Made by a program: the position numbers and the translations under genes
Notes under the pieces: generated by a model
The model's input: only the letters and a program-made list of their open reading frames with translations
Databases searched by the model: none
What the model was told of the DNA's origin: nothing
Assembly: GCA_000467715.1 (NCBI GenBank)
Contig: AJFK01000227.1
Location: 1-64,000 of the forward strand
From: Hysterium pulicare CBS 123377
Lineage: Eukaryota; Ascomycota; Dothideomycetes; Hysteriales; Hysteriaceae
DNA length: 64,000 nt
Direction of reading: 5' to 3'
Shown here: positions 1 through 64,000 of the stretch, piece after piece
Layout: each line of letters opens with the position of its first letter
Numbering within the stretch: the stretch's first letter is position 1

Positions 1-80
1 CTCCGTTGTATCAAGCACAACATCCTCCGTTGTATCAAGCACAACATCTTCCATCGCATCGAGCACAACATCTTCATCGA
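1..80. repeat. 24-bp tandem repeat coding a Ser/Thr linker
   Basis: Two near-identical 24-bp units (positions 1-24 and 25-48) and a diverged third unit (49-72) encode SSVVSSTT-like octapeptides in the linker of the secreted protein. The array continues out of the window on the left, so the copy number is unknown. Confidence 0.85.
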
Positions 81-607
81 TTTCCTCCTCGAGCTCAACT
101 TCAAGTACCCCATCACCTTCGCCTACTCCAATACTCCCGTCTTGTGGCGTGATCAAAGATTCAGGATTTGAGACCCCTGGAACTAATCCTGACTGGGCAA
201 AGACCAGCTCCGTCAGCCATGGTAGTATCCAGCCACGCTACTTGGTTCAAACAAGTGCCGTCCGTCACGATGGCACCAGTGCACTCTGGTTGTGGGTTTA
301 CAGCACTACAGATTCAATCACCTGGGGCACTACGATCCTGCAACTTTCTGCAGGCACAAGCTACACGGTTAAATTTTGGTCGGCCGGGTCTCCACTTGCA
401 ATCTCCACAATTTATGTAGATGGTACGCTTGTATCGACAGTACCTGGTCACTCCGGGAGCACTACGATGGACCAGTTTACGTTTCAGTTTGTCGCAAAGA
501 GTACGACTGCTGTGCTTAGCTTTGTCTCGTCGGCCACTTGCAGCGGATGTGCTCAGGTTTACGATGACTTTTCTATTGCTCCTACCAGCGGTGCTTGTAC
601 GTCGTAG
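2..607 (+). CDS. Secreted Ser/Thr-rich protein, 3' part (carbohydrate-binding-like C-terminus)
   Basis: The frame is open from the left edge, so the 5' end lies outside the window. The visible part starts with a Ser/Thr/Val-rich linker built on a 24-bp repeat, then a Pro/Ser/Thr stretch, then a C-terminal domain of about 150 residues starting near SCGVIKDSGFE. That domain has the small beta-sandwich look of fungal galactose-binding/CBM-like modules: a conserved GFE near its start, many aromatic and Thr/Ser strands, and a final YDDFSI strand before the stop. A heavily O-glycosylated linker followed by a binding domain is usual for secreted fungal wall or plant-polymer proteins. The catalytic or other N-terminal part is not visible, so function is not assigned. 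Confidence 0.7.
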   Translation, partial: SVVSSTTSSVVSSTTSSIASSTTSSSISSSSSTSSTPSPSPTPILPSCGVIKDSGFETPGTNPDWAKTSSVSHGSIQPRYLVQTSAVRHDGTSALWLWVYSTTDSITWGTTILQLSAGTSYTVKFWSAGSPLAISTIYVDGTLVSTVPGHSGSTTMDQFTFQFVAKSTTAVLSFVSSATCSGCAQVYDDFSIAPTSGACTS

Positions 608-1048
608 AGTTCTGTATTCTACCACATTCATAGGCGGAGAGAAGACCTTGTAGCGCTTTTTCTCGGGGTCTAATTTGCTACTTGTCAGAGTTCTTATTAG
701 TAGTAATGTAATACGATCATCATGCTCAAGCTGCTCTAAGTTATTAAGACTTAAGAGAAATTAGTAGCCATAGTGTGTGGCAATTTGTTAACGACAACCC
801 GTAGACAGAAAAGTACAGGATGTAACACAGACTGCATTTTAGTACTAATTAAAGTTACGACGTACCTCGCGCCCTTTAGCTTGACGAAGCGCATCCGGCG
901 CATTGGCGTGCGCCTACATGGAGTTGAGCCTGTTTAAATGCAAAATGCCAAGCTTTATTTACTATTATAGTAGCTTTTAACCTAGAGATTTACTAGATAA
1001 ATAGAAAAATTAAAACAAAACCTATTAAAAAGTGCTATTGCAATCTTA
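608..1048. other. Intergenic, AT-rich, no gene seen
   Basis: This stretch follows the secreted-protein gene. From about 700 onward it is markedly AT-rich with many TTA/TAA words. That look is compatible with old RIP-mutated repeat DNA, but base counts were not computed. No coding frame with family features was seen. Confidence 0.5.
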
Positions 1049-1261
1049 CACTAGCTAGACCAGCCACACTATTCGTTAATTTCAGAGGGTGGGCCTACGC
1101 CGACCACCTTCTTTACTACCTGCCTATAAGGCTGATTTAGACTTTGTACAAGGCTCAAAAACAAGTTGCCATTCTTAAGGCTATACGGAAAGTATTATAT
1201 AGAAGAGGTACTTTCCAGACTAATATTGCTGAGGGGATTCAAAATAATGACACCCGCGGTG
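1049..1261 (+). mobile_element. MITE copy A (214-bp family)
   Basis: This is the most diverged of four related 213-215 bp elements in the window. It shares the order of internal blocks with the other copies: a GGGTGGGCCTACG-like block, TACTACCTGCC, AAGGCTGATTTAGACT, CAAGTTGCCATT and AAGGCTATACGGAAAGTAT. Its right end, ATGACACCCGCGGTG, matches the left end of copy D in inverse orientation. The left end starts CACTAG but is eroded. No coding capacity. A matching target duplication was not found for this copy. Confidence 0.7.
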
Positions 1262-1537
1262 AACTAGAATGAAATATTGGTTAGATTAAAATGCTCCACT
1301 CGAACTCTTTCAACTTTTTAACCATAAAGCAACTCGGATGGATTGACGCCTTGCACTGCCACAGCGGCTTCTAGAACGTGCCGATTCATGATGGTTGCCT
1401 ACAATCACGTGCAAGGCTGAGACATCAGACCTCATGGATAACTTCGTCTTAGCTCTACGCTGCCATCTTGTCTCTCATAGTTTCTGCAAGAACCGAGCTA
1501 GTCAAACAATTATACACTTTTTTAGAAGCGTATCGCA

Positions 1538-3565
1538 ATGCCGTGGACGAAACTTTCTCTGCAGCTCCGGAAGATACCCACACCCCACTTCCTTCACAAA
1601 AATCGTATCCCAACCTCGCCACTCTGCCAAAATTGCCACAAAGTCTTTGAAGACGACAAAGGAGAAACAAAAACCACCTTAGCAACTATACAACGATCAA
1701 GGGACAAGGGCTGTTGTTTATGCTATCTTCTCTTATCACGCTGTGAGCCTCTTGTGTCGCAACCCCATAACTCAACTTGTTATATTTCTTGGTTTCTCTT
1801 TGATGGGAGATGTGTACTAGTAGAAGGAAAAAATCGTCAAACTATGGGGACACTTCGTCTGAGCTATGTTGATCGTTGTAAGTTCAGCAGATTGATTTCA
1901 TACTCTGAAAGGTGGCTACGAAATAAAAGTATTGCTGAAGGGGGGATCGAGCCGTCGATCATCACATCTAAGACCATCAATACCGCCCAAACATGGGCTA
2001 TTGCTCGAGAGTGGCTAAATAGTTGCACCACGACACACGATTGCGCGCACGCACAGGAGAAACTGCCGAAAGAGCATTGCCCAATGAGAGTCCTGGACGT
2101 AGGGCATCTTGGAGAGTCGCACATCAGGTTGTGCATTGATCCTTCGCCTGCCAGTAGTCGTTATGCCACACTGTCTCATCGCTGGGGATCGATTAAACCT
2201 CCACAGCTGACACTGGCCAGCTTCTCCAAGTTGCGGGAGGGGATCCGAGTTTCTGATCTGCCCAGAACATTTCGAGATGCTATAGAAGCGGCCCGCCAGC
2301 TTGGCTTGAAATACTTGTGGATCGATTCTCTTTGTATCATACAAGACTCGCAAGAGGATTGGGCTACACAAAGTGCACTTATGGGTCAAATCTACCAGAA
2401 CTGCTACTGCAATCTCGCTGCAGCCGGATCGACCAACTGTGATGACGGGCTTTTTTTCAGCAGAGACTTAAGGAACATACAACTACTTGAAGTTAGTGTT
2501 GAAGGTCATCATCGACGCTCTGGCACTTATATAGCAGAGGATCACTTCGACTTCCATGTCAACTCAATGGAACTCAATTCACGTGCATGGGTATTCCAGG
2601 AGCGTATCTTGTCTCCACGCATACTCCACTTCTCTAGAGAGCAATTGTTTTGGGAGTGTTCAACCCACATAGCTTGCGAATCTCTACCGAATCCATGGAA
2701 GACGGATGGAGGGCCGCTGCTGCTAGATGATGATTGGATAGATTCGCAGAACAAGAACTTTACGAATAAAATCAAAGGCCTGAAGCAATCTATGATAAAA
2801 CGCCCGAAACGATCAGAAAAGTATCGAACTGAAGCTTACAAATGCTGGTACAAGATCGTTGAATCGTATTCGGCGCTGGTTATGACTCAAGAAGAGGATA
2901 AATTGGTTGCCATATCCGGAATTGCAAGAAAGACATGCGAAGTAGTATCTGACGAATACTTGGCAGGTTTGTGGAAAGCTGACCTGGCACGGGGCCTGCT
3001 GTGGATGAGAAGATCGCCACTCGCAGCTGACGACACACATCCGGTTCATTGGCGAGCGCCTTCATGGAGTTGGGCCTGTACAAATACCCAATGCGATTTT
3101 CTTCGACCATCTAAACACAAGTCGCAGTTGAACAATATCGAAGTGCTTGGCACAGTTGTTGAGAGTCAAAGCGGGGATGCTATGGGTCAACTTCAGAGAT
3201 GCGAGCTGAAATTGAGAGCGAGATTGTTTGAAGTTTACTCTGCAGCACCGGAAAATGACAGCGTCTCCGAAAGGGTGAAAATGAAAACTCGTATTGGGGA
3301 GATAGTCAAAGGAGGTCAGGTTTTGATATGTTACGACGCCTATGACCCACAATTCGACACATGTCTGTGGATGCCCGTTCTCTCCGAAGACTGGGGAGAG
3401 GATCGTGGTATATATGGACTGATTCTAGAACCAGTTAGCGGCACTCAACGCTTCCGCAGAATTGGCCTTGCTTGGATCAGGACTTTCAGAGCCGGCCAAA
3501 CTACGTCGTGGCTCCTCACATTAGATCTACTTGACGACAAGATCCAAACTTTTACCCTCATTTAG
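1538..3565 (+). CDS. HET-domain (heterokaryon incompatibility-like) protein
   Basis: This single-exon gene encodes 675 residues. The HET core begins near residue 209 with YATLSHRWG, the first conserved block. It continues with LPRTFRDAIEAARQLG and then YLWIDSLCIIQD around residues 241-271. The N-terminal 200 residues carry the usual Cys-rich lead-in (LCQNCHKVF, then GCCLCYLL) seen in many HET proteins. HET domains are related to TIR-like folds and can trigger cell death on non-self recognition in Podospora and Neurospora. Most family members, including this one, have no known partner. The chosen ATG follows a short upstream region; an earlier exon cannot be excluded. No STAND or repeat domain follows, so any sensor would be the C-terminal half or another protein. 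Confidence 0.9.
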   Translation: MPWTKLSLQLRKIPTPHFLHKNRIPTSPLCQNCHKVFEDDKGETKTTLATIQRSRDKGCCLCYLLLSRCEPLVSQPHNSTCYISWFLFDGRCVLVEGKNRQTMGTLRLSYVDRCKFSRLISYSERWLRNKSIAEGGIEPSIITSKTINTAQTWAIAREWLNSCTTTHDCAHAQEKLPKEHCPMRVLDVGHLGESHIRLCIDPSPASSRYATLSHRWGSIKPPQLTLASFSKLREGIRVSDLPRTFRDAIEAARQLGLKYLWIDSLCIIQDSQEDWATQSALMGQIYQNCYCNLAAAGSTNCDDGLFFSRDLRNIQLLEVSVEGHHRRSGTYIAEDHFDFHVNSMELNSRAWVFQERILSPRILHFSREQLFWECSTHIACESLPNPWKTDGGPLLLDDDWIDSQNKNFTNKIKGLKQSMIKRPKRSEKYRTEAYKCWYKIVESYSALVMTQEEDKLVAISGIARKTCEVVSDEYLAGLWKADLARGLLWMRRSPLAADDTHPVHWRAPSWSWACTNTQCDFLRPSKHKSQLNNIEVLGTVVESQSGDAMGQLQRCELKLRARLFEVYSAAPENDSVSERVKMKTRIGEIVKGGQVLICYDAYDPQFDTCLWMPVLSEDWGEDRGIYGLILEPVSGTQRFRRIGLAWIRTFRAGQTTSWLLTLDLLDDKIQTFTLI

Positions 3566-3701
3566 TTCACGGTTCACCGCAACTTGGCAAAGAACGTCAA
3601 AATCATTCCCCACCTCCCGACAAAAAGTCACGAAAGCCCCCAAATATCATTCCACCATCTCTGAGCAAGTAAGATCTGAATTGATAGTTACTGGGAAACG
3701 C

Positions 3702-5107
3702 TCACAACTTTGGAACCTCTGTCCTATCGTCCGTCAGACTCTTCCTACCTCCAAACCCAAAGAGATACGCCGCAACCTTCCTCATCTGGATCTCTTCGCT
3801 ACCTTCCGTAATCCTATACCGTCGATGATGCCTCCAGATATGCTCAAAGGGATAATGCCTAGAATATCCATTTCCACCGTGGACCTGGATCGCCCTATCC
3901 GCCGCTTCACAACATAGCCGGTTAGCCCAGTAGTTACACATACTGACCTTGTCGCCTAACTTCTTTTCGACTTCCACGTGCGGCATCGAGTCCATTTCAA
4001 GAGCAGTTTTGCGGATGAGTAAACGGAGCATTTCGGCTTGCGTGGCGAGCTCGACTAGCGGGAACTGGATGCCTTGATTGTGGGAGAGGGACGTGCCGAA
4101 CGGAGCTCGAGAGTTGGCGTAGTCGACGCTCGACTTTATGCAGAAGACTGCGGCGCCGAGCGAGGACGCAGCTTGTCGGATGCGGTTTTCGTGGACGAAG
4201 GCTTGGGCGACGCCGAGACCGTTGTGGAGTTCTCCGAGTACGGCAGTGGAAGGAACCCAGACGTTTTTGATGGAGACGGTTGCATGGTCGGTGGGCATAT
4301 TGAGGGTCCTGGGATTAACGTTAACGGTCTAATATCATTTTTACTTCTACAACTCAACAAGGTCTCTGAGAGTTTGGCATACCATTGATAACTATCCGCA
4401 TTCAATCCCTCCGTCTCCCTCGGGACTACGAAACACGTTATACCCTTTGCCTGCCCATCCTTTCCGCCCGTCCTTGCAAAGATAAAGCAATGGGTCGCAT
4501 TATGCATACCCGTCTGCCATTTCTTAAACCCATTGAGTAACCACCCATCAACTCCATTCCTCTTCTCCGGTACCCCGCTTGTATCCATATGTGTAGCATC
4601 ACTCCCATGCCCCGGTTCCGTCAACCCAAACGTGATCCTCACCTTCCCTTTCAACCTCCCACCAATCAGTTCCTCCTTCTGCTGCTTGTTTCCAAAATGC
4701 AACACCATGATAACATCCGGAAAATTCCCAACCATACTGTGTTCAGTCTGCAAATCATTGAACAGACCCAACCCCTTACTCGCCAAATGTTCTCTTATCA
4801 CCGCCATCCAGAGATTACTCCCGCGCCCATCGCTATCGTTCTGACCACCGAATTCCTTCGGCAGCGAAAGCCGATAGAACCCCGCTTCATCGGCCAGCCG
4901 TCTTGACTCCGAGAGCAATGCCTCCCATTCTGGTCGCGGTAGACCGTCATTGTCCCAGTCTGTGCGGGCGTGTTCGCGGCGGTGGTCGAAGAAGCGGTTG
5001 TTGTCGTCGCGCTTTTGGAGGGGCGTAATCTTTTGCGCTATGAAGGTGTCGAGGTCGGAGAGGTAGCGGACGAGGTCTGGAGGGAGGGAAAAGTTCATTG
5101 GAGACAT
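3702..5107 (-). CDS. Acyl-CoA dehydrogenase family protein
   Basis: Two exons, complement(join(3702..4308,4383..5107)), encode 443 residues. The 74-bp intron (GTATGC..CCCAG) joins YQW to TLNMPTDHATV, restoring the conserved NMPTDH block of fungal acyl-CoA dehydrogenases. The N-terminal helical domain contains FYRLSLPKEFGG. The middle beta-domain has ITFGLTEPGHGSDATHMDT, the flavin and substrate-binding signature. The C-terminal helical domain carries AIQVHGGNGYSRHYPFE and RITEGSEEIQM, which close the FAD/acyl-CoA site. The enzyme is expected to oxidise an acyl-CoA (fatty or branched-chain), passing electrons to ETF or oxygen; the exact substrate is not evident. The start has a good context (ACAATGT). 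No obvious N-terminal mitochondrial signal; the extreme C-terminus (VPKL) is not a clear peroxisomal tripeptide. Confidence 0.93.
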
Positions 5108-5881
5108 TGTGAGGTATCACTGTTTAGTTGACCTCCTTGGAGGGTTAGGTAATGTGGAAGCGGAATGATGAATTCAGGGAAAGAGGTCCTGCAGTGTTAC
5201 TAGTCAAGGTATCAAGGTATGGCAATGAAGAAACAATGATATAAACTCAATTGATGTACTATATACAGAGCTATCGGCATTTTCATGATGCTGACTCGCA
5301 GGGACGTGATCGCGGTTGAGATGGGCGAGTAAGGTTGTGGAGGTTTGCGGAGAAGCGAGGCTGTGAAATGCCAAGCCCTCGGCCCGTTTTGATAATCCTT
5401 CACCGATCTCTTTCTCAGCGCAGATAAGTGAATATCAGAAGTAGCTAAAGCCTTCTCCTGTCGTTGACAACCTTCAAGGAGGAATCTCTCGTTAGGACAA
5501 TTCATGGATACCAAATACTTTGTAATTATGCTACTCCGTACACGAGATCAAGTCTCCTCATTTTCCTTCCCAATTTCATTTTCCGTCTTTATTTCTTTTC
5601 TGAATAGTCCAGTTTCATTCTCCCACAAACTCATTAACATCCATACAAAACACCCCGCATCCAAATCCGATTTCTTATACCAAGCCGAGTTAAAACTGCT
5701 CAGGGATAATTATTTCGGGCAAAGAAACGTCTCCGATTGAAAAGCAACTACCTTCAAACCACAAATTGACGTCTAAGAAAGTCATAGATAGGTCTTTGTT
5801 TCCATAGACGTTGACAAGCATTACTGCCCTCGTGGGATAATGCTAGTCGAATATGGTAGTGTGGCAGGAGGGCGCTTGAAC
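5108..5881. other. Intergenic, no supported gene
   Basis: This is the upstream region of the acyl-CoA dehydrogenase gene and the 3' flank of the first ankyrin gene. Only short, low-complexity frames are present, none with a recognisable domain. Confidence 0.5.
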
Positions 5882-7433
5882 TCATCTCCGCGACGACTTC
5901 AATCTCACACTCCTGCGTAAACTAGGCTCCCTCAATTTCTTCAGTTTCTCCCCGTGTCGACGAATGATATCCGCTATATCATGCTGCCCGGCATCTACTG
6001 CGGCATCGATAGCCATCTTGTAGGGCTCGACACCTTCCTTAAGTAACAGCTTCACCATTGACTCAAGGCCGAGTCTTGCGGCTACCTGAAGAGCTTTGCC
6101 GCCTGTTCCTTTGGTATGCAGCTTTGCACCTCTTTCTTTCAGAAGGTAAAACAGTGAGGTATGTTCCAACACGATGGCGCATATAATAGGCCGGAAGTAA
6201 GCGTTGGAGCATCCCCGCCGATCAGCTCCAGAGTTCCAACAGATGTTAACATCGGCACCGAGGTCTAGTAGCAACTGCGTGATTTTCAGGTACCCCTGGC
6301 CAATACTTAAGGACAGAAGCCGGTTCATGCTGTTCTTGAAAACGGTAAAATGCGCGAGCAAGAGCTTCACTACTTCGTAATGGCCAGAACGAATGGCGTC
6401 CATCATGATTTCAATCGTTTCTAGACAACAGGGCAGAAGACCAAAACTCTTTAGCTTTTCCAGAGTACTGCGAACCAAAGCCAGGTTTCCCTGGTGTATA
6501 GCAGCCCTGAAGAGCATGGGGCCGGCGTCATGCCAACATCCAAGATGTTGTTCTATGATATTCTCCAGGGTGTTAATGCTCTCAGTACTAGCTGACTCTG
6601 CTCCAAAGTCCAATTTGGTTATCTGCGCTTTTATCCAAGCGCCTCTTCGGGTCAGCGACGGAATCATGTCGAGGAGGCGTAGATGACCTCCCTGGAGAAT
6701 GCCCTGTATCGCTCTTTGGATCCTTTCTTCCAAAACCCCCTCGTTACAGGATAAGAAGATCTTTAGAATCTCTCTGTTTCCTTGTAACGCGGCCGCATGG
6801 ATCGGGTCGCCAAATAGCAGACTTTCCATCATGGCCAGTGTACTGCTCGGACGGTGAAGATGCTTCACAATTGATTCGCAGTTTGTGTATGCAGCAGCGG
6901 ATAGAAGTTCTTTTTCAACGCTAATGTCCATGCCCTCTGTGTTGCACAACCTTCGTACGGTTCCCAGTGTTGTCTGGTTTACAATCAGATGGCATAGAGC
7001 CTCTACGTATGCTCGCTTCGTCGCTTCGTCTGACCTTCGAGTTGCTCGGCAAAGTCCTTCTGCAATCCGCCGGACATATACAAGTTGGGAACTAATCGCT
7101 GACCGACTACTCGTAGGGTTTTTCTTTTCCGTGAGGACTCTGAACACCAAATACGGATGCCAGAATGTTTTGCTACGGTACGTCGTATTGATATCGTCTA
7201 GCTCTGGTAGGCGGGACTTGTATATAGCTTGGATGACCTCATTGTCGAATTGTTCTGGAAGGAATTCAATTCGTAAGCTCAACGAATCCTAGAGTTTATG
7301 ATAGGCACTAAGTCAAAAAAGCCTTACTGCTCACGAGTCTGAGCCTTAATGCTCTCGGCAATCCCCTCTGGTGGACAGTATACAGTAAGATCTCATGGAT
7401 GAGTTCAGATGGTAGATCGGATAGACCCATCAT
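5882..7433 (-). CDS. F-box-like/ankyrin-repeat protein, paralogue A
   Basis: Two exons, complement(join(5882..7254,7328..7433)), encode 492 residues. The 73-bp intron (GTAAGG..TTCCAG) was placed by comparison with paralogue B. It joins LRLRLVS to KQFDNEVIQAIY, just as B reads LRLRLVS then KLFDCEVLEAIY. The N-terminus, LPSELIHEILLYTV, is an F-box-like helix. The C-terminal half contains degenerate ankyrin repeats, for example GHYEVVKLLLAHF, GYLKITQLLLDLGADVNI and GLESMVKLLLKEGVEP. Such proteins often act as substrate adaptors or scaffolds; this is inferred from domains only. It lies head-to-head with paralogue B, 577 bp apart. Either of two adjacent ATGs (7433 or 7430) could start it. Confidence 0.85.
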
Positions 7434-8010
7434 CTAGGTTCAAAAAGATCCCAATGGTTGTATGAGGTGGATGCTGATTAATAGATTCTCTTGACGCTAG
7501 CCAAACCAGGAGGGATACCAACGATTTAAGGAGTACGGCCCGAAGAAAGATTACGCGGCTTCAAACTTGTGCGAGAGAGGTTGATGAATGTTTCAAGCAC
7601 GGCTCGAGAAATGCGATAACTTGTTACAAAGGTGGGCGAAGAGTTTGTTTTCCACCGTGGGTGTTACATGTGCCAATCCAGGTATAGCGTTATTCTGGGA
7701 CGCTAAGCCCATCTAGGCTTAGATGCTGAGCCTTCGCATTTACATCCATCTGCCTCACATCTCCCATACACCACCTGCATCTTTTTCACTACCATATTGG
7801 GGTCTACAAGATCTTTACGCTTCCTCGACGCCGCATCCGTGGCATCGTTTTCACCTCCGTAGCTAGAAAGTAGACCCAAACCTTGCAGGTCGACGGTTTC
7901 GTAGGCTTCTGTCCCAGGCACCCATCACATTTCTTGAATCCGCACCAAAGTCTTCTTGCTCATCAGGCGGTTTCTGATTTTTCTTTCATTTGTCGAATTC
8001 CTGCTATAAT
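7434..8010. promoter_or_regulatory. Divergent intergenic region between ankyrin paralogues
   Basis: This 577-bp gap separates the start codons of two divergently transcribed paralogues, so it must contain both promoters. A 72-codon antisense frame (7703-7921) has no recognised domain and is treated as chance. Confidence 0.4.
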
Positions 8011-9561
8011 ATGTTTACTCCAGATCTGCCGCTGGAGATTCTTCGAAAAATTCTCGGATATGCGGTAGTGGCTCGTGGGTTGGCGCGCGCTCTTAGATTG
8101 AGGCTGGTTAGCAGTACGTCTCTATTCTAGGGTTTGCCATTTATTGTTATTCTCTGGGGCCATTTCTGATTCGTCTCTATAGAATTGTTCGACTGTGAAG
8201 TCCTAGAGGCCATATATGATTCTTTCCTTCCCGAAAAGGCTTCTGCCCTCCGTACTGATGGCGATCGCTTCTGGCAATCATGTTTTACATACAGAGCTCT
8301 CGCCGGAGGATCTGCGCCCAGATTTACTAGCACAGGCTTGGCGGTCATTCGGCGAACCGCGGATATGGTCTGTCAACAAAGCGGCTCCCTCGACGAGTAT
8401 AGCCGCAAGTCGGTAGTAAAAGACCTTTGTTATTGGCCAAGGGCTAGAATTGACGATATCTGGTTCGAAACCGATGGCCAAGAATGCTATAACGAGTTCA
8501 GTTATCGGAAGCAATTGCTAGGCGCATCCGCTTACTCGAATTGCGTCGATGTCGTGCAACGCATCATGGCAATGCAGGACAATCCAAATGATTTGCTAGG
8601 TGGTGATCTGGTCTTGGGTTGTCCGGCGTTCGTAGCTGCATTTCGAGGGAACAAGGCAATTGTTGAAATCTTCTTATCAAGCCACTTCGGGGACTTGCAG
8701 GAAAAGAGAACTAGAGCCGTCGAAGGTGCAATCGCCGGAGGCCACTTGGACATCCTGGAAATGGTACTACATCCCCGTTGGGGTCCGCTCCGTCTTGGTA
8801 TCAAACGTTCTGCGATCTTAAACATATACATGAGATTTGGCTTCCCCAGTAACAGTACGGACCTTCCCTCGCAAATTGTTAACTTACCCCGACTGTGCTC
8901 TCCATCGTTTCATGACTGGACGCCAGATGAGCTACTGAGTCTGGCGACTTTGGATGGTCATTTGGCTTTAGCCAAATGTATGCTGGACAAGGGGGCCTAC
9001 ATTAACCTGCATTCAAGCATAGATCCGCTCGTGACGGCTGCCAAAAAGGGGCATTACGAAATTGTCGAATTGCTACTCAAGAGAGGTGCCGATCCGAATG
9101 TTGGGGATGGAAGTCCGCTAAGGTGGGCCGCAGGCCTTGGCTATCTTCAAATAGTCAGAACTCTTCTCGATCATGGCGCCAATATCGATCAAAGGTCTTA
9201 CTGTCATCATTATAGCGGGAAATATCATTGCTGCAAATGGCAAGCTCCGATAGTTTGCGCAATATTAGGTGAACACACACCTATCTTTAATCTGTTGAAA
9301 AAACGAGGCGCAATTTTGCACGCACCGGAAACAGGTGGCGAAGCACTTTGTAGTGCTGCTTTTCACGGATTGGAGTCCATGGTCAGATTGCTGATAAAGA
9401 AAGGGGTAAGTGTTGACCGTACTCATATCCACATCGCTGCGGATCGTGGACACAATAGTATCGCGGACCTGCTGAGTCAGCATCTTGAAGCTTGTTCGGA
9501 ATCTAGGTCCAATTTCAAGTTAAGCAACCTAAGGAAACTTTTTGTCTGTATTAGGCTTTAG
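8011..9561 (+). CDS. F-box-like/ankyrin-repeat protein, paralogue B
   Basis: Two exons, join(8011..8113,8183..9561), encode 493 residues. The 69-bp intron (GTACGT..CTATAG) interrupts the phrase LRLRLVS|KLFDCEVLEAIY, at the same place and phase as in paralogue A. The N-terminus TPDLPLEILRKILGYAV is F-box-like. The C-terminal half has clear ankyrin units: GHLALAKCMLDKGAYINL, GHYEIVELLLKRGADPNV, GYLQIVRTLLDHGANID, then two to three weaker ones. A segment with several Cys and His (CHHYSGKYHCC) lies inside the array and is absent from A. Length and intron are conserved between A and B although the sequences are well diverged, so the duplication is old. Role inferred: adaptor or scaffold. Confidence 0.88.
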
Positions 9562-10358
9562 AATAATAAATAGCCTTACTTAATTAAAGAAAGATTCTAT
9601 AAGTTCACGTTTAAAGCATTTAGATTTAAAGCTATATATTAAATTAATTTTATGATTTATTCGTTAGTTGCGGTTGTGCTATAGCATAATCAACAGATAT
9701 CTTGGGGTGATCTGTCTGTCACCACTACTCAGATATGCTGTGCAGATGTTACCCCAAATCGCGCAAACACACCTCAAAGAAGAAGAAGAAGAAACCCCAG
9801 AAACTCAAACAGATGCTCGGAAAATGTGTATTACTATTCTTAAGGCATATCTTATCTATTAATATAAATCTCAACTCCCCATGGATCACCATCCACTCCT
9901 ACCCAAGAACCTAACATCTCATTTCCAACCCACCCTCGGCCAACCTCAATCTAAACTCCACCACCTCGTGCTTTGGAATACCAACAGATCCAACGTTCGC
10001 GCCGCATGCATTCGATATCCGACTCTCTTCCTTGCCGCATGAGGAGCAATGGAAAGCACGTAACCATTCCCAGGCGCCAAACTCGTTACACCGCCCACTG
10101 TCTAGCGCCACCAACACTCCAGAATCTTGTTATGAGGGTTGTGGGAGTATCGAGCAGTGAGACATCCGTTCCGCCGGCGCTGGACATGGTAATCGGCGTT
10201 CACTATTGGGAGGTACGGTCTGAAAAGAGGAATATGAGGGTACATGTGTGAACAGGGTGGATACAGTAGGGGAGATATGGGCTGTGTAGTTTTTTGATAG
10301 AGGTATGCATGGTGTTGATTTGCGATTGGGGAAATTAGATGGGGGAACTCGTAAGCAG
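9562..10358. other. Intergenic; AT-rich start and weak reverse-strand frames
   Basis: Positions 9562-9680 are very AT-rich (TTAAATTAATTTTATG-like). On the reverse strand, frames of 68 and about 33 codons at 9911-10185 read smoothly (SLLDTPTTLITRFWSVGG, then NEFGAWEWLRAF) but lie in different frames and cannot be joined by a good intron. They may be a decayed small gene; I do not call one. Confidence 0.35.
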
Positions 10359-10485
10359 CTAAGAGGTTGGTTGGGATTGGCGAGTTTTGGACTGTGCGGC
10401 TGCGGACGAAGATGAATTAGACACTGTGATGGTAGTTGAAGGCCTTGCGGAGTATGGAGAAATGGTGGAGGTGGAGGTTGTTGAG
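10359..10485 (-). pseudogene. Out-of-frame Ser/Thr-rich tail of the GH17 gene
   Basis: Directly after the GH17 stop, the shifted reverse frame runs about 42 codons as SSTTSTSTISPYSARPSTT.. and SNSSSSAAAQ before its own stop. The composition is exactly that of the O-glycosylated linker found after the catalytic domain in wall-anchored GH17 relatives. A one-base length change at TGCTAGC near 10487 would explain the shift. No splice site that would connect the frames was found, so it reads as a lost tail. Confidence 0.5.
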
Positions 10486-11475
10486 CTAGCACGTGAGATC
10501 GTAGAGTGGTTTTACAGATCCAATGTCACCTGTTGGCAGGATACCGAAACTTGGGCTTGGGGTTCCGGGCTCGGCATCCTGTAGTGTATACCAGTACGTG
10601 TTGATTTTTCCGAGTAGCGCGCAGGCCGTTTGAGCCCAGTACGTCCGAGCATTCTGCGTGCTGGCCACAGCGAGGTTCTCCTTCGGACCGCTTACGGGCC
10701 AACCAGTTTCGGTAACCCAGACAGGCTTCCCCATAGCAGCGCCAACGGTTGCGTGATATGCGTCGAAGAACGTAGCGTTCGCATTTTCGATTGAGTTCGA
10801 CATGGTCGTTTGGTAGTACGGATACTGTTTCAAGATTAGACTCTGCGATATAATCTATTGTGCTTTACTTACCGCGTCCATCAGAATGATATCGCAAGCG
10901 GAAATGAGCGGGTTATTGGATGCGTTGACAAAAGCAGTCCATGTGTCCACGTGACCAATGAGTTTTCCGCTTGCCGCTGTCCCCTTGATCGTATTTCGGA
11001 CTTGGGTAATGTAGCTAACAAGATCGGAAGGATTGGCACCAGCACCAGAGTTGTTCTCGATTCCAGTCGGGGAAATGCGGTAAAGATCCTCGCTTCCTAC
11101 GGAAATAGCAGCGATGAGTTTGGTAAAGGCAGTTCCATATTGCGAGATGGCGCTTTTTAGGGCAGCGAGCTCGTTGTTGAATCCGGCTTGCCCCGCTGAG
11201 GCCCAAAGCCCAAGTAGGAGTGTGGTATTGGTGTCGATGGCTGCTTGGATAGCTGAAATGGGAGTATTGGTGGTGCCTGACTGAATCATGGTATACAGAC
11301 GGGCACTGTTGAAGCCTCCGACTCCGGGAAGCTTTTTGGCAGCATTGAATTCAGCTTCGAAGTCAGCGGCCTGCTTTGCTGCGCCGGTGGTGAATGAGCT
11401 CCCATAGTTGAAGCCGCGGTATTGAGCATTAGCGGTCGTAAGGGTGGCCAAGAGGCAGGCGATAGTAAAACGCAT
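10486..11475 (-). CDS. GH17 glucan endo-1,3-beta-glucosidase, secreted
   Basis: Two exons, complement(join(10486..10824,10873..11475)), encode 313 residues. The 48-bp intron (GTAAGT..GAAACAG) joins DIILMDA to YPYYQTTM. A signal peptide (MRFTIACLLATLTTANAQ) is followed at once by YRGFNYG, the start of a GH17 TIM barrel. The acid/base Glu sits in VGSEDLYR and the nucleophile Glu in WVTETGWP. YWYTLQDAEPG and FGILPTGD close the barrel. The enzyme cuts or remodels beta-1,3-glucan in the cell wall. I chose the inner ATG because it begins the signal peptide directly. The protein ends right after the catalytic domain (PLYDLTC). The following 42 codons in a shifted frame are Ser/Thr-rich, as in the tails of eglC-type relatives (see findings). 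Confidence 0.92.
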
Positions 11476-12789
11476 GATGTAGTAATACAAGGTGACGAGA
11501 AGAGAACGACAGAAAGGGGTTAGAATACGATAGGTGAAGTAGGTTAAAAGTCTTGAAAGCAGTAAGACGGTGGAGATGGAGATTGGAAGACGGGAATGTT
11601 GATGGAGGGAGGTGTTTTATTTTGGGATTCTCTTGGTGACGTCGACGCTGACTTTTTACGAGGCGCAGGGGTTAGTCAAGGGGAAGAGCAAGAGTCCCAC
11701 AAGGTCGGAAGACTACATGTCCAAACGGGGACGGATGGGGAACAAATTGAGCAAACATGCACCTCGAATGGATCGCCACTCGATCTAATACCTAGCGAGT
11801 TCTGCAATGCCACGCCAGCTGGGAAAAGCGGGGAAGAAGCATCAAATCTGCAGTCATCCAACGTCAACAGCTGCATGTACTGTACGTAAGCCTCCATTGA
11901 CCTCCAATTGCACTTTTGTCTTCAGCGACGGCGGATTTTCCGTGCCTGGCGATCGTGATGGTCTGCTGCAGGTACCCCCAACAATGTTCCTCAACATGTT
12001 TGGCTTGGAGAGTGTTTGTTTGCCATCGCACAAGAAACTCGTGCTTTCTACTCGTATGGCCTCTGAACAGTGGACACGTTGCTGTCTCATAAGGTGCTGA
12101 CTCTGGAGGATGAATCCCGCAACTCAGCTCCGCGGCGTCGGAGGTCAAGCGCTTAGCGGCGGGTGCGCGGTACTGCTGAGGGGTGCACTATTGACTTGGA
12201 CCTTTGCGCAATCCATTGAGCGCAGTCGCGAAGATGAAGTTGATGGGTGTGGTCTATGATGGTTAGGAATGAGGTGAGGTTGTCGCTGTCAAGCCATCTC
12301 GCTTCCACACTGGAGCCTCCACATCGGGACACGCCACCATTCCGAAAAAGTACTGGCCTGTGTCCCAGTCCGGGGCTTGACATGTGCAACCTTTTTGCCA
12401 ATCACATGCGGACCTCTTGAGAGAGCAATACATCTGTTTTTTCCCTTCTGCCTGGTAAAGAGACACTTGGTGGAATGTTTTTAGACGTTCTTGTTATTGA
12501 CCTAGGATATCCGAATCGAGAAGCGACATATCTATGGTTGCATCTTGATTGAGATACTCTAGCAGTCCACTCGCTCCAGAATGGCAACACGGAAAGAGGC
12601 TCAGCTTACTCAAGCTCAGAGCTGCACTTGGATGTTGAGCAGCAATGAAGAATGAGAATGAAAACTTGATACGAGCTACAACCTAACTGTCTCCGGTTTT
12701 CCTATCCAGGCAATCCAGGCAAATGCCACCGTTCCCGCCTCCTCATTCGATGAGTAATCCATATATCATAGGTACCGTGAATCATAGCA

Positions 12790-12791
<2 letters not shown>
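11476..12791. other. Intergenic, no supported gene
   Basis: Upstream region of the GH17 gene and downstream of the kelch gene. Short frames occur on both strands, but none has a domain, good codon flow or introns that connect it to another piece. Confidence 0.5.

Positions 12792-12824
<33 letters not shown>
12792..12824. repeat. (CAT)11 microsatellite
   Basis: Eleven perfect or near-perfect CAT/ATC triplets lie just downstream of the kelch-protein stop codon, in the presumed 3' untranslated region. Confidence 0.9.
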
Positions 12825-12850
12825 AACGCTCATAACACATGAAATCCATG

Positions 12851-15017
12851 TCAGACATTCATCTCCTTGTCGTGACTCCCGATCCTAATAATCGGAACTC
12901 CCCACCTCGCGCCCGCCTGCACAGTGGTCGCCGGGAGCTCAGTCGCATACGTGACACAATCCCTCTCCGCCTCAGGTGTGATAGCCGTATCAGGAAACTC
13001 GGCTCTGCACTCCGTTCCCACGAGCTCAAGGTGCGGTTTCTCTGCATCGGGCGAAAGTTCGCACGTGCCTTCCCCATCAGCTTCTGTGGGACTATTGAGT
13101 CTATCCGTACCCCGAGTCAGTCGTCGACGACGCATAAAGTAGAAGGATAACAGTAAGCATGCGCAAACGATAGCAGTTATCCCGCCAACGGCGCTTCCAG
13201 CTATGACACCCTTGCGAGTTCCGGGTATCATGGACGAATGATGATAAGTCGGTTTTGGGGTTGGGGTCACAGGCGCGTTTGAATAGATCCTCGTCATGGT
13301 CATGATATTGCCAAGTGCTGGATCATTCCAGCCATCCACTGGCTCCTTAAGAGTCGCAGATCCATTCGGTGTTCCTCCAAGGGTTTGAACGAGATCGTCG
13401 CTGAGTTGGTAAGGAGGTGACGTTGAGTTATAGACGCTACCCCAGATCAAGTTTGTCAAGTCCAACACGGCGACGCCTCCCTTTTCCCAATCACACTGAT
13501 TAAGTGGCCTACCATGTCCACCAACGGTGAGTAGTTGGTTGCTTGTGACAAGATGGCAAGTATGGCCCCAGCGCGAAGCGTGTCCACTATAGACTTGGGT
13601 CCAGGTGAAGGAAGGGAGAGACAGAATATAGACATCATCATAATATATGGTTCCATTACTCTGGAGTGGATCGCGTCCCCCATAGAGATATCTATGATAA
13701 CAAAGGTTAAGAGCTTGATTCGGATGCAGTGATGCCTAGTACATACATGTTGTGACTCGAGTTATCCGCCGCAGATACAACAATGGTACAAAAGTCGATA
13801 CGCGCAGCAGGAATGGTCCCCGATGTAGTCTGGCTATACCAAGTACCATTCACCGCAGTGCCGTTGGCGTAAGAAGCAATGTCGAATACGTCAACCGAAG
13901 TGAGGTTCAACTAACCAAATTAGGACTTGACAACAGTTTAGAGTAAATGATAAATGTAGATCGATAAGGCTGGTCCAAAAGCTAAAGCAAACGCATGTTG
14001 CCACATGGCCTTGATCGACCGCATAGGGTGCTGACAGAGCTAAAGAGACATACCAAGCGTCCACTAGTAGGAGTGCTGATCTTTGATTGGTCGTCGACTT
14101 GACCACTGAGAGCAACCAGAACTCCATTTTCCCCAACTCCGGGTACGTATTGCATGGCCCCTCCGACTCTTGGCAGATACTCTTTCATACCCGAGGTGGA
14201 AATATTCCTAGACGTTTGTCTTACAAGATCAATAGCTACCATACCATCCAAATAGATCGTGGTAGTGCCAAGGGTTGGCGTTCTGGATGAGGTCCCATTG
14301 TCTAATTGACCATTGAGATAGAAAGCCAAACCCTGATCAGGGGCCTCTGCTGCCGCCCCAAAGCTCGGGGTCCAATCTTGTTCAATATCATATTGATCCC
14401 ATACTTGGGTCGAATTGGTGAAGGACCAGAGCGGATACTGATCGGAGTACATATCGCTTCTATTTTCGAACGACCTGTTGCCCTCGAATGATGTACCGGC
14501 ATAAGTGAAGATCCTTGAATCGTTCGCTGGCCCTTCAAACATAGCCCCGCGAATGGCATGGCGAACGAGAGTTCCCGTCTGAGGATTAGGAGCCTCTGCC
14601 AAGGCTATGTAAGAGAGGTTGGTCTTCCAATCCCAAGAAGTAGTCAGATCAACCTGAAGGAGAAATTGGTCTTGCGAACAGTTAGAGAGAGCGCCTCCAA
14701 TTTTCAATTGTGTCACAGGGCTGACTTACTGACTCCCACTGTGCTATTTGTCCAATTATTCTGGTGTTGGGGAACATTGAATGTTTGAATCCCGCCATGG
14801 ATGTATAGCGTATTCTCCTTGACGATAGCTGAGCATAGAATGTTAGCTACAGGCAATCAACCTATAGTCCGATGTTAAGCGTACATGAGTGATACCAGCG
14901 CTGACAGAAATAGGCAACTACATCTGATGGAGAGAGGATGTGTGGTATTTGCGCCGCTGTGGGAGCAACAAGACAATATATGCCCAGAATAATCGTGCCG
15001 GGGTGCAATTGTGCCAT
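12851..15017 (-). CDS. Kelch-repeat single-pass membrane protein
   Basis: Five exons, complement(join(12851..13691,13747..13910,14054..14670,14730..14828,14885..15017)), encode 617 residues. Introns of 56, 59, 143 and 55 bp have GTACGC, GTAAGT, GTATGT and GTATGT donors, and all phases agree. A signal peptide starts the protein (MAQLHPGTIILGIYC.., ending TAAQ). Kelch-type blades follow: LYIHGGIQTF, LLQVDLTTSWDW, SGRLLNLTSVDVFDIASY, NGTWYSQTTSG, HNIYLYGGRDP, DDVYILSLPSFTWTQV and HLVTSNQLLTVGGHG. Many NxS/T sites suggest an extracellular beta-propeller. One transmembrane helix near residues 500-524 (GVIAGSAVGG.. to LLLSFYF) is followed by basic RRRR and a cytosolic tail of about 90 residues. Such fungal cell-surface kelch proteins have been linked to cell-end or wall functions; no role is proven here. 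Confidence 0.9.
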
Positions 15018-17516
15018 TGTAACCTTAGACTGCAAGGGACAATCCAATATAGTGTAGAGGAGGCCGCTCTTGCCATCAAATTCTACATTATCAGGCGACA
15101 GAATTGATTCCAAACTTGCGCTTGTTGTCTGGTTTATGAGCACTCAGACTGGACTCCAAGCCTTCATCACTCGGTCCCACACCTTGCAGTAGGCGTAAAC
15201 GAGTTGCAGTGTTAGCACTCAGTACTAAGCAGAACCCTTGCATCCGCCGGTATCGAATAGCGCGCGCATGTTGGACCCCAATCTAGTACATACCAAGATT
15301 ATCGGCTGCTGCGTGGCACAGTCACGAAGTCTGGAATCTTCTCTCGCAGCTGTTTCTCCTACTTTTACCTATTGCGGTCTGACAAACCGATCGATCTTCG
15401 GTGTTGGCTTGTCCGAAGCCAATCTCCCCAGCCCACGGACAAGCCTGGCATCCTCTGAGATAACATGTTCTGCTGAGTAAACCTGTGGTCCCCCACCGGG
15501 GCTCGGTGATGGCTTCCTACGTTGTAAGCTGGTCTTATTATCTGAACCAGGGAATTCACGAGAAGGCGTTTGCCGGAGAGAGGCTGAGCTGACTGAGTAG
15601 CATCGTCAAATGCGCAAAAGGAGATGTCGAAAGCGAAAACAGCTCTTCAGCTCATCCTGTCATAACGCCGTCGCTGTCGGGTCACTCGGGCGGGTGAAGA
15701 GGGGCGGATGGACGAGGCTCTTCGCTGCTTGCAGGCCGCTTCAATTGGTCCCGACGGGTCATTCCCCGTATAAGGCCGTCCACGGGAGCCAGGGTCGTAG
15801 CGCAATCCTCTAGCGCCGCTTAAGAGTACCGGCAGCCATGACTATTAAAGAGTGCTCTGACTTTTCTCGACAAAATAAGTTAGATGGCTGATAGTTCTTC
15901 AGCAAAAGGATCATGCAGAGATTCAGTAACCCATATTGCATCTCTTAATCCGAGATGACTGGTATATATTGTCGTTGTGGGTCGAAGAATCCATCTTGCT
16001 TCAGTACTTCCATCAGCCCTATTGAGGTTCCAATCCGGCCACATTTATTTCCTGCGTTTAGCAGTAGTGAAAGTCGAAGAAGGTCGGAGACCCGAGTTGG
16101 AGTAAATATGTCCCCTGTAAAACATGTGAACACACTATCAGTGTGATGATTGGAAAAGTGATGCCTGTAAACGGACTAACTCACTTGAGAAGAAAATCAT
16201 ATAGACCAGCCACATTTTCATTTGTGCTCGCAGCAGCCATCCAACTTAACAATGGTCAGATCATGGCGTCAAGCCGTAGACGCAAAGATCGAACATAGTG
16301 GCGATTCCCGTGTAACCGTAGTGTCGTTTTGAGAGTTTGAGCGCACCATCTCTTCATCTTTCGATCTAGCTCTAACGCCTTGAATTATTCCCCTCGCGAC
16401 AAAGTTGTGGTGTGGCTGTAAGCCAACAGGGTAGCCCTGTACGATCCTGCAACGAAAGTCATTAGCTTGAAAACGCCTCCATTCAATGTTGCATCGTCCT
16501 TTGTTTCTTTGGTTCTTTGCTGATAAAGTCAATCCCAGAGGAGGTTGAAGAACGGAGGGCACGTCTGCTATTTAAGACAGCGATCTCGCCCCAGTCGTAT
16601 TCGATGGCCCATTACCAAAGCTTGCTTGTCTCATTAGTAATAAAGAAAATCGACTTGGCCCGGACTAAAATTTCCTGAAGAGGGAGCTCTTTAATTACTC
16701 AAAGTTGCCATTGGCTGTCCGAGCGTATTTTGTGGCGTTCTAAAAAGAGGTCGCACGCCGAAGAAAATCTGTTAGAGCGGCGCACGGAATTGCTCAGACT
16801 TGACGTTGGCACGTTCGAGAGGCGAGACACTAAAACGAAGACTATTTTCAGTGTCTTGCAGGTAAAAGTGCCCAGAGATGCATGAGAGGTGAGTTTTGGG
16901 TTGGATTTCTTCCTATTCTTAGACATGTGAACCATTATGTCGCGCTAGACTAGCTGGATCGTAGCGTCGTCTAGCCACCTTGGCAGCATCCACTAGGTAG
17001 TGAATTGCCGCAAGTGGCATATGCATGAGATAAATTACTTTGTCCTATTAATGTACTGTAGACCTCGCCTATGCCGCTCTCGTACGACGAATGAATTTGG
17101 TGACGTTCACTTTACTGGTGTGGGAGATCGAGTTCAAAAGCATAAAAAATAAATAAGGATCCCAAGCTAGATATCAGGTGCAGGTTCAAGTTAAGACTTC
17201 TAAGTTCGTATTTTAGTTCGACTTCCAGAATTGATTTCCTACCATCCAATACACCTCAAGTTGCTTCCAACCCACTCAACTTGGATTTATCATTCCCGAT
17301 ATTTCTTTCTTCGGACCCATCAGGATGTATTCCTCTGATAAGACTTTGCGAAAGTTCGCGAAGACTCGCTACTTTCGGGGAGAAGAAAAGACTACCCTGT
17401 ATCTGCATATGCTTGAGATATGGTGACCAAAAGCCCCAGAAAAAGAATTGGCATCTTTTACGGTCCAACTTCGGTACCGAATAACTCATAGGCTGTCATA
17501 TAGTATTAATCTGAAA
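15018..17516. other. 2.5-kb intergenic stretch, no supported gene
   Basis: No frame longer than about 100 codons and none with a recognised domain. No tRNA-like or repeat structure was recognised by eye. It may hold promoters for the kelch gene and unannotated noncoding RNA, but nothing supports that directly. Confidence 0.5.
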
Positions 17517-18614
17517 TCAAATACAGAGACGACTTGGTGTTGTCAGATGTCGCAGATTGTCGTAATTGGATTCGTGTAGCCAATCATGGTCCTCAAGCCA
17601 GCTAGATCTACCAGTCATGCAGTCTTTCATGAATACACGACCGTCTTCATGTTCGAGAGGCGAACCCGCAAAGCGGGCAAGCACTACGGCCCACTTAATA
17701 TTTGAGGAACGCCGACCAACTTTGCTCACCGCATCTGCCATTGACTCTGCGAGGATCCATTCTGATTGTCTGGCTAGTGTATTGGGGCAGGTATTGCAAG
17801 CTCGACTTGCATGCACAGCGTGCGGTGTAGCGTCTGGCGTAGAATAGGTCAAGTTGATCACAAGCTCTTGTAAGGGAAGTCCGTGGAGACGGTCGTGTCC
17901 AGGTTCAACTTCTAGTATGCTTGGAACATCGTCAAGATTAAGCAAGGCTGGACATATGCTTGGAAGACGGACGTAGAGACGGCTAAGCGTTGGAGCATGT
18001 TGAAGAATCAACGGACACCTGTGGCCTGAAAAAGTCAGGCCTTCCCATTTCAGGTCGATGATCAAAGTCGATAGAACGCGTGGTGAGATTGGATCAAGTA
18101 AAACACGTAAGAAATCGCCCGTCAAGGAGAATAAAGGCTGGTCGAGTGTGTCATGTATTGGAAAACCGGCTGAGGAATAATCTTGGATATGAAGTGAGCG
18201 AAGTTGATGAGAATGTTGGAGGAGCATGCTGATGAACTCGATGCTCCGCCAATGAATAGCATCGACGCCCAATTTGGGAACACGCGTCAGAACAGGTTCA
18301 TTTGCGGGGTCAGTATATGGAACCTCTCTTCCGGAAATAAGAGGCTCCATAGGCCTAGATGGGCTGAATAGTTCGATATGAAAATGCTTGAAGCGGGTTC
18401 GGTACAATCTCCGTACGTCTGCGGACAAGAAAACTACGAGTGCATTCCTTGGTGAAATCCTGAGGTCCTCTATGTCTTCAAAGAGGACATCACGAGCCGC
18501 AGAGTACCAGCGTTTGCTAATAGTTAAGAGGCTTAGTTGTGCCCTAAATTCCCGTATTCCCACCAGTCGAAGAATATGGAGCAATAGCTCCATGGGTAAA
18601 GCTCCGAGCGACAT
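17517..18614 (-). CDS. F-box protein
   Basis: A single-exon gene of 365 residues when started at the ATG that opens the F-box (SLGALPMELLLHILRLVG). The frame continues upstream to 18788, so a longer form with 58 more residues is possible, but that extension has no domain look. The F-box is followed by SKRWYSAARDVLFEDIEDL, the usual second half that contacts Skp1. The rest has irregular leucine-rich spacing (LRSLHIQDYSS, LSTLIIDLKWEG, LSRLYVRLPS), compatible with a degenerate LRR-like substrate-binding region. Expected role: adaptor in an SCF ubiquitin ligase; the substrate is unknown. Confidence 0.8.
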   Translation of the reverse strand: MSLGALPMELLLHILRLVGIREFRAQLSLLTISKRWYSAARDVLFEDIEDLRISPRNALVVFLSADVRRLYRTRFKHFHIELFSPSRPMEPLISGREVPYTDPANEPVLTRVPKLGVDAIHWRSIEFISMLLQHSHQLRSLHIQDYSSAGFPIHDTLDQPLFSLTGDFLRVLLDPISPRVLSTLIIDLKWEGLTFSGHRCPLILQHAPTLSRLYVRLPSICPALLNLDDVPSILEVEPGHDRLHGLPLQELVINLTYSTPDATPHAVHASRACNTCPNTLARQSEWILAESMADAVSKVGRRSSNIKWAVVLARFAGSPLEHEDGRVFMKDCMTGRSSWLEDHDWLHESNYDNLRHLTTPSRLCI

Positions 18615-20534
18615 GGTTAGACACCAAATGGTGGACAGGTGTAATGTGAGTAATGAAAGTTGTTTGAAAGATAAGGTTCCAATTCGGAAATGGCCGAAAC
18701 TGTCGCAGGATGAGGGCATTCCCAAGTTGTGTATTGAGGTTTGAGAAGGATGAGAAGGATGAGTCAAGGATCGGGCATGGATGCGCATCTTCTATTTTGA
18801 GCGCTATTCCACTTTAGATCTGGAGCCTTGGCATTCACTGTCAGCAAGACAACAGACGGCTTTTCTTCACAAATTTTGTTTCGAGTTATATAGAACTAGC
18901 ACGATCAAGTGAGACGGTAACTATTTCTCTGGAAAGCTGCAACATTGCCAACTTAAACACAGCAGGATAGGGAATTGCATTGCGCAAACTTTCTGAGCAC
19001 GATATGTGGAGTGCCTCAGAATTGAGACTCGGATATAGAAACCACTTCAAGGGCAATATTTCGTATCATTGGGTCAAATCTTCCAATCCCTTGAGAGTCT
19101 TATCCAGCTCCAGCCGCCGGAATGGAAATCATCTGTCAGGAGATCAGGGTGGAAAAACGTAACTGTTTGTTCCATGAGCAACCGGACAGAAGCGCTGGTT
19201 TACTTAGCTCCGTACCTTTGTACTGTGGTCAGTCGACCAGCTCACGTAGAGCAGACGCAGTGTCGAGGCAACCCATCAAAAAGGTCGAGTCATCCTGAGG
19301 TAGCAGTCCCGCCCATGAAGCGGGGTCTTTCACCGACGTAGTTCGAATATCGGGCGAATCATCGGGCGAATCATCGGGCAAATGCTTGATACTCTCAAAA
19401 GCCAAAAATTGGAGACATCTTGGCCATGATTTCATATGTACGTTGTCGAGAAGTCTACTTAGCCGACCAGCTACCCCAGATTGCCGGACCGCCCCGGGGA
19501 TGACTGAAGCATCAAGAGCTCCATAATAAGCAATAGGAGATTGGTTGACCGTCCGTAGTGATGATAAGGTGCCTTTTACGAGAATCTTATCTGGGAATAT
19601 GACGAACATTTTGTTCTTGTTTTTTCTGACTGAAGATACTTGTATGCGCCGCACCAGGGCCCTTTCACGATCTGTCGATCGGCTCGCGATAGTGGGCTCG
19701 GTAATGGAGGGCTGCAAGACTTGACCGAATGGGCGCTTCGTTCATGCAGCAAGACGGGCCGTATCGTGAACGCTATTGCCTGGAGTCTGGAGAAGTAGTC
19801 ATCAGAACTGATAAACGAACCGTTGGCCTTACCAAATCCATGCTTGCATGTGCTTCAAGATGCCGGGCAATGAGGGGTCGGCGATATGATGTGCGGCATG
19901 GCTAGCATTGCCCACCAACCCAGATCGAATCATGCAGCTGCTGTACGCCATCAGAGTTCCTGGGTGCTCACAGTCAAATAGAGGTCGTTGTTCGTGATAC
20001 ACCCAGGGAGTCCGCGTACGACAAACATCTCCAACGTTGTTCGTCAGCCTTATTAAGACCGTGCCCTCGGTTCAACGTTGCCGCTCGGCCACGGCCAACG
20101 AACCCCGGTTGCGGCTGCTTCCGATTTCTTCCTTTTCACCTACCTAGGTACACCGACCATTCTTACAGCGCCAATACCCACTTCCACATGTCCGCGCCGC
20201 CTACATAAAATACCCAGATCCCTCATAACCGGCAGCATCTTCAAAGGGATATCATTCAACAGACACCCACAAACAGTCCTTGGCACTGTCGAAGCGAAGG
20301 AAAGCCGATACGTCACTACGACTCGTTACGTTCTTGACCTCTCGAACTTTACGTTGACGAAGCTTCTTCTGTATCTATTCGGTGTATATGATTTCTCTAT
20401 ACCCGTAGCGGCCGAGCCTCGAGCCGAGTGTGAGTGGTTGAAGTCTACCCCGAAAGAAAACATCAGGCACCCAGAGCTTGATGCTCGACGAGCGGGAATT
20501 CAACCATTTAGAGCAGCACCCTACAAACGACAAA
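18615..20534. other. Intergenic; one uncertain reverse frame
   Basis: The only longer frame is 162 codons on the reverse strand (19229-19717). It has no recognised domain and contains a short repeat (DDSPDDSPD, from a GGGCGAATCATC-type repeat at about 19350). I do not call it a gene. The part just upstream of 20535 is the likely leader of the next gene. Confidence 0.4.
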
Positions 20535-21029
20535 ATGACGAGCAATAGACCGTTCCTCTCCAATTTCCTTGCGGCTTTCCGCGCCCATTCTGCAATTCAG
20601 AAAGCTGCGACAGCGCCATCATCAACCGCTGTAGTGACTACAGCTTATTCGCACAACACGTCCTCTAACACAGCCACTAATACATCTTCTACCACAACTC
20701 GAACTATCACTGCGAAGACCGGCCATACATCTACCGGGGCAACTACTGCAGCTGTTCAAGCAGCAGGACAGTTTCAGCCTACAAGACAGCATGCTCCTCC
20801 CTACCATCGGTCACCGTCACCCACAGCCTCTGGCTTCCCGATACCCGGTGCGCGCAGAGATAGACGGGGTTCAGATAGCTCGTCAGAAGGTTTCAGAGAA
20901 GTCTTGGGTTCAGAAAAGTGGTACATCGGGGGTCGGACAGCCGCGGGTGAGGAGAAGTTCTACAAGCTGGGGATGGTGAAAAGACACAGAAGTGCTGATC
21001 GCCTGAGCTTAGATAGACTCAGTATCTAG
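20535..21029 (+). CDS. Small conserved fungal protein of unknown function
   Basis: A single exon of 164 residues. It begins TSNRPFLSNFLAAFRAHSAIQ, passes through a long Thr/Ser/Ala-rich disordered stretch (about residues 25-90), and ends in an ordered, basic, repeat-free tail: GFREVLGSEKWYIGG, EEKFYKLGMVKRHRSADRLSLDRLS. The tail has the look of a conserved short motif protein in filamentous ascomycetes, but I cannot attach a function. A further in-frame ATG 57 bp upstream exists; the start in AAAATGACG was chosen because the ordered N-terminus begins there. Confidence 0.65.
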   Translation: MTSNRPFLSNFLAAFRAHSAIQKAATAPSSTAVVTTAYSHNTSSNTATNTSSTTTRTITAKTGHTSTGATTAAVQAAGQFQPTRQHAPPYHRSPSPTASGFPIPGARRDRRGSDSSSEGFREVLGSEKWYIGGRTAAGEEKFYKLGMVKRHRSADRLSLDRLSI

Positions 21030-21874
21030 AGGGTTGGCGATGGGCAACACAAAAGTAACCTATGGCATAGTAGGCGTTTAGGGAAAGAATCATCCGGGTT
21101 GGTCTGCACGTCCCTTCAGATGGACTGCTTCTTTTGCATTTATGGCGGGCGGGCCTTGGAGTTCCGGCGATATAGTGCATGTTAGATGGACCTAACAGAG
21201 CCGTGTGGCACTTATTGTACAGAAATTTTGACAGTCTACCCATCAAAGTGTCTGATTACTACGCAAATAGTCATCAACACGTGCTGCCAAGAGATCAGAT
21301 AGGACCTCCGAAAACGTTGGTGAGGCAATATGCATGCTTCACATTTCACTCCGCCAAATGGGACTGTGGGGAATAACTTCAACGGACACAGCCAATTATG
21401 ATTACGACTACTCCAAAAACGTCGGATATGATTCCGCAAGAGCTTGTTCCGAACGGCCTCTTCTGCTCCGAGTATCGGCACAAGAGTCACGGGAGCGGCC
21501 TTTTGCTGGCCGTGATGGCTTATCGGCATGAGGAGATGGTGCGGAAAAGCTTTCACTAACGCGGTTAAGACGGCAACCTCTACAAACAATTTGCCATTAC
21601 TTCCTGTGAGCTCTTCGCACTAACCCTCAGAATAGGTACGATTAACAACTAGAGGCGGCGAAACCAGTCCCCTAGTGAAAAGCTCAACGAACATGCCTGA
21701 GGGGTTTGAACTGACTCAGTCGCTTGTAGCTAAAGCGTACCGCTTTCTTCTCATCAAATATATCGTAGACTGTAGACAAAACCCTCAAATCTACCAGCGC
21801 TTTATTTTCCATTCTCTCTCACACCCAACGTTCTTAGTTGAAAGTCATTTCTATGCAATTCGATTTCAGAAGTC
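21030..21874. other. Intergenic, presumed MFS promoter
   Basis: Only short frames are present. The 3' part is the presumed promoter and leader of the downstream MFS transporter. No repeat or RNA gene was recognised. Confidence 0.5.
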
Positions 21875-23728
21875 ATGGCAAACGCCGAGATCTCCTCTGA
21901 GCAAGGTCACCATACCTCTCAAGACCCTGATCTAGAAAAACAATACGCATCAATCATTCCCGATAACGACCATCCGCCGCTGGAACACACCATCAATTCT
22001 GTCAGTAATCATGATATGGCCGACATGACATACGTGGTAACTGGTGACCAAGATGAAGTCTACAACAAATTTTCTCCGCATCGTAAGATGGTGATCACGG
22101 CTGTCATGTCTTTCAGCGCCTTTCTCTCGCCTATATCTTCCACGACGGTTCTTTCAGCGGTCCCAGAAGTCGCAGCCACGTATCACTGTGATGGATCTAT
22201 TATCAATCTCTCTAATGCTATGTATATGCTATTCATGGGAGTTAGTCCAATGTTTTGGGGACCGCTTGGCAATTTATATGGAAGGAGATGGGTACGCATC
22301 TACTATACCTTCCATCATCTGACTTCTCAATGCAATTCTATCCTTACTCCTAACCTTCACTGGGAGGCATACATTCTGGCGATCATCTGTGAGACGCATC
22401 CACAACTGACTTGGATTTGTAGGTGTCGGTTATTAGTGCCGCATTCTTTCTTGCGTTTTCTATTGGAACATCATTAGCTCCGAATCTGGCATCTTTCTTC
22501 ATCTTCCGGATTTTCACAGCATTTCAGGGCACTTCATTCCTAATCATTGGCTCTAGTGTCATTGGAGATCTATATAAACCGGTAAGTCATCTGCCTTTGT
22601 CGACACTATGGCGCCGACGCTTACAAATTTTTTAGACCGAGCGTGGAACAGCCCTCAGCTGGTTCCTGTCCGGCACCCTGATCGGACCAGCTTTGGGTCC
22701 CTTCGTTGGAGGCATCATTGTCACATTTCGCAGTTGGAGAGACATCTTCTGGTTACAGACTGCTCTGGCAGGAACTGCAACCCTTCTTGTCTTCTTCTTC
22801 CTTCCTGAAACTATCCACAACAAGCGCTCTGGGGAGCTAGAAGGATTGTCAGGAAAAGAGAAAGCGCGTAAAATGTGGCAATGGTTGAGCCCACTCCGCA
22901 TCATTCGATTATATCGATATCCAAATCTTCTGGCAGTCGTAAGTAATTCTTCTAAATACCCAATCAATGCTTTTCCACTAACATTGCAACTCTGCTTCAA
23001 AGGCAGCTGCGTCTTCTTCACTAGTCTGGAACATGTATTCCCTGCTGACCCCAATTCGCTACGTTCTTAATCCACGCTTCCACCTTACCTCTCCTCTCCA
23101 ATCCGGCCTCTTTTACATAGCTCCTGGCTGTGGCTATCTGCTCGGCACCTTCTTTGGCGGACGGTGGGCCGACCACATTGTCAAGAAATGGATCCGCAAA
23201 CGTGGCGAGCGCGTTGCCGAAGATAGACTGCGAAGTTGCGTCTGGTTCATGGGCGCGATAATCCCCGCATGTATGCTAGTATACGGATGGACGGTGGAGA
23301 AGCGGGTAGGAGGGGTGGCGGTGCCAGTCATCATGATGTTCTTGCAAGGAGTTGCGCAGCTGTTCTGTTTCCCTAGCTTGAATACTTACTGTCTAGATGT
23401 TATGCAGAAGAGAAGTGCTGAGGTTGTTGGTAAGTAAATCCACTTTGCCATGCTTCTCCAATCGTCCTCTCTTCGGATACTGACTTCAACCTGTACAGCC
23501 GGTAATTACATGGTCCGATACATGTTCGCCGCCGCCGGCAGCGCCGTATGTCTGCCGGCAATCCGCAAAATAGGCGTAGGCTGGTTCTCTACCATCTCAG
23601 CACTGTTCCTGGTTCTCTCAAGTCTTACTGTCTATGTCACTACCATTTACGGAAGACAATGGCGTGATAGTGTGGATGCTAAGAAGGAGGCACGAAAGGA
23701 CCGTGAGGCGCAAATCGAAATGAAATAG
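21875..23728 (+). CDS. DHA1-type MFS transporter
   Basis: Five exons, join(21875..22291,22423..22581,22636..22938,23003..23429,23499..23728), encode 511 residues; introns are 131, 54, 64 and 69 bp. A hydrophilic N-terminus of about 75 residues precedes 12 predicted membrane helices. Family marks include STTVLSAVPEVA in helix 1, the loop motif GPLGNLYGRRW (motif A-like), and TERGTALSWFLSGTLIGPAL.. leading to GPFVGGIIV (motif C of drug:H+ antiporters). LPETIHNKRSG follows helix 6. The central loop and C-terminal half (LLGTFFGGRWADH, CFPSLNTYCLD) resemble the QDR/DTR1 branch. Expected role: proton-driven export of a drug, dityrosine-like compound or weak acid; the substrate cannot be read from sequence. 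Confidence 0.92.
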
Positions 23729-24215
23729 GATGCGCTGGTAACATTGTAGAACGATATACGCAAAGGTTTTCAGACATTATCCGGCTTGGGTTGCGGGCGT
23801 TCGGGGCTGCTCGTGATTTTTCAAGATACTCAATCTTCTTTCCGATAGAATGGGAAGGCATTATGCGGATGGCGTTCATTTTCGACTTATGATACAGGGA
23901 GAGGTTGCCGGCGAAAATTTTGGAATCCCAAACTTGCGTCACGAGTGGCTGGGAAAAGACTGTAAAGGAATTTGAATAACTAGAGGATCTCAGAGCTTTA
24001 AATCAATAATAATAGCACACGAAGAAAGGAATTCATCAACTTGTAAACTGTAGTGATCTACCAATCCCGAAATATCCCGACTCCCTCCGATTGGCCCACC
24101 GAATCCGTCAACTCCGCCAAGACCCATGCAATCCAAACCTCATCACTTCCAACACCAAACCACGACTCCATTCCGACCTCTCAGCAACCTACAACCTCGC
24201 TGACCTCACAACACA
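23729..24215. other. Intergenic between MFS and QCR10
   Basis: Contains the MFS 3' flank and the QCR10 promoter and leader. No separate gene was seen. Confidence 0.5.
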
Positions 24216-24944
24216 ATGGTAAGCACATCTTCACAAGGACCCGGACGCAATTGATGTACGCTAATACAGAGTTTCCTTTGGCAGTCTATCCCAACGTCCC
24301 CAACGCAACAATTCTCAGGCAGCGGCGGTCTGCAGCCTTGGAGTGTGAGGTCGAGCTACAAGACTTATAAGAGTCCTTATGGCCCAAAGTATGTGTTTGC
24401 GGTTTTCTTTTGGGTATACTGGATGGGGTGTGGATTGTTGGACCTGGGGACGCAAGAGCCGGCAAAACCGTGCATGAGGAGAATCGGCAAGAGGAGGGAA
24501 TGGAAGTATGAGATGTGTCGGAGGAGGATCGATGGGAACGGGAATTGGAGATGTTATGATGACCTGAGCTGGGCTAATGCGAATTGCGAAATAGATACAA
24601 AGCCGCACCGAACTTCCACGGCATCACCTTGAGCCGCGCCACACGATTGTATGTCCAAGATCGATTCCCTTTCCCTCCGACCTGCCTGTCTTTACTCCTC
24701 CTCAGGAACAAAACCACAATTCGACATGCCTCATACCTCAACCACAGGCTCGCTTGAACGAACAATGTACTAACAATTCACAAACAGCGGTTTAACAGCC
24801 GGAGCCTTCGGCGGCGTCGCCGGATTCTTCGCCCTCTTCTTCTTCGCGGAGGTGCCACGTGTTCGTGAAGATATCATGAAGAAGGTGCCTATCTTGGGGA
24901 ATTATTTCGTTCACGAGATTCCGCCGGAGGACAACCCATTCTAA
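24216..24944 (+). CDS. QCR10: Cytochrome bc1 complex subunit 10 (QCR10)
   Basis: Four exons, join(24216..24218,24285..24388,24595..24648,24788..24944), encode 105 residues. The first exon is the ATG alone; introns are 66, 206 and 139 bp and all phases fit. The product carries the fungal QCR10 pattern: YKSPYGPKYKAAPNFHGIT, then a single transmembrane helix (GLTAGAFGGVAGFFALFFF), then AEVPRVREDIMKKVPILG and the C-terminal PPEDNPF. It is a small single-pass subunit of mitochondrial complex III in the inner membrane, where it helps hold the Rieske protein. Because of its tiny exons it is easily missed when only long frames are considered. Confidence 0.93.
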
Positions 24945-25279
24945 GGGTTACATGGCTCGGGTTTGAAGAGATGAGAGATGGAATGCGATTTCTGATGGGG
25001 AAACCGGAAAGGAGTGGTGTGGTGGTGTATCATAGAAAAGACAGGTCCGCTGCTGTGTGTGTATATTAGCGGTATTGTGGCATTGCAATAGATTTCTTTT
25101 ACTGGATCGAATTGAAGTTTCGGTGGATTAGTGCAATTGGCAAATTTGGTGGGCATGATGGAATTCATGCATTGGAGTCCTATCCCATGCACGCAAAATG
25201 TTCTAACATTGTGCTAATCTACAGCTCTCCCGTACATTCCCTCAAACCAGTCTCTTTCCTATTCCCCTCTAGCACAGAC
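24945..25279. other. Convergent 3' region between QCR10 and proteasome alpha-5
   Basis: The two genes converge here. No gene, repeat or strong hairpin was recognised. Confidence 0.5.
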
Positions 25280-26373
25280 CTAATTCGTTGGTAATCTCCC
25301 AACAACCTCCTCCATCTCCGCATCCGTGTAGATCCTGAATCCCTTAGCACTTGTGACGCTTGCCAACTGCACGTTCTTCGAATCCAGCTTCTCCTCCATG
25401 ACCTGCTTCAGCGTCTTAAGAGTCAGCACTTCGGCTTCGGGGAGGGTGAGAGATTTGTGGAATTCATTCTGGAGTTCGGCTTGGGCGCCTTCGCTACCGG
25501 AGCCGATGGCTTTGGCGTCGTATCTGTAGAAAGTACCCGAGGGCTCGGCGTGGTATCTGGAGTGATGGTGGTAAGATTAGCTTTGTTCAACAATGTTGAA
25601 TCTGCAGCGTGGGGTGAGTAGACGCTAGCTGTACTAGACGAGTGGCACATAGAACTCAGGCGATGCAATAGAGAAGGAAATGGAGCCATACAAACTAGGA
25701 CCATCCTCATCAAACCCCGCAATCAAGAGCGCCACGCCAAAGGGTCTACTCATAATGCTCTCCTCTCCCTCGGCACCCTCACCAAACCGCAAAGCCAGAT
25801 CGCATATTGCCTGCGTGCAGCTCTCCACTCTCAGCGGCTCATTGTAGTTGAACGCGTGATTCTGGGACTCGACTCGGGCGTGCTCGATCATGCTTCGTGC
25901 GTCGGCTTGTAGACCGGACATTGCGCATCCAATGTGGCGGTCGATTTCGACGATTTTCTCAACAGAGGAGGTCTCGAGGAGGGTGGAGGTTACTCGCTTT
26001 TCGACGCCTAGGATTACACCTTCGCCGGTTGCGACCTGTTGGTATTTGGATGAGCTTTTGCATGAGAGAGATGTTTAAAGATGCGGCTTGGAGATGAGCG
26101 TACACCTATTGCTGTTGATCCGAGCTTGATGGCTTCGAGAGAGTATTCGACTTGGAAGAGACGGCCTTCGGGGGAGAAGGTGCTGGGAATTGTAAGCTAA
26201 GGTCCATGTACGAGGGCGGACGTTTACTGACTTGATTCCGCGGTCTAGTTGAAGTATATCTGTAAGCAGTTTGTTCGAAAGACGGCTCAAGGTGTCTTAC
26301 CATATTCACTCCGTGCAATGAACTGCGAAAGTTAGTATAACTGAGTGCATGAGAACTGGAGTATGCATACCAT
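25280..26373 (-). CDS. PUP2: 20S proteasome subunit alpha type-5
   Basis: Six exons, complement(join(25280..25556,25692..26035,26104..26182,26232..26244,26301..26322,26371..26373)), encode 245 residues, the usual length for this subunit. The first exon is only the ATG and the fourth-from-last coding piece is a 13-nt micro-exon. All phases agree. The joined N-terminus reads [20 protein letters not shown], the proteasome alpha signature that forms the gate. It continues [41 protein letters not shown] and [22 protein letters not shown]. The highly acidic-then-helical C-terminus is typical of alpha-5. It is a non-catalytic ring subunit of the 20S core in nucleus and cytosol. Confidence 0.96.
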
Positions 26374-27091
26374 TTTGATTTGCTTGTCGGATTTCAGGTA
26401 AAGAGCAGACGGGGATATCTACTAGGCAAAGGTTTGTTTATGGGTATCCGCTACAGTTTTAAAGCTCTGGAAATGGTCTTTAGCTTTGAGGAGAATGGTT
26501 CACGGAGGTTGGATGAATGATGTTGATTTCGGGAGCTCTTGAGCTCCAAGGCAACATGAGCCGCGTTTTGAAAGTGGCCCAAGCTCAAAGTTCATCTCCT
26601 TGGCGCTGACTTCAACCAAAACGTCAAACACCTCCTCCACACCACTTTGCATAAAACGATTTATCCTCCATTATTCACTTAATGTTTCTCAAGGCTTCTT
26701 AGTCAACCTTCACCTGGATGAAAGAGATACGTGGATATGGTTTCCCTAACCTTCCATTACACTGAGTCGAGAACCCTTCTAGGGATCTTCCTCGGCTTTT
26801 GTTGACTTTTTTCACTTCAACGTAACTCTAGAACCACCTTTTACAATTCAACGCGTAAGTAATTATGTTGCTTTGGCAACCGACCTAAGAGACTGATATT
26901 GTGGTGTTAAGGAAGGGTCACCGTTCCATAGACTTGCACATGCCGAATAGGAATATAGCAATGCGGTTTTCATGGACTTCATGAAATTCGTGATGATCTA
27001 TAAATTCTCCGAATCCGAACGGTGTCCCGATCAATAGAGAATGACTTCGTTTCCTCGATGAAATCCCTACCAAACTTTAACGCTGACGTGT
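26374..27091. other. Intergenic, no supported gene
   Basis: Presumed promoter of the proteasome gene and 3' flank of the SDR gene. Nothing else was recognised. Confidence 0.5.
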
Positions 27092-28219
27092 TCAATACTC
27101 CGTGAACGGACAGCCCTTATCAGCCGACGCTGGCTTTGTCTTCTCCTTCACAATCTTCCACGTCAGATCCATCAAGCGCTCTCCCAACTCATCATCATTG
27201 GCCAGATCACTGCCCCTCTCGACAGTAGCCGGCGGACAGATATACTGGCCACTCTTTTCCGTCGCCGTAGCAGCAAACATCGAGCTCACACAACCCTCAA
27301 ACTGTGTCTTTTTGAATGGGGCCATTCCAATTGAGATGCCGTAGCCACCAAGAGGATATGCTTCGTGGATATGCTCGTTCGTCTGCGCTGTGTTCACGAT
27401 TCCAGGATGAGTCGCGTTGGACAGGATCTTGGGATGAGACTTGGTGAGATGGCGAGCTAGGTACTTCGAATAAAGGAGGGTTGCCAGCTTGGACCGACCA
27501 TACTGCACCATCGGTCCATTATCTTGATTCAACTCCTCCAATGACTCGAACTTGACGTCTTTTGGGGCGCTCTCATGGGCATTCGAAGCCATATTCACGA
27601 TCCGTACCGTGTCTCCTTTTTCTGCCGTCTTCTTCAAGAGTGGTAGGAGATGGCTCGTCAACACCACATGACCTATATGATTCGTGGACATGTGCAAATC
27701 GACGCCATGTTGATCTAGTTGCGCGGTCATAATGCCTCTCGCGGCATTATTGATCAAAATGTCCAGTCGGTCGGTCTTCTTTGCTATCTCAAACGCCACT
27801 TTCCCCGTCTTCTCCCAGTCAGTTAGGTCACATTGGATCCACTCTACCTTCTTCGCTATCTCTTCGCCCATCTCTTTGCGAATTGCCGAGAGTGCATCTT
27901 CAATGACTTCGTCTCCTATGGAGAGGATGAAGAGCTTTGAGATGTTGTGGCTTAGGAGAGTGTGTGTGGAACCATAGCCTATGCCTTCGGAGCCACCGGT
28001 GATGAGTGCGACTTTGCCGGAAAGGTCGGGGACTTGCTTAAGAGAGAACTGGGACTCTTTGGGTGCGATCTCATTGCCTGGGACGAGGTTACCGAGATTT
28101 TCGGCGACGGTGGACTTGATCGTTTGCATTGTGGATAGGTATCGAGGGGAGAGAGTCCGAGATTTTAAAAGTATGGTTCTTTGACAGGTAATCCTGAGGG
28201 GTTGGAAGAGTCTGTCCAT
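27092..28219 (-). CDS. Short-chain dehydrogenase/reductase (retinol-dehydrogenase-like)
   Basis: A single exon of 375 residues from the first ATG. A Rossmann fold begins with the NAD(P) motif TGGSEGIG (about residues 74-81). Next come CDLTDW (the adenine-contacting Asp region), LINNAARG (the NNA motif), NHIGHVVLTSHLLPLL, IVNMASNAH with the catalytic Ser region, and YGRSK giving the catalytic Tyr and Lys (near residue 240). HPGIVNT follows. The overall order matches the retinol dehydrogenase/WWOX-like group. The first 35 residues are Arg/Leu/Ser-rich without acidic residues (RLFQPLRITCQRT..), which could be a mitochondrial presequence; a shorter form could start at MQTIKST. The substrate is unknown. 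Confidence 0.92.
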   Translation of the reverse strand: MDRLFQPLRITCQRTILLKSRTLSPRYLSTMQTIKSTVAENLGNLVPGNEIAPKESQFSLKQVPDLSGKVALITGGSEGIGYGSTHTLLSHNISKLFILSIGDEVIEDALSAIRKEMGEEIAKKVEWIQCDLTDWEKTGKVAFEIAKKTDRLDILINNAARGIMTAQLDQHGVDLHMSTNHIGHVVLTSHLLPLLKKTAEKGDTVRIVNMASNAHESAPKDVKFESLEELNQDNGPMVQYGRSKLATLLYSKYLARHLTKSHPKILSNATHPGIVNTAQTNEHIHEAYPLGGYGISIGMAPFKKTQFEGCVSSMFAATATEKSGQYICPPATVERGSDLANDDELGERLMDLTWKIVKEKTKPASADKGCPFTEY

Positions 28220-28522
28220 TGAAGTTGTCAAAGATAGCTCAGCAATTCAGCCTTCTTTAAAGAGCTTCACTCACCAATATGATGACGTCCGCTATGCCAG
28301 TAAACAATGGTTGACCAAATCAAATGTCCAGCAATGTCAAACAAGCGCCACATGGGAATGGCATTTCCCTCGATGACGCGATGACGCGCAGTCACGCCGA
28401 AATGAGATCGCGTCCTATCGATAAGATCTTGGTAGCTTCGTCGATCTCCCGCTTAGGTTGAGGTACACAACATTCACCCTCCACCTTCCCTTTCTGACTT
28501 GCAGCGTTCCGCATGGGTGAGG
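28220..28522. promoter_or_regulatory. Divergent promoter between SDR and unknown protein
   Basis: This 303-bp gap lies between two divergently oriented start codons and must contain both promoters. A short upstream open frame (ATG at 28513, 14 codons) overlaps the start of the downstream gene and could lower its translation. Confidence 0.4.
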
Positions 28523-29594
28523 ATGGCAGGACCAACTATGCCGCCACCATCTGAGGCACAGAATGGACCACTGGATGCTGCTATTGCGGTATGCGTTGGA
28601 CATACGGATAATCAGTTCGAGACCGAGAAGCTAATATGATGCTCCAAGGATTTACTAATCCAGGCAGCAGTTGTTGAAGCGCCACCGTATGCCCATGTCC
28701 TCTAAGTTTTAAACTTATAGATACCGAGACTTAGATCTAATAACTAGATTAGATTTGACCTCAATTGGACACCTCCCACCGACCCCGATGCGCGCCTCGC
28801 CGAGACCGTCAAGAACGTAAAAGAACAGCATGACAGAATTGTGTGAGTGCCTTTCAACCGCCCATCAATCTGCAACCAAATTACTAACACACCTCTCAAC
28901 TGCCAGCGCCACGATCCTCAACCTGCCCCTCGCTCCCGCATTAACCCCAGACGGCCCTCCTCCACCACCGCAAACCCTCCCTCCAGACGTAGCCCAAGAA
29001 CATCACCATCACTTGACCGCTCACCTGACCTCTCTTCTCGCTTCTCCGGTGGACCCACAGGACCCACCGCCGTTCATACCGCACGATTCAACTCAACCAC
29101 TACCTTCCTTCGGTGTACCATCTCACTCGAGCGCGAATCGATTAAGGAATCAGGTTCCAGAGGATATACAGGAGTTATGGACGAAGGTCAAAGCAGTAGA
29201 GGCATACGAGAGATTCATGGCTGGGACATTAGGATCAGCAGTCGAGGAACGGGATAGGGCTGTTGCGGGACTTCAGGCACAGGCACAGAATCATGGCCAA
29301 AGCCCATATCACGATCCTCGCCGTGCTTCTATTGATGCCGGTGCTCTATCCAACAATGCTGGGCCTCGCCGGGGGGGCATGGAGCGGCCGAGTCTCGGTA
29401 CTAGGACACATACATGGGATAATGGGAGCACAGGGCGGGGAGGTGGGCATATGGGTAAGGGGCCCGCCGAGCCAAGACGGAGCTCGGGACAGGACTTCGT
29501 TATGGGTGGCATGACGCCTAATGGGACAGCTGTGCAGGGTGGTGCTGGAGGTGGGACGTATGATGCGTCTAGGGATCCGAGGAGGAGACGTTGA
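28523..29594 (+). CDS. Conserved hypothetical protein, Pro/Gly-rich
   Basis: Four exons, join(28523..28588,28664..28686,28753..28842,28907..29594), encode 288 residues. Introns of 75, 66 and 64 bp have GTATGC, GTATGC and GTGAGT donors and fit in phase. The ordered N-terminal part reads VVEAPPFDLNWTPPTDPDAR then LAETVKNVKEQHDRIVATIL, a likely coiled coil. A Pro/His-rich linker follows, then a second helix (ELWTKVKAVEAYERFMAG). The C-terminal third is Gly/Arg-rich and disordered, ending DPRRRR. The pattern of short coiled coils and a disordered tail is seen in small subunits of nuclear complexes, but I do not recognise the family and give no function. Confidence 0.7.
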
Positions 29595-30698
29595 TTCAAA
29601 GGATAAGAAGTTATGGTGTTGGCAAAGAGTTGCTGAAATGAGAGAACGCGAGAACTGGCGGGAGCTTTGATGGATGGAATTTATTCGTATGCATTATACC
29701 CGAGGTCTGAGAAGTACTCCGTTAATTGGATTCATTGCCCCAAAAAGACATTATCTAGGTATTTTCCTTCGGGGAGAGGGTAATTAGGTGAACTAGGGCC
29801 TCTCACGACTGTGTCTCTGCCCCCAAAAAGTTCGATGCCGCCACTCTACATAGTCGATTTGGGCTCGATGAACGGCATTAAAGCTAACTGTCTACTTTAA
29901 ACTGAGCTGGGAAAACATAACGCTGGTTCTGCTTCATTGCCACAAAGGGCAAATTCGAATACCTCTCCAAGATTGCCTACTATGATGCTTCCATGTCTTG
30001 CTCTATATGAATCGCTGACATACGAGCGGGCGCAATGGAAGGGTTAACGGGTGTGTCCAGGATATGGGATAATTCTTACAGCGAACAGTGAAGAATTGAC
30101 ATTCGGCAGTCTTAACACCTTCGAAGAGATAGAGGTGAAGCCTTGTTTCTGCCACGCAGAATTGACTGTAGTGTATGAACGCCTTTCCAGCAAAGTTTCA
30201 AGCATCTCAGGCGGCTACGGATCCGTCGGAACTGGAGTCGACTGGAAATGTCAAGTAGCAGGTCAATGGGCCGCTGTTACCGCGTTAAGCAGGCGTAATG
30301 TGCGACACCTAAACTTGGCAGGAACGACAGCATAATGAGAGCCTGTCCGAGACACCGCTAAGAGCCTTGGGGAACGCGCATCAAAGCTTTCCCCAAGTCC
30401 TATCAATTGACTACGCGCTCTCATAGCTCAAGCCTGCTTGTACCACAAGATCGCGATACAGACCATCAAGGGGCCTAATACATTGCGACCTTCTCCATTT
30501 CAGCAATATCCGATTGACTCCTCGGACCATCATGTCCAGAGCGCTGAATGCACTCTTCCCGCTGTAATACGAGCACGACGTCTTCTCGTGCCCCCGCCGA
30601 AAATGTCTCCTTAGATAAAAAAACCCTAACTCTCCAAGGATATCTTGCCCAAGTTACGAACAAAGCAGAACCCGCCAAATCCATCGTCCTCATCCTAA
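29595..30698. other. Intergenic, convergent 3' region
   Basis: Between the unknown protein and the convergent gamma-tubulin complex gene. The longest frame (94 codons at 30051) has no domain look. Nothing else was recognised. Confidence 0.5.
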
Positions 30699-33562
30699 TC
30701 ACCCGTAAACATCCCCCCTCTCCCCCGTCCCCTCATTCGCCGTGCTCAACCTCGCACAAAGACTTAGAAACACAACCGTCTCCGTCGCAGCAAGATAATT
30801 AAGCGTATCCAGCAAGATCTTCAAATGCCTCGCGAAGTTCTCTTCGTATTTATTCAAAATATCGAACATTTTGTCTATTTTGCCTGGGTCGTAGGTTATT
30901 GGGACGGAGGAGGAGGATTTGGAGTGGCCGTGCGTTGGGGGTTTGGAGGTGGCTGTGGTGGAGGTGGAGGCGAGGGAGGAAGCGGCGAGATCGGGGTCTG
31001 AGGCTATGAGGTAGCGCGAAAGGGAGGAAGTGAAGTTTGCGAACATTGTGCAGGTTGCCAGGATTTTGGAGTTTATCTAAAAGGGGAGGTTAACATCATT
31101 TGAGGTAACTTATTGGGGATAGGGTGCGAGCTATGAACTTGCCCTCAAAAGCTTCGAATTAGTAAGCATACACTCCTTCAAACATGTTGCTAAAAAATCA
31201 ACATGATCCTGCATCAGTTCGTCGACAGTCCTCTTGACTTGCGTCGTTTCGCCCGGCTTTTTCACATCTTCATTCTCTTCTTTTAGTCTTGACATCAGAG
31301 AGATCCAGTTAGGTTCGATCACTTCGGCGGTACAGTAATACAAGAGTTGTTGTACGAAAACGAGCATCCTCGCCCGCAGTGTCCAGGCTTTTCTTTTCCA
31401 CATTTCGATCTTTGGATTCTTGGATCGATGTTTCCAGCTGAGGACTTTACTATGATCGGACCAGCTATTCACGAGCAGAGTTTCTAAATGTCGAAGAGAA
31501 AGGAGGTAGCGGAACAGGAGTTGGTATCGGGTGAGGGTGACACGGCTTACAACCAAAGAAAGGGGGAATGGCATGGCGTAATCGAGGACCAGGGCCTCGA
31601 AACCCGTAATGTCTTTGTCGTCGGTTACTGAAGATGTCGCGGCTGGAGTGAGGTAGTTGGAGATACTTCCTGAAGCTGCATCCTGGTCGAGTCCGGTCAC
31701 ATTGACGATTTTCATCAACCAGTTGGTGAGGCCAATGTCGTTCATTTGAACTTTGACGTCTTCTTTAAATGGATCTTCGGCTGCGACACTCCCAGGCTGT
31801 CGAAGGACGATATCGAGTAACGATTGCAGTTTGCCGATGTTGACGAGCTTAGCTGGTTTCTTGAGTTCGGAAGTCCCGAGTTCAAGGAAGTATGTGAAGA
31901 AGTCGGATCGGTCGAGGAAGAAGTAATGTTTCAGAGAGCGAAGACGAGCGGGGAGAGCGTGTGTAGTAAGGAGGAGGTTGAAGAGGGAGGAATTGGCGTA
32001 TGCATATGCGGAATTGACATTATCGAGGAATCGCGGGTCGTCAAAGCTTGTAGGCACGTCTTGGACGACTTTACTAACATCGACTCCACCACATTCTCGG
32101 ACGACGTTGAGGTATTTCCCCGCAAGTAGAACTTTGTCTTTGACACCTTCAAGCTGTGGCGGAACAAGGGCGTCTCGGATGGTGTAACGTTTCTCCCAAT
32201 ATTCATCTGTATAGTCTTGGTCTAATCTCTCACGTTTGATACTCTTCTGCTCTTTGATTAAGAATTCAGCGTGGGGATCTTTGATACCACCGTGATGTAG
32301 CCATTCGTTCAGCATGGCCATATAAGGACGACTAGCTTCTCGGAGTAAGGTTGTAAGTAGTGTTCTCGCTGCTGGGTCTCCAGACATGGAAGAAAGCCTC
32401 TTCGTAATCAAACCCAGCACACTTCCACCCTTGCATATTTTCTTACTAGCCAGGCCTATTTGTCCAACATTTCCGCCGTCTCGCAATGACTCCAGGATAC
32501 CTTCCAGATTGTCCGTGTCGTCCATTGAGTCTTCCGAGTCTTCATCTTCCAGTATGCCATTAGCCTTCAGTAACTCGATTCCCGTTGCATACAGTTGGAA
32601 GAGCATATGGCTTGTTGGCTTCGTATGCAGATTCAGAACATGCAGTGTGAACGAAGGATTGGTCAACATTTGATGTTCCAACTGGGCCATCAGAGTTAAG
32701 TAGTCCTTCAATAGCTGTCTCACAGCGGCGCATAGAGCATGATTCACAGCTCCGTACTCTTCCCTGCTCAATACCTCAATGAATGCCTCTACTGCGATAT
32801 AATGTGTGGCCATCTTCAGCATTGAAGTCGTGAGGTCTCTTAGGCTTGGGTCCAGGCCAGGAAGAATGCGAAATTGAGGCCCAACAAGCCGTTCCTTTTC
32901 TTCATGCGGATTATACGATTCGGCATATCGCACGTATTGTCCTTCGAATCCCATAAAAACAAAAAGGAGGTCTTCAATTATGGCAGCTTCTTGCGCCTCG
33001 AGGGATAGCTCATTTAGTGGCTGAGGGTTTAGCGATAGTGGAGCGGAGGATGCTAGCGGAGGTATGGATATGCGCGACGCAAGCGGAGCTGTTGTGGGGG
33101 CAATGATTGATGCTTGAGGAGACCATGCTGCTTCAAGGATTAGCAAGCGCTTCATGATGATGATAACGGGATGAAAGAAGTGCTGCAGAGCGGCCTACGT
33201 CGAGCTTCATCTTTCTTTACAGGTGCGCTGCTCCCAGACGTTCTTTCCGCAGGTCGTGGTGGCTTCTCTGCGTCTCTCCGGCTTCTCGCATTCACTCTAC
33301 TTTCAGATGAATGCTTCAATGGACTCCTCGTCCTGGTGACGGTTTCCCTGGTCAAGACGTGAGATTTCTCCGTCCTCCTCTCTGTCGCCGTCGCTCCCGC
33401 TGATTGCTTTCTGTTATGCGACGTGGCGGAAGTGCGCTTTTCGTTCTCCCCCATGGATGCGGAGGGGACGCGGGGTCGTGAAGAGCTGGAAAATGAGGAC
33501 GCGGCAGGTTTCCTATCGGCGGTAGAAGAGGACTTCATGTTTTGGTGGTTTCGAGTGGACAT
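30699..33562 (-). CDS. GCP2: Gamma-tubulin complex component 2 (Spc97/GCP2)
   Basis: Three exons, complement(join(30699..31076,31143..33130,33199..33562)), encode about 909 residues. The N-terminal 120 residues are Ser/Arg-rich and disordered. The GCP core starts with AAWSPQASIIAPT and IIEDLLFVFMGFEGQYVRY. It passes YGAVNHALCAAVRQLLKDYL, YTDEYWEKRYTIRDA, VLLAGKYLNVVRECGG, LKHYFFLDRSDFF and YQLLFRYLLSLRHLE. It ends with DHVDFLATCLKECMLTNSKLL, which matches GCP2 rather than GCP3. The protein nucleates microtubules at spindle pole bodies with GCP3 and gamma-tubulin. The second intron (66 bp) starts GCAAGT, a GC-AG intron (see findings). The first junction (donor GTAGGC, acceptor CTTGAAG or three bases later) is the least certain. 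Confidence 0.93.
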
Positions 33563-34075
33563 GATTGCGACGGTGCAACTCCATGGGATTGTGGGCAGAA
33601 ACTATTGCAGTGATGGTGGGCGGTGAATGTTGACCCTCGACATCACCCTAACGCGTTGGACTGGGGTTCGTGTTGCGTACCAACTATCATTCACATGTTC
33701 CGACGTTCTGCCGGCCAGCCTCGTTTTTCCGTGATGCTTTTCAAAGCAACGCTAACGGACCAGATAATGTGGGCTAGATTGTAGTCCTTGGAAGAAGTGT
33801 CTATCTACAAGAAGGCTTTCGCATTCAATATTCGTTGACTACCCCTGCCTCTGCAATATTTACATTCGAAAGTATCTTCATATGTCAACCCCGGATTCGT
33901 ATCCAATCCCGATAGTAAATGCTCATTTTCGCCGTTCATGTGTCGTCAGAATCATACCAAAGACATTCCGCTTTTCGTACCTGGAGAGTAAAGAGAGCCA
34001 ATAGATATATCCACATATCCGACTCGAACTATGAATGGAGCTGATCAGCAAATGACATGAAATATCTGGAAACAT
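33563..34075. other. Intergenic, GCP2 promoter side
   Basis: No gene was seen between the GCP2 start codon and the stop codon of the next gene. Confidence 0.5.
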
Positions 34076-35315
34076 TCAACTCGGTGCAGCCTTCTTTCCG
34101 CTGATTCGTAATTTGCCAAGGGAAGCCATTTGTGCGCCGCCAACTCTCTGTACTTGAGCGACGGCATCACCGAGCAGTACCCTCACAGCTCCTTCGAGAC
34201 GTCGGTCTTTCTTCCGCCGCATCCATAGTAATACCAATCCAAGAATGACGATGTCAATCGCAATGTGTTTCAGCGATCCCCAAACAAATCGTCCTAGCCA
34301 TCTGAAGAAGGTGTATTTCCGACTGTGACTGAATAGACGGCGTGACTCCAGTTGTTCCCGCAGCGCGGCAACCTCTGCTGTCATTTTCACAAGAGCTTGT
34401 TCCACTCTGCGACGCCATTTCTGATCAGATGGGTTCTCTGGTGGTGGAGTGGCCCTCGTCAAGGCCTTGCTGTGAGGATTCTCTCCCTTCGGTTCGGTTT
34501 GAACGCCGGCATCTTCAGCGTCGGGGTTGGGGTTGTATTGAGAGTCTTTTGCATCGACAAATTCCTCCCCGTTCTCCTCATCCATTTCTTCTTCTTCGGA
34601 TTGTGACATAGGACTTCGAACTCGCAATGGGACGTCCTCGGGGGTCTGGTCGTTGCGGAAGTCGCGCGACACGTTCGTAGAGCTGAGAGCGGGGTAGTTC
34701 GGTGGCATATGGAGGCCCATAGAGCCCAGGGTTTGAAGCGGCGAGGAAGATGAGGAGGATGAGACATTCGATTTGACTTGATCCCAGACAAACTCCAGTT
34801 CGGAGACTAGCTCGCGGGAATCAGGGCTGGGAGAGGCGTATTTGTGCATCGTATCGATGAGAGTCGTAATGTACCGTCGCTTTGCTTCTGTTCGTGAGAG
34901 CCCATTCTGCTGCTTCCATGCATCCCTATTACAGTCTCAGTATCTGAATCGTGGTGTCGTGTGCCCTATCAGTTACCATTTCTCTCGCGCTCGATGTGCC
35001 TCGTCTCCGCTACCTTCCGGCCTCTCCATTATGCCATCCACATCCCCCTCTATTTGTTGTGTCAGAGCTTCCGTATATCCGGGAGGGCTATTCGGCACGT
35101 ACCCATCGCTTGTTTGTAGAGGCCATAGAGTTTTAATCGTGTCGCGGATGGAGGTTTCTGCGATCCGGTTCGGATCTTATTAACTGTGTTGAGGGCATGG
35201 CTGAAAACGCGGTCTAGCACGAGATAGATATATCAGCTTCGACACCTTTGAGCCTGCAGACTCTGCATGACAAATCGCGTCGCCTTTCTCTCTCCTTACC
35301 TACTGAATCCGACAT
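34076..35315 (-). CDS. Membrane-anchored acyl-CoA-binding protein (ACBD5/Atg37-like)
   Basis: Four exons, complement(join(34076..34925,34977..35049,35103..35213,35300..35315)), encode 349 residues. Introns are 51, 53 and 86 bp and all phases fit. The first 105 residues form an acyl-CoA-binding domain: DRVFSHALNTVNKIRTGSQK, RLKLYGLYKQAMEGDVDGIM, REKWDAWKQQNGLSRTEAK and RRYITTLIDTMHKYA. A long acidic, disordered middle follows, then a short coiled coil (VEQALVKMTAEVAALREQLE) and one transmembrane helix (HIAIDIVILGLVLLWM, about residue 290) with a basic tail. This order (ACB, linker, coil, tail anchor) matches ACBD5/Atg37, which sits on peroxisomes, binds long acyl-CoA and serves pexophagy. The exact orthology is inferred. 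Confidence 0.9.
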
Positions 35316-36423
35316 CACAGACTCGTTATCCGGCAACGAGAGGCCGTCGCCGATTCATCTAGATGTATCGCGATAAGAATAATTCCGGTACGTAGAGGAT
35401 AGGCTGGAGGCAATGGAGATATTACGATGGAATATATAGACGTCTTGCATGGCGAAAACAAATGCGGGCACGAGAGCAGTGGAGGTATGGATACACACCA
35501 CATGCAGCAATGCCGCGGTAATGGAAAAGGGCCGATAGGAATGCTGAACGCTCACTAATTTCACGTGCATCTCGAAATTTGAACCATTTATTCCTCACTC
35601 ACAAATCATATCAAGTTTCTATACAGAAAAACGTTGCCACCGTTTTATTTTGTACAACCCGAGTCTGATGCAGCTGGACCCCAAACTTTGGAGATTGCTA
35701 CTTCGATGGGTACATGCCTGGGCGGGCTATTAGAGATTGTGGAGATGCTGAAAGAGATGCCATTCTTGTTGATACCCAACTGGATTCTCCAACATCGAAG
35801 TATATCGAAAAGAGTTGCACACAACGTGAACCATCCTTAATTCAGCAGGTCCACCTGATTCCCTGTGTACGAACGCCCCTGTCTACCGATCAAGATTGAG
35901 CTTGGAGCAAAGGCTTAGATATCTTTTCCATCCGTACCACAAACAGAATCGAGCTCTACGACACGTTTCTAATGGCTTTAGCGTTCTTGACAGCTGCCTC
36001 ACAATGTCACCCTTCATAATTATGGTTTGGAACAGATGGGAATACTGAAGGTAGATGTTTTTCTCAAAGCCACTCAAAGTCTGGTAGAAGCATATAAGGT
36101 CAAAGGGAATATACGATGGGCTGGAAATCTTGAGCGCATGCCAATGATTTCCACCCTTCATCCTCACAGCGTGCCGTTGAACAGGAAGAAGAGGATATCT
36201 AAGGAGCTTTTGCTTGCTATTCATGCTGTTAAGATGCTCGGGTGATTTGAATTGAATTCAACAAAAAGCCTAGAATGATCTAATTGCTGTTCAAGTAACA
36301 GCACCACTATACTAAGCAGGAAATAACACCGCCAGGACATTATCTAACGTTGGTATGAAGGAAGGGCGGAAGACTCACCATTGTATATGTAGCGTCTCGC
36401 GTTGCCAGCGCCTTGCTAGACTA
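35316..36423. other. Intergenic, no supported gene
   Basis: Only short frames with no domain or connecting introns. A 113-codon reverse frame at 35883 is Tyr/Leu/Arg-mixed and reads as chance. Confidence 0.5.
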
Positions 36424-37173
36424 TCAGGCCACTCGGAATATCCTTTCCCACTTGCTTTCCTCCACATCAAGCCATTTTCTTTGCATGTTGACTCTCCGAA
36501 GGACTTTTCTGTTCTTTGTAACTCTAGTGTTCCGCAAAGCCTGGCCCTCCAAGTTGGGTGGGAGCAGGCGCTCAGGCTTGAGATGGTTAGGAAGGATTTG
36601 AGGGTCGATTTGGACTCCTAGACAGCTCATACAAACCGTCATATATTCCTGCTGATTTGGCCGAGGCAGTTCGACTTCGTTCCCGCAGATACACCAATAC
36701 CCAACAGCCTTTCCAGCCCGCTTGGCTTTCTGCTTCGGGTTGATCTTGCGAAACTCCCTATTGCGCGGACGTCTGACCTGCCCACGGACTGACTGTTGGG
36801 CACCATTTCTGAGTATGTCCATATTTGTCACTAATTCGTCATAGAGAATGCCGTCCCATAGCTGGGTCCTGCAATCGCAACATTGCCCGTCCCCCTTCAT
36901 GTCATACAAGGTTTCGCACCAGCAGAGATTTTGTACGTCGTAATCTTGAGTTGGCCAATCGGAAGCAAATTCCAGGTTGGAATCCTCCGTTACAGGCGCC
37001 ACCTGCAAGTTCATTGCGCAGCGTTTCCAGTACAAGTCGGCCTCACTGTGTTGGCAGGCCTTGCACAGCAACCCCCGGAATGCGTTCGGTTGATAAAGCA
37101 CATAATTCACCGGTCCTTGCTGCGGAGGAGGCGGTGGTACCTCCCGTGATATCATGGTCTGCAGCTCCGCCAT
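36424..37173 (-). CDS. Cys-rich protein of unknown function (zinc-ribbon-like)
   Basis: A single exon of 249 residues. Cysteines come in pairs typical of zinc binding: CKAC near residue 37, a cluster CWC..GQCCDC around residues 83-101, CIC near residue 162 and CMSC near residue 182. The middle is basic (REFRKINPKQKAKRAGK). I do not recognise the family. It follows another Cys-rich gene on the same strand with only six bases between that stop and this ATG, which is unusually tight for a fungus; the two could be one gene joined by an unseen intron. Confidence 0.6.
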   Translation of the reverse strand: MAELQTMISREVPPPPPQQGPVNYVLYQPNAFRGLLCKACQHSEADLYWKRCAMNLQVAPVTEDSNLEFASDWPTQDYDVQNLCWCETLYDMKGDGQCCDCRTQLWDGILYDELVTNMDILRNGAQQSVRGQVRRPRNREFRKINPKQKAKRAGKAVGYWCICGNEVELPRPNQQEYMTVCMSCLGVQIDPQILPNHLKPERLLPPNLEGQALRNTRVTKNRKVLRRVNMQRKWLDVEESKWERIFRVA

Positions 37174-37179
37174 TCGAGC

Positions 37180-37674
37180 TTATGTGTGATGAACACGACA
37201 CAGCGCACAAGTATCATGAGGAACGACTTGTTGATGGTCCAGAAATTCTTCGTCACATTCATAATACGGACCCGTTGGGCAGTTGGTTCTCCCAGTGCCT
37301 GCCGCACAACAAACCCAGTCATCGCACCGATAATCAGCCCCGTACGCGGTCGAAGCTGAGCTTGATGATCGGCCTGGATTTGAAGGATCGGGGGTGGAAC
37401 CCATCTGTGAAACTAATGTCTCATTTGAACTCGACACCGCAGACACAATGATAGGAGGACATGATGGTAGTGATGGGACTCGTGAAGGGGGTGATGGGAA
37501 ATAGGAAGGTGGGGATGGGGTATGAGAAAGTATACTTAGCTCCGAGCTCACATCGAGGGGAGGTCCTTCATAAAGCTCAGGTGAAGGCGACGCGCTTCGA
37601 GCAGTCGATGAGTTGGGTAGTGAGTATATACTGCCTGAAGAGAGATTCTCATTATCTCTGAAATAGTCCGTCAT
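37180..37674 (-). CDS. Small Cys-rich protein, disordered N-terminus
   Basis: A single exon of 164 residues from the ATG of TDYFRDNENLSSG. The first 110 residues are Pro/Ser-rich and disordered. The C-terminus holds a compact Cys/His cluster: YRCDDWVCCAAGTG, YYECDEEFLDHQQ and HDTCALC. This W-CC..C..H..C-C spacing recalls a short zinc-finger motif common in hypothetical proteins of plant-associated fungi, but I cannot name it. It lies just upstream of the 249-residue Cys-rich gene on the same strand. The frame extends further 5' without a better start. Confidence 0.5.
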   Translation of the reverse strand: MTDYFRDNENLSSGSIYSLPNSSTARSASPSPELYEGPPLDVSSELSILSHTPSPPSYFPSPPSRVPSLPSCPPIIVSAVSSSNETLVSQMGSTPDPSNPGRSSSSASTAYGADYRCDDWVCCAAGTGRTNCPTGPYYECDEEFLDHQQVVPHDTCALCRVHHT

Positions 37675-38411
37675 GTTTGCGGTATGGGGGTATTGATGAA
37701 GTGTGACTAACTGGGGACCGTGGAACCGATAATCGCGCTTGTAGTGAACGTAGTAGAAATAGTTGAAGAAGAATTGGAAATTATCCGAGCTTCTAGTTGT
37801 GGGAAAGATAAAAATGATCAAATGTGAAATAGAAAAGCCTATGAAGCGGAGTATGATCGTTTAAGGAAGGCGCACACCTGGTCCTCGCACGGAATATATG
37901 TATTCATATGTCCAACAATAGAGTCTCTAACATGCGTGCTCTTTGTTCGGGAAAGACAAAAAGGTAGACAATGAGCAGTCAAGGCACGATAATGGTGGGA
38001 GACTAACAAAGTCAATAGGACTAAGGATACATCATTCGACAATAGAACAAAGACTGCAAAGATATAGGTACCGTGGTAGACTGTGTCAAAGGTGTCTTTG
38101 CGAACATCTTGTCATTAATGAGTTGCCTATGATGCCCCTTACTATCGACTATCATGCCTTACTAACTCTCGCGCAATCGAATCTAGCGGTAAACTATCGG
38201 GTCCATTAGCAACTAGACAAAATCGAAGATGAGAGTAAGCGAAACGAACTGATAAGGCTCGCGGTAGCAATAGCACCTCCATGCGTATAGAAAAGGCCAA
38301 ATCAGCCGTGCGGAAGGAAGTGAAGGAAGGCATCAACGCTAGTAGAGCCTTGGCCTAAACCTAATATGTACACCCCGTCCATGCCGGGGTTTACTGCAAT
38401 GTGCTCCTTTT
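37675..38411. other. Intergenic, no supported gene
   Basis: Upstream of the Cys-rich pair and downstream of the DUF7580 gene. Nothing was recognised. Confidence 0.5.
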
Positions 38412-40350
38412 TCAAGGCCCTGCTCCGCCTCGATGAGTATATTCGTAGTCCTGTTGCAGAGGGACAACCACTCCTTCATAAAACTTCTCTCTCAACTCAA
38501 CATCTTGCAAATCGCTTCTAAAGGTATCAAAATTACATCGTATGCACCGCAGTACAGCCTTTGCAAAATTGGGCAGCTCCCGGTTTTGGACCTCGTCAGC
38601 CAGTCTCGTAGCGATTGAGATTTCAGTCATGCTGTCCTCCAGGCCTTCGTCATTAAGATCGTCAGGAAGTTTGTGCGAAAGTAGTGGGCGTCCCCAAGAT
38701 AGCTCAAGAAGGGCGATGCCTAGGGCAAAGATGACGTCATTCTTGACCAGACGTCGACGTCTGGGTGCTGTAGAGGGCCCTGGCGATGAGGCAAAGGTAC
38801 GGGATACATATGTGTAGGACAACAAGTTCATTCCAGAGTGACTTCTTAATATAATTATATCGTTTGTGTCCCAGGCTTTGCGAAGCCACGGGGTATCATG
38901 CAGTTGCAACACAGCGGATGCAAGGGTCAAAGCCAGGAAGCATCTAATCATGTCAGCTTACATTCATTCTCGGGTTTTCAACAATATCGTACTTCTCCTT
39001 TATTGGAAGGGCCACATTGCTCTGCCCGCATATAATATCTCTTAAAGAAGCGGCATCCTTGATTTGATTTTTGTTGCCCGGTCCTGGGACTGAATAGACA
39101 TGATGTTGCCAAAGTTGATCTTCGAGAAAGCCCAGACAGTATTTTGACTGATGACTGCGTATGAGGCTGTTGCAGAGGTCGTCTATTTTTGGAATCAAAG
39201 ACGATGCTTTGCGAGGAGCATGGGGGCCAGATGAAGATCCAGAAACAGTAATGGCTGGAGGGAAATGTACTGTTTTCCTGTGGGTGTACGCTTGAGGTAT
39301 AGCGGGTGTCGTTCCTCTAGCTCTTCGTTAGTCAATGAGATAAGATTGATCATCGCGTGTTTGTGTACATACCGGGCTCCAGGAGTCTGTGATGTTTCGA
39401 TCTCAACGTCGCGCCAATCCCAAGGTAGACTAGCTGGCGCACAGGCGTTCTTCTCGAATGTGAACAGGAATGCAAACCGCACTGCGTCCTCCTCTTCTTC
39501 TGCTGTAAGAGCCTCTCGAATTTCCAGCCGTAAGTTGGCCTTGTGAGGGAACTGGCAGTGGCATGGATGCAATCTGGAGCTGAGGCTCTCAAAGAGTCTT
39601 GCGGCCTGGTCTCGGATGTTCTTCCAATATGCTGAATGTAAGCGCATCCTTTTCTCCGTGCGAATTGGCTCTAGTTTGATGGCACTTGATGTTAGTTTTG
39701 AGATTTTGTCGATATCTAAGTCTATTTCGCCGAGAAGTTTCGCGTACTTGTGCGAGTCAAACCCGCCCTTGATCCTAGTCCAAGCACTGTTGAAGAACTT
39801 CTTGCGAGACCTTTCGTCCGGATTGCCATCTGCCCCAATCCACGGCGCCTGATAGTCATTATTGATAAATGCGCGACATCATTCATTGGGGTATCCTAAA
39901 ATACCTTGAGGTCTTTGGTCAACTGTAACTTCTTGCAGAATAGGATGATCCTCCTGTTGAGCTTGTCTATTAAAGACAAGTAAACTCCACAACTGCCACC
40001 GAGACGTTTCTTGAGATCTTCGTGAAGCCGAGGATCTTGCCAGGCTGTGGTGTCTCGCTTTTCGAGAAGATCATTCATCCGATCATCCGGAAGATTCAGC
40101 GGACTAAGCAGCATATAGCAAGAATGCAAATAGATCCCTACTGACGCCGCAAAAGAGGTATGAATATCACTGAACACATATTCGTAGCCTTTCATGTTCT
40201 TAAGAACCGTAATCTATAGTGCAATGATCAGCTCTCAGCCTCGTGCCTCAACACAATGGCAACACTCACTCCTTCCGAATAATGCTCTAGGGCGCTAATA
40301 ATCAATGGAATGGACCCAAGTACAACACCTGCAACCTCAAAGCCGCTCAT
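38412..40350 (-). CDS. DUF7580-type protein (fungal non-self/cell-death related family)
   Basis: Five exons, complement(join(38412..38943,38993..39316,39373..39848,39905..40213,40270..40350)), encode 573 residues. Introns are 56, 56, 56 and 49 bp, with GTGAGT, GTATTT, GTATGT and GTACGA donors and good branch points. The N-terminus SGFEVAGVVLGSIPLIISAL is the hydrophobic lead helix found in HeLo-like and DUF7580 proteins. The C-terminal half has family marks: SLIPKIDDLCNSL, CLGFLEDQLWQHHVY, LALTLASAVLQLHDTPWL, and NDVIFALGIALLELSWGRPL, which resembles the tail of a protein kinase fold without its catalytic motifs. It lies head-to-head with the large fusion gene, start codons 213 bp apart. Role inferred from family: signalling or cell-death switch. 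Confidence 0.87.
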
Positions 40351-40563
40351 TGTGGCATAGAAAAGTCTGTTGATAACTATGGGCGGAGATAATGGATCAG
40401 AGAATCTATGTGGAGGTGGGACTTTCAGCTTTCTTTTCTTTTTTTAGATCGCTTCACGTGCATCCTCAGCCTTGCGCTTACTTTTCTGTCGATCCCCACC
40501 TCGTCATCGAATCCATGGTGCTGGCATCCTTCTAGCTGTTTAGCTGGAACTCACGTTACGGTC
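40351..40563. promoter_or_regulatory. Short bidirectional promoter between DUF7580 and fusion gene
   Basis: Only 213 bp separate the two divergent start codons, so regulatory DNA is almost certainly shared. A CACGTG E-box-like hexamer lies near 40456 (TTCACGTGCATC). No TATA box was seen. Confidence 0.5.
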
Positions 40564-43500
40564 ATGACTATCCCCATCTCCGAAGCTCATCTAAACTGCT
40601 TTTTGGCCTTTAGCGAGTTAGTCGACGTTATCCAACGTCCGATCCGCGACTTTGGTGACCAGATCCCATTACAACGAATCCAAAACGAGTTCGACAGATA
40701 CAAGCTCTGGGCTGGAAATGTTGGCGCCGCTCATTCGGGGAAGCGATATGAGATCTCCTTAGATTACCGGCTGAGGGAGGCATCATTTTACAAATTGCAG
40801 GTATGAAGGAAGCGGCCGTGTCAGACTTTCGTAATGATATGCCTAATCGACCACAATGATTGTGATTTGCTTTTGCTACGTTGTCAATATCAGAACTTTA
40901 TGTGAACGACTACTTGGAGGTCTGTTAATGGCTATGTCGTCTTCTAGCATCGCGTTCTCAAGCTCAAACGGTGTACGCGGATAGGAAGGAGAGCCATTGC
41001 GAGAATGATGCGCAGCCTAGAATCCATCGAGTTTTTATACGCAGTATGGTCCTTTGGGCTAATGCTTCAATAATTTAGGTCCTCCATCTAATTCAGACAC
41101 TGGAAGGAAGGGTGAGAGCTAGTTTTTTACTCTGCTGTGGTTTACTCCTAAACGTCGCCATTGTAGCCACAACTAAGCTCTTTTGCAATCACATTTTTGT
41201 TACTTGATATGTTCAAATGCTAACATTGTCTCTAGATTAGGGAAGGTATGCTATATTCCGTCGGCTTGATGCTCGATATGCCCAATGACTATTCCAGCAA
41301 TTTCCCTCATTAGAGGTGAAAGACGGCCGTTCGAAGAGGATATATCCACGGACGAGGCCTCTCGAAACATCTCTAGTACCTCTGTTTCTGAATCTGGCGA
41401 ACCGGAAGATTCAGAAGATTCGCCCTGGGAAATATCCTCAGAATCCAGCCATGGCAATAATCCTTCCATGGAGCCCCAATCTGGCCAAAGTTCAGCAGAC
41501 CGTAGGGCTACGGAAATTGGCAGAACTATGACGGACGGACCTCCAAAATCAGAACTCGGTTTGAACGTAGGCAAGACGCCAAATCTAGAGATGCCATACA
41601 TTGTGAGCTCCATAGCCTTCACAATCACCTACTTGTTTAAGATACCTATTCGAAAACCAGCACCGCTTGACCGAATCAAAAACAAGGCATTGCTTGAAAT
41701 GGCGGGTTACCAGCATTTTGATGTTCTATATGTGATGGACAAATTCCCTTCTTTGGATCACGAAGTGGCAACACGCTTAGGTAAAATGATAACGCGCCGC
41801 CGACAAATCCTTAAATATCGACAATCCCATGGGAGTAATCTCGAGACCTCCAAGTTCGAGCCTGGAATAGATCAGCCGTACACACCGAAAGGAAAGGCCC
41901 CAGCTTTTGACCAGAATGAGGTCAATGCCACAACTTTTTCTAGGAGCGAAGCGGCGCCAAGCCTTACAGCAAGTAGTCATTTTACCCTAAGGTCAAAAGC
42001 TACCACTCTACGACCGTCGAATATGGGAGTGGAGGAGAGTGTGGAATTAATTGACTTTTATCCCCAATCTGTTGCCGACTCCCAGACATCAATCGCTTCG
42101 AGTTATGCGGAAAGGGATCTCGTTGTCGACGTCCCTCCTAGGCCTAAGGGAGATGATGGACAAGAGCTAGACAGTTTTGTATGTCCTTATTGTCTGGTTA
42201 CTCAATATATAAGTTCTTCTCACAAGTGGAAGTAAGTCTCATACCTACTTCGAGCCTTTGTATATCATTAACACCCCCAGAAAACATGTCTTTGAAGACT
42301 TACGGCCTTACGTGTGTACTTTTCCGGAATGCGACATGTTTGATACCTTATTTGAAAGCCGAAACGAATGGTCCAAGCATGAAATGCAATTTCATAGATC
42401 GAAATGGTTTTGCAATGTCATAGGTCACCCGGAATATGACACCCAAGAAACCTTCCTACGTCATATGGAATCGCAGCACGACACGCGCCTCGTTCATGAT
42501 AAGCTCTCTATATTCCAAGACTTGTTCCGGAAACATTCGCGGGCGGTTGATGGACAATGCAACCTCTGCAAGAAAGTTTCCTCCAAACTCATTAACCATG
42601 TCTCCCGACATTTACAGCAGATGGCTCTTTTTGCTCTTCCTAGAGTGAATGAGACCGACGAAAGTGAAAAGGCTGAAATACGCACTCGCTCCTGTGGAGA
42701 GAGAAGCGAGAAAATTTCACCTCCAATAGAGACACAAGAACCTCTCGATGCTTCCAGCAGCCAATCGAGTTTGTCAAGCCCTACTACTGGGTCGCAAGAG
42801 ATGGGTCGAGATATGCCAGATGTATCAGGATTATCTGATCTCGATGAGGACATTGAACGGGAGGGGGTTCCCGACTCCTTAGATCAGAATTGGGACAGGG
42901 TTACAGACAAATTCATCCAAGCCAGAGAAGAGATCATGCACTCTACTAAACCTAAGTCTCCCAACGACGGCGCAATCTCGGAGACGGGAGGGCGTCTTTC
43001 CCCAGTTCTATTGCAATCTTCGCCCAAGAAAGTCGTTGCTGGTGCACCATGGGCGTTAATCGCCGTGATGGGTGTGACAAGAGCAGGGAAAAGCACCTTC
43101 ATACGTACTGCAAGCGGAGATTCTAGCGTGGAAATCGGGAATGCTTTGGAATCTTGTAAGAACAACTTTGATCTTGCCATATGTTCGAAGCTGACTTGGT
43201 TCGGAAGTCAATTCTAAGTTAAATGAAAACAAGTTTCATTATAGCGGTTTCAATGTTAACCTTATCGACAGTCCTAGCTTTAAGGACACTTCTAAGAGCG
43301 AGACAGAGGTTCTCATTGATATTGCGGCATGGTTGAAAGAATTATATGTGAACAATGTGAAGCTGAATGGTGTTATCTATGTTCACAACATAGACAACGA
43401 CCGTATCACAGGTTCAGCGCTCCGCAGTCTGAAATTTTTTCGGGAGCTTTGTGGGCCAGAGGCATTCAAAAACATCGTATTGGTGACCTCATTCTGGGAC

Positions 43501-45655
43501 AAGGTAGATCAATCGACAGGAGAAATGCGTGAAGAACAGTTAAGAAGTACGCCAGAGTTCTGGGGAAACATGATCAGCGGAGGCTCCAGGATTGCAAGAT
43601 TCTCAGGAGATCGAGCATCCGCATTATCCATAGTATCAACTCTAATTAACCAGCCGGCGGTTACACTCTCAATCCAACACGAGCTAGTGGAAGAAAGGAA
43701 GGTTTTGGTCGAGACCGCAGCTGGAATCGTGATCAACGAGGAGCTAGAGCGCCTTACTACTGCACATAGAAATGAGCTAGCGGAACTTGAGAAAGAAATG
43801 CTTCATGCAATGCATGAAAAAGATATGGAACTTCAGGCTCTGCTAGAAACCCAACGGCAGAGATATGAACATGAGTTGGATAGTATACAGAGACAACAAG
43901 GGAAGCTAAGAACCGAACGGAGTGTAGATCATAAGGATTTGAAGACAGGACCCGGCGAAGTTGTAGAGACTTCAAACTTTATCTCTTTAGGTCACCAAAC
44001 CAGTGGTTCGTTGTCAACTCCCCCGGTCCTGTCAGGATCGGTGTCAGTGGCAACTGCGAATAAAGAGGAGCGCGAGGCAGAACAAGCCGCAAGATTTCTG
44101 GAAAATGACGTGCCAAGTGTACTTATGGAAGAGGTGATTAAGGACAGCGAGAGCGGAGTTGGGATGAGGAATTCTCTACCAATTCACAGCTCGAGCGTAC
44201 CGGATCAGAGGGTCTATTCCAACCCTAAACTTATCGTGGGGGTTGATTTTGGTACGACATTTACAGGTATGTGCGATCATCAAAGTCCTCATGGTCGAAA
44301 ACCAAAACTGATGTGATGACAGGGGTAAGCTATATCCCTCTCAATGCGAAGACCGTCCGCATAATCGACTCCTGGCCTGGTTCTGGTAGGGAGATGGAGC
44401 GAGTGTGGAAGGTACCCTCACGAATCGCCTACGCCGAAGAGAATGAGGGCTGTACCACGACTCAAATAGGATATCAAGTTAGGCCAGGAATGAAATCCTA
44501 CTCATGGTTCAAACTAAGGCTGGACCGGGACGTCGTGACGCCCTTCGACCATCCATTGCTCACGAAAGTCGAAGGACTGGGGATTATGAGGCTACCCAAC
44601 GGGAAGACAGCTCAAGCAGTCTGTGCGGATTTTCTCCGAGAGGTCTACAAACATCTGTTAGATACTCTCAATCTCAGAGACATCACGGAGGATATCATAC
44701 GTATCACGCCCATGGAGTTTTGGTTCACTGTTCCGGCAATCTGGTCCGATACGGCGAAGCAAGATTTTGTGGCGGCTGCAAGAACTGCCGGCTTTGCCTC
44801 AAGGCCTATCGATTCGATCAATTTAATTCCAGAACCCGAAGCAGCAGTTATTGCTACCCTTCAGACACTAACAACTGGTGGCTCCGAAGACCAGATATCG
44901 GTATGTACAACGTTGTCGCAAACAACTACGTCTGCTAATAACTCAACCAAAGCCAGGTGATGCCGTACTTGTTTGTGACTGTGGAGGCGGCACGGTCGAC
45001 ATTACCACTTATACCGTCCGAGCCATATCCCCGCAACTAAAGTTCGACGAGTTGTTAGAAGGGGCAGGCGACATGTGTGGGTCTACGTACATTGACCGCG
45101 GATTCCACGAGTGGATGTCGAACCATTTTGGCCGCGCCTTCGATGATTTGCCTTTTGAAAAGAAAGGACCCGGAAGCCGTTTCATGAGGGATTTCGAGAG
45201 CTTAAAGCGAGATTTTGACTCCAGTAACGATCCGAATGCAGAGTATGATCTTCCTTTAGTAATGCGGGATGCGGAAGACTCTGAATACTTCGATGATACC
45301 GAACAACTAGTCAAACTCTACGCCGTGGATCTTGAAACCCTTTTTAGGCCGGTTGTGGGAAGGATATTACACTTATTGCGGCAACAAAACGAGTACGTCA
45401 GGATTAAGAGGGGACAACAAATAAATAAGATCATTCTGGTAGGTGGCTTTGGTGACTCCAAATACCTCAAAGATGAGGTTAGGGCTTGGGCCAATGCTCA
45501 AGGGGGTATCAAAGTTTTGTGTCCGGAGAATCCGTAAGTCATCCCCTGTTCCTGCCCCATCTTCATGTTCGTGGGCTAATGAGCTTGCTAGGCAAGGAGC
45601 AATTGTCATGGGTGCTGCTTTACGAGGCTCTTTAGTGTCTAATTCTTCTTTGTAG
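40564..45655 (+). CDS. C2H2 zinc finger / P-loop GTPase / HSPA12-like Hsp70 fusion protein
   Basis: Nine exons, join(40564..40800,41079..41111,41236..41245,41298..42231,42281..43155,43208..44266,44323..44900,44953..45533,45592..45655), encode 1456 residues with every phase matching. Residues 1-380 are the N-terminal module known from fungal C2H2 proteins (FDRYKLWAGNVGAAHSG, SLDYRLREASF, IPIRKPAPLDR, DKFPSLDHEVATRLG). Residues 387-525 hold the zinc-finger cassette (FVCPYC, KKHVFEDLRPYVCTFPEC, HVSRHLQQMALFALP). A P-loop GTPase starts near 668 (AVMGVTRAGKST), with DSPSF near 717 in place of DxPG and TSFWDK near 791. A coiled coil follows (about 874-930). From 1038 comes an Hsp70-type ATPase: VGVDFGTTFTGV, VCDCGGGTVD, LVGGFGDSKYL. 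The Hsp70 substrate-binding domain is absent. Zinc finger and GTPase share one exon, and GTPase and Hsp70 start share another, so the fusion is real in the DNA. Confidence 0.88.
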
Positions 45656-45891
45656 GCTGATGGGAAAGCCGTTGGTAGCATCCTCCGAATATGACGAATT
45701 ATGACTCACCGTGTGTACTTCGGGTTTAGCTTCGCTGTGGCTTGCGATCTGCTTACCGCGGCCATCGTAACATATCTGTACTTCTACACATCACCTCTGG
45801 AAGACAACCAGTATGATCCCGTCAGGCACTATCGCGTAGAAGTCCAAAGATGGATTTAATGCTTTTGCTAGGCATGGACCTCCCTTTCTTT

Positions 45892-47180
45892 TCACCTTAT
45901 CTCCTCGATTAGCCCGTCACGACTCTCATCCCTCCTGATATTGCTTTGATGTCCTCCCATTTGCAACGCCTCTCGCAGTCCCAGACTGGTTGACTCATCA
46001 TCATCTCTCGTGAATACAGAGCCTTCGGCGGTCACCACCCTAAGCATCGGCCGCATTCTTGCAGAGCCGATCGTTGGTTGTTGGCCCGGAACCAGATGCT
46101 TGGGACTCGACGAGCCCTTGCCCTTGCCAGAGAAAAAGATGGGCCCAAGCGTTGGTACGCATGCAACGAGAATCCCAACCGTCATCTCGATGATTATGAG
46201 AATGCTCTTCTCCAGTGCACAGGTGGAAGTAGTATTGTCGGACGGACAGCGAAGCGTTAGAACTATGCGGGCCAAATTCGCGGCCGCCGTGCTGTTCATA
46301 TGGACTTAGTAAGGGGCTCTAAAAGAGCTTTTTATAACAATGATTTCGGAATCAGTGTCTAACTCTCTACTCACATCAATCCCAAAGCAAAGGATGCAGT
46401 CACCGCCCACTTCTTCTGCCTTGACATCTGCAGCTTCCATATAACCGGCAATGGTAGCAGAACCACCCAAAGGTCGACAAGCATATTGAAGACTCCCGAG
46501 AATATCTCTATTACTGTCAGATTGCTGCAGCTGCCATCCACTGAAAGGTCCCAGTTGTAGGCGATAGGTCGGCATATCAAAAGTAGAGTGGGAATGGAAG
46601 AGACCCAGTAAAGAAAGACGACCATCGCGGTTCCCATTGTTGTCCAATATAGGGTGTGCATTTGGAATATCTCAACGTAGAGGAGGATTACGGAGAGGCG
46701 GAAGCAGGAGAGGGAAGCTGCCCATAGCCATTCTAGTATCCATACGAGCTATTGACACCAGATATTGTCAGTGAGTATAGGCCAGGGAGGACACAGCTCG
46801 ACATATTGCCCTCAGAATCACTAACCTTGAATGTCCATAGCGGCTTAGGCGAATCGTTACCACTTCCATAACCTCCAACGAAGATGACTTAGAATGTCAG
46901 CTCACATTCGCTCATTAGTATGATAAAATCCAAACCTATCAATGCATCGATGACGTATAGTACAGTACAAGCCTATGATAGAGCGTTATCAGCGGCTGAA
47001 TTTCTTGAGCAACCCCGAAAGACCTACTAGGCATACGAAGATTAGATAATCATGTATCTTGAAGGGCCTCGTTCTAATTCTGGAGCAATGTACCCGCAAA
47101 ACCACTGCTAAAGTACTAATAGGAAGCAGGATAGCGCTGATAGCGAGAAATGCCGCAGTGCTTCTGTTTATATATGTCAT
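45892..47180 (-). CDS. Rhodopsin-domain (PTH11/SAT4-like) seven-helix membrane protein
   Basis: Five exons, complement(join(45892..46291,46375..46748,46826..46887,46936..46972,47037..47180)), encode 338 residues. Introns are 83, 77, 48 and 64 bp; the last acceptor (GAACAG) was chosen because it gives ALGLI|TAAANLARIVLTL, the expected helix 6. Seven helices are visible: AAFLAISAILLPISTLAVVL, DYLIFACTVLYVIDALIVIF, WLWAASLSCFRLSVILLYV, MVVFLYWVSSIPTLLLICRP, VFNMLVDLWVVLLPLPVIW, FALGLITAAANLARIV and IIIEMTVGILVACVPTLGPIF. The WDLSVDGSC loop and the LLPLPVIW block mark the fungal rhodopsin-domain family. Members include PTH11-type receptor candidates in plant pathogens; no ligand is known. The cytosolic tail is about 60 residues. 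No CFEM domain is present. Confidence 0.88.
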
Positions 47181-48072
47181 CGTAACATTTTTGGCACACT
47201 GGGATTAAGGAAGTAGAGAAAACACATGGTACAACAGCTGCATAAAAATTGAAGATATCCAGGAAATGATTGAGTCTCGCCCGAGACATTTCTGGCCCGA
47301 TTGCCCTCTCTTCTCAGAAGTAAAAGGAATCGGTGGCGGAGCATGAACATAAACTAGCCTCGGACATCGGATTTTCGCCATTTTCAGCCTCACATCATCA
47401 CTTACATCGCTGATTGGTCCAAATGATGAATAGTCGGCATTGGCGAAATGCGAGTAAGCAGAACTCCGGCGCAATGATTACGTTGTATAGCAAGGTTTAG
47501 CGGAACCGCGTAGACCATGAATTGATTCGGCCATCCAGATGATTACAGATTCATCACAATTACGAGCGTTCGAGTTCGAATTACTCCGATCAAGTCCGAA
47601 TTGGCTTAGTGCTCCTCCGTCTCGGTGAGCCGCTGCCTCGTACGGCTGGTAAGCTTGGGTCACAATGGAATTTCCAAGACTTCCAAGCTTATCGTTGCCT
47701 CTTTTTTGTTCTTCTTGCTAGCTCATATAGTTTATTTGAACTCCGTGAAGGTCTTCTAGGCTAGTTTCTTGACCCGAACGTAGAATATGTCCCAGTAGCT
47801 CTCTGCCTTCCCGTGGATGGATGGATTCATGTTGGGTTGTCAAGAGCCATGAATTACTTCTTCAGCGTGGTTGAATCTAAACTTTCGATGGATCTACTAC
47901 GTTGACATACTCAGTCACTGAAAACACCCTCAGAGCAGAATGATCACGTGACACATGCCGTCGGATCCATGGATTGAACTGCTTCAAATATCCAAAGCTT
48001 GACAATTTAAATGCGAACACGGGATAAAAACAAGGGAAAAGACCACAGTGTGTTCATGATGAATAATACGTA
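47181..48072. other. Intergenic, no supported gene
   Basis: Only short frames. Presumed promoter of the rhodopsin-domain gene and 3' flank of the dehydrogenase gene. Confidence 0.5.
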
Positions 48073-49486
48073 CTAATAATGTAGCTGCCTGTTCATTGTA
48101 TTAATCAACGGCTCCCCCTTCTCCAATTTCTCTAGATTACATTCCAAAATATCCAACACCCTACCAAAATAGCGGGTCGATTTCCAACTGATATGAGGCG
48201 TAATCAGTAAGTTAGGCGCTTTCCACAATGGATGATCTGAAGGCAGAGGCTCAGGATCAGTCACATCCAGCGCCGCACCCCGAATCATCCCCTTCTCGAG
48301 CGCCTCAATCAAGTCCTCCGCCACAACATGCGGTCCTCTGCCCACATTCGAAACAAACGTCTTCTTTTTCGCTAGGATCTGGAATTGTTCTTTGCCGATC
48401 AAACCGCGAGTGGAATTTGTCAGCGGAAGGCAAAGAACGAGGATATCGATATCTTGACCCAAGAACTCGTTGACGGCCGCTTTGCTGGTGCCATGAAACC
48501 ATCGAGAAGGAATCAGGCCGTCCGGGTCACCGGTGCCTGGGACACAGTAGCTGTCGTCTTTTCGGGATTCTGAAGTTGTGCGCTCACGCATGGTGAAGGC
48601 GTGGACGTCCATTCCTAGGGCTTGTGCTAGTCTTGCACATTGGCGGCCAATGGCGCCGTACCCCAGGATGCCCCTATGATTTACGTGAGTATCTGAGTAG
48701 GAAGGAGGACACAATGGGTGTCATGATTCGTCATTTTAGGGGAGTGGGTACTCTACTACCACCTGCATTACTACCGGCCTGCAAAGCCGAGCCAGACTCG
48801 GGGAATAGTATCAAAGCAAGTTTTCCTCCTTAAGGTTAGTCTGAAAATAGTACATAGAAAAGCACCTTCCAGACTTGTACCGTCAAGGAGTTCACAGTGC
48901 AACAAATTATAACACCAATCGTGGAAGGGCATGCCAGTTTGTGGGGCTTTCTTACATTCTCATTCCAGGGGAGTCTTCTACCATCGTTTCATATCCTCTC
49001 TCCCAACGACCATCTTTCATCTGGTCCACGTACTGGGGGAGGTGATGTTGATGAGACAGATACGTCCCTATTACCCATTCTGCGATTTGAGGTCTGGATT
49101 GTGGTTAATCTAGGTGTTTTGAAAACTGGAAGGGGGAGAGATTACGGATGTATGCCATTCGCTGTACAAAATAATATCTCGGGATTTGCATAGATCTCCA
49201 ACCCAGCGCAGTGGTCTGCTCCGGCAGATGTCAATTGCACGAATTGGAGCCCAGGTACTAATCTTGCGGGTGGGAGCATTCCATAGGTACATAGAATCGT
49301 GACTCCTTCCCAAATGTCTGGTGGTAGATCTTCGAGTCGCAACTTTCCACCGAGTGTGCTTTCTAGTCGTACTTCCAGGCCAAGAAATCTATCCTCAAAC
49401 CTCTTGATGAAGGCAGGATCGGGTTTGATAGGAAGTATGAAAAGTAGTTTGCCATTGTTCAAAACTCCGGACGGCGAGGACTCCAT
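48073..49486 (-). CDS. D-isomer-specific 2-hydroxyacid dehydrogenase
   Basis: Three exons, complement(join(48073..48673,48956..49093,49146..49486)), encode 359 residues. The 51-bp first intron is ordinary. The second intron is 282 bp because it contains a MITE copy (48710-48923). All phases fit. The substrate domain includes VQLTSAGADHC and ANGIHPPQIAEWVIGTYL. The NAD domain begins MGILGYGAIGRQ (GxGxxG, residues about 160-170), then LCLPLTNSTRGLIG, SNVGRGPHVVAEDL (with the catalytic Arg), ALDVTDPEPLPSDHPLW (catalytic Glu) and ITPHIS (catalytic His). It reduces 2-keto acids or oxidises D-2-hydroxy acids such as glyoxylate or hydroxypyruvate. The true substrate is not evident. Confidence 0.92.
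48710..48923 (+). mobile_element. MITE copy B, inside an intron
   Basis: A 214-bp copy. The left end CACAATGGGTGTCAT and the inverted right end CACGATTGGTGTTAT pair as terminal inverted repeats. Internal blocks CTACTACCACCTGCATTACT, CGGCCTGCAAAGCC and AAGCACCTTCCAGACTTGTAC match the other copies. It lies within intron 2 of the dehydrogenase gene, antisense to it. The flanking triplets (GGA left, GAA right) differ by one base, so a target duplication is only suggested. Confidence 0.85.
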
Positions 49487-49709
49487 TTGGCGCAAATGGA
49501 GCTGAAAGAATACCTTGAGTCCTTCTGAGCAGGGTTTTCGGGAGATAAAGTCTTCAGAGAACCGGGTTAGTGGAACGGTAAGTCTCTTTGCATAGTCTGG
49601 ATATTTCCAGTGATGTTGCTACGTATTTTTTGTGGTCGATTCTTAGAATTGTAGTGGAAGTTCCGCTATCGATAAGAAGGTTGATAGCACTAATTAAAAT
49701 GACACTAGG

Positions 49710-49905
49710 TTAAAAAGCGCAGTACGTGCCGCCGTTCCTAATATCAGATTTCTCACTCGGGATTTCTCCAGCATGCGGCTTTTGATCCACGTCTGCATAA
49801 CGCTGACGTGCGAGGCAGATCATGCCGAAACCTATTGATAAGAGGGTCAAAGCAATGAATATAGCGCATTCGTCGGCACATGGACTACCTACAAATCTCA
49901 GCGCG
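49710..49905 (-). pseudogene. Possible 3' remnant of a membrane transporter gene
   Basis: On the reverse strand a frame ending at the TAA (49710-49712) reads CAIFIALTLLSIGFGMICLA, a membrane helix, then RQRYADVDQKPHAGEIPSEK, a hydrophilic tail of the kind that ends many fungal MFS permeases. Only about 60 codons can be seen before the LamB/YcsF start codon at 49996, so at most the last helix and tail survive. Assignment is weak. Confidence 0.3.
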
Positions 49906-49995
49906 ACCTAAGATAAAGGATGTCAACAACGAATCTAACATCCCAAACATTTAATAGTAAATAGTCAAGATCCCAACTGTCCAGATTTGGCCAGC

Positions 49996-50936
49996 ATGCT
50001 TGACGACTCAAACGGCATCAATGGGACATCCCAAGCTAAGCCTCGCGTTACAATCAATTGTGATATGGGCGAGGCATATAGGACGTGGAAATGGTAAGCT
50101 TTCCAAGATTCCCAGCATTATATTCGCCATCCTGAGAAACTGTAGGGCCCAGGCGAGGAGCTGATGCCTCTCATCGACTTCGCCAATGTCGCATGTGGCT
50201 TCCACGGCGGCGACCCAGTAGTAATGCACCGCACGATCAAGCTCGCAAAAGCGTACAACGTACCCGTAGGCGCACATCCTTCTCTTCCGGACCGCGAAGT
50301 TTCGGCCGTCGCCATATTGATCTCTCACCCGAACACCTATTCGATCAGCTCGTCTATCAGATCAGTGCTGTGGAAGGAATGCTCAAGGCTGAAGACATGA
50401 AATTGAATCACGTCAAGACGCATGGGTCTTTGTGGAGATATTGCGAGCAGAGTGAGAAGCATTGTGAGGCGGTGATTAAAGCCGTACAGGTTTTTGGTGT
50501 TCCGGTGCTGGTTATTGCGGGAACGGCACAGGAGAGGATGGCGAAAGCGAGGGGCGTGGAGTATATTCCAGAATTTTATCCGGATCTCTTTTATGATGAG
50601 AATGGGAAGACGATGCCGATTTTGTAAGTTCTGGCTACATCACGAATCCCTCGAAGAGATGTACTGATAAGACTTTTAGGACTGCCGGAAGGGTACCACT
50701 TGACACTGTCTACGTAAAGATTCGAAAGATTATTGAGGAAGATAAAGCACTCTCAAAGTCTAAGAAAGAGGTAAAAATGAACTTAGGAAGGAGACAGTTC
50801 AGCTGCTGTATCCATAGTGATTTTCCGCGTGAGGATTCTCACTTCTAACCTCTAATGCGTTTGCTAACGACGTGGGCACCCAGATCCCGTAGAGACACTG
50901 AATGAAGTGCGTAAAGCTATAGATGCATGTAAATGA
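49996..50936 (+). pseudogene. LamB/YcsF family (5-oxoprolinase subunit A-like), decayed
   Basis: Family blocks are clear: [86 protein letters not shown]. Introns at 50624-50679 and 50829-50883 splice correctly and the gene ends ETLNEVRKAIDACK. Two defects are visible. The first intron (GTAAGC at about 50095 to TAG before 50149) leaves the frames out of phase by one base. Near 50300 the frame shifts between [10 protein letters not shown] and FGRRHIDL with no room for an intron. The family acts with carboxyltransferase-like subunits to open 5-oxoproline; the damaged partner lies directly downstream. If the shifts are genuine the product is lost. Confidence 0.75.
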
Positions 50937-50994
50937 ACAACGCGCACAAGTCAATTTTATGACATCGTCCATCCCAATCGTGACCACGTGACTT

Positions 50995-52883
50995 TTGATA
51001 GGGAAGGAAGACCACGATGGTGAGATTATTTTGGGATACTGGCTTCCATTTTCCTACACATTAAACAATAAAATGCTATGTGAGCAACTCTTTCAGCGAA
51101 AATCGTTTCTCAATTCTTCGGAATATACGGTCTCTTTCCAATCCAGTCGTAGTGGTATTCGACTCGAAGGGCCTCCGCCGACTTGGGCAAGAAAAAGCGG
51201 TGGCGAAGGAGGAAGCCATCCAAGCAACATGGTCGGTTTCGGTTTCGCCATTGGAGCAGTGAGCCTTACTGGAGACCTAGAAATTAGCTTTGCAGTCGAT
51301 GCGCAAAACCAAACAGGATTCATTGTTACTCATACCGTTGCGCAATCTGATCCCCGGCGGCTCGCGCAGTTGAAACCCGGTGATTCACTCCGGTACAGGG
51401 AAATCGACTGGGGTCAGGCAATGATTTTGGAAAACAGGATATCCGGATTTCTGGATACCGTGAAACAGGTTGTTGATGCAAGTCATGGTGACGATGGCGT
51501 ATCGGCCGCTACATCATTGGATTGGGAGCTGCCCGAAGCGACGTCTTCGGATGGAATCTTGTTCCAACGAGCAGCGAAGGGAACTCGGGCTAAACTAACA
51601 ATCTGACAGTCTGGAGAACGGGCCATGCTTTGTGTGTACGGTTCAGGAGACTTCGAGATGAGCTTGAGGGCTCGAGTGCAGCAGCTTGGCAATGCCATCC
51701 GAGAAAACACCCCTAAAGGTATTCGTCCACATTGTGGAATCGAAAACGTGTCCGCGTTGATACACTTTGACCCGCATACTATCAGCCAGAAAGAAGTCAT
51801 CAAAACCATTCTGACCATAGACGATGCGATGGGAGCCGTGGAAGAGCTGGTGCTTCCTAGTCGCGTCATCCACTTGCCAGCCCTCTTCGATGCCGAAGAG
51901 TGCCATGAGGCGATCCAGAGATATATGACACTTCAAAGACCGTATGCCTCATACCTTCCAGACAATGTCGATTTTATCAGAAGAAGCAATGGTTTACCAT
52001 CAAAAGATGCCGTGAAAAGAGCCTACTTCGAGACGCCTCATTTGGTCAATGCAGTGGGCTGGCTTATGGGATTACCGATCTACATTCAAATGGACCCACG
52101 ATATCACTTAAACGTGCCAAAGTACAATCCTTCACGGAATTTTACGAAGGCAGGATCTTTAGGTGTTGGAGGTAATACATCGTCGATATATCCGAATGAC
52201 TCTCCCGGCGGATATATGCTCTGGGGAATGACACTGCCGGGGTGTTGTTGGGATATTTATGGCAGGAAGCCAGGGTTTACTGCGGAGAAACCGTGGCTTT
52301 TCGAGGCTTTCGATCAGATCATTTTCCATGAGGTCAGTAGAGAAGAGTATGATGCTGATGTCCGCGCTTTTACAGCAGGTACTTTTGAGATTCGCATCGA
52401 GCCTGGCACGATAGACATGGCGGCTTATAACAAGCTGGTTGCAGATACTGCAGAAGAGGTAACGGAGATGAAGAGATTGCAGGAAAAGTGTACTGAAGAA
52501 GAGCTTCAAAAAGAAGCAAAACTATACGAGAAATGGATGGCGGAGAAGGCCCTTGAGAGCTGCGATTAGCTGACTAAATCCTCCAAGAGCGCCTTGAGAG
52601 GTAATATATTCTCAGAGCAATACAAAATCCCGCTAACACGAGTCACTCTAGATCCGCACCATATCGAGGTTGTTGCTACAATGATCGCCAGCGTATGGAA
52701 AGTGTTGGTTGCTGTCGGAGACATTATAGAGAGTGAGTAACGGTCTTGGAAGCCATGAAGATGGAGATTTCGATATCCGCACCGAAGGATTCGACGAGAT
52801 TCAAGGTGGAAGCTTTTTTAAAAGAGCCTGGAAAAAAGGTAGAGGCCGGGGAAGGTCTTCTTTTGTTGAGTCGAATTCCCTAG
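50995..52883 (+). pseudogene. Urea-carboxylase-like carboxyltransferase and biotin carrier remnant
   Basis: The remnant starts inside the first carboxyltransferase domain (YTVSFQSSRSGIRLEG, TWARKSGGEGGSHPSN). It runs into the second domain (CVYGSGDFEMSLRARVQQLG, RPHCGIENVSALIHFDP, AYFETPHLVNAVGWLMGLP, GWYM-like loop SPGGYMLWG). It ends with a biotin carrier domain holding VLEAMKMEI, the biotinyl-Lys motif (about 52750). Defects: an in-frame TGA at 51604-51606 inside KLTI-QSGERAM where CGA is expected, a one-base shift just before the biotin motif near 52737, and complete absence of the N-terminal biotin carboxylase. Intact relatives carry BC, two CT domains and BCCP in one chain. Order and partner match the bacterial pxp/acc type locus. 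Confidence 0.75.
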
Positions 52884-53016
52884 CACCTTTGTAGAAGTTC
52901 AGCTGCGGAATTGGAAACAACAAGTCCCAACATCTCCGTAGAATATTCTAATAGGACACTAACTTCCGAACCAGAATATACTTCGGCTGTTTGACTATGT
53001 GACTGCTTGACTGCTT

Positions 53017-53230
53017 CGCAGGGGGTGTCATAATTCGTCCTTTTCAGAGGATAGGCGTGCGTCTACCCCCTTCCTTTCCACCAGCCTGCAAAGCTGATTT
53101 AATCTCTGTATAAGGCGTTAAAGCAAGTTGCCATCTTTAAGATTATTTAAAAAAATCCCATACAATAAGATCTACCTAGACTTTGGCAGCTTTAGAAGTC
53201 CACAATACAACGAATAATGGCACCCTTGTG
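53017..53230 (+). mobile_element. MITE copy C with 3-bp direct repeats
   Basis: A 214-bp copy. Left end CGCAGGGGGTGTCATAATTC, inverted right end CACAAGGGTGCCATTATTCG. It is flanked by CTT on both sides (53014-53016 and 53231-53233). Internal blocks GGCGTGCGTCTACC, CACCAGCCTGCAAAGCTGAT and AAGCAAGTTGCCATC align with the other copies in the same order. Confidence 0.88.
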
Positions 53231-55161
53231 CTTGAAGAGCCGAGTCAGAAAAACGTGCACGGACTATCAACGCGAGTAAGGCTTTCACGTGATGCCTTAT
53301 GTCAGCAGTCCCCTTCTGGCGGTCTATATAAACCTCCTCCTCTATTTCCTTTTCCACCCCAACAACCAACTTTTTCCAAAATCAGTCTGTCGTTCTCCAG
53401 TCCTTACTTCCGCCACTTCAACCCAACCTCCGCAACATCACGGCATGGCACCTTCTTCCTCTTCTTCACTCATCGCCGCCTCCAACCATGCGCATCACCT
53501 CCAAGCGTCACTCAACCTTCTCTCACCCAACAACATCGTGGTGGTTCGACATCCCTCATCGTGAAAGTATGATACCTTCTCCTCTTCCTCATGTCACATT
53601 AACCTCGACCAGGCCCAACCTCAACATCACATCAATGATTTCGCTTCACCTCATCAACTTCCATCAACCTAAGCACATCATGGTGGTTCAACATCGAACT
53701 TCATGAAAGTATGTCCACCTCCCCTCTTCATCATGTCACATTAACCTCGACCAGGCTCAACCTCAACATCATATCAGTGATAGCACTTCACTCATCAACG
53801 TCATCACATCAACACAAGTCAACAACAGCATCACTTCATCCACACCAACATCAAACAACAGCATCACTTCATCCACACCAACATCAACATCAGCACGATC
53901 GTCAACACCAACATCAATTCATCATCAACTTCCATTATCACATGGTGGCTTGATTCAGATAGTTGCTTTGTAAGTGTCTCACCCTCCCACATCCCTTCGC
54001 CAGCTAACCCGTCATCCAGTTTGGCGCTTTGCTGAAGCTTTCGCTTCATGGGGGTGATCAAAGATTCCACGCGCGTTTGATTCCTGGCCACTTGGGATCC
54101 GGCTTCGGCTTTGGGGGATGGTGCATGTCGCAGTGTTCGCACGGGCAGTCCAGTTCTTGCTTCATTCTGCCGTGGTATTCTGCGATCGATGAGTGTGGCT
54201 TTCCCTGTGCATGCCCGGGTGCTTCAGGATGTGCTGGAATTTCGGGCGGCACCTCCGGTGAGGTGCAGGGTTGAGACTTGGGGATCCCGGGAAGGTGATG
54301 AGTTCGTGGGTCTGCCTGCCGCTGGATAGCCTCCGGGGTAGCGTGGCTCAGGTTTCTGAGTCCGTCAGCTTGCTTGAAAAAGCTAACCGTCACTCACTGC
54401 AGGTGACGGCGCCACTGCTCAGGAAATGGCTTGTTGGTTGGATGGCGACTGGTGGCTAGATAGTTCGAATGATATTCTTTTCATTCGCAACATGCTCTCT
54501 TTTTCATTTCGTGACTCCACTTTGCTTTCTCATTCTTCTAACTTTTTGACTCCATTTTGATGATATCGTGTGCCTTGTAAAACCTCTTAAAATGTTGCAA
54601 TGTGCTTCTAGTTAAAATCTCATCGCTGGCCTTTTAAGGGGAAATCCACTTTTATCGGAATACTAGAGGCGACCTTGACCGTAATGACATGTTCAAGCAC
54701 CTCCGAGCGATACTTTTCGAAGGACAATTGACTGGTTGTAAGCTCCATGTTTCGAAACTTCATGACTTTCTTGCGATCCATGGTTCCAAATCGGCGCCTA
54801 AAACAGATGAAGAGGAAACCCACCAAATCCTAGATTTTTTTAAGTCACTCTCGTACCAGAGGTAGGTCAGAAAAGATGGTTGATTCAAAGTGACGATTAG
54901 AACTCGTAGTGTACCAAACCCAAAAAGAAGCACGACCCGAAGGAGATCGCAAGCGAAATCAAAGCACCACTGTTACATCATACAATGAAATCAGACCATG
55001 AATGAGAATAAAAATAAATCATCACCACTTACGCGTGGTTGAACCTTACAAATCTCTTCTTTTCCCATATAATATTGAAGTTCCTAGCACCTTGACTTAC
55101 ACGTAACCTTATCGCTTCACTTGAGACTTGTCCAACACAACATCTTCCGGCCGTTCACTTC
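53231..55161. other. Repeat-rich stretch with a possible small gene
   Basis: A CACGTGA element (53286) and a TATATAAA box (53325-53332) precede a pyrimidine-rich leader and candidate ATGs at 53445 and 53488. The latter frame starts RITSKRHSTFSHPTTSWWFD and reaches a GTATGA donor-like site. No full gene could be assembled from the downstream pieces (strong donors near 53708 and 53971). Positions 53975-54460 give overlapping Cys/Gly/Pro-rich frames on both strands with no recognised domain. The rest up to the F-box gene shows nothing. Confidence 0.35.
53531..53960. repeat. Degenerate tandem repeats with exon-like edges
   Basis: A unit of about 143 bp (53531-53673) is followed by a diverged second unit (from 53674). 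Both start with a CATCRTGGTGGTTCRACATC block ending in a GAAAGTATG splice-donor-like site, and both contain TCATGTCACATTAACCTCGA. A third, shorter relative of the starting block lies at about 53937 and ends in GTAAGT. Between them a 33-bp CATCACTTCATCCACACC-type unit occurs twice (about 53821 and 53855). Confidence 0.7.
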
Positions 55162-55338
55162 ATGCGGACCATAGTTGCTGTGGCTCACACGGCACACTCT
55201 CGACCATCTGCTGCATATTACTTATCAGATCCATCCTCAACAAAGAATGAATGGATAGGTCTTCATTACCTTCGCCATCTCAACCCCATTCAACGATGGC
55301 GTTTATATCAATCGAGTCCCACTTCTCGAGCTCGCACC

Positions 55339-56427
55339 ATGCAGAACGCAAAACACAGCCAACTCTATCAGCTTCCAACGGAGCTCCTGTACCTGATAGC
55401 AGAATCTCTGCCAGACATATCAGTGCTCTGCCTGCGGGCCACATGTCAGAGACTTTGCCACGACCTCAGCAAGTTTCCAGTTAGCCAGAAAGCTCGTCTG
55501 AATCTCGGATTAGTGTTGATGGTAGATGACTTCCGCCAGCTATGCCGAAAAGAAGAGGAGGAGGAACATGCTGCTGTAAAGTCTTCTCCTTGGCTACCGG
55601 CTCAGCTACTGTGCAGTGAATGCATGAGAAAGCACCCCGTATCTTTCTTCTCGGCGACCGAGACTAGAAAGCCGCCTTCATTACGGGCCTGCGTCGGGGC
55701 AAAAGGCGAATTCTGGATCGGATCTTACCTTCGAACGACTTTCTCGGAGTTAAATACAGCAATTTGCCAGCGACATATCATCGTTCCTTACGTCAAAGGG
55801 AATCCATCTTGGTCGGGCACGCCATATACAATGTCTCCGCAGATTAGCCAATGGAGAGGTGAAATGGAATGCCGTACGGAGATGGAGCTCCTGAAAGTGC
55901 CGCTCAGCAGAGTACTGTCATATGAGATGGTGCGCGAGGCAATAACCGTCATTCATGAACCTATCTGTCCTCATCTCCAAGTCAACAGTCCTTACGTTAT
56001 CAACCACATTCTTAAACCTCATCACCCCTTGACGAAGCGAATCTACTCACAATGTGGAAACAAGGCCCGTGAAAAGACCGTGGATTTCTTAAAATCAAGG
56101 ACAGAGCTTCTTGTCAGCAGTCAGCTCATTAGATGCTATGCCGATCATTGCCGTACGACATTTTTTGCGAGCCGTTGGAACAACGAGGCAATCAATCTGC
56201 CGGAGGACGATTGGCTTGAGCTAGGTATATATCGACATCTCGGAAAGCTCAAATCACCCCACGATCCTAAATGGGTCGCGCAACTGGTTTCCCCTACGGA
56301 GTCACATGCAAGGAGGAAGACGAGAGCACTTCGCTTAGAATCTCCGGCTTCGAAAGTTCTGCGGCCGGGATCTCGAGAGGACACGACGGTGGAACCAGAT
56401 GTTGAGACGATGTTCGAATTCATCTGA
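55339..56427 (+). CDS. F-box protein
   Basis: A single exon of 362 residues from the ATG just before the F-box (HSQLYQLPTELLYLIAESLP then DISVLCLRATCQRLCHDL). An upstream in-frame ATG at 55162 would add 59 residues with no domain look. After the F-box come a Cys pair (LLCSECMRKHP) and further Cys/His (CYADHCRTTFF, ICPHL) that may bind zinc. The rest has no recognised repeats. Fungal F-box proteins of this layout are numerous and mostly uncharacterised; an SCF adaptor role is inferred. Confidence 0.75.
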   Translation: MQNAKHSQLYQLPTELLYLIAESLPDISVLCLRATCQRLCHDLSKFPVSQKARLNLGLVLMVDDFRQLCRKEEEEEHAAVKSSPWLPAQLLCSECMRKHPVSFFSATETRKPPSLRACVGAKGEFWIGSYLRTTFSELNTAICQRHIIVPYVKGNPSWSGTPYTMSPQISQWRGEMECRTEMELLKVPLSRVLSYEMVREAITVIHEPICPHLQVNSPYVINHILKPHHPLTKRIYSQCGNKAREKTVDFLKSRTELLVSSQLIRCYADHCRTTFFASRWNNEAINLPEDDWLELGIYRHLGKLKSPHDPKWVAQLVSPTESHARRKTRALRLESPASKVLRPGSREDTTVEPDVETMFEFI

Positions 56428-56835
56428 CACCATCATAGCGAAGATCCCTACAAGCGCAATTGCCTGTGGCGTCTTTCATCGAGTCTAAGTCGCCTTGGCA
56501 TCTCGATTCGGACACTGTATTCTAAGTTCATGGCAGAGTGTAAGGACGCCAAAGTTGGCTTTCCCTAGAGATTATGAGTATCTGCAACGATTAACTCTAT
56601 GTAATGAGTTTCCATCTCCTTTTCCAAATCTCGAATATGTCGCACGGGTGGTTATATGACCACAGTTTGTAAACTTCGACGACATGTTTTGGGCTTTCTT
56701 CAGGTTAGCGATTACTGCTTAACAATGAACTTCATTTCCTCAAGCTAAAGCACTGGACTAGGCGACACGAGGTTCGAACAATCTTGAATCACTCATTCAT
56801 CAAAGCGATATACAGGATACAAAGCCCCACGCAGC
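56428..56835. other. Convergent 3' region
   Basis: Between the F-box gene and the convergent Tri12-like MFS gene. A GGTTCGAAC word at 56772 recalls a tRNA T-loop, but no cloverleaf could be folded around it. Confidence 0.5.
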
Positions 56836-58875
56836 CTAAGCCAAATCTCCCGATGCAACCTTCTCATTTTCCGCCACGTGCTCAACAGTCGCCTCAACCT
56901 TCTCCGTCATCAAGTCCTTGACACCTTTCAAACACGCTACACAGATGAAGGCCAACACAACGAAGGGAATAACACTAGCCCATCCAAGACGATAAGCCTT
57001 CGCATACGCCCAATGACTAGCATCAACTGCAGCAGCCAGAATCTTGGGATTCGAGCCAGGGATGGGCGCAGTGCCTCCCTCGGCGAAAGAAGCTAGCAGG
57101 GCTGGGACTGAGGATTCAGGAAGTCCTGCCCCTATAGCCGCTGAAGATACCTCGCTGGCATAGTGGGAGCTGATGTGGCTATTTACGATGGCTGCTATGA
57201 CAGCTGAGCCAAAGGCACCACCAATGGCACGAGCCGAGAAAGCGAGGCCAGTAGCGGTGGACAGGAAGGCATGAGGTGCGGTGAATTGAACGCAGGCAAC
57301 GAGAAGGGTCAGTGGGCCGGACTGGCCGATGCCGGCGATGACACCGAAGCCAATCTGAGCTTTGTTCCAGGTTGGTTTGATGCAGGCATAGCATATCGTG
57401 ACGATCAAAAAGAGAGCGAATGTGAAGAGGAGGGGTGATTTAAGATCCTTGTAACGAGTGGCGTAGAGGGTTATCGGGATGCAGAAGAAGAGGGATGGGA
57501 GTGCATAACTCAATTGGCGGACGGATATGGCCCATGCGTTGTCTTCGAAGCCGAGATTGAGCACTATTTGCGGAGTGACAGAATTGACGGCGGAGTAGAA
57601 AATCCAACTAAATTAATAGTGAGTAACGGATCCATTGGCAAATTGCTGGTTTACTTACCCCTCAACAGCAAAAGCGAAGGTTGACAGAGCGAAATTGGGA
57701 CTGTCCTTGAAGAACACATGGGCAACGATACCATCACTTCGTCCCTTCCATTCTACGACTTGTCAGTAACGAGAAGAATGGCGAAGGATACTTCGAGGTT
57801 TTACCATATAGACAGAAAGCGACCAGTAGCCCAAGTCCAATGGCCAATGGAGCAGCAACGTGTGGATTCGACCAGGCGTAAGCTCCCCCAGCCCAATCAA
57901 GCGCAAGCAACATCAATGTTGCAGAAACGATGAATAGGGTAGATCCAATGGGATCACAAGCCCACACATAGTCCTTGAAGGCCATCTTTGGATAATCCGA
58001 TCTTCGCTGTGGCCAGTAGAAGAGTAGGAGACCGATCGAGGTTGCCGCATGGAAGGCTGCCTGCATCCAGAAGATACTGCGCCAGCCGCCGGGATCCGTG
58101 TTTGTTACAGCTCCAGCACCCATGCCGCCAACACTTCATATTTTAGTCAGCCTCGCTCTAAGGGTGATAGGAGCGATAAACTTACAGCCCTCCGACCGCA
58201 CCACCTAGAAACGCAAAACCATTTGCAAGCGCACGGTACTTAAGGGGAAGGATTTCGGAAGGAATTGCTTGAACGATGGAAATAGTCGAGAGAGTCACTC
58301 CAATGAGAATGCCACCACCAATCAGCATATTCATGTCAGTCGCTTTGGCTGAGATGACTGCTCCGACGAACGCGATTAGGGGAGGAATCGAGGCAAGATA
58401 TTTTCGATCAAGAACATCTGAGAGACGTCCGACAATTGGCGAAAGTACACTTTGCATGAGAAGCGGGCCCTGTATTGAGTCAGTCATGAATGTAAAAATA
58501 AACGTTGACATGTGGACAGGTGTAAGTACCTGAATGATCCATCCAGCAATTGGAGCATCTCCAAGATCGCGAATGATAAATGCTATAACAGAACCTGCCG
58601 CGACGACTACGAAAACCTGGGCCATGATACTAGGTCATCTTAGAAAATATTTAATTGGATGGTCATCATGGGCGGACTTACGCAAAACAAGTGATAAAGA
58701 CAACGAGCCATGACCTCCAGGATAGATTGATGTGCCTTGCATCCTCTGTAGCTTCTTGTGACATGGGGACGATATGAGCGTCGAGAGCATGTGAACGATC
58801 ATGGTGATGATGCTGCCCATCATGGTTTAGGTTCTCGACCTGTACATTCTGGATCTCGTCTTTCTTCGTTTCCAT
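56836..58875 (-). CDS. Tri12-like MFS transporter (14 helices)
   Basis: Six exons, complement(join(56836..57607,57659..57752,57805..58133,58186..58469,58530..58629,58682..58875)), encode 590 residues. Introns are 51, 52, 52, 60 and 52 bp. The 60-bp intron is a multiple of three and lacks stops, so it can be misread as coding. A His-rich cytosolic N-terminus (HHHHDRSHALDAH) precedes the helices. Family marks are GPLLMQSVLSPIVGRLSDVLDRKYLA with motif A, AIPSEILPLKYRALANG, GGWRSIFWMQAAFH, and the DWAGGAYAWSNPHV loop. VTPQIVLNLGFEDNAWAISV leads the second half. This is the trichothecene/siderophore-type efflux group. No biosynthetic cluster lies beside it, so the cargo is open. Confidence 0.92.
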
Positions 58876-59299
58876 GATGTTGGACGGTGAGAAGGATGGC
58901 TCGTGGAATGGCCTTAGATGGAAGAACAAGAGGCGTGAAGTCGGAATTGAGCCCTTGCAGGATCTGACAACCTTTATCCCTCCTTTAATGCCGGTTTTAG
59001 TACCACAGGCGCGGATTAAGAGGCGTTTCGGCAGATGATGGTAAGGGACAAGAATGCATTCGAGAAGGTTTCCCAGCCACGCTCCATGACTCGTAGGACG
59101 GTTGAGATCCGGGGACAAAAAGCCCTCGTGGAGCCCCGCATTGTGAAGGTGGATATTGATTCGTCTTCATGCTGATGAACTGGGAACGTGCTCATGCGGA
59201 GAAGAGACCATATGGAGGGAATTCCGTTGTCTCGGGATTTGACGTTGGTCAATTGCCGAGATATCGGCTTAGTCACCCATAAACAGATTCTTGTTCACC
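58876..59299. promoter_or_regulatory. Divergent promoter between MFS and TAD3
   Basis: This 424-bp gap lies between two divergent start codons. It is partly open in the MFS frame but without domain features. No separate gene was seen. Confidence 0.4.
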
Positions 59300-60756
59300 A
59301 TGCATGACTCGCTTTTCCCGATAGATTTCTCCCAAGATCACCATGTCATGGTCACAACACACCCTGCAGATGAAGCTGCTTGCAGTGGCGTTGCTGAGCT
59401 TGACATCGTTTCGAGAAGAGGCCGGCTTGTGCCCTTGAAGACGAAGGACGAGCTTCGAGCTGCATTCGAGACGAGTGAGAGATCTCCTTGGCAAAGAATG
59501 TGCCTCTCTAACCTACCGCTTAGTTGAGGTGTATGTCGTTGGGGTTCCAGCAAGATATGCCGGGGCTCTGCTGAAGTGAGTCTTCTTCAGTATTTCCAAC
59601 GCCCGCAAATTGACAAACAGCTCCCAGTGTTGTTCGTGACACAATCCCAGACCTAAAGACTGTCAATATCCAGCATCTTCGTCGCGTTGTACAGACCCAA
59701 TTCCTTCCCGAGCATCTGCAACAACGATTCAATACTTGCGAAGAGCTGTGGAATGCTCTTTCGACCTCACAGAGTCCTGTCAATGACGGCCAAGGTGCAC
59801 CCATTTCAGACGATACTACGGTCGAGATACGATATCTTCTGATCTCACCGACTTCGCTCATACCATACTCGAAGCTCCTAGAGGTTCTGGGCCAGAACCC
59901 TCCTTTTACTGAACTTAGTGTTGGACCTAAAGTCTTGGCCGTTCCAGTACCTGCGCTTGCACCCACGTCTGCTGATCAAGCCGCACAATGGTCACAAGAC
60001 TATTGGCCGATCTCGTACAAGAATACCAATCCCTATGGCCCACATCCTAGCCTTGTGGCTCGCAATACACGCGACATTGAACCCACCACCGGCACATGGC
60101 TTTCCCTTGCCGAAGAAGCTGGGGCACAAGTATCCGCCTTGCGGCTAGGAGATAACGTGGGCTGCGTGGTTGTGGATAAGACTGGGAGTGAGGAGCGGAT
60201 CATCGCAGTGGCTGGAGATGCACGTTGGTGTTTGCCAGACGGGAACTTTACATCAGAACGAGGGGGTCCGGGAAATGTTATGGCACATGCTGTCATTCGA
60301 GCTATCGCAATGATAGCAAACAAACGGTTGAAAGCTACAGACGTAGAAGTAACATCCGGATCTGCATCGGGTAACACTGACGAGACATCCTCGCGTGTCT
60401 TCTGCGATGGCCCGTTGACGACCATTGAAAGACGGTTCTACGACTTGGACAACATCCTCCCCAATGGATATCTCTGCGTCGATTTAGACATATACATAAC
60501 GCATGAACCCTGCATCATGTGTTGCATGGCAATTCTGCATTCCCGCTTTCGGAGATGCGTCTTTGGTCGAAGGATGCCACTGACTGGCGGTTTGACGGCA
60601 GAGATGAACACAACACCTGGCGATTCGCCTGCCGGCCTCGGATGTGGCATTTTCTGGCGTCCGTCTGAACTCAATTGGAAGTTTCTCGCATGGGAATGGG
60701 TGGCTGAGGGAGAGGAGGACTCCAGTTTAGGAACACAAGATACCCTTCAAGCTTAG
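59300..60756 (+). CDS. TAD3: tRNA adenosine deaminase subunit Tad3 (ADAT3)
   Basis: Three exons, join(59300..59474,59524..59575,59628..60756), encode 451 residues. Introns are 49 and 52 bp and phases fit. The N-terminal part reads GRLVPLKTKDELRAAFETIE, VYVVGVPARYAGALL and VVRDTIPDLKTVNIQHLRRV, as in fungal Tad3. The C-terminal deaminase domain has HAVIRAI (near 295), where catalytic Glu of HAE is replaced by Val, and PCIMCCMAILHSR (near 369), the second zinc-binding block. The substitution is normal for Tad3, the non-catalytic partner of Tad2. The dimer makes inosine at tRNA position 34, in nucleus and cytosol. The start may instead be a later Met (MVTTHPADEA). Confidence 0.94.
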
Positions 60757-60957
60757 TAAATAGGCAAACAAAGTTGAATCGCACCCACTCATACATACAT
60801 GTAGCTATACCACTACATGGATGCAAGGCGCTTATGTGCACCAATGAAAAATGTGAAATTAGTGAATCACGTGCACACGAGATTTCATTTCGCGCGTCAA
60901 CTTCAATCTCCAACTTCGGTCCAACATCCCCGTCAACAAAATCGCAACAACACCACC

Positions 60958-62479
60958 ATGCTACCAGACGAAATCCTGGCAACACTCAATGATGATTTCC
61001 CTTGCAGAGAAACCCAAATTCGGCAGCTCTCCGCATTATACTCGGTACAACTCCCCGTACAATTTCTGCGCCGAAACATCAACTAACACTTGCCAGCCGC
61101 ATCTCCCAAGTCCGCCAATAGCAATAGTTCACGGCCTCGATGCGACAGGAAAGACCTCGGTCGTGAAAGGCGCCTTGAAAGCGATTGAAATACAACATTG
61201 CATCGTCAATTCGCGCGAATGCATCACCGGACGCCATCTCCTCGAACGCACCGTATTCAGCGTTCTCGACGCGCTAGATCTATATTACGATGAAAGAATT
61301 GATCGAAGACCATACAACAGGTGTGAGAATATTAGTGCACTCGCAGTGCATCTGCAGCGAATGCTAGAAGGCAGAGAGAGATTCGTAATCGTGTTCGATG
61401 GGATAGACAGACAGCGAGAAGCGCCGGCGACGTTGTTACCTGCGTTGGCAAGGTTTGGGGAAATTGTAAGTCGTTTGAAACTTCTTTTCATCATATCAAG
61501 TAGTTATGATATTAACAGACACGCGGTACAGATCCCGAATCTCTCCCTTCTCCTAATAACTACCCTCCCACATCCGAACTCCTTCCACCACCCTGGCCTT
61601 CCATACCTTCACTTCCCGCAATATACTCGCAGCGAAACCATTCACGTCCTCTCCCGTAACCCTCCAAACATCTTTCTCACGCCACCCGACCCCGAAAAAT
61701 ACCCCGATTACACCTCAGACCTAATAGCAGAGGACAACGAGTGGGTGTGGACACGCTTCCTAACCGCTATATGGGACTCCATAGGCAAATACGCCGCTCG
61801 AGATCTCATAAGCTTCCGAAGCCTCGCAATCCGCCTATGGCGTCCCTTCGTCGCGCCAATCGTAGACGGAACATTCGGCACACGAGATTTCTCCCGTCTA
61901 ATAGTCCACCGACGCGTTCTATTCCAGAGCGAAGACGCCCTAATCGATCGCGTAGTGTCACGCACCCCCAACCTAGCTCAAGGAAAGCCAGAAACTACAT
62001 TAACAAAGAAGAAAGAAAGTGTCAAAGAGCATGAGCTCCCCTACTACTCCAAATACCTCCTCTGCGCCGCCTACCTCGCCTCTTACAACCCCTCCCGCAC
62101 CGACCCCCTCTACTTCATGAAAACCAGCGACAAGCGCCGTCCCCGCCGTAAAAACACTACCGGAGCCAACCGCATAAACTCTAAATCCTCGCGGCGGATC
62201 CCGCGGCATCTGCTTTCCCCGTCCCCGTTTCCCCTCGATCGTCTTCTGGCGATTTTTAGAGCTATAGTGGATGGACCCGTGCCGCAGGCTGCGGATTTGT
62301 ATACGCAGATTGCGACGTTGACTAGTCTGCGGTTGCTGGTTAGGGCGGGGGTTGCGGGAGCGGATGTGCTGGATCCGGGGTGCAAGTGGAAGGTCGGGTT
62401 TGGGTGGGAGTGGATTCAGAGAGTGGGGAGGGGGGTGGGGTTCGAGATGGGGGAATTTACTGCTGGGGGGATGGAGTAG
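60958..62479 (+). CDS. ORC5: Origin recognition complex subunit 5
   Basis: Three exons, join(60958..61044,61097..61465,61532..62479), encode 467 residues. The second intron is 66 bp and free of stops, so the uncut frame also reads through; I infer it because GTAAGT..GTACAG removes an odd insert and gives ARFGEI|IPNLSLLLI as in relatives. An AAA+ domain begins with FPCRETQIRQLSALY and PSPPIAIVHGLDATGKTS (Walker A, residues about 42-50). FVIVFDGIDR (Walker B, near 124) follows. YLHFPQYTRSETIHVL and YYSKYLLCAAYLASYNPSRTD, then the Lys/Arg-rich stretch KRRPRRKN, are ORC5 features. The product loads MCM at replication origins in the nucleus. A MITE copy begins 20 bp after the stop codon. Confidence 0.95.
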
Positions 62480-62844
62480 ATGTAGTATACAGTACGTGCA
62501 CGGCGGGTGTCATTATTCGTCGTACTGCGGACCACCTTGGCTGTACAAGTCTAGAGTGTACATGTTCCGTATGATACTTTCCGAATAGCCTTGGTGATGG
62601 CAACTTGCTTTCAAGCCTTGTGCAGAGTCTGAATCGGCTTTGCAGGCTGGTAGTACAGAAGGTGGTAGTCGCATACCCACCCTCCGAAAACGACGAGTAT
62701 GGCACCCCTTGTGGTGCACATTTATTGTTGCTAGGATCGTACTGGGGACTCATTCGATATGCTGTGGCCATTTGAACACTACTCTATGTCACTTCTAGTC
62801 CGTCGCAATTATTGCTCCAGCTGGTGCACACCACCATAAGAGCC
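62480..62844. other. Convergent 3' region carrying a MITE
   Basis: ORC5 and the WD40 gene converge here. MITE copy D fills most of the gap. Apart from it nothing was seen. Confidence 0.6.
62499..62713 (-). mobile_element. MITE copy D with 3-bp direct repeats
   Basis: A 215-bp copy in inverse orientation and the best preserved. Left end CACGGCGGGTGTCATTATTC, inverted right end CACAAGGGGTGCCATACTCG. Flanked by GTG on both sides (62496-62498 and 62714-62716). The reverse complement aligns block for block with copies A, B and C. Confidence 0.9.
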
Positions 62845-64000
62845 TCACCACCCGAACCTCACGATCCCCCTACTTAGATTCGCCCAAAGCCCAACCCCCT
62901 CCTCCTCATCCACATCCTCCATAAACCTGACACACCGTATCCTATCATATTTCCCAAATCCCCCCTTGTTACTCGGTTGACCATCCCACTGCCTCAACAC
63001 ACTTCCTGTCTGCAGACTATAAAGCAACACTCTCCCTTCCTCGTCTGCAGCGGCTACGAGGCCGAGTTGAGCGTGTACGTCGAGGCCTAGATCCGGGTAC
63101 GCGGTGTTTGAGTAGGGAAAGGTGAGAACGGGGATGGAGGGTGTGTATGGAGGAAAGGAGGATTGGGTGCTGAGTAGGTCGGGGTAGAAATGGTTCTTAT
63201 CCTTTTCTCGTCGACGCTTCTCAATGCGGTTTTGGCGTTGTTGTTCTAGCGTGAGGCTACGATTTGATGTGGAGCGGCGCTTCTCCAGCTCTGAAGTGTG
63301 GGTTGTGGGGGGATTAGGTTTGATGAGATTGATGTGTGCTCTAGGGACTCCGAAGTGAGGGTTCGGTTTTGGCATGCGGATGTCGTAGAGGGCTAGAGAG
63401 TTAAGGAGACCGGAGCATACGAGACGTGTGCTGTCGTCTGCACGTCGAAGCGCGTTTACCGGACTATTATGCGTGAGGATATGCGCGCTTCCCTTCGAGC
63501 GGCTATCGTAAAGATGGATGGTTGAGTCTCTGCATCCTAGAGCTAGCGTTGTTGGGGTAAGCCATGTCAAAGCTTGGACATCTGTGTCGAATTTGACCGG
63601 GCCTTCATGGCTCCATGTCCCGGATGGAGGGCGGTTGATGAATATGAGACTACTCGACGCGCCGATTGCGACGGTCTCTGTGGTTGTTGGAAGGATTGAG
63701 TTTGCTTTCTCGGGAGAGAAGGAGGGACAAGGTGCACTGGTCCAGATTGTGGTCGCCTCTCGCGGCGTGTACTGTTCCGCTATCCCCGGCCCATCTTGCT
63801 CGGGGTTGGAGATGTGAATTACGGGTGGGCGATCGGAGCCCAGAGTGGTTACGACCATCGTGCGGGACGCGGGGAGAAGATTCAAAGATGACACTTGCGA
63901 TGTCATTGCATGAAGGCGAGGCTCATATCCGGAGTAGTAAGAGTCGGATGGCGGGCTCGTAGACCGGGATCGGGATCTTCGTACTTGGTTGATCGATTGC
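62845..64000 (-). CDS. WD40-repeat protein, 5' end outside the window
   Basis: The reverse frame is open from the stop at 62845 to the right edge, at least 384 codons. An internal ATG at 63906 would give 353 residues, but the frame upstream (RSRSRSTSPPSDSYYSGYE) is coding-like, so the true start probably lies beyond the window. WD-type blades are visible: TDVQALTWLTPTTLALGCRDSTIHLYDSR, SPVNALRRADDSTRLVCSGLLNSLALYDIR, GLVAAADEEGRVLLYSLQ and IRCVRFMED. A charged coiled segment (EQQRQNRIEKRRREKDKNHF) interrupts the propeller. It may be an F-box/WD or DCAF-like adaptor, but the deciding N-terminus is not visible. Confidence 0.85.
   Translation of the reverse strand, partial: QSINQVRRSRSRSTSPPSDSYYSGYEPRLHAMTSQVSSLNLLPASRTMVVTTLGSDRPPVIHISNPEQDGPGIAEQYTPREATTIWTSAPCPSFSPEKANSILPTTTETVAIGASSSLIFINRPPSGTWSHEGPVKFDTDVQALTWLTPTTLALGCRDSTIHLYDSRSKGSAHILTHNSPVNALRRADDSTRLVCSGLLNSLALYDIRMPKPNPHFGVPRAHINLIKPNPPTTHTSELEKRRSTSNRSLTLEQQRQNRIEKRRREKDKNHFYPDLLSTQSSFPPYTPSIPVLTFPYSNTAYPDLGLDVHAQLGLVAAADEEGRVLLYSLQTGSVLRQWDGQPSNKGGFGKYDRIRCVRFMEDVDEEEGVGLWANLSRGIVRFGW

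Follow-up and report, generated by a model that had tools for sequence, protein, structure and literature searches.

In this work we describe a gene of the filamentous fungus Hysterium pulicare CBS 123377 (contig AJFK01000227.1) in which a zinc-finger front end, an immune-type GTPase-like domain and an Hsp70-type ATPase are read in one frame. The window, meaning the whole stretch of DNA that was analysed, is 64,000 nucleotides long. Our tentative reading, held with somewhat less than even confidence, is that this is a functional-looking fusion gene whose product would resemble NLRs in its modular build and contain an integral GTPase/HSPA12 pair. The label HSPA12, also used in the initial annotation, is a putative name for the Hsp70 part.

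The gene model and its reading frame

The coding sequence has nine exons and 4371 nt, that is 1456 codons followed by TAG, with no internal stop, and all eight introns start with GT and end with AG. The initial annotation had joined nine exons in phase into 1456 codons without a stop, which proved exact. The exons, with the basis for each, are as follows.

40564..40800, forward strand: exon 1, residues 1-79, opening part of the N-terminal module (gene model and paralogue match)
41079..41111, forward strand: exon 2, 33 nt or 11 codons, less certain (gene model)
41236..41245, forward strand: exon 3, 10 nt, less certain (gene model)
41298..42231, forward strand: exon 4, remaining N-terminal module, low-complexity stretch and zinc finger 1 (gene model, own-genome relatives)
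42281..43155, forward strand: exon 5, more C2H2-type fingers, linker and P-loop (gene model, own-genome relatives)
43208..44266, forward strand: exon 6, G3, G4, coiled coil, linker and first Hsp70 motif (single open frame)
44323..44900, forward strand: exon 7, Hsp70 part (gene model, comparison with the nearest HSPA12-like gene)
44953..45533, forward strand: exon 8, phosphate-2 and adenosine motifs (gene model, comparison with the nearest HSPA12-like gene)
45592..45655, forward strand: exon 9, connect-2 motif, then eight residues and the stop at 45653-45655 (gene model, comparison with the nearest HSPA12-like gene)

Exons 2 and 3 are the weakest points of this model. A ten-exon model gave way to it, since comparison by eye with the paralogue at C180:68-69 kb favoured nine exons. 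Could two neighbouring genes have been merged? As far as the reading frame goes, the view that this is a single gene, resting on shared exons, held up. Exon 5 contains both C2H2 sequence and the P-loop, and exon 6 runs from G3 and G4 through the coiled coil to the first Hsp70 motif, which lies inside that exon up to its last codon, the one that spans the intron. Paralogues support the model: three of the eight introns are common to the fusion and its paralogues. The intron between P-loop and G2 (43156-43207) has the same place and phase in all five paralogue models, and those after DFGTTFTG and within CPENP are matched in the nearest HSPA12-like gene; that gene lacks the intron at 44901-44952, but the sequences on both sides of it align. 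The linkers are rarely open by chance: 42649-43038 in 0.3% and 43909-44220 in 0.8% of 2000 dinucleotide shuffles each. It may also be that at least two transcripts arise from the locus, for example if one starts internally, upstream of the Hsp70 part, and that little or no fused protein is made. The linker upstream of the Hsp70 domain does contain an in-frame ATG and the paralogues are separate genes, but no stop lies between the GTPase and Hsp70 parts, so that any transcript covering the GTPase part continues into the Hsp70 part unless splicing or an early end prevents it. We regard separate transcripts as very unlikely.

The G domain and the Hsp70 part

Within this frame we distinguish the following features.

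43050..43755, forward strand: probable GIMAP/AIG1-type G domain, about residues 656-879, with the intron 43156-43207 and altered switch residues
43071..43097, forward strand: P-loop GVTRAGKST, Arg in the fusion against Gly in all five paralogues
43149..43221, forward strand: G2 region ESFNSKL, spanning the intron, Asn in the fusion against Thr in all five paralogue models
43261..43281, forward strand: G3 region LIDSPSF, Ser in the fusion against Gly in all seven other copies
43756..43908, forward strand: charged stretch, probably coiled-coil, judged from the sequence
44230..45655, forward strand: HSPA12-like Hsp70 ATPase domain, residues 1038-1456, with three introns and no C-terminal region

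The G domain, described initially as a P-loop GTPase, is tentatively placed with GIMAP/AIG1/Toc34 by its family profile. This profile of five members, the fusion included, matches GIMAP4 (E 7.9e-11) and GIMAP7 (E 4e-9), and it also finds GIMAP5, Toc34, septins and Der/EngA GTPases. For the fusion itself the Pfam match to AIG1 (E 7.4e-5, 22.6 bits) falls below the cut-off of 27 and that to MMR_HSR1 (24.4 bits) exceeds its cut-off of 21.9; both families match all five members at E 0.01. A single-sequence PDB search with the G domain returned weak matches, headed by a designed repeat protein, and the NCBIfam matches of the G part were weak as well. The idea that this GTPase is a nucleotide-driven sensor found no support, as three switch residues are lost in the fusion copy alone. 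Among 32 positions invariant in the other five members the fusion deviates at four, including the P-loop Gly, the G2 Thr and the G3 Gly. Judged by these changes, the G domain is probably a pseudo-GTPase that has lost its on/off switch.

The last part of the protein is, from its Pfam HSP70 match (E 3.2e-9, 36 bits, cut-off 20.6) and its motifs, an Hsp70 ATPase domain, as had been proposed. The nucleotide motifs were located and are conserved, and NCBIfam gave DnaK/HscA-type matches, all below their cut-offs. None of the deviations from the 58 positions invariant in four paralogues, three in all, lies within a nucleotide motif. However, the initial description of the gene as intact is too strong, because the Hsp70 part has no tail like those of its paralogues: it stops eight residues past connect-2, the last ATPase motif, whereas the nearest paralogue continues for about 165. 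A decayed tail 3' of the stop seemed plausible by eye and was rejected, since 21-51% of 300 shuffles equalled it, depending on which of four paralogue tails was used; the 648 bases after the stop contain no significant Hsp70 tail.

Gene pairs and a relic joint elsewhere in the genome

The closest relatives of the two halves of the fusion are two separate genes at C550/C551, a GTPase and an Hsp70-type gene placed head to head 2.7 kb apart, and a second such head-to-head pair is found at C104. Under a uniform model two pairs would arise by chance with a probability of 6e-5 to 9e-5, the distance limit of 5 kb having been chosen after the pairs were seen. The genome has nine unfused Hsp70-type relatives. 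The two pairs suggest that a G domain of this kind and an Hsp70-type ATPase may normally work together; against this, both may derive from a single ancestral pair, and four of the six unfused GTPase loci have no HSPA12 neighbour. A conserved third gene flanking both pairs was considered and dropped, as the coiled-coil proteins at C550 and C104 have no significant mutual similarity; the one at C550 matches nothing else in the genome. PADLOC gave a single weak match, LeoBC (E 0.009), which we judged meaningless.

A decayed frame at C104:14 kb also unites GTPase and Hsp70 pieces, although no Pfam HSP70 match was obtained for it. Taken together, the two head-to-head pairs, the fusion and this relic joint, all in the same genome, suggest that the GTPase and HSPA12 families are functionally linked. 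Is the fusion itself, then, at an early stage of decay? It might be a chance joining of duplicated gene parts that has lost its Hsp70 tail and its GTPase residues for want of function, and the plainly decayed joint at C104 gives this idea a precedent. The lost switch residues and the missing tail could equally reflect early decay. Against it, all 1456 codons are open with no stop or frameshift, and few invariant positions are otherwise broken, four of 32 in the G domain (between 1 and 11 for the other members in the same test) and three of 58 in the Hsp70 part. We think decay unlikely.

The zinc-finger module and comparison with known systems

The zinc-finger part has no Pfam family match. The N-terminal/C2H2 module recurs at C454 in the same genome, upstream of a STAND-type NTPase region (BLASTP E 2e-21, with a query that, like those for the N-terminal Pfam piece and the exon-1 paralogue match, carried the 32 extra residues of the ten-exon model). 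That region is AAA_16/NB-ARC-like, with DUF7779 and AAA_16 above the Pfam cut-off and NB-ARC (22.5 bits) just below its cut-off of 23.5. The analogy to STAND proteins drawn initially thus has some ground, because the module precedes such a region; the fusion protein itself has no NB-ARC or NACHT Pfam match up to E 1. Perhaps the fusion is an integrated decoy, that is, non-working GTPase and HSPA12-like copies mounted on an NLR-type front end as bait for attackers of the real pair. A G domain that has degenerated and an Hsp70 part cut short, set beside intact standalone paralogues, would suit a bait, as would the module's place before a STAND-type region, and fungal NLRs with integrated decoys have been proposed (PMC12258605). 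However, a pure bait would not need the retained ATPase motifs, NB-ARC and NACHT are missing by Pfam, and the attacker is not known. We consider a decoy unlikely.

We return to the NLR-like fusion. Its basis, a G domain, probably of the GIMAP type, and an Hsp70 ATPase domain in one frame with the N-terminal/C2H2 module, we take as established, and its GTPase and Hsp70 families form head-to-head pairs elsewhere in this genome; the evidence is the sequence of one genome. The G domain would have ceased to switch on GTP, but its G face and the coiled coil would still let it pair with an active paralogue, for instance the GTPase at C550. The Hsp70 ATPase domain would be the working nucleotide switch; having no tail, it would do no chaperone work and would instead clamp or regulate this assembly in an ATP-dependent way. 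The C2H2 module would be the end that senses or gives the output, a role it may also have in the STAND-type protein at C454. Such a protein would act like an NLR whose usual engine is replaced by the GTPase/HSPA12 pair; it would be built along immune-type lines but lack a STAND engine, and an Hsp70 ATPase domain would serve as its signalling switch. To our knowledge, neither HSPA12-like nor GIMAP-like proteins have an assigned partner in fungi. Among the matches listed from the open-licence literature, none described a C2H2/GTPase/HSPA12 protein or GTPase/HSPA12 gene pairs.

How does the fusion compare with known systems? It resembles GIMAP/AIG1/Toc34 GTPases in that the profile containing it finds GIMAPs and Toc34. 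A hydrophobic stretch closes three of the four standalone GTPases that were measured, and the fusion has no such stretch at the corresponding place. It differs from them in scoring below the AIG1 cut-off (22.6 against 27), in its three changed switch residues and in the attached zinc-finger and Hsp70 parts. With HSPA12-like proteins, as we presume them to be, it shares an ATPase domain with the expected motifs, but it stops eight residues past connect-2 and sits downstream of a G domain in the same protein. Fungal GIMAP-type GTPases and HSPA12-type Hsp70s might be an undescribed two-nucleotide signalling pair, a eukaryotic counterpart in logic of predicted bacterial GTPase/HSP70 conflict systems, with the fusion locking the pair into an NLR-like protein in which the Hsp70 ATPase acts as switch and the GTPase has turned into a docking part; we rate this broader idea as unlikely. 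According to PMC7159879, the predicted bacterial GTPase-centric systems include TRAFAC GTPases with zinc ribbons, HSP70 is linked to about 14% of GAP1-N2 neighbourhoods and some HSP70 domains lack the peptide-binding part. The likeness in GTPase, zinc element and HSP70 is one of analogy only, and unlike the fusion those systems are spread over separate genes and include GAP1, FNIII-repeat and GrpE components. The Pfam matches of the fusion include no family named DO-GTPase, for which Pfam may have no model. For fungal zinc-finger NLRs, PMC12258605 reports C2H2 fingers in 34 Sordariales NLRs, mostly C-terminal; the fusion's module precedes a STAND-type region at C454, but the fusion itself has no NB-ARC or NACHT by Pfam. 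Septin pseudoGTPases, as described in PMC10731463, belong to a different family; they have lost GTPase activity and kept their assembly face, which is analogous to what we propose for the fusion's G domain.

The fused frame and its surroundings

The gene at 40564-45655, which joins an N-terminal/C2H2 module, a GIMAP/AIG1-type G domain, a coiled coil and an Hsp70 ATPase domain, had been described in the initial annotation as nine exons of one gene and not an annotation merger. At the level of the DNA, both statements hold: the exons join into 1456 codons with no stop, and the fusion of the zinc-finger, G and Hsp70 parts is present in the sequence itself, since the frame is open, its linkers are rarely open in shuffles and three of its eight introns recur in paralogues. 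The open frame around exon 6 covers 373 codons, and the linkers from the fingers to the G domain (42649-43038) and from the coiled coil to the Hsp70 part (43909-44220) were open in only 0.3% and 0.8%, respectively, of 2000 dinucleotide shuffles. A phase-1 intron between the P-loop and G2 lies in the identical place in all five paralogue models, for which the splicing is our own; the intron-to-G3 stretch is equal in length in the fusion and the closest G-domain paralogue, and the closest Hsp70-type gene shares two further introns of the fusion, one following DFGTTFTG and one inside CPENP. Comparisons were made with paralogues in the H. pulicare genome (37.2 Mb, 596 contigs; the window is C180:1-64000), Pfam, NCBIfam, PADLOC and PDB. 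The window's introns, its HET gene and its gene families would fit a filamentous fungus.

Other genes of the window
38412-40443, minus strand: DUF7580 gene ORFs (Pfam 4.8e-20 and 0.005)
1526-3565 and 5882-9561: a gene with a HET domain (E 3.3e-33), and two ORFs with ankyrin repeats, on opposite strands
59614-62479, same direction: a deaminase-family ORF beside an ORC5 ORF, ordinary-looking

The DUF7580 and fusion genes are arranged head to head, the probable start codons lying about 0.2 kb apart, and the opening of the DUF7580 gene, MSGFEVAGVVLGSIPLIISALEHY, may resemble HeLo-like proteins.

The G domain and the Hsp70 part

Three genome queries agreed on the same eight loci (C numbers are contigs).

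Loci of the G-domain family
window gene
C550
C104, 66.7 kb
C551, 69 kb
C551, 71 kb
C22
C296, a piece
C104, 14 kb, a piece

A profile of five members, the fusion included, matched GIMAP4, GIMAP7 and GIMAP5 as well as septins and Toc34; Der/EngA GTPases ranked among them. At an E limit of 0.01, each of the five matched both AIG1 and MMR_HSR1 of Pfam. The fusion's AIG1 score is below the Pfam cut-off (22.6 against 27 bits), its MMR_HSR1 score above (24.4 against 21.9 bits). When six spliced members were aligned, the fusion departed at four of the 32 positions invariant in the other five: P-loop Gly to Arg, G2 Thr to Asn, G3 Gly to Ser and one Glu to Gln. The others, each against the remaining five, departed at 1/29, 2/30, 5/33, 7/35 and 11/39, a test which is blind for them at the three switch columns, where Gly, Thr and Gly are by definition present in each of the five. 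The G3 Gly is kept in all seven other copies, pieces counted. We take the three switch residues to be equivalent to Ras Gly13, Thr35 and Gly60, and a Gly-to-Arg change in the P-loop of G-alpha subunits to affect a position neighbouring ours. According to the respective papers, this G-alpha change blocks the active conformation and hydrolysis continues (PMC3285607), and septins have repeatedly lost GTPase activity and retained the assembly face (PMC10731463). From its residues, the G domain of the fusion is predicted to be a pseudo-GTPase.

The last part of the fusion matched Pfam HSP70 (E 3.2e-9), and the PDB matches listed were DnaK, Hsc70 and other Hsp70s; the label "HSPA12-like" comes from the initial annotation and is used here as an assumption. 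Four paralogues, whose sequences are in part raw BLAST translations and one of which is incomplete, agree at 58 positions; this part departs from them at three, none within a nucleotide motif. A stop codon follows eight residues past connect-2. The nearest Hsp70-type paralogue continues for about 165 residues, two exons in our joining, beginning with an RRHYG-like stretch which recurs with variation in other paralogues, and the 648 bases 3' of the fusion's stop hold no significant trace of this tail. Of the two halves of the fusion, the ATPase looks able to cycle, the G domain not. Could the gene be in early decay? The switch changes and the short end would fit this, the stop-free frame and the nucleotide motifs less so, and we find it rather doubtful.

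Related genes elsewhere in the genome

Genome searches found nine loci at which this Hsp70 kind is unfused, as well as a weak match at C202. The closest relatives are the C550 GTPase (52-58% identical) for the G domain and, for the Hsp70 part, a gene formed by the end of C550 and the start of C551 (pieces 49-61% identical); because this Hsp70-type gene runs off both contig ends, we infer that C550 adjoins C551. The two genes are head to head, start codons about 2.7 kb apart, with a coiled-coil ORF between. Coiled-coil ORFs occupy L045:3742-5251 of this locus, the main one having no other match in the genome. A second head-to-head pair lies at C104:64-67 kb. At C104:14 kb (L017:1288-2109), one open frame holds G3 and about 70 residues that share 68% identity with the C104 GTPase, then a 21-residue Hsp70 phosphate-2 motif (E ~1e-6, search of 14 sequences), beyond which similarity is lost. 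It has no Pfam HSP70 match, and we read it as a putative second, decayed GTPase/Hsp70 joint. An ORF with other C2H2-like fingers follows this frame. Under random placement of nine Hsp70-type and five or six GTPase loci, the chance of two pairs within 5 kb is 5.8e-5 or 8.7e-5, with a limit picked after the pairs were seen and pairs that may share one origin. Four of the six unfused GTPase loci show no Hsp70-type neighbour. From the pairing and joining we argue that GTPase and Hsp70-type ATPase would function together. At C551:65-74 kb (L048), two GTPases of the family are encoded on opposite strands; about 1.4 kb separates their matched parts, and genome searches gave no Hsp70-type match nearby.

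The zinc-finger part matched no Pfam family, its C2H2-type pattern being recognised by eye. A genome search with part of the module gave at least 20 matched stretches, two in the window gene, two in a gene 27 kb away and at least 16 on 13 other contigs. ORFs from seven of these 13 were scanned with Pfam, and those of four had no match. The C454 ORF (around C454:131640-132371, L040; BLASTP to the window module, E 2e-21) carries DUF7779 (83.5 bits), AAA_16 (33.3 bits, cut-off 32.6) and an NB-ARC match just below cut-off (22.5 against 23.5 bits). In the C402 ORF (around C402:121184-121561, L039; E 3e-20) a Macro domain follows (Pfam E 5.6e-20), and a C175 ORF has a DUF676 match below the Pfam cut-off. 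Since the C454 and C402 ORFs carry it before other domains, the module acts as a movable front end, upstream of a STAND-type region at least once.

A possible mechanism and its precedents

An inactive-looking G half behind such a front end might suggest an integrated decoy; a pure bait would have no need of the kept ATPase motifs, and we consider this rather unlikely. Our best explanation as a whole, held tentatively and a little short of probable, is an NLR-like protein in which the G half and coiled coil would dock an active GTPase paralogue, the Hsp70-type ATPase would be the switch and the zinc-finger module the sensor or output end. We grade it lower because of the sub-threshold NB-ARC match and the relic's want of a Pfam HSP70 match. 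Among the matches listed, the open-licence literature contained no description of a C2H2/GTPase/Hsp70 architecture or of GTPase/Hsp70 pairing; HSPA12 is absent from the text of an Ascomycota Hsp70 survey (PMC3879978), and a fungal NLR effector survey (PMC9815663) mentions neither zinc nor GTPase nor Hsp70. As to logic, predicted bacterial conflict systems offer the closest precedent: in them TRAFAC GTPases are joined with HSP70, and some of the HSP70s are without the peptide-binding part (PMC7159879).
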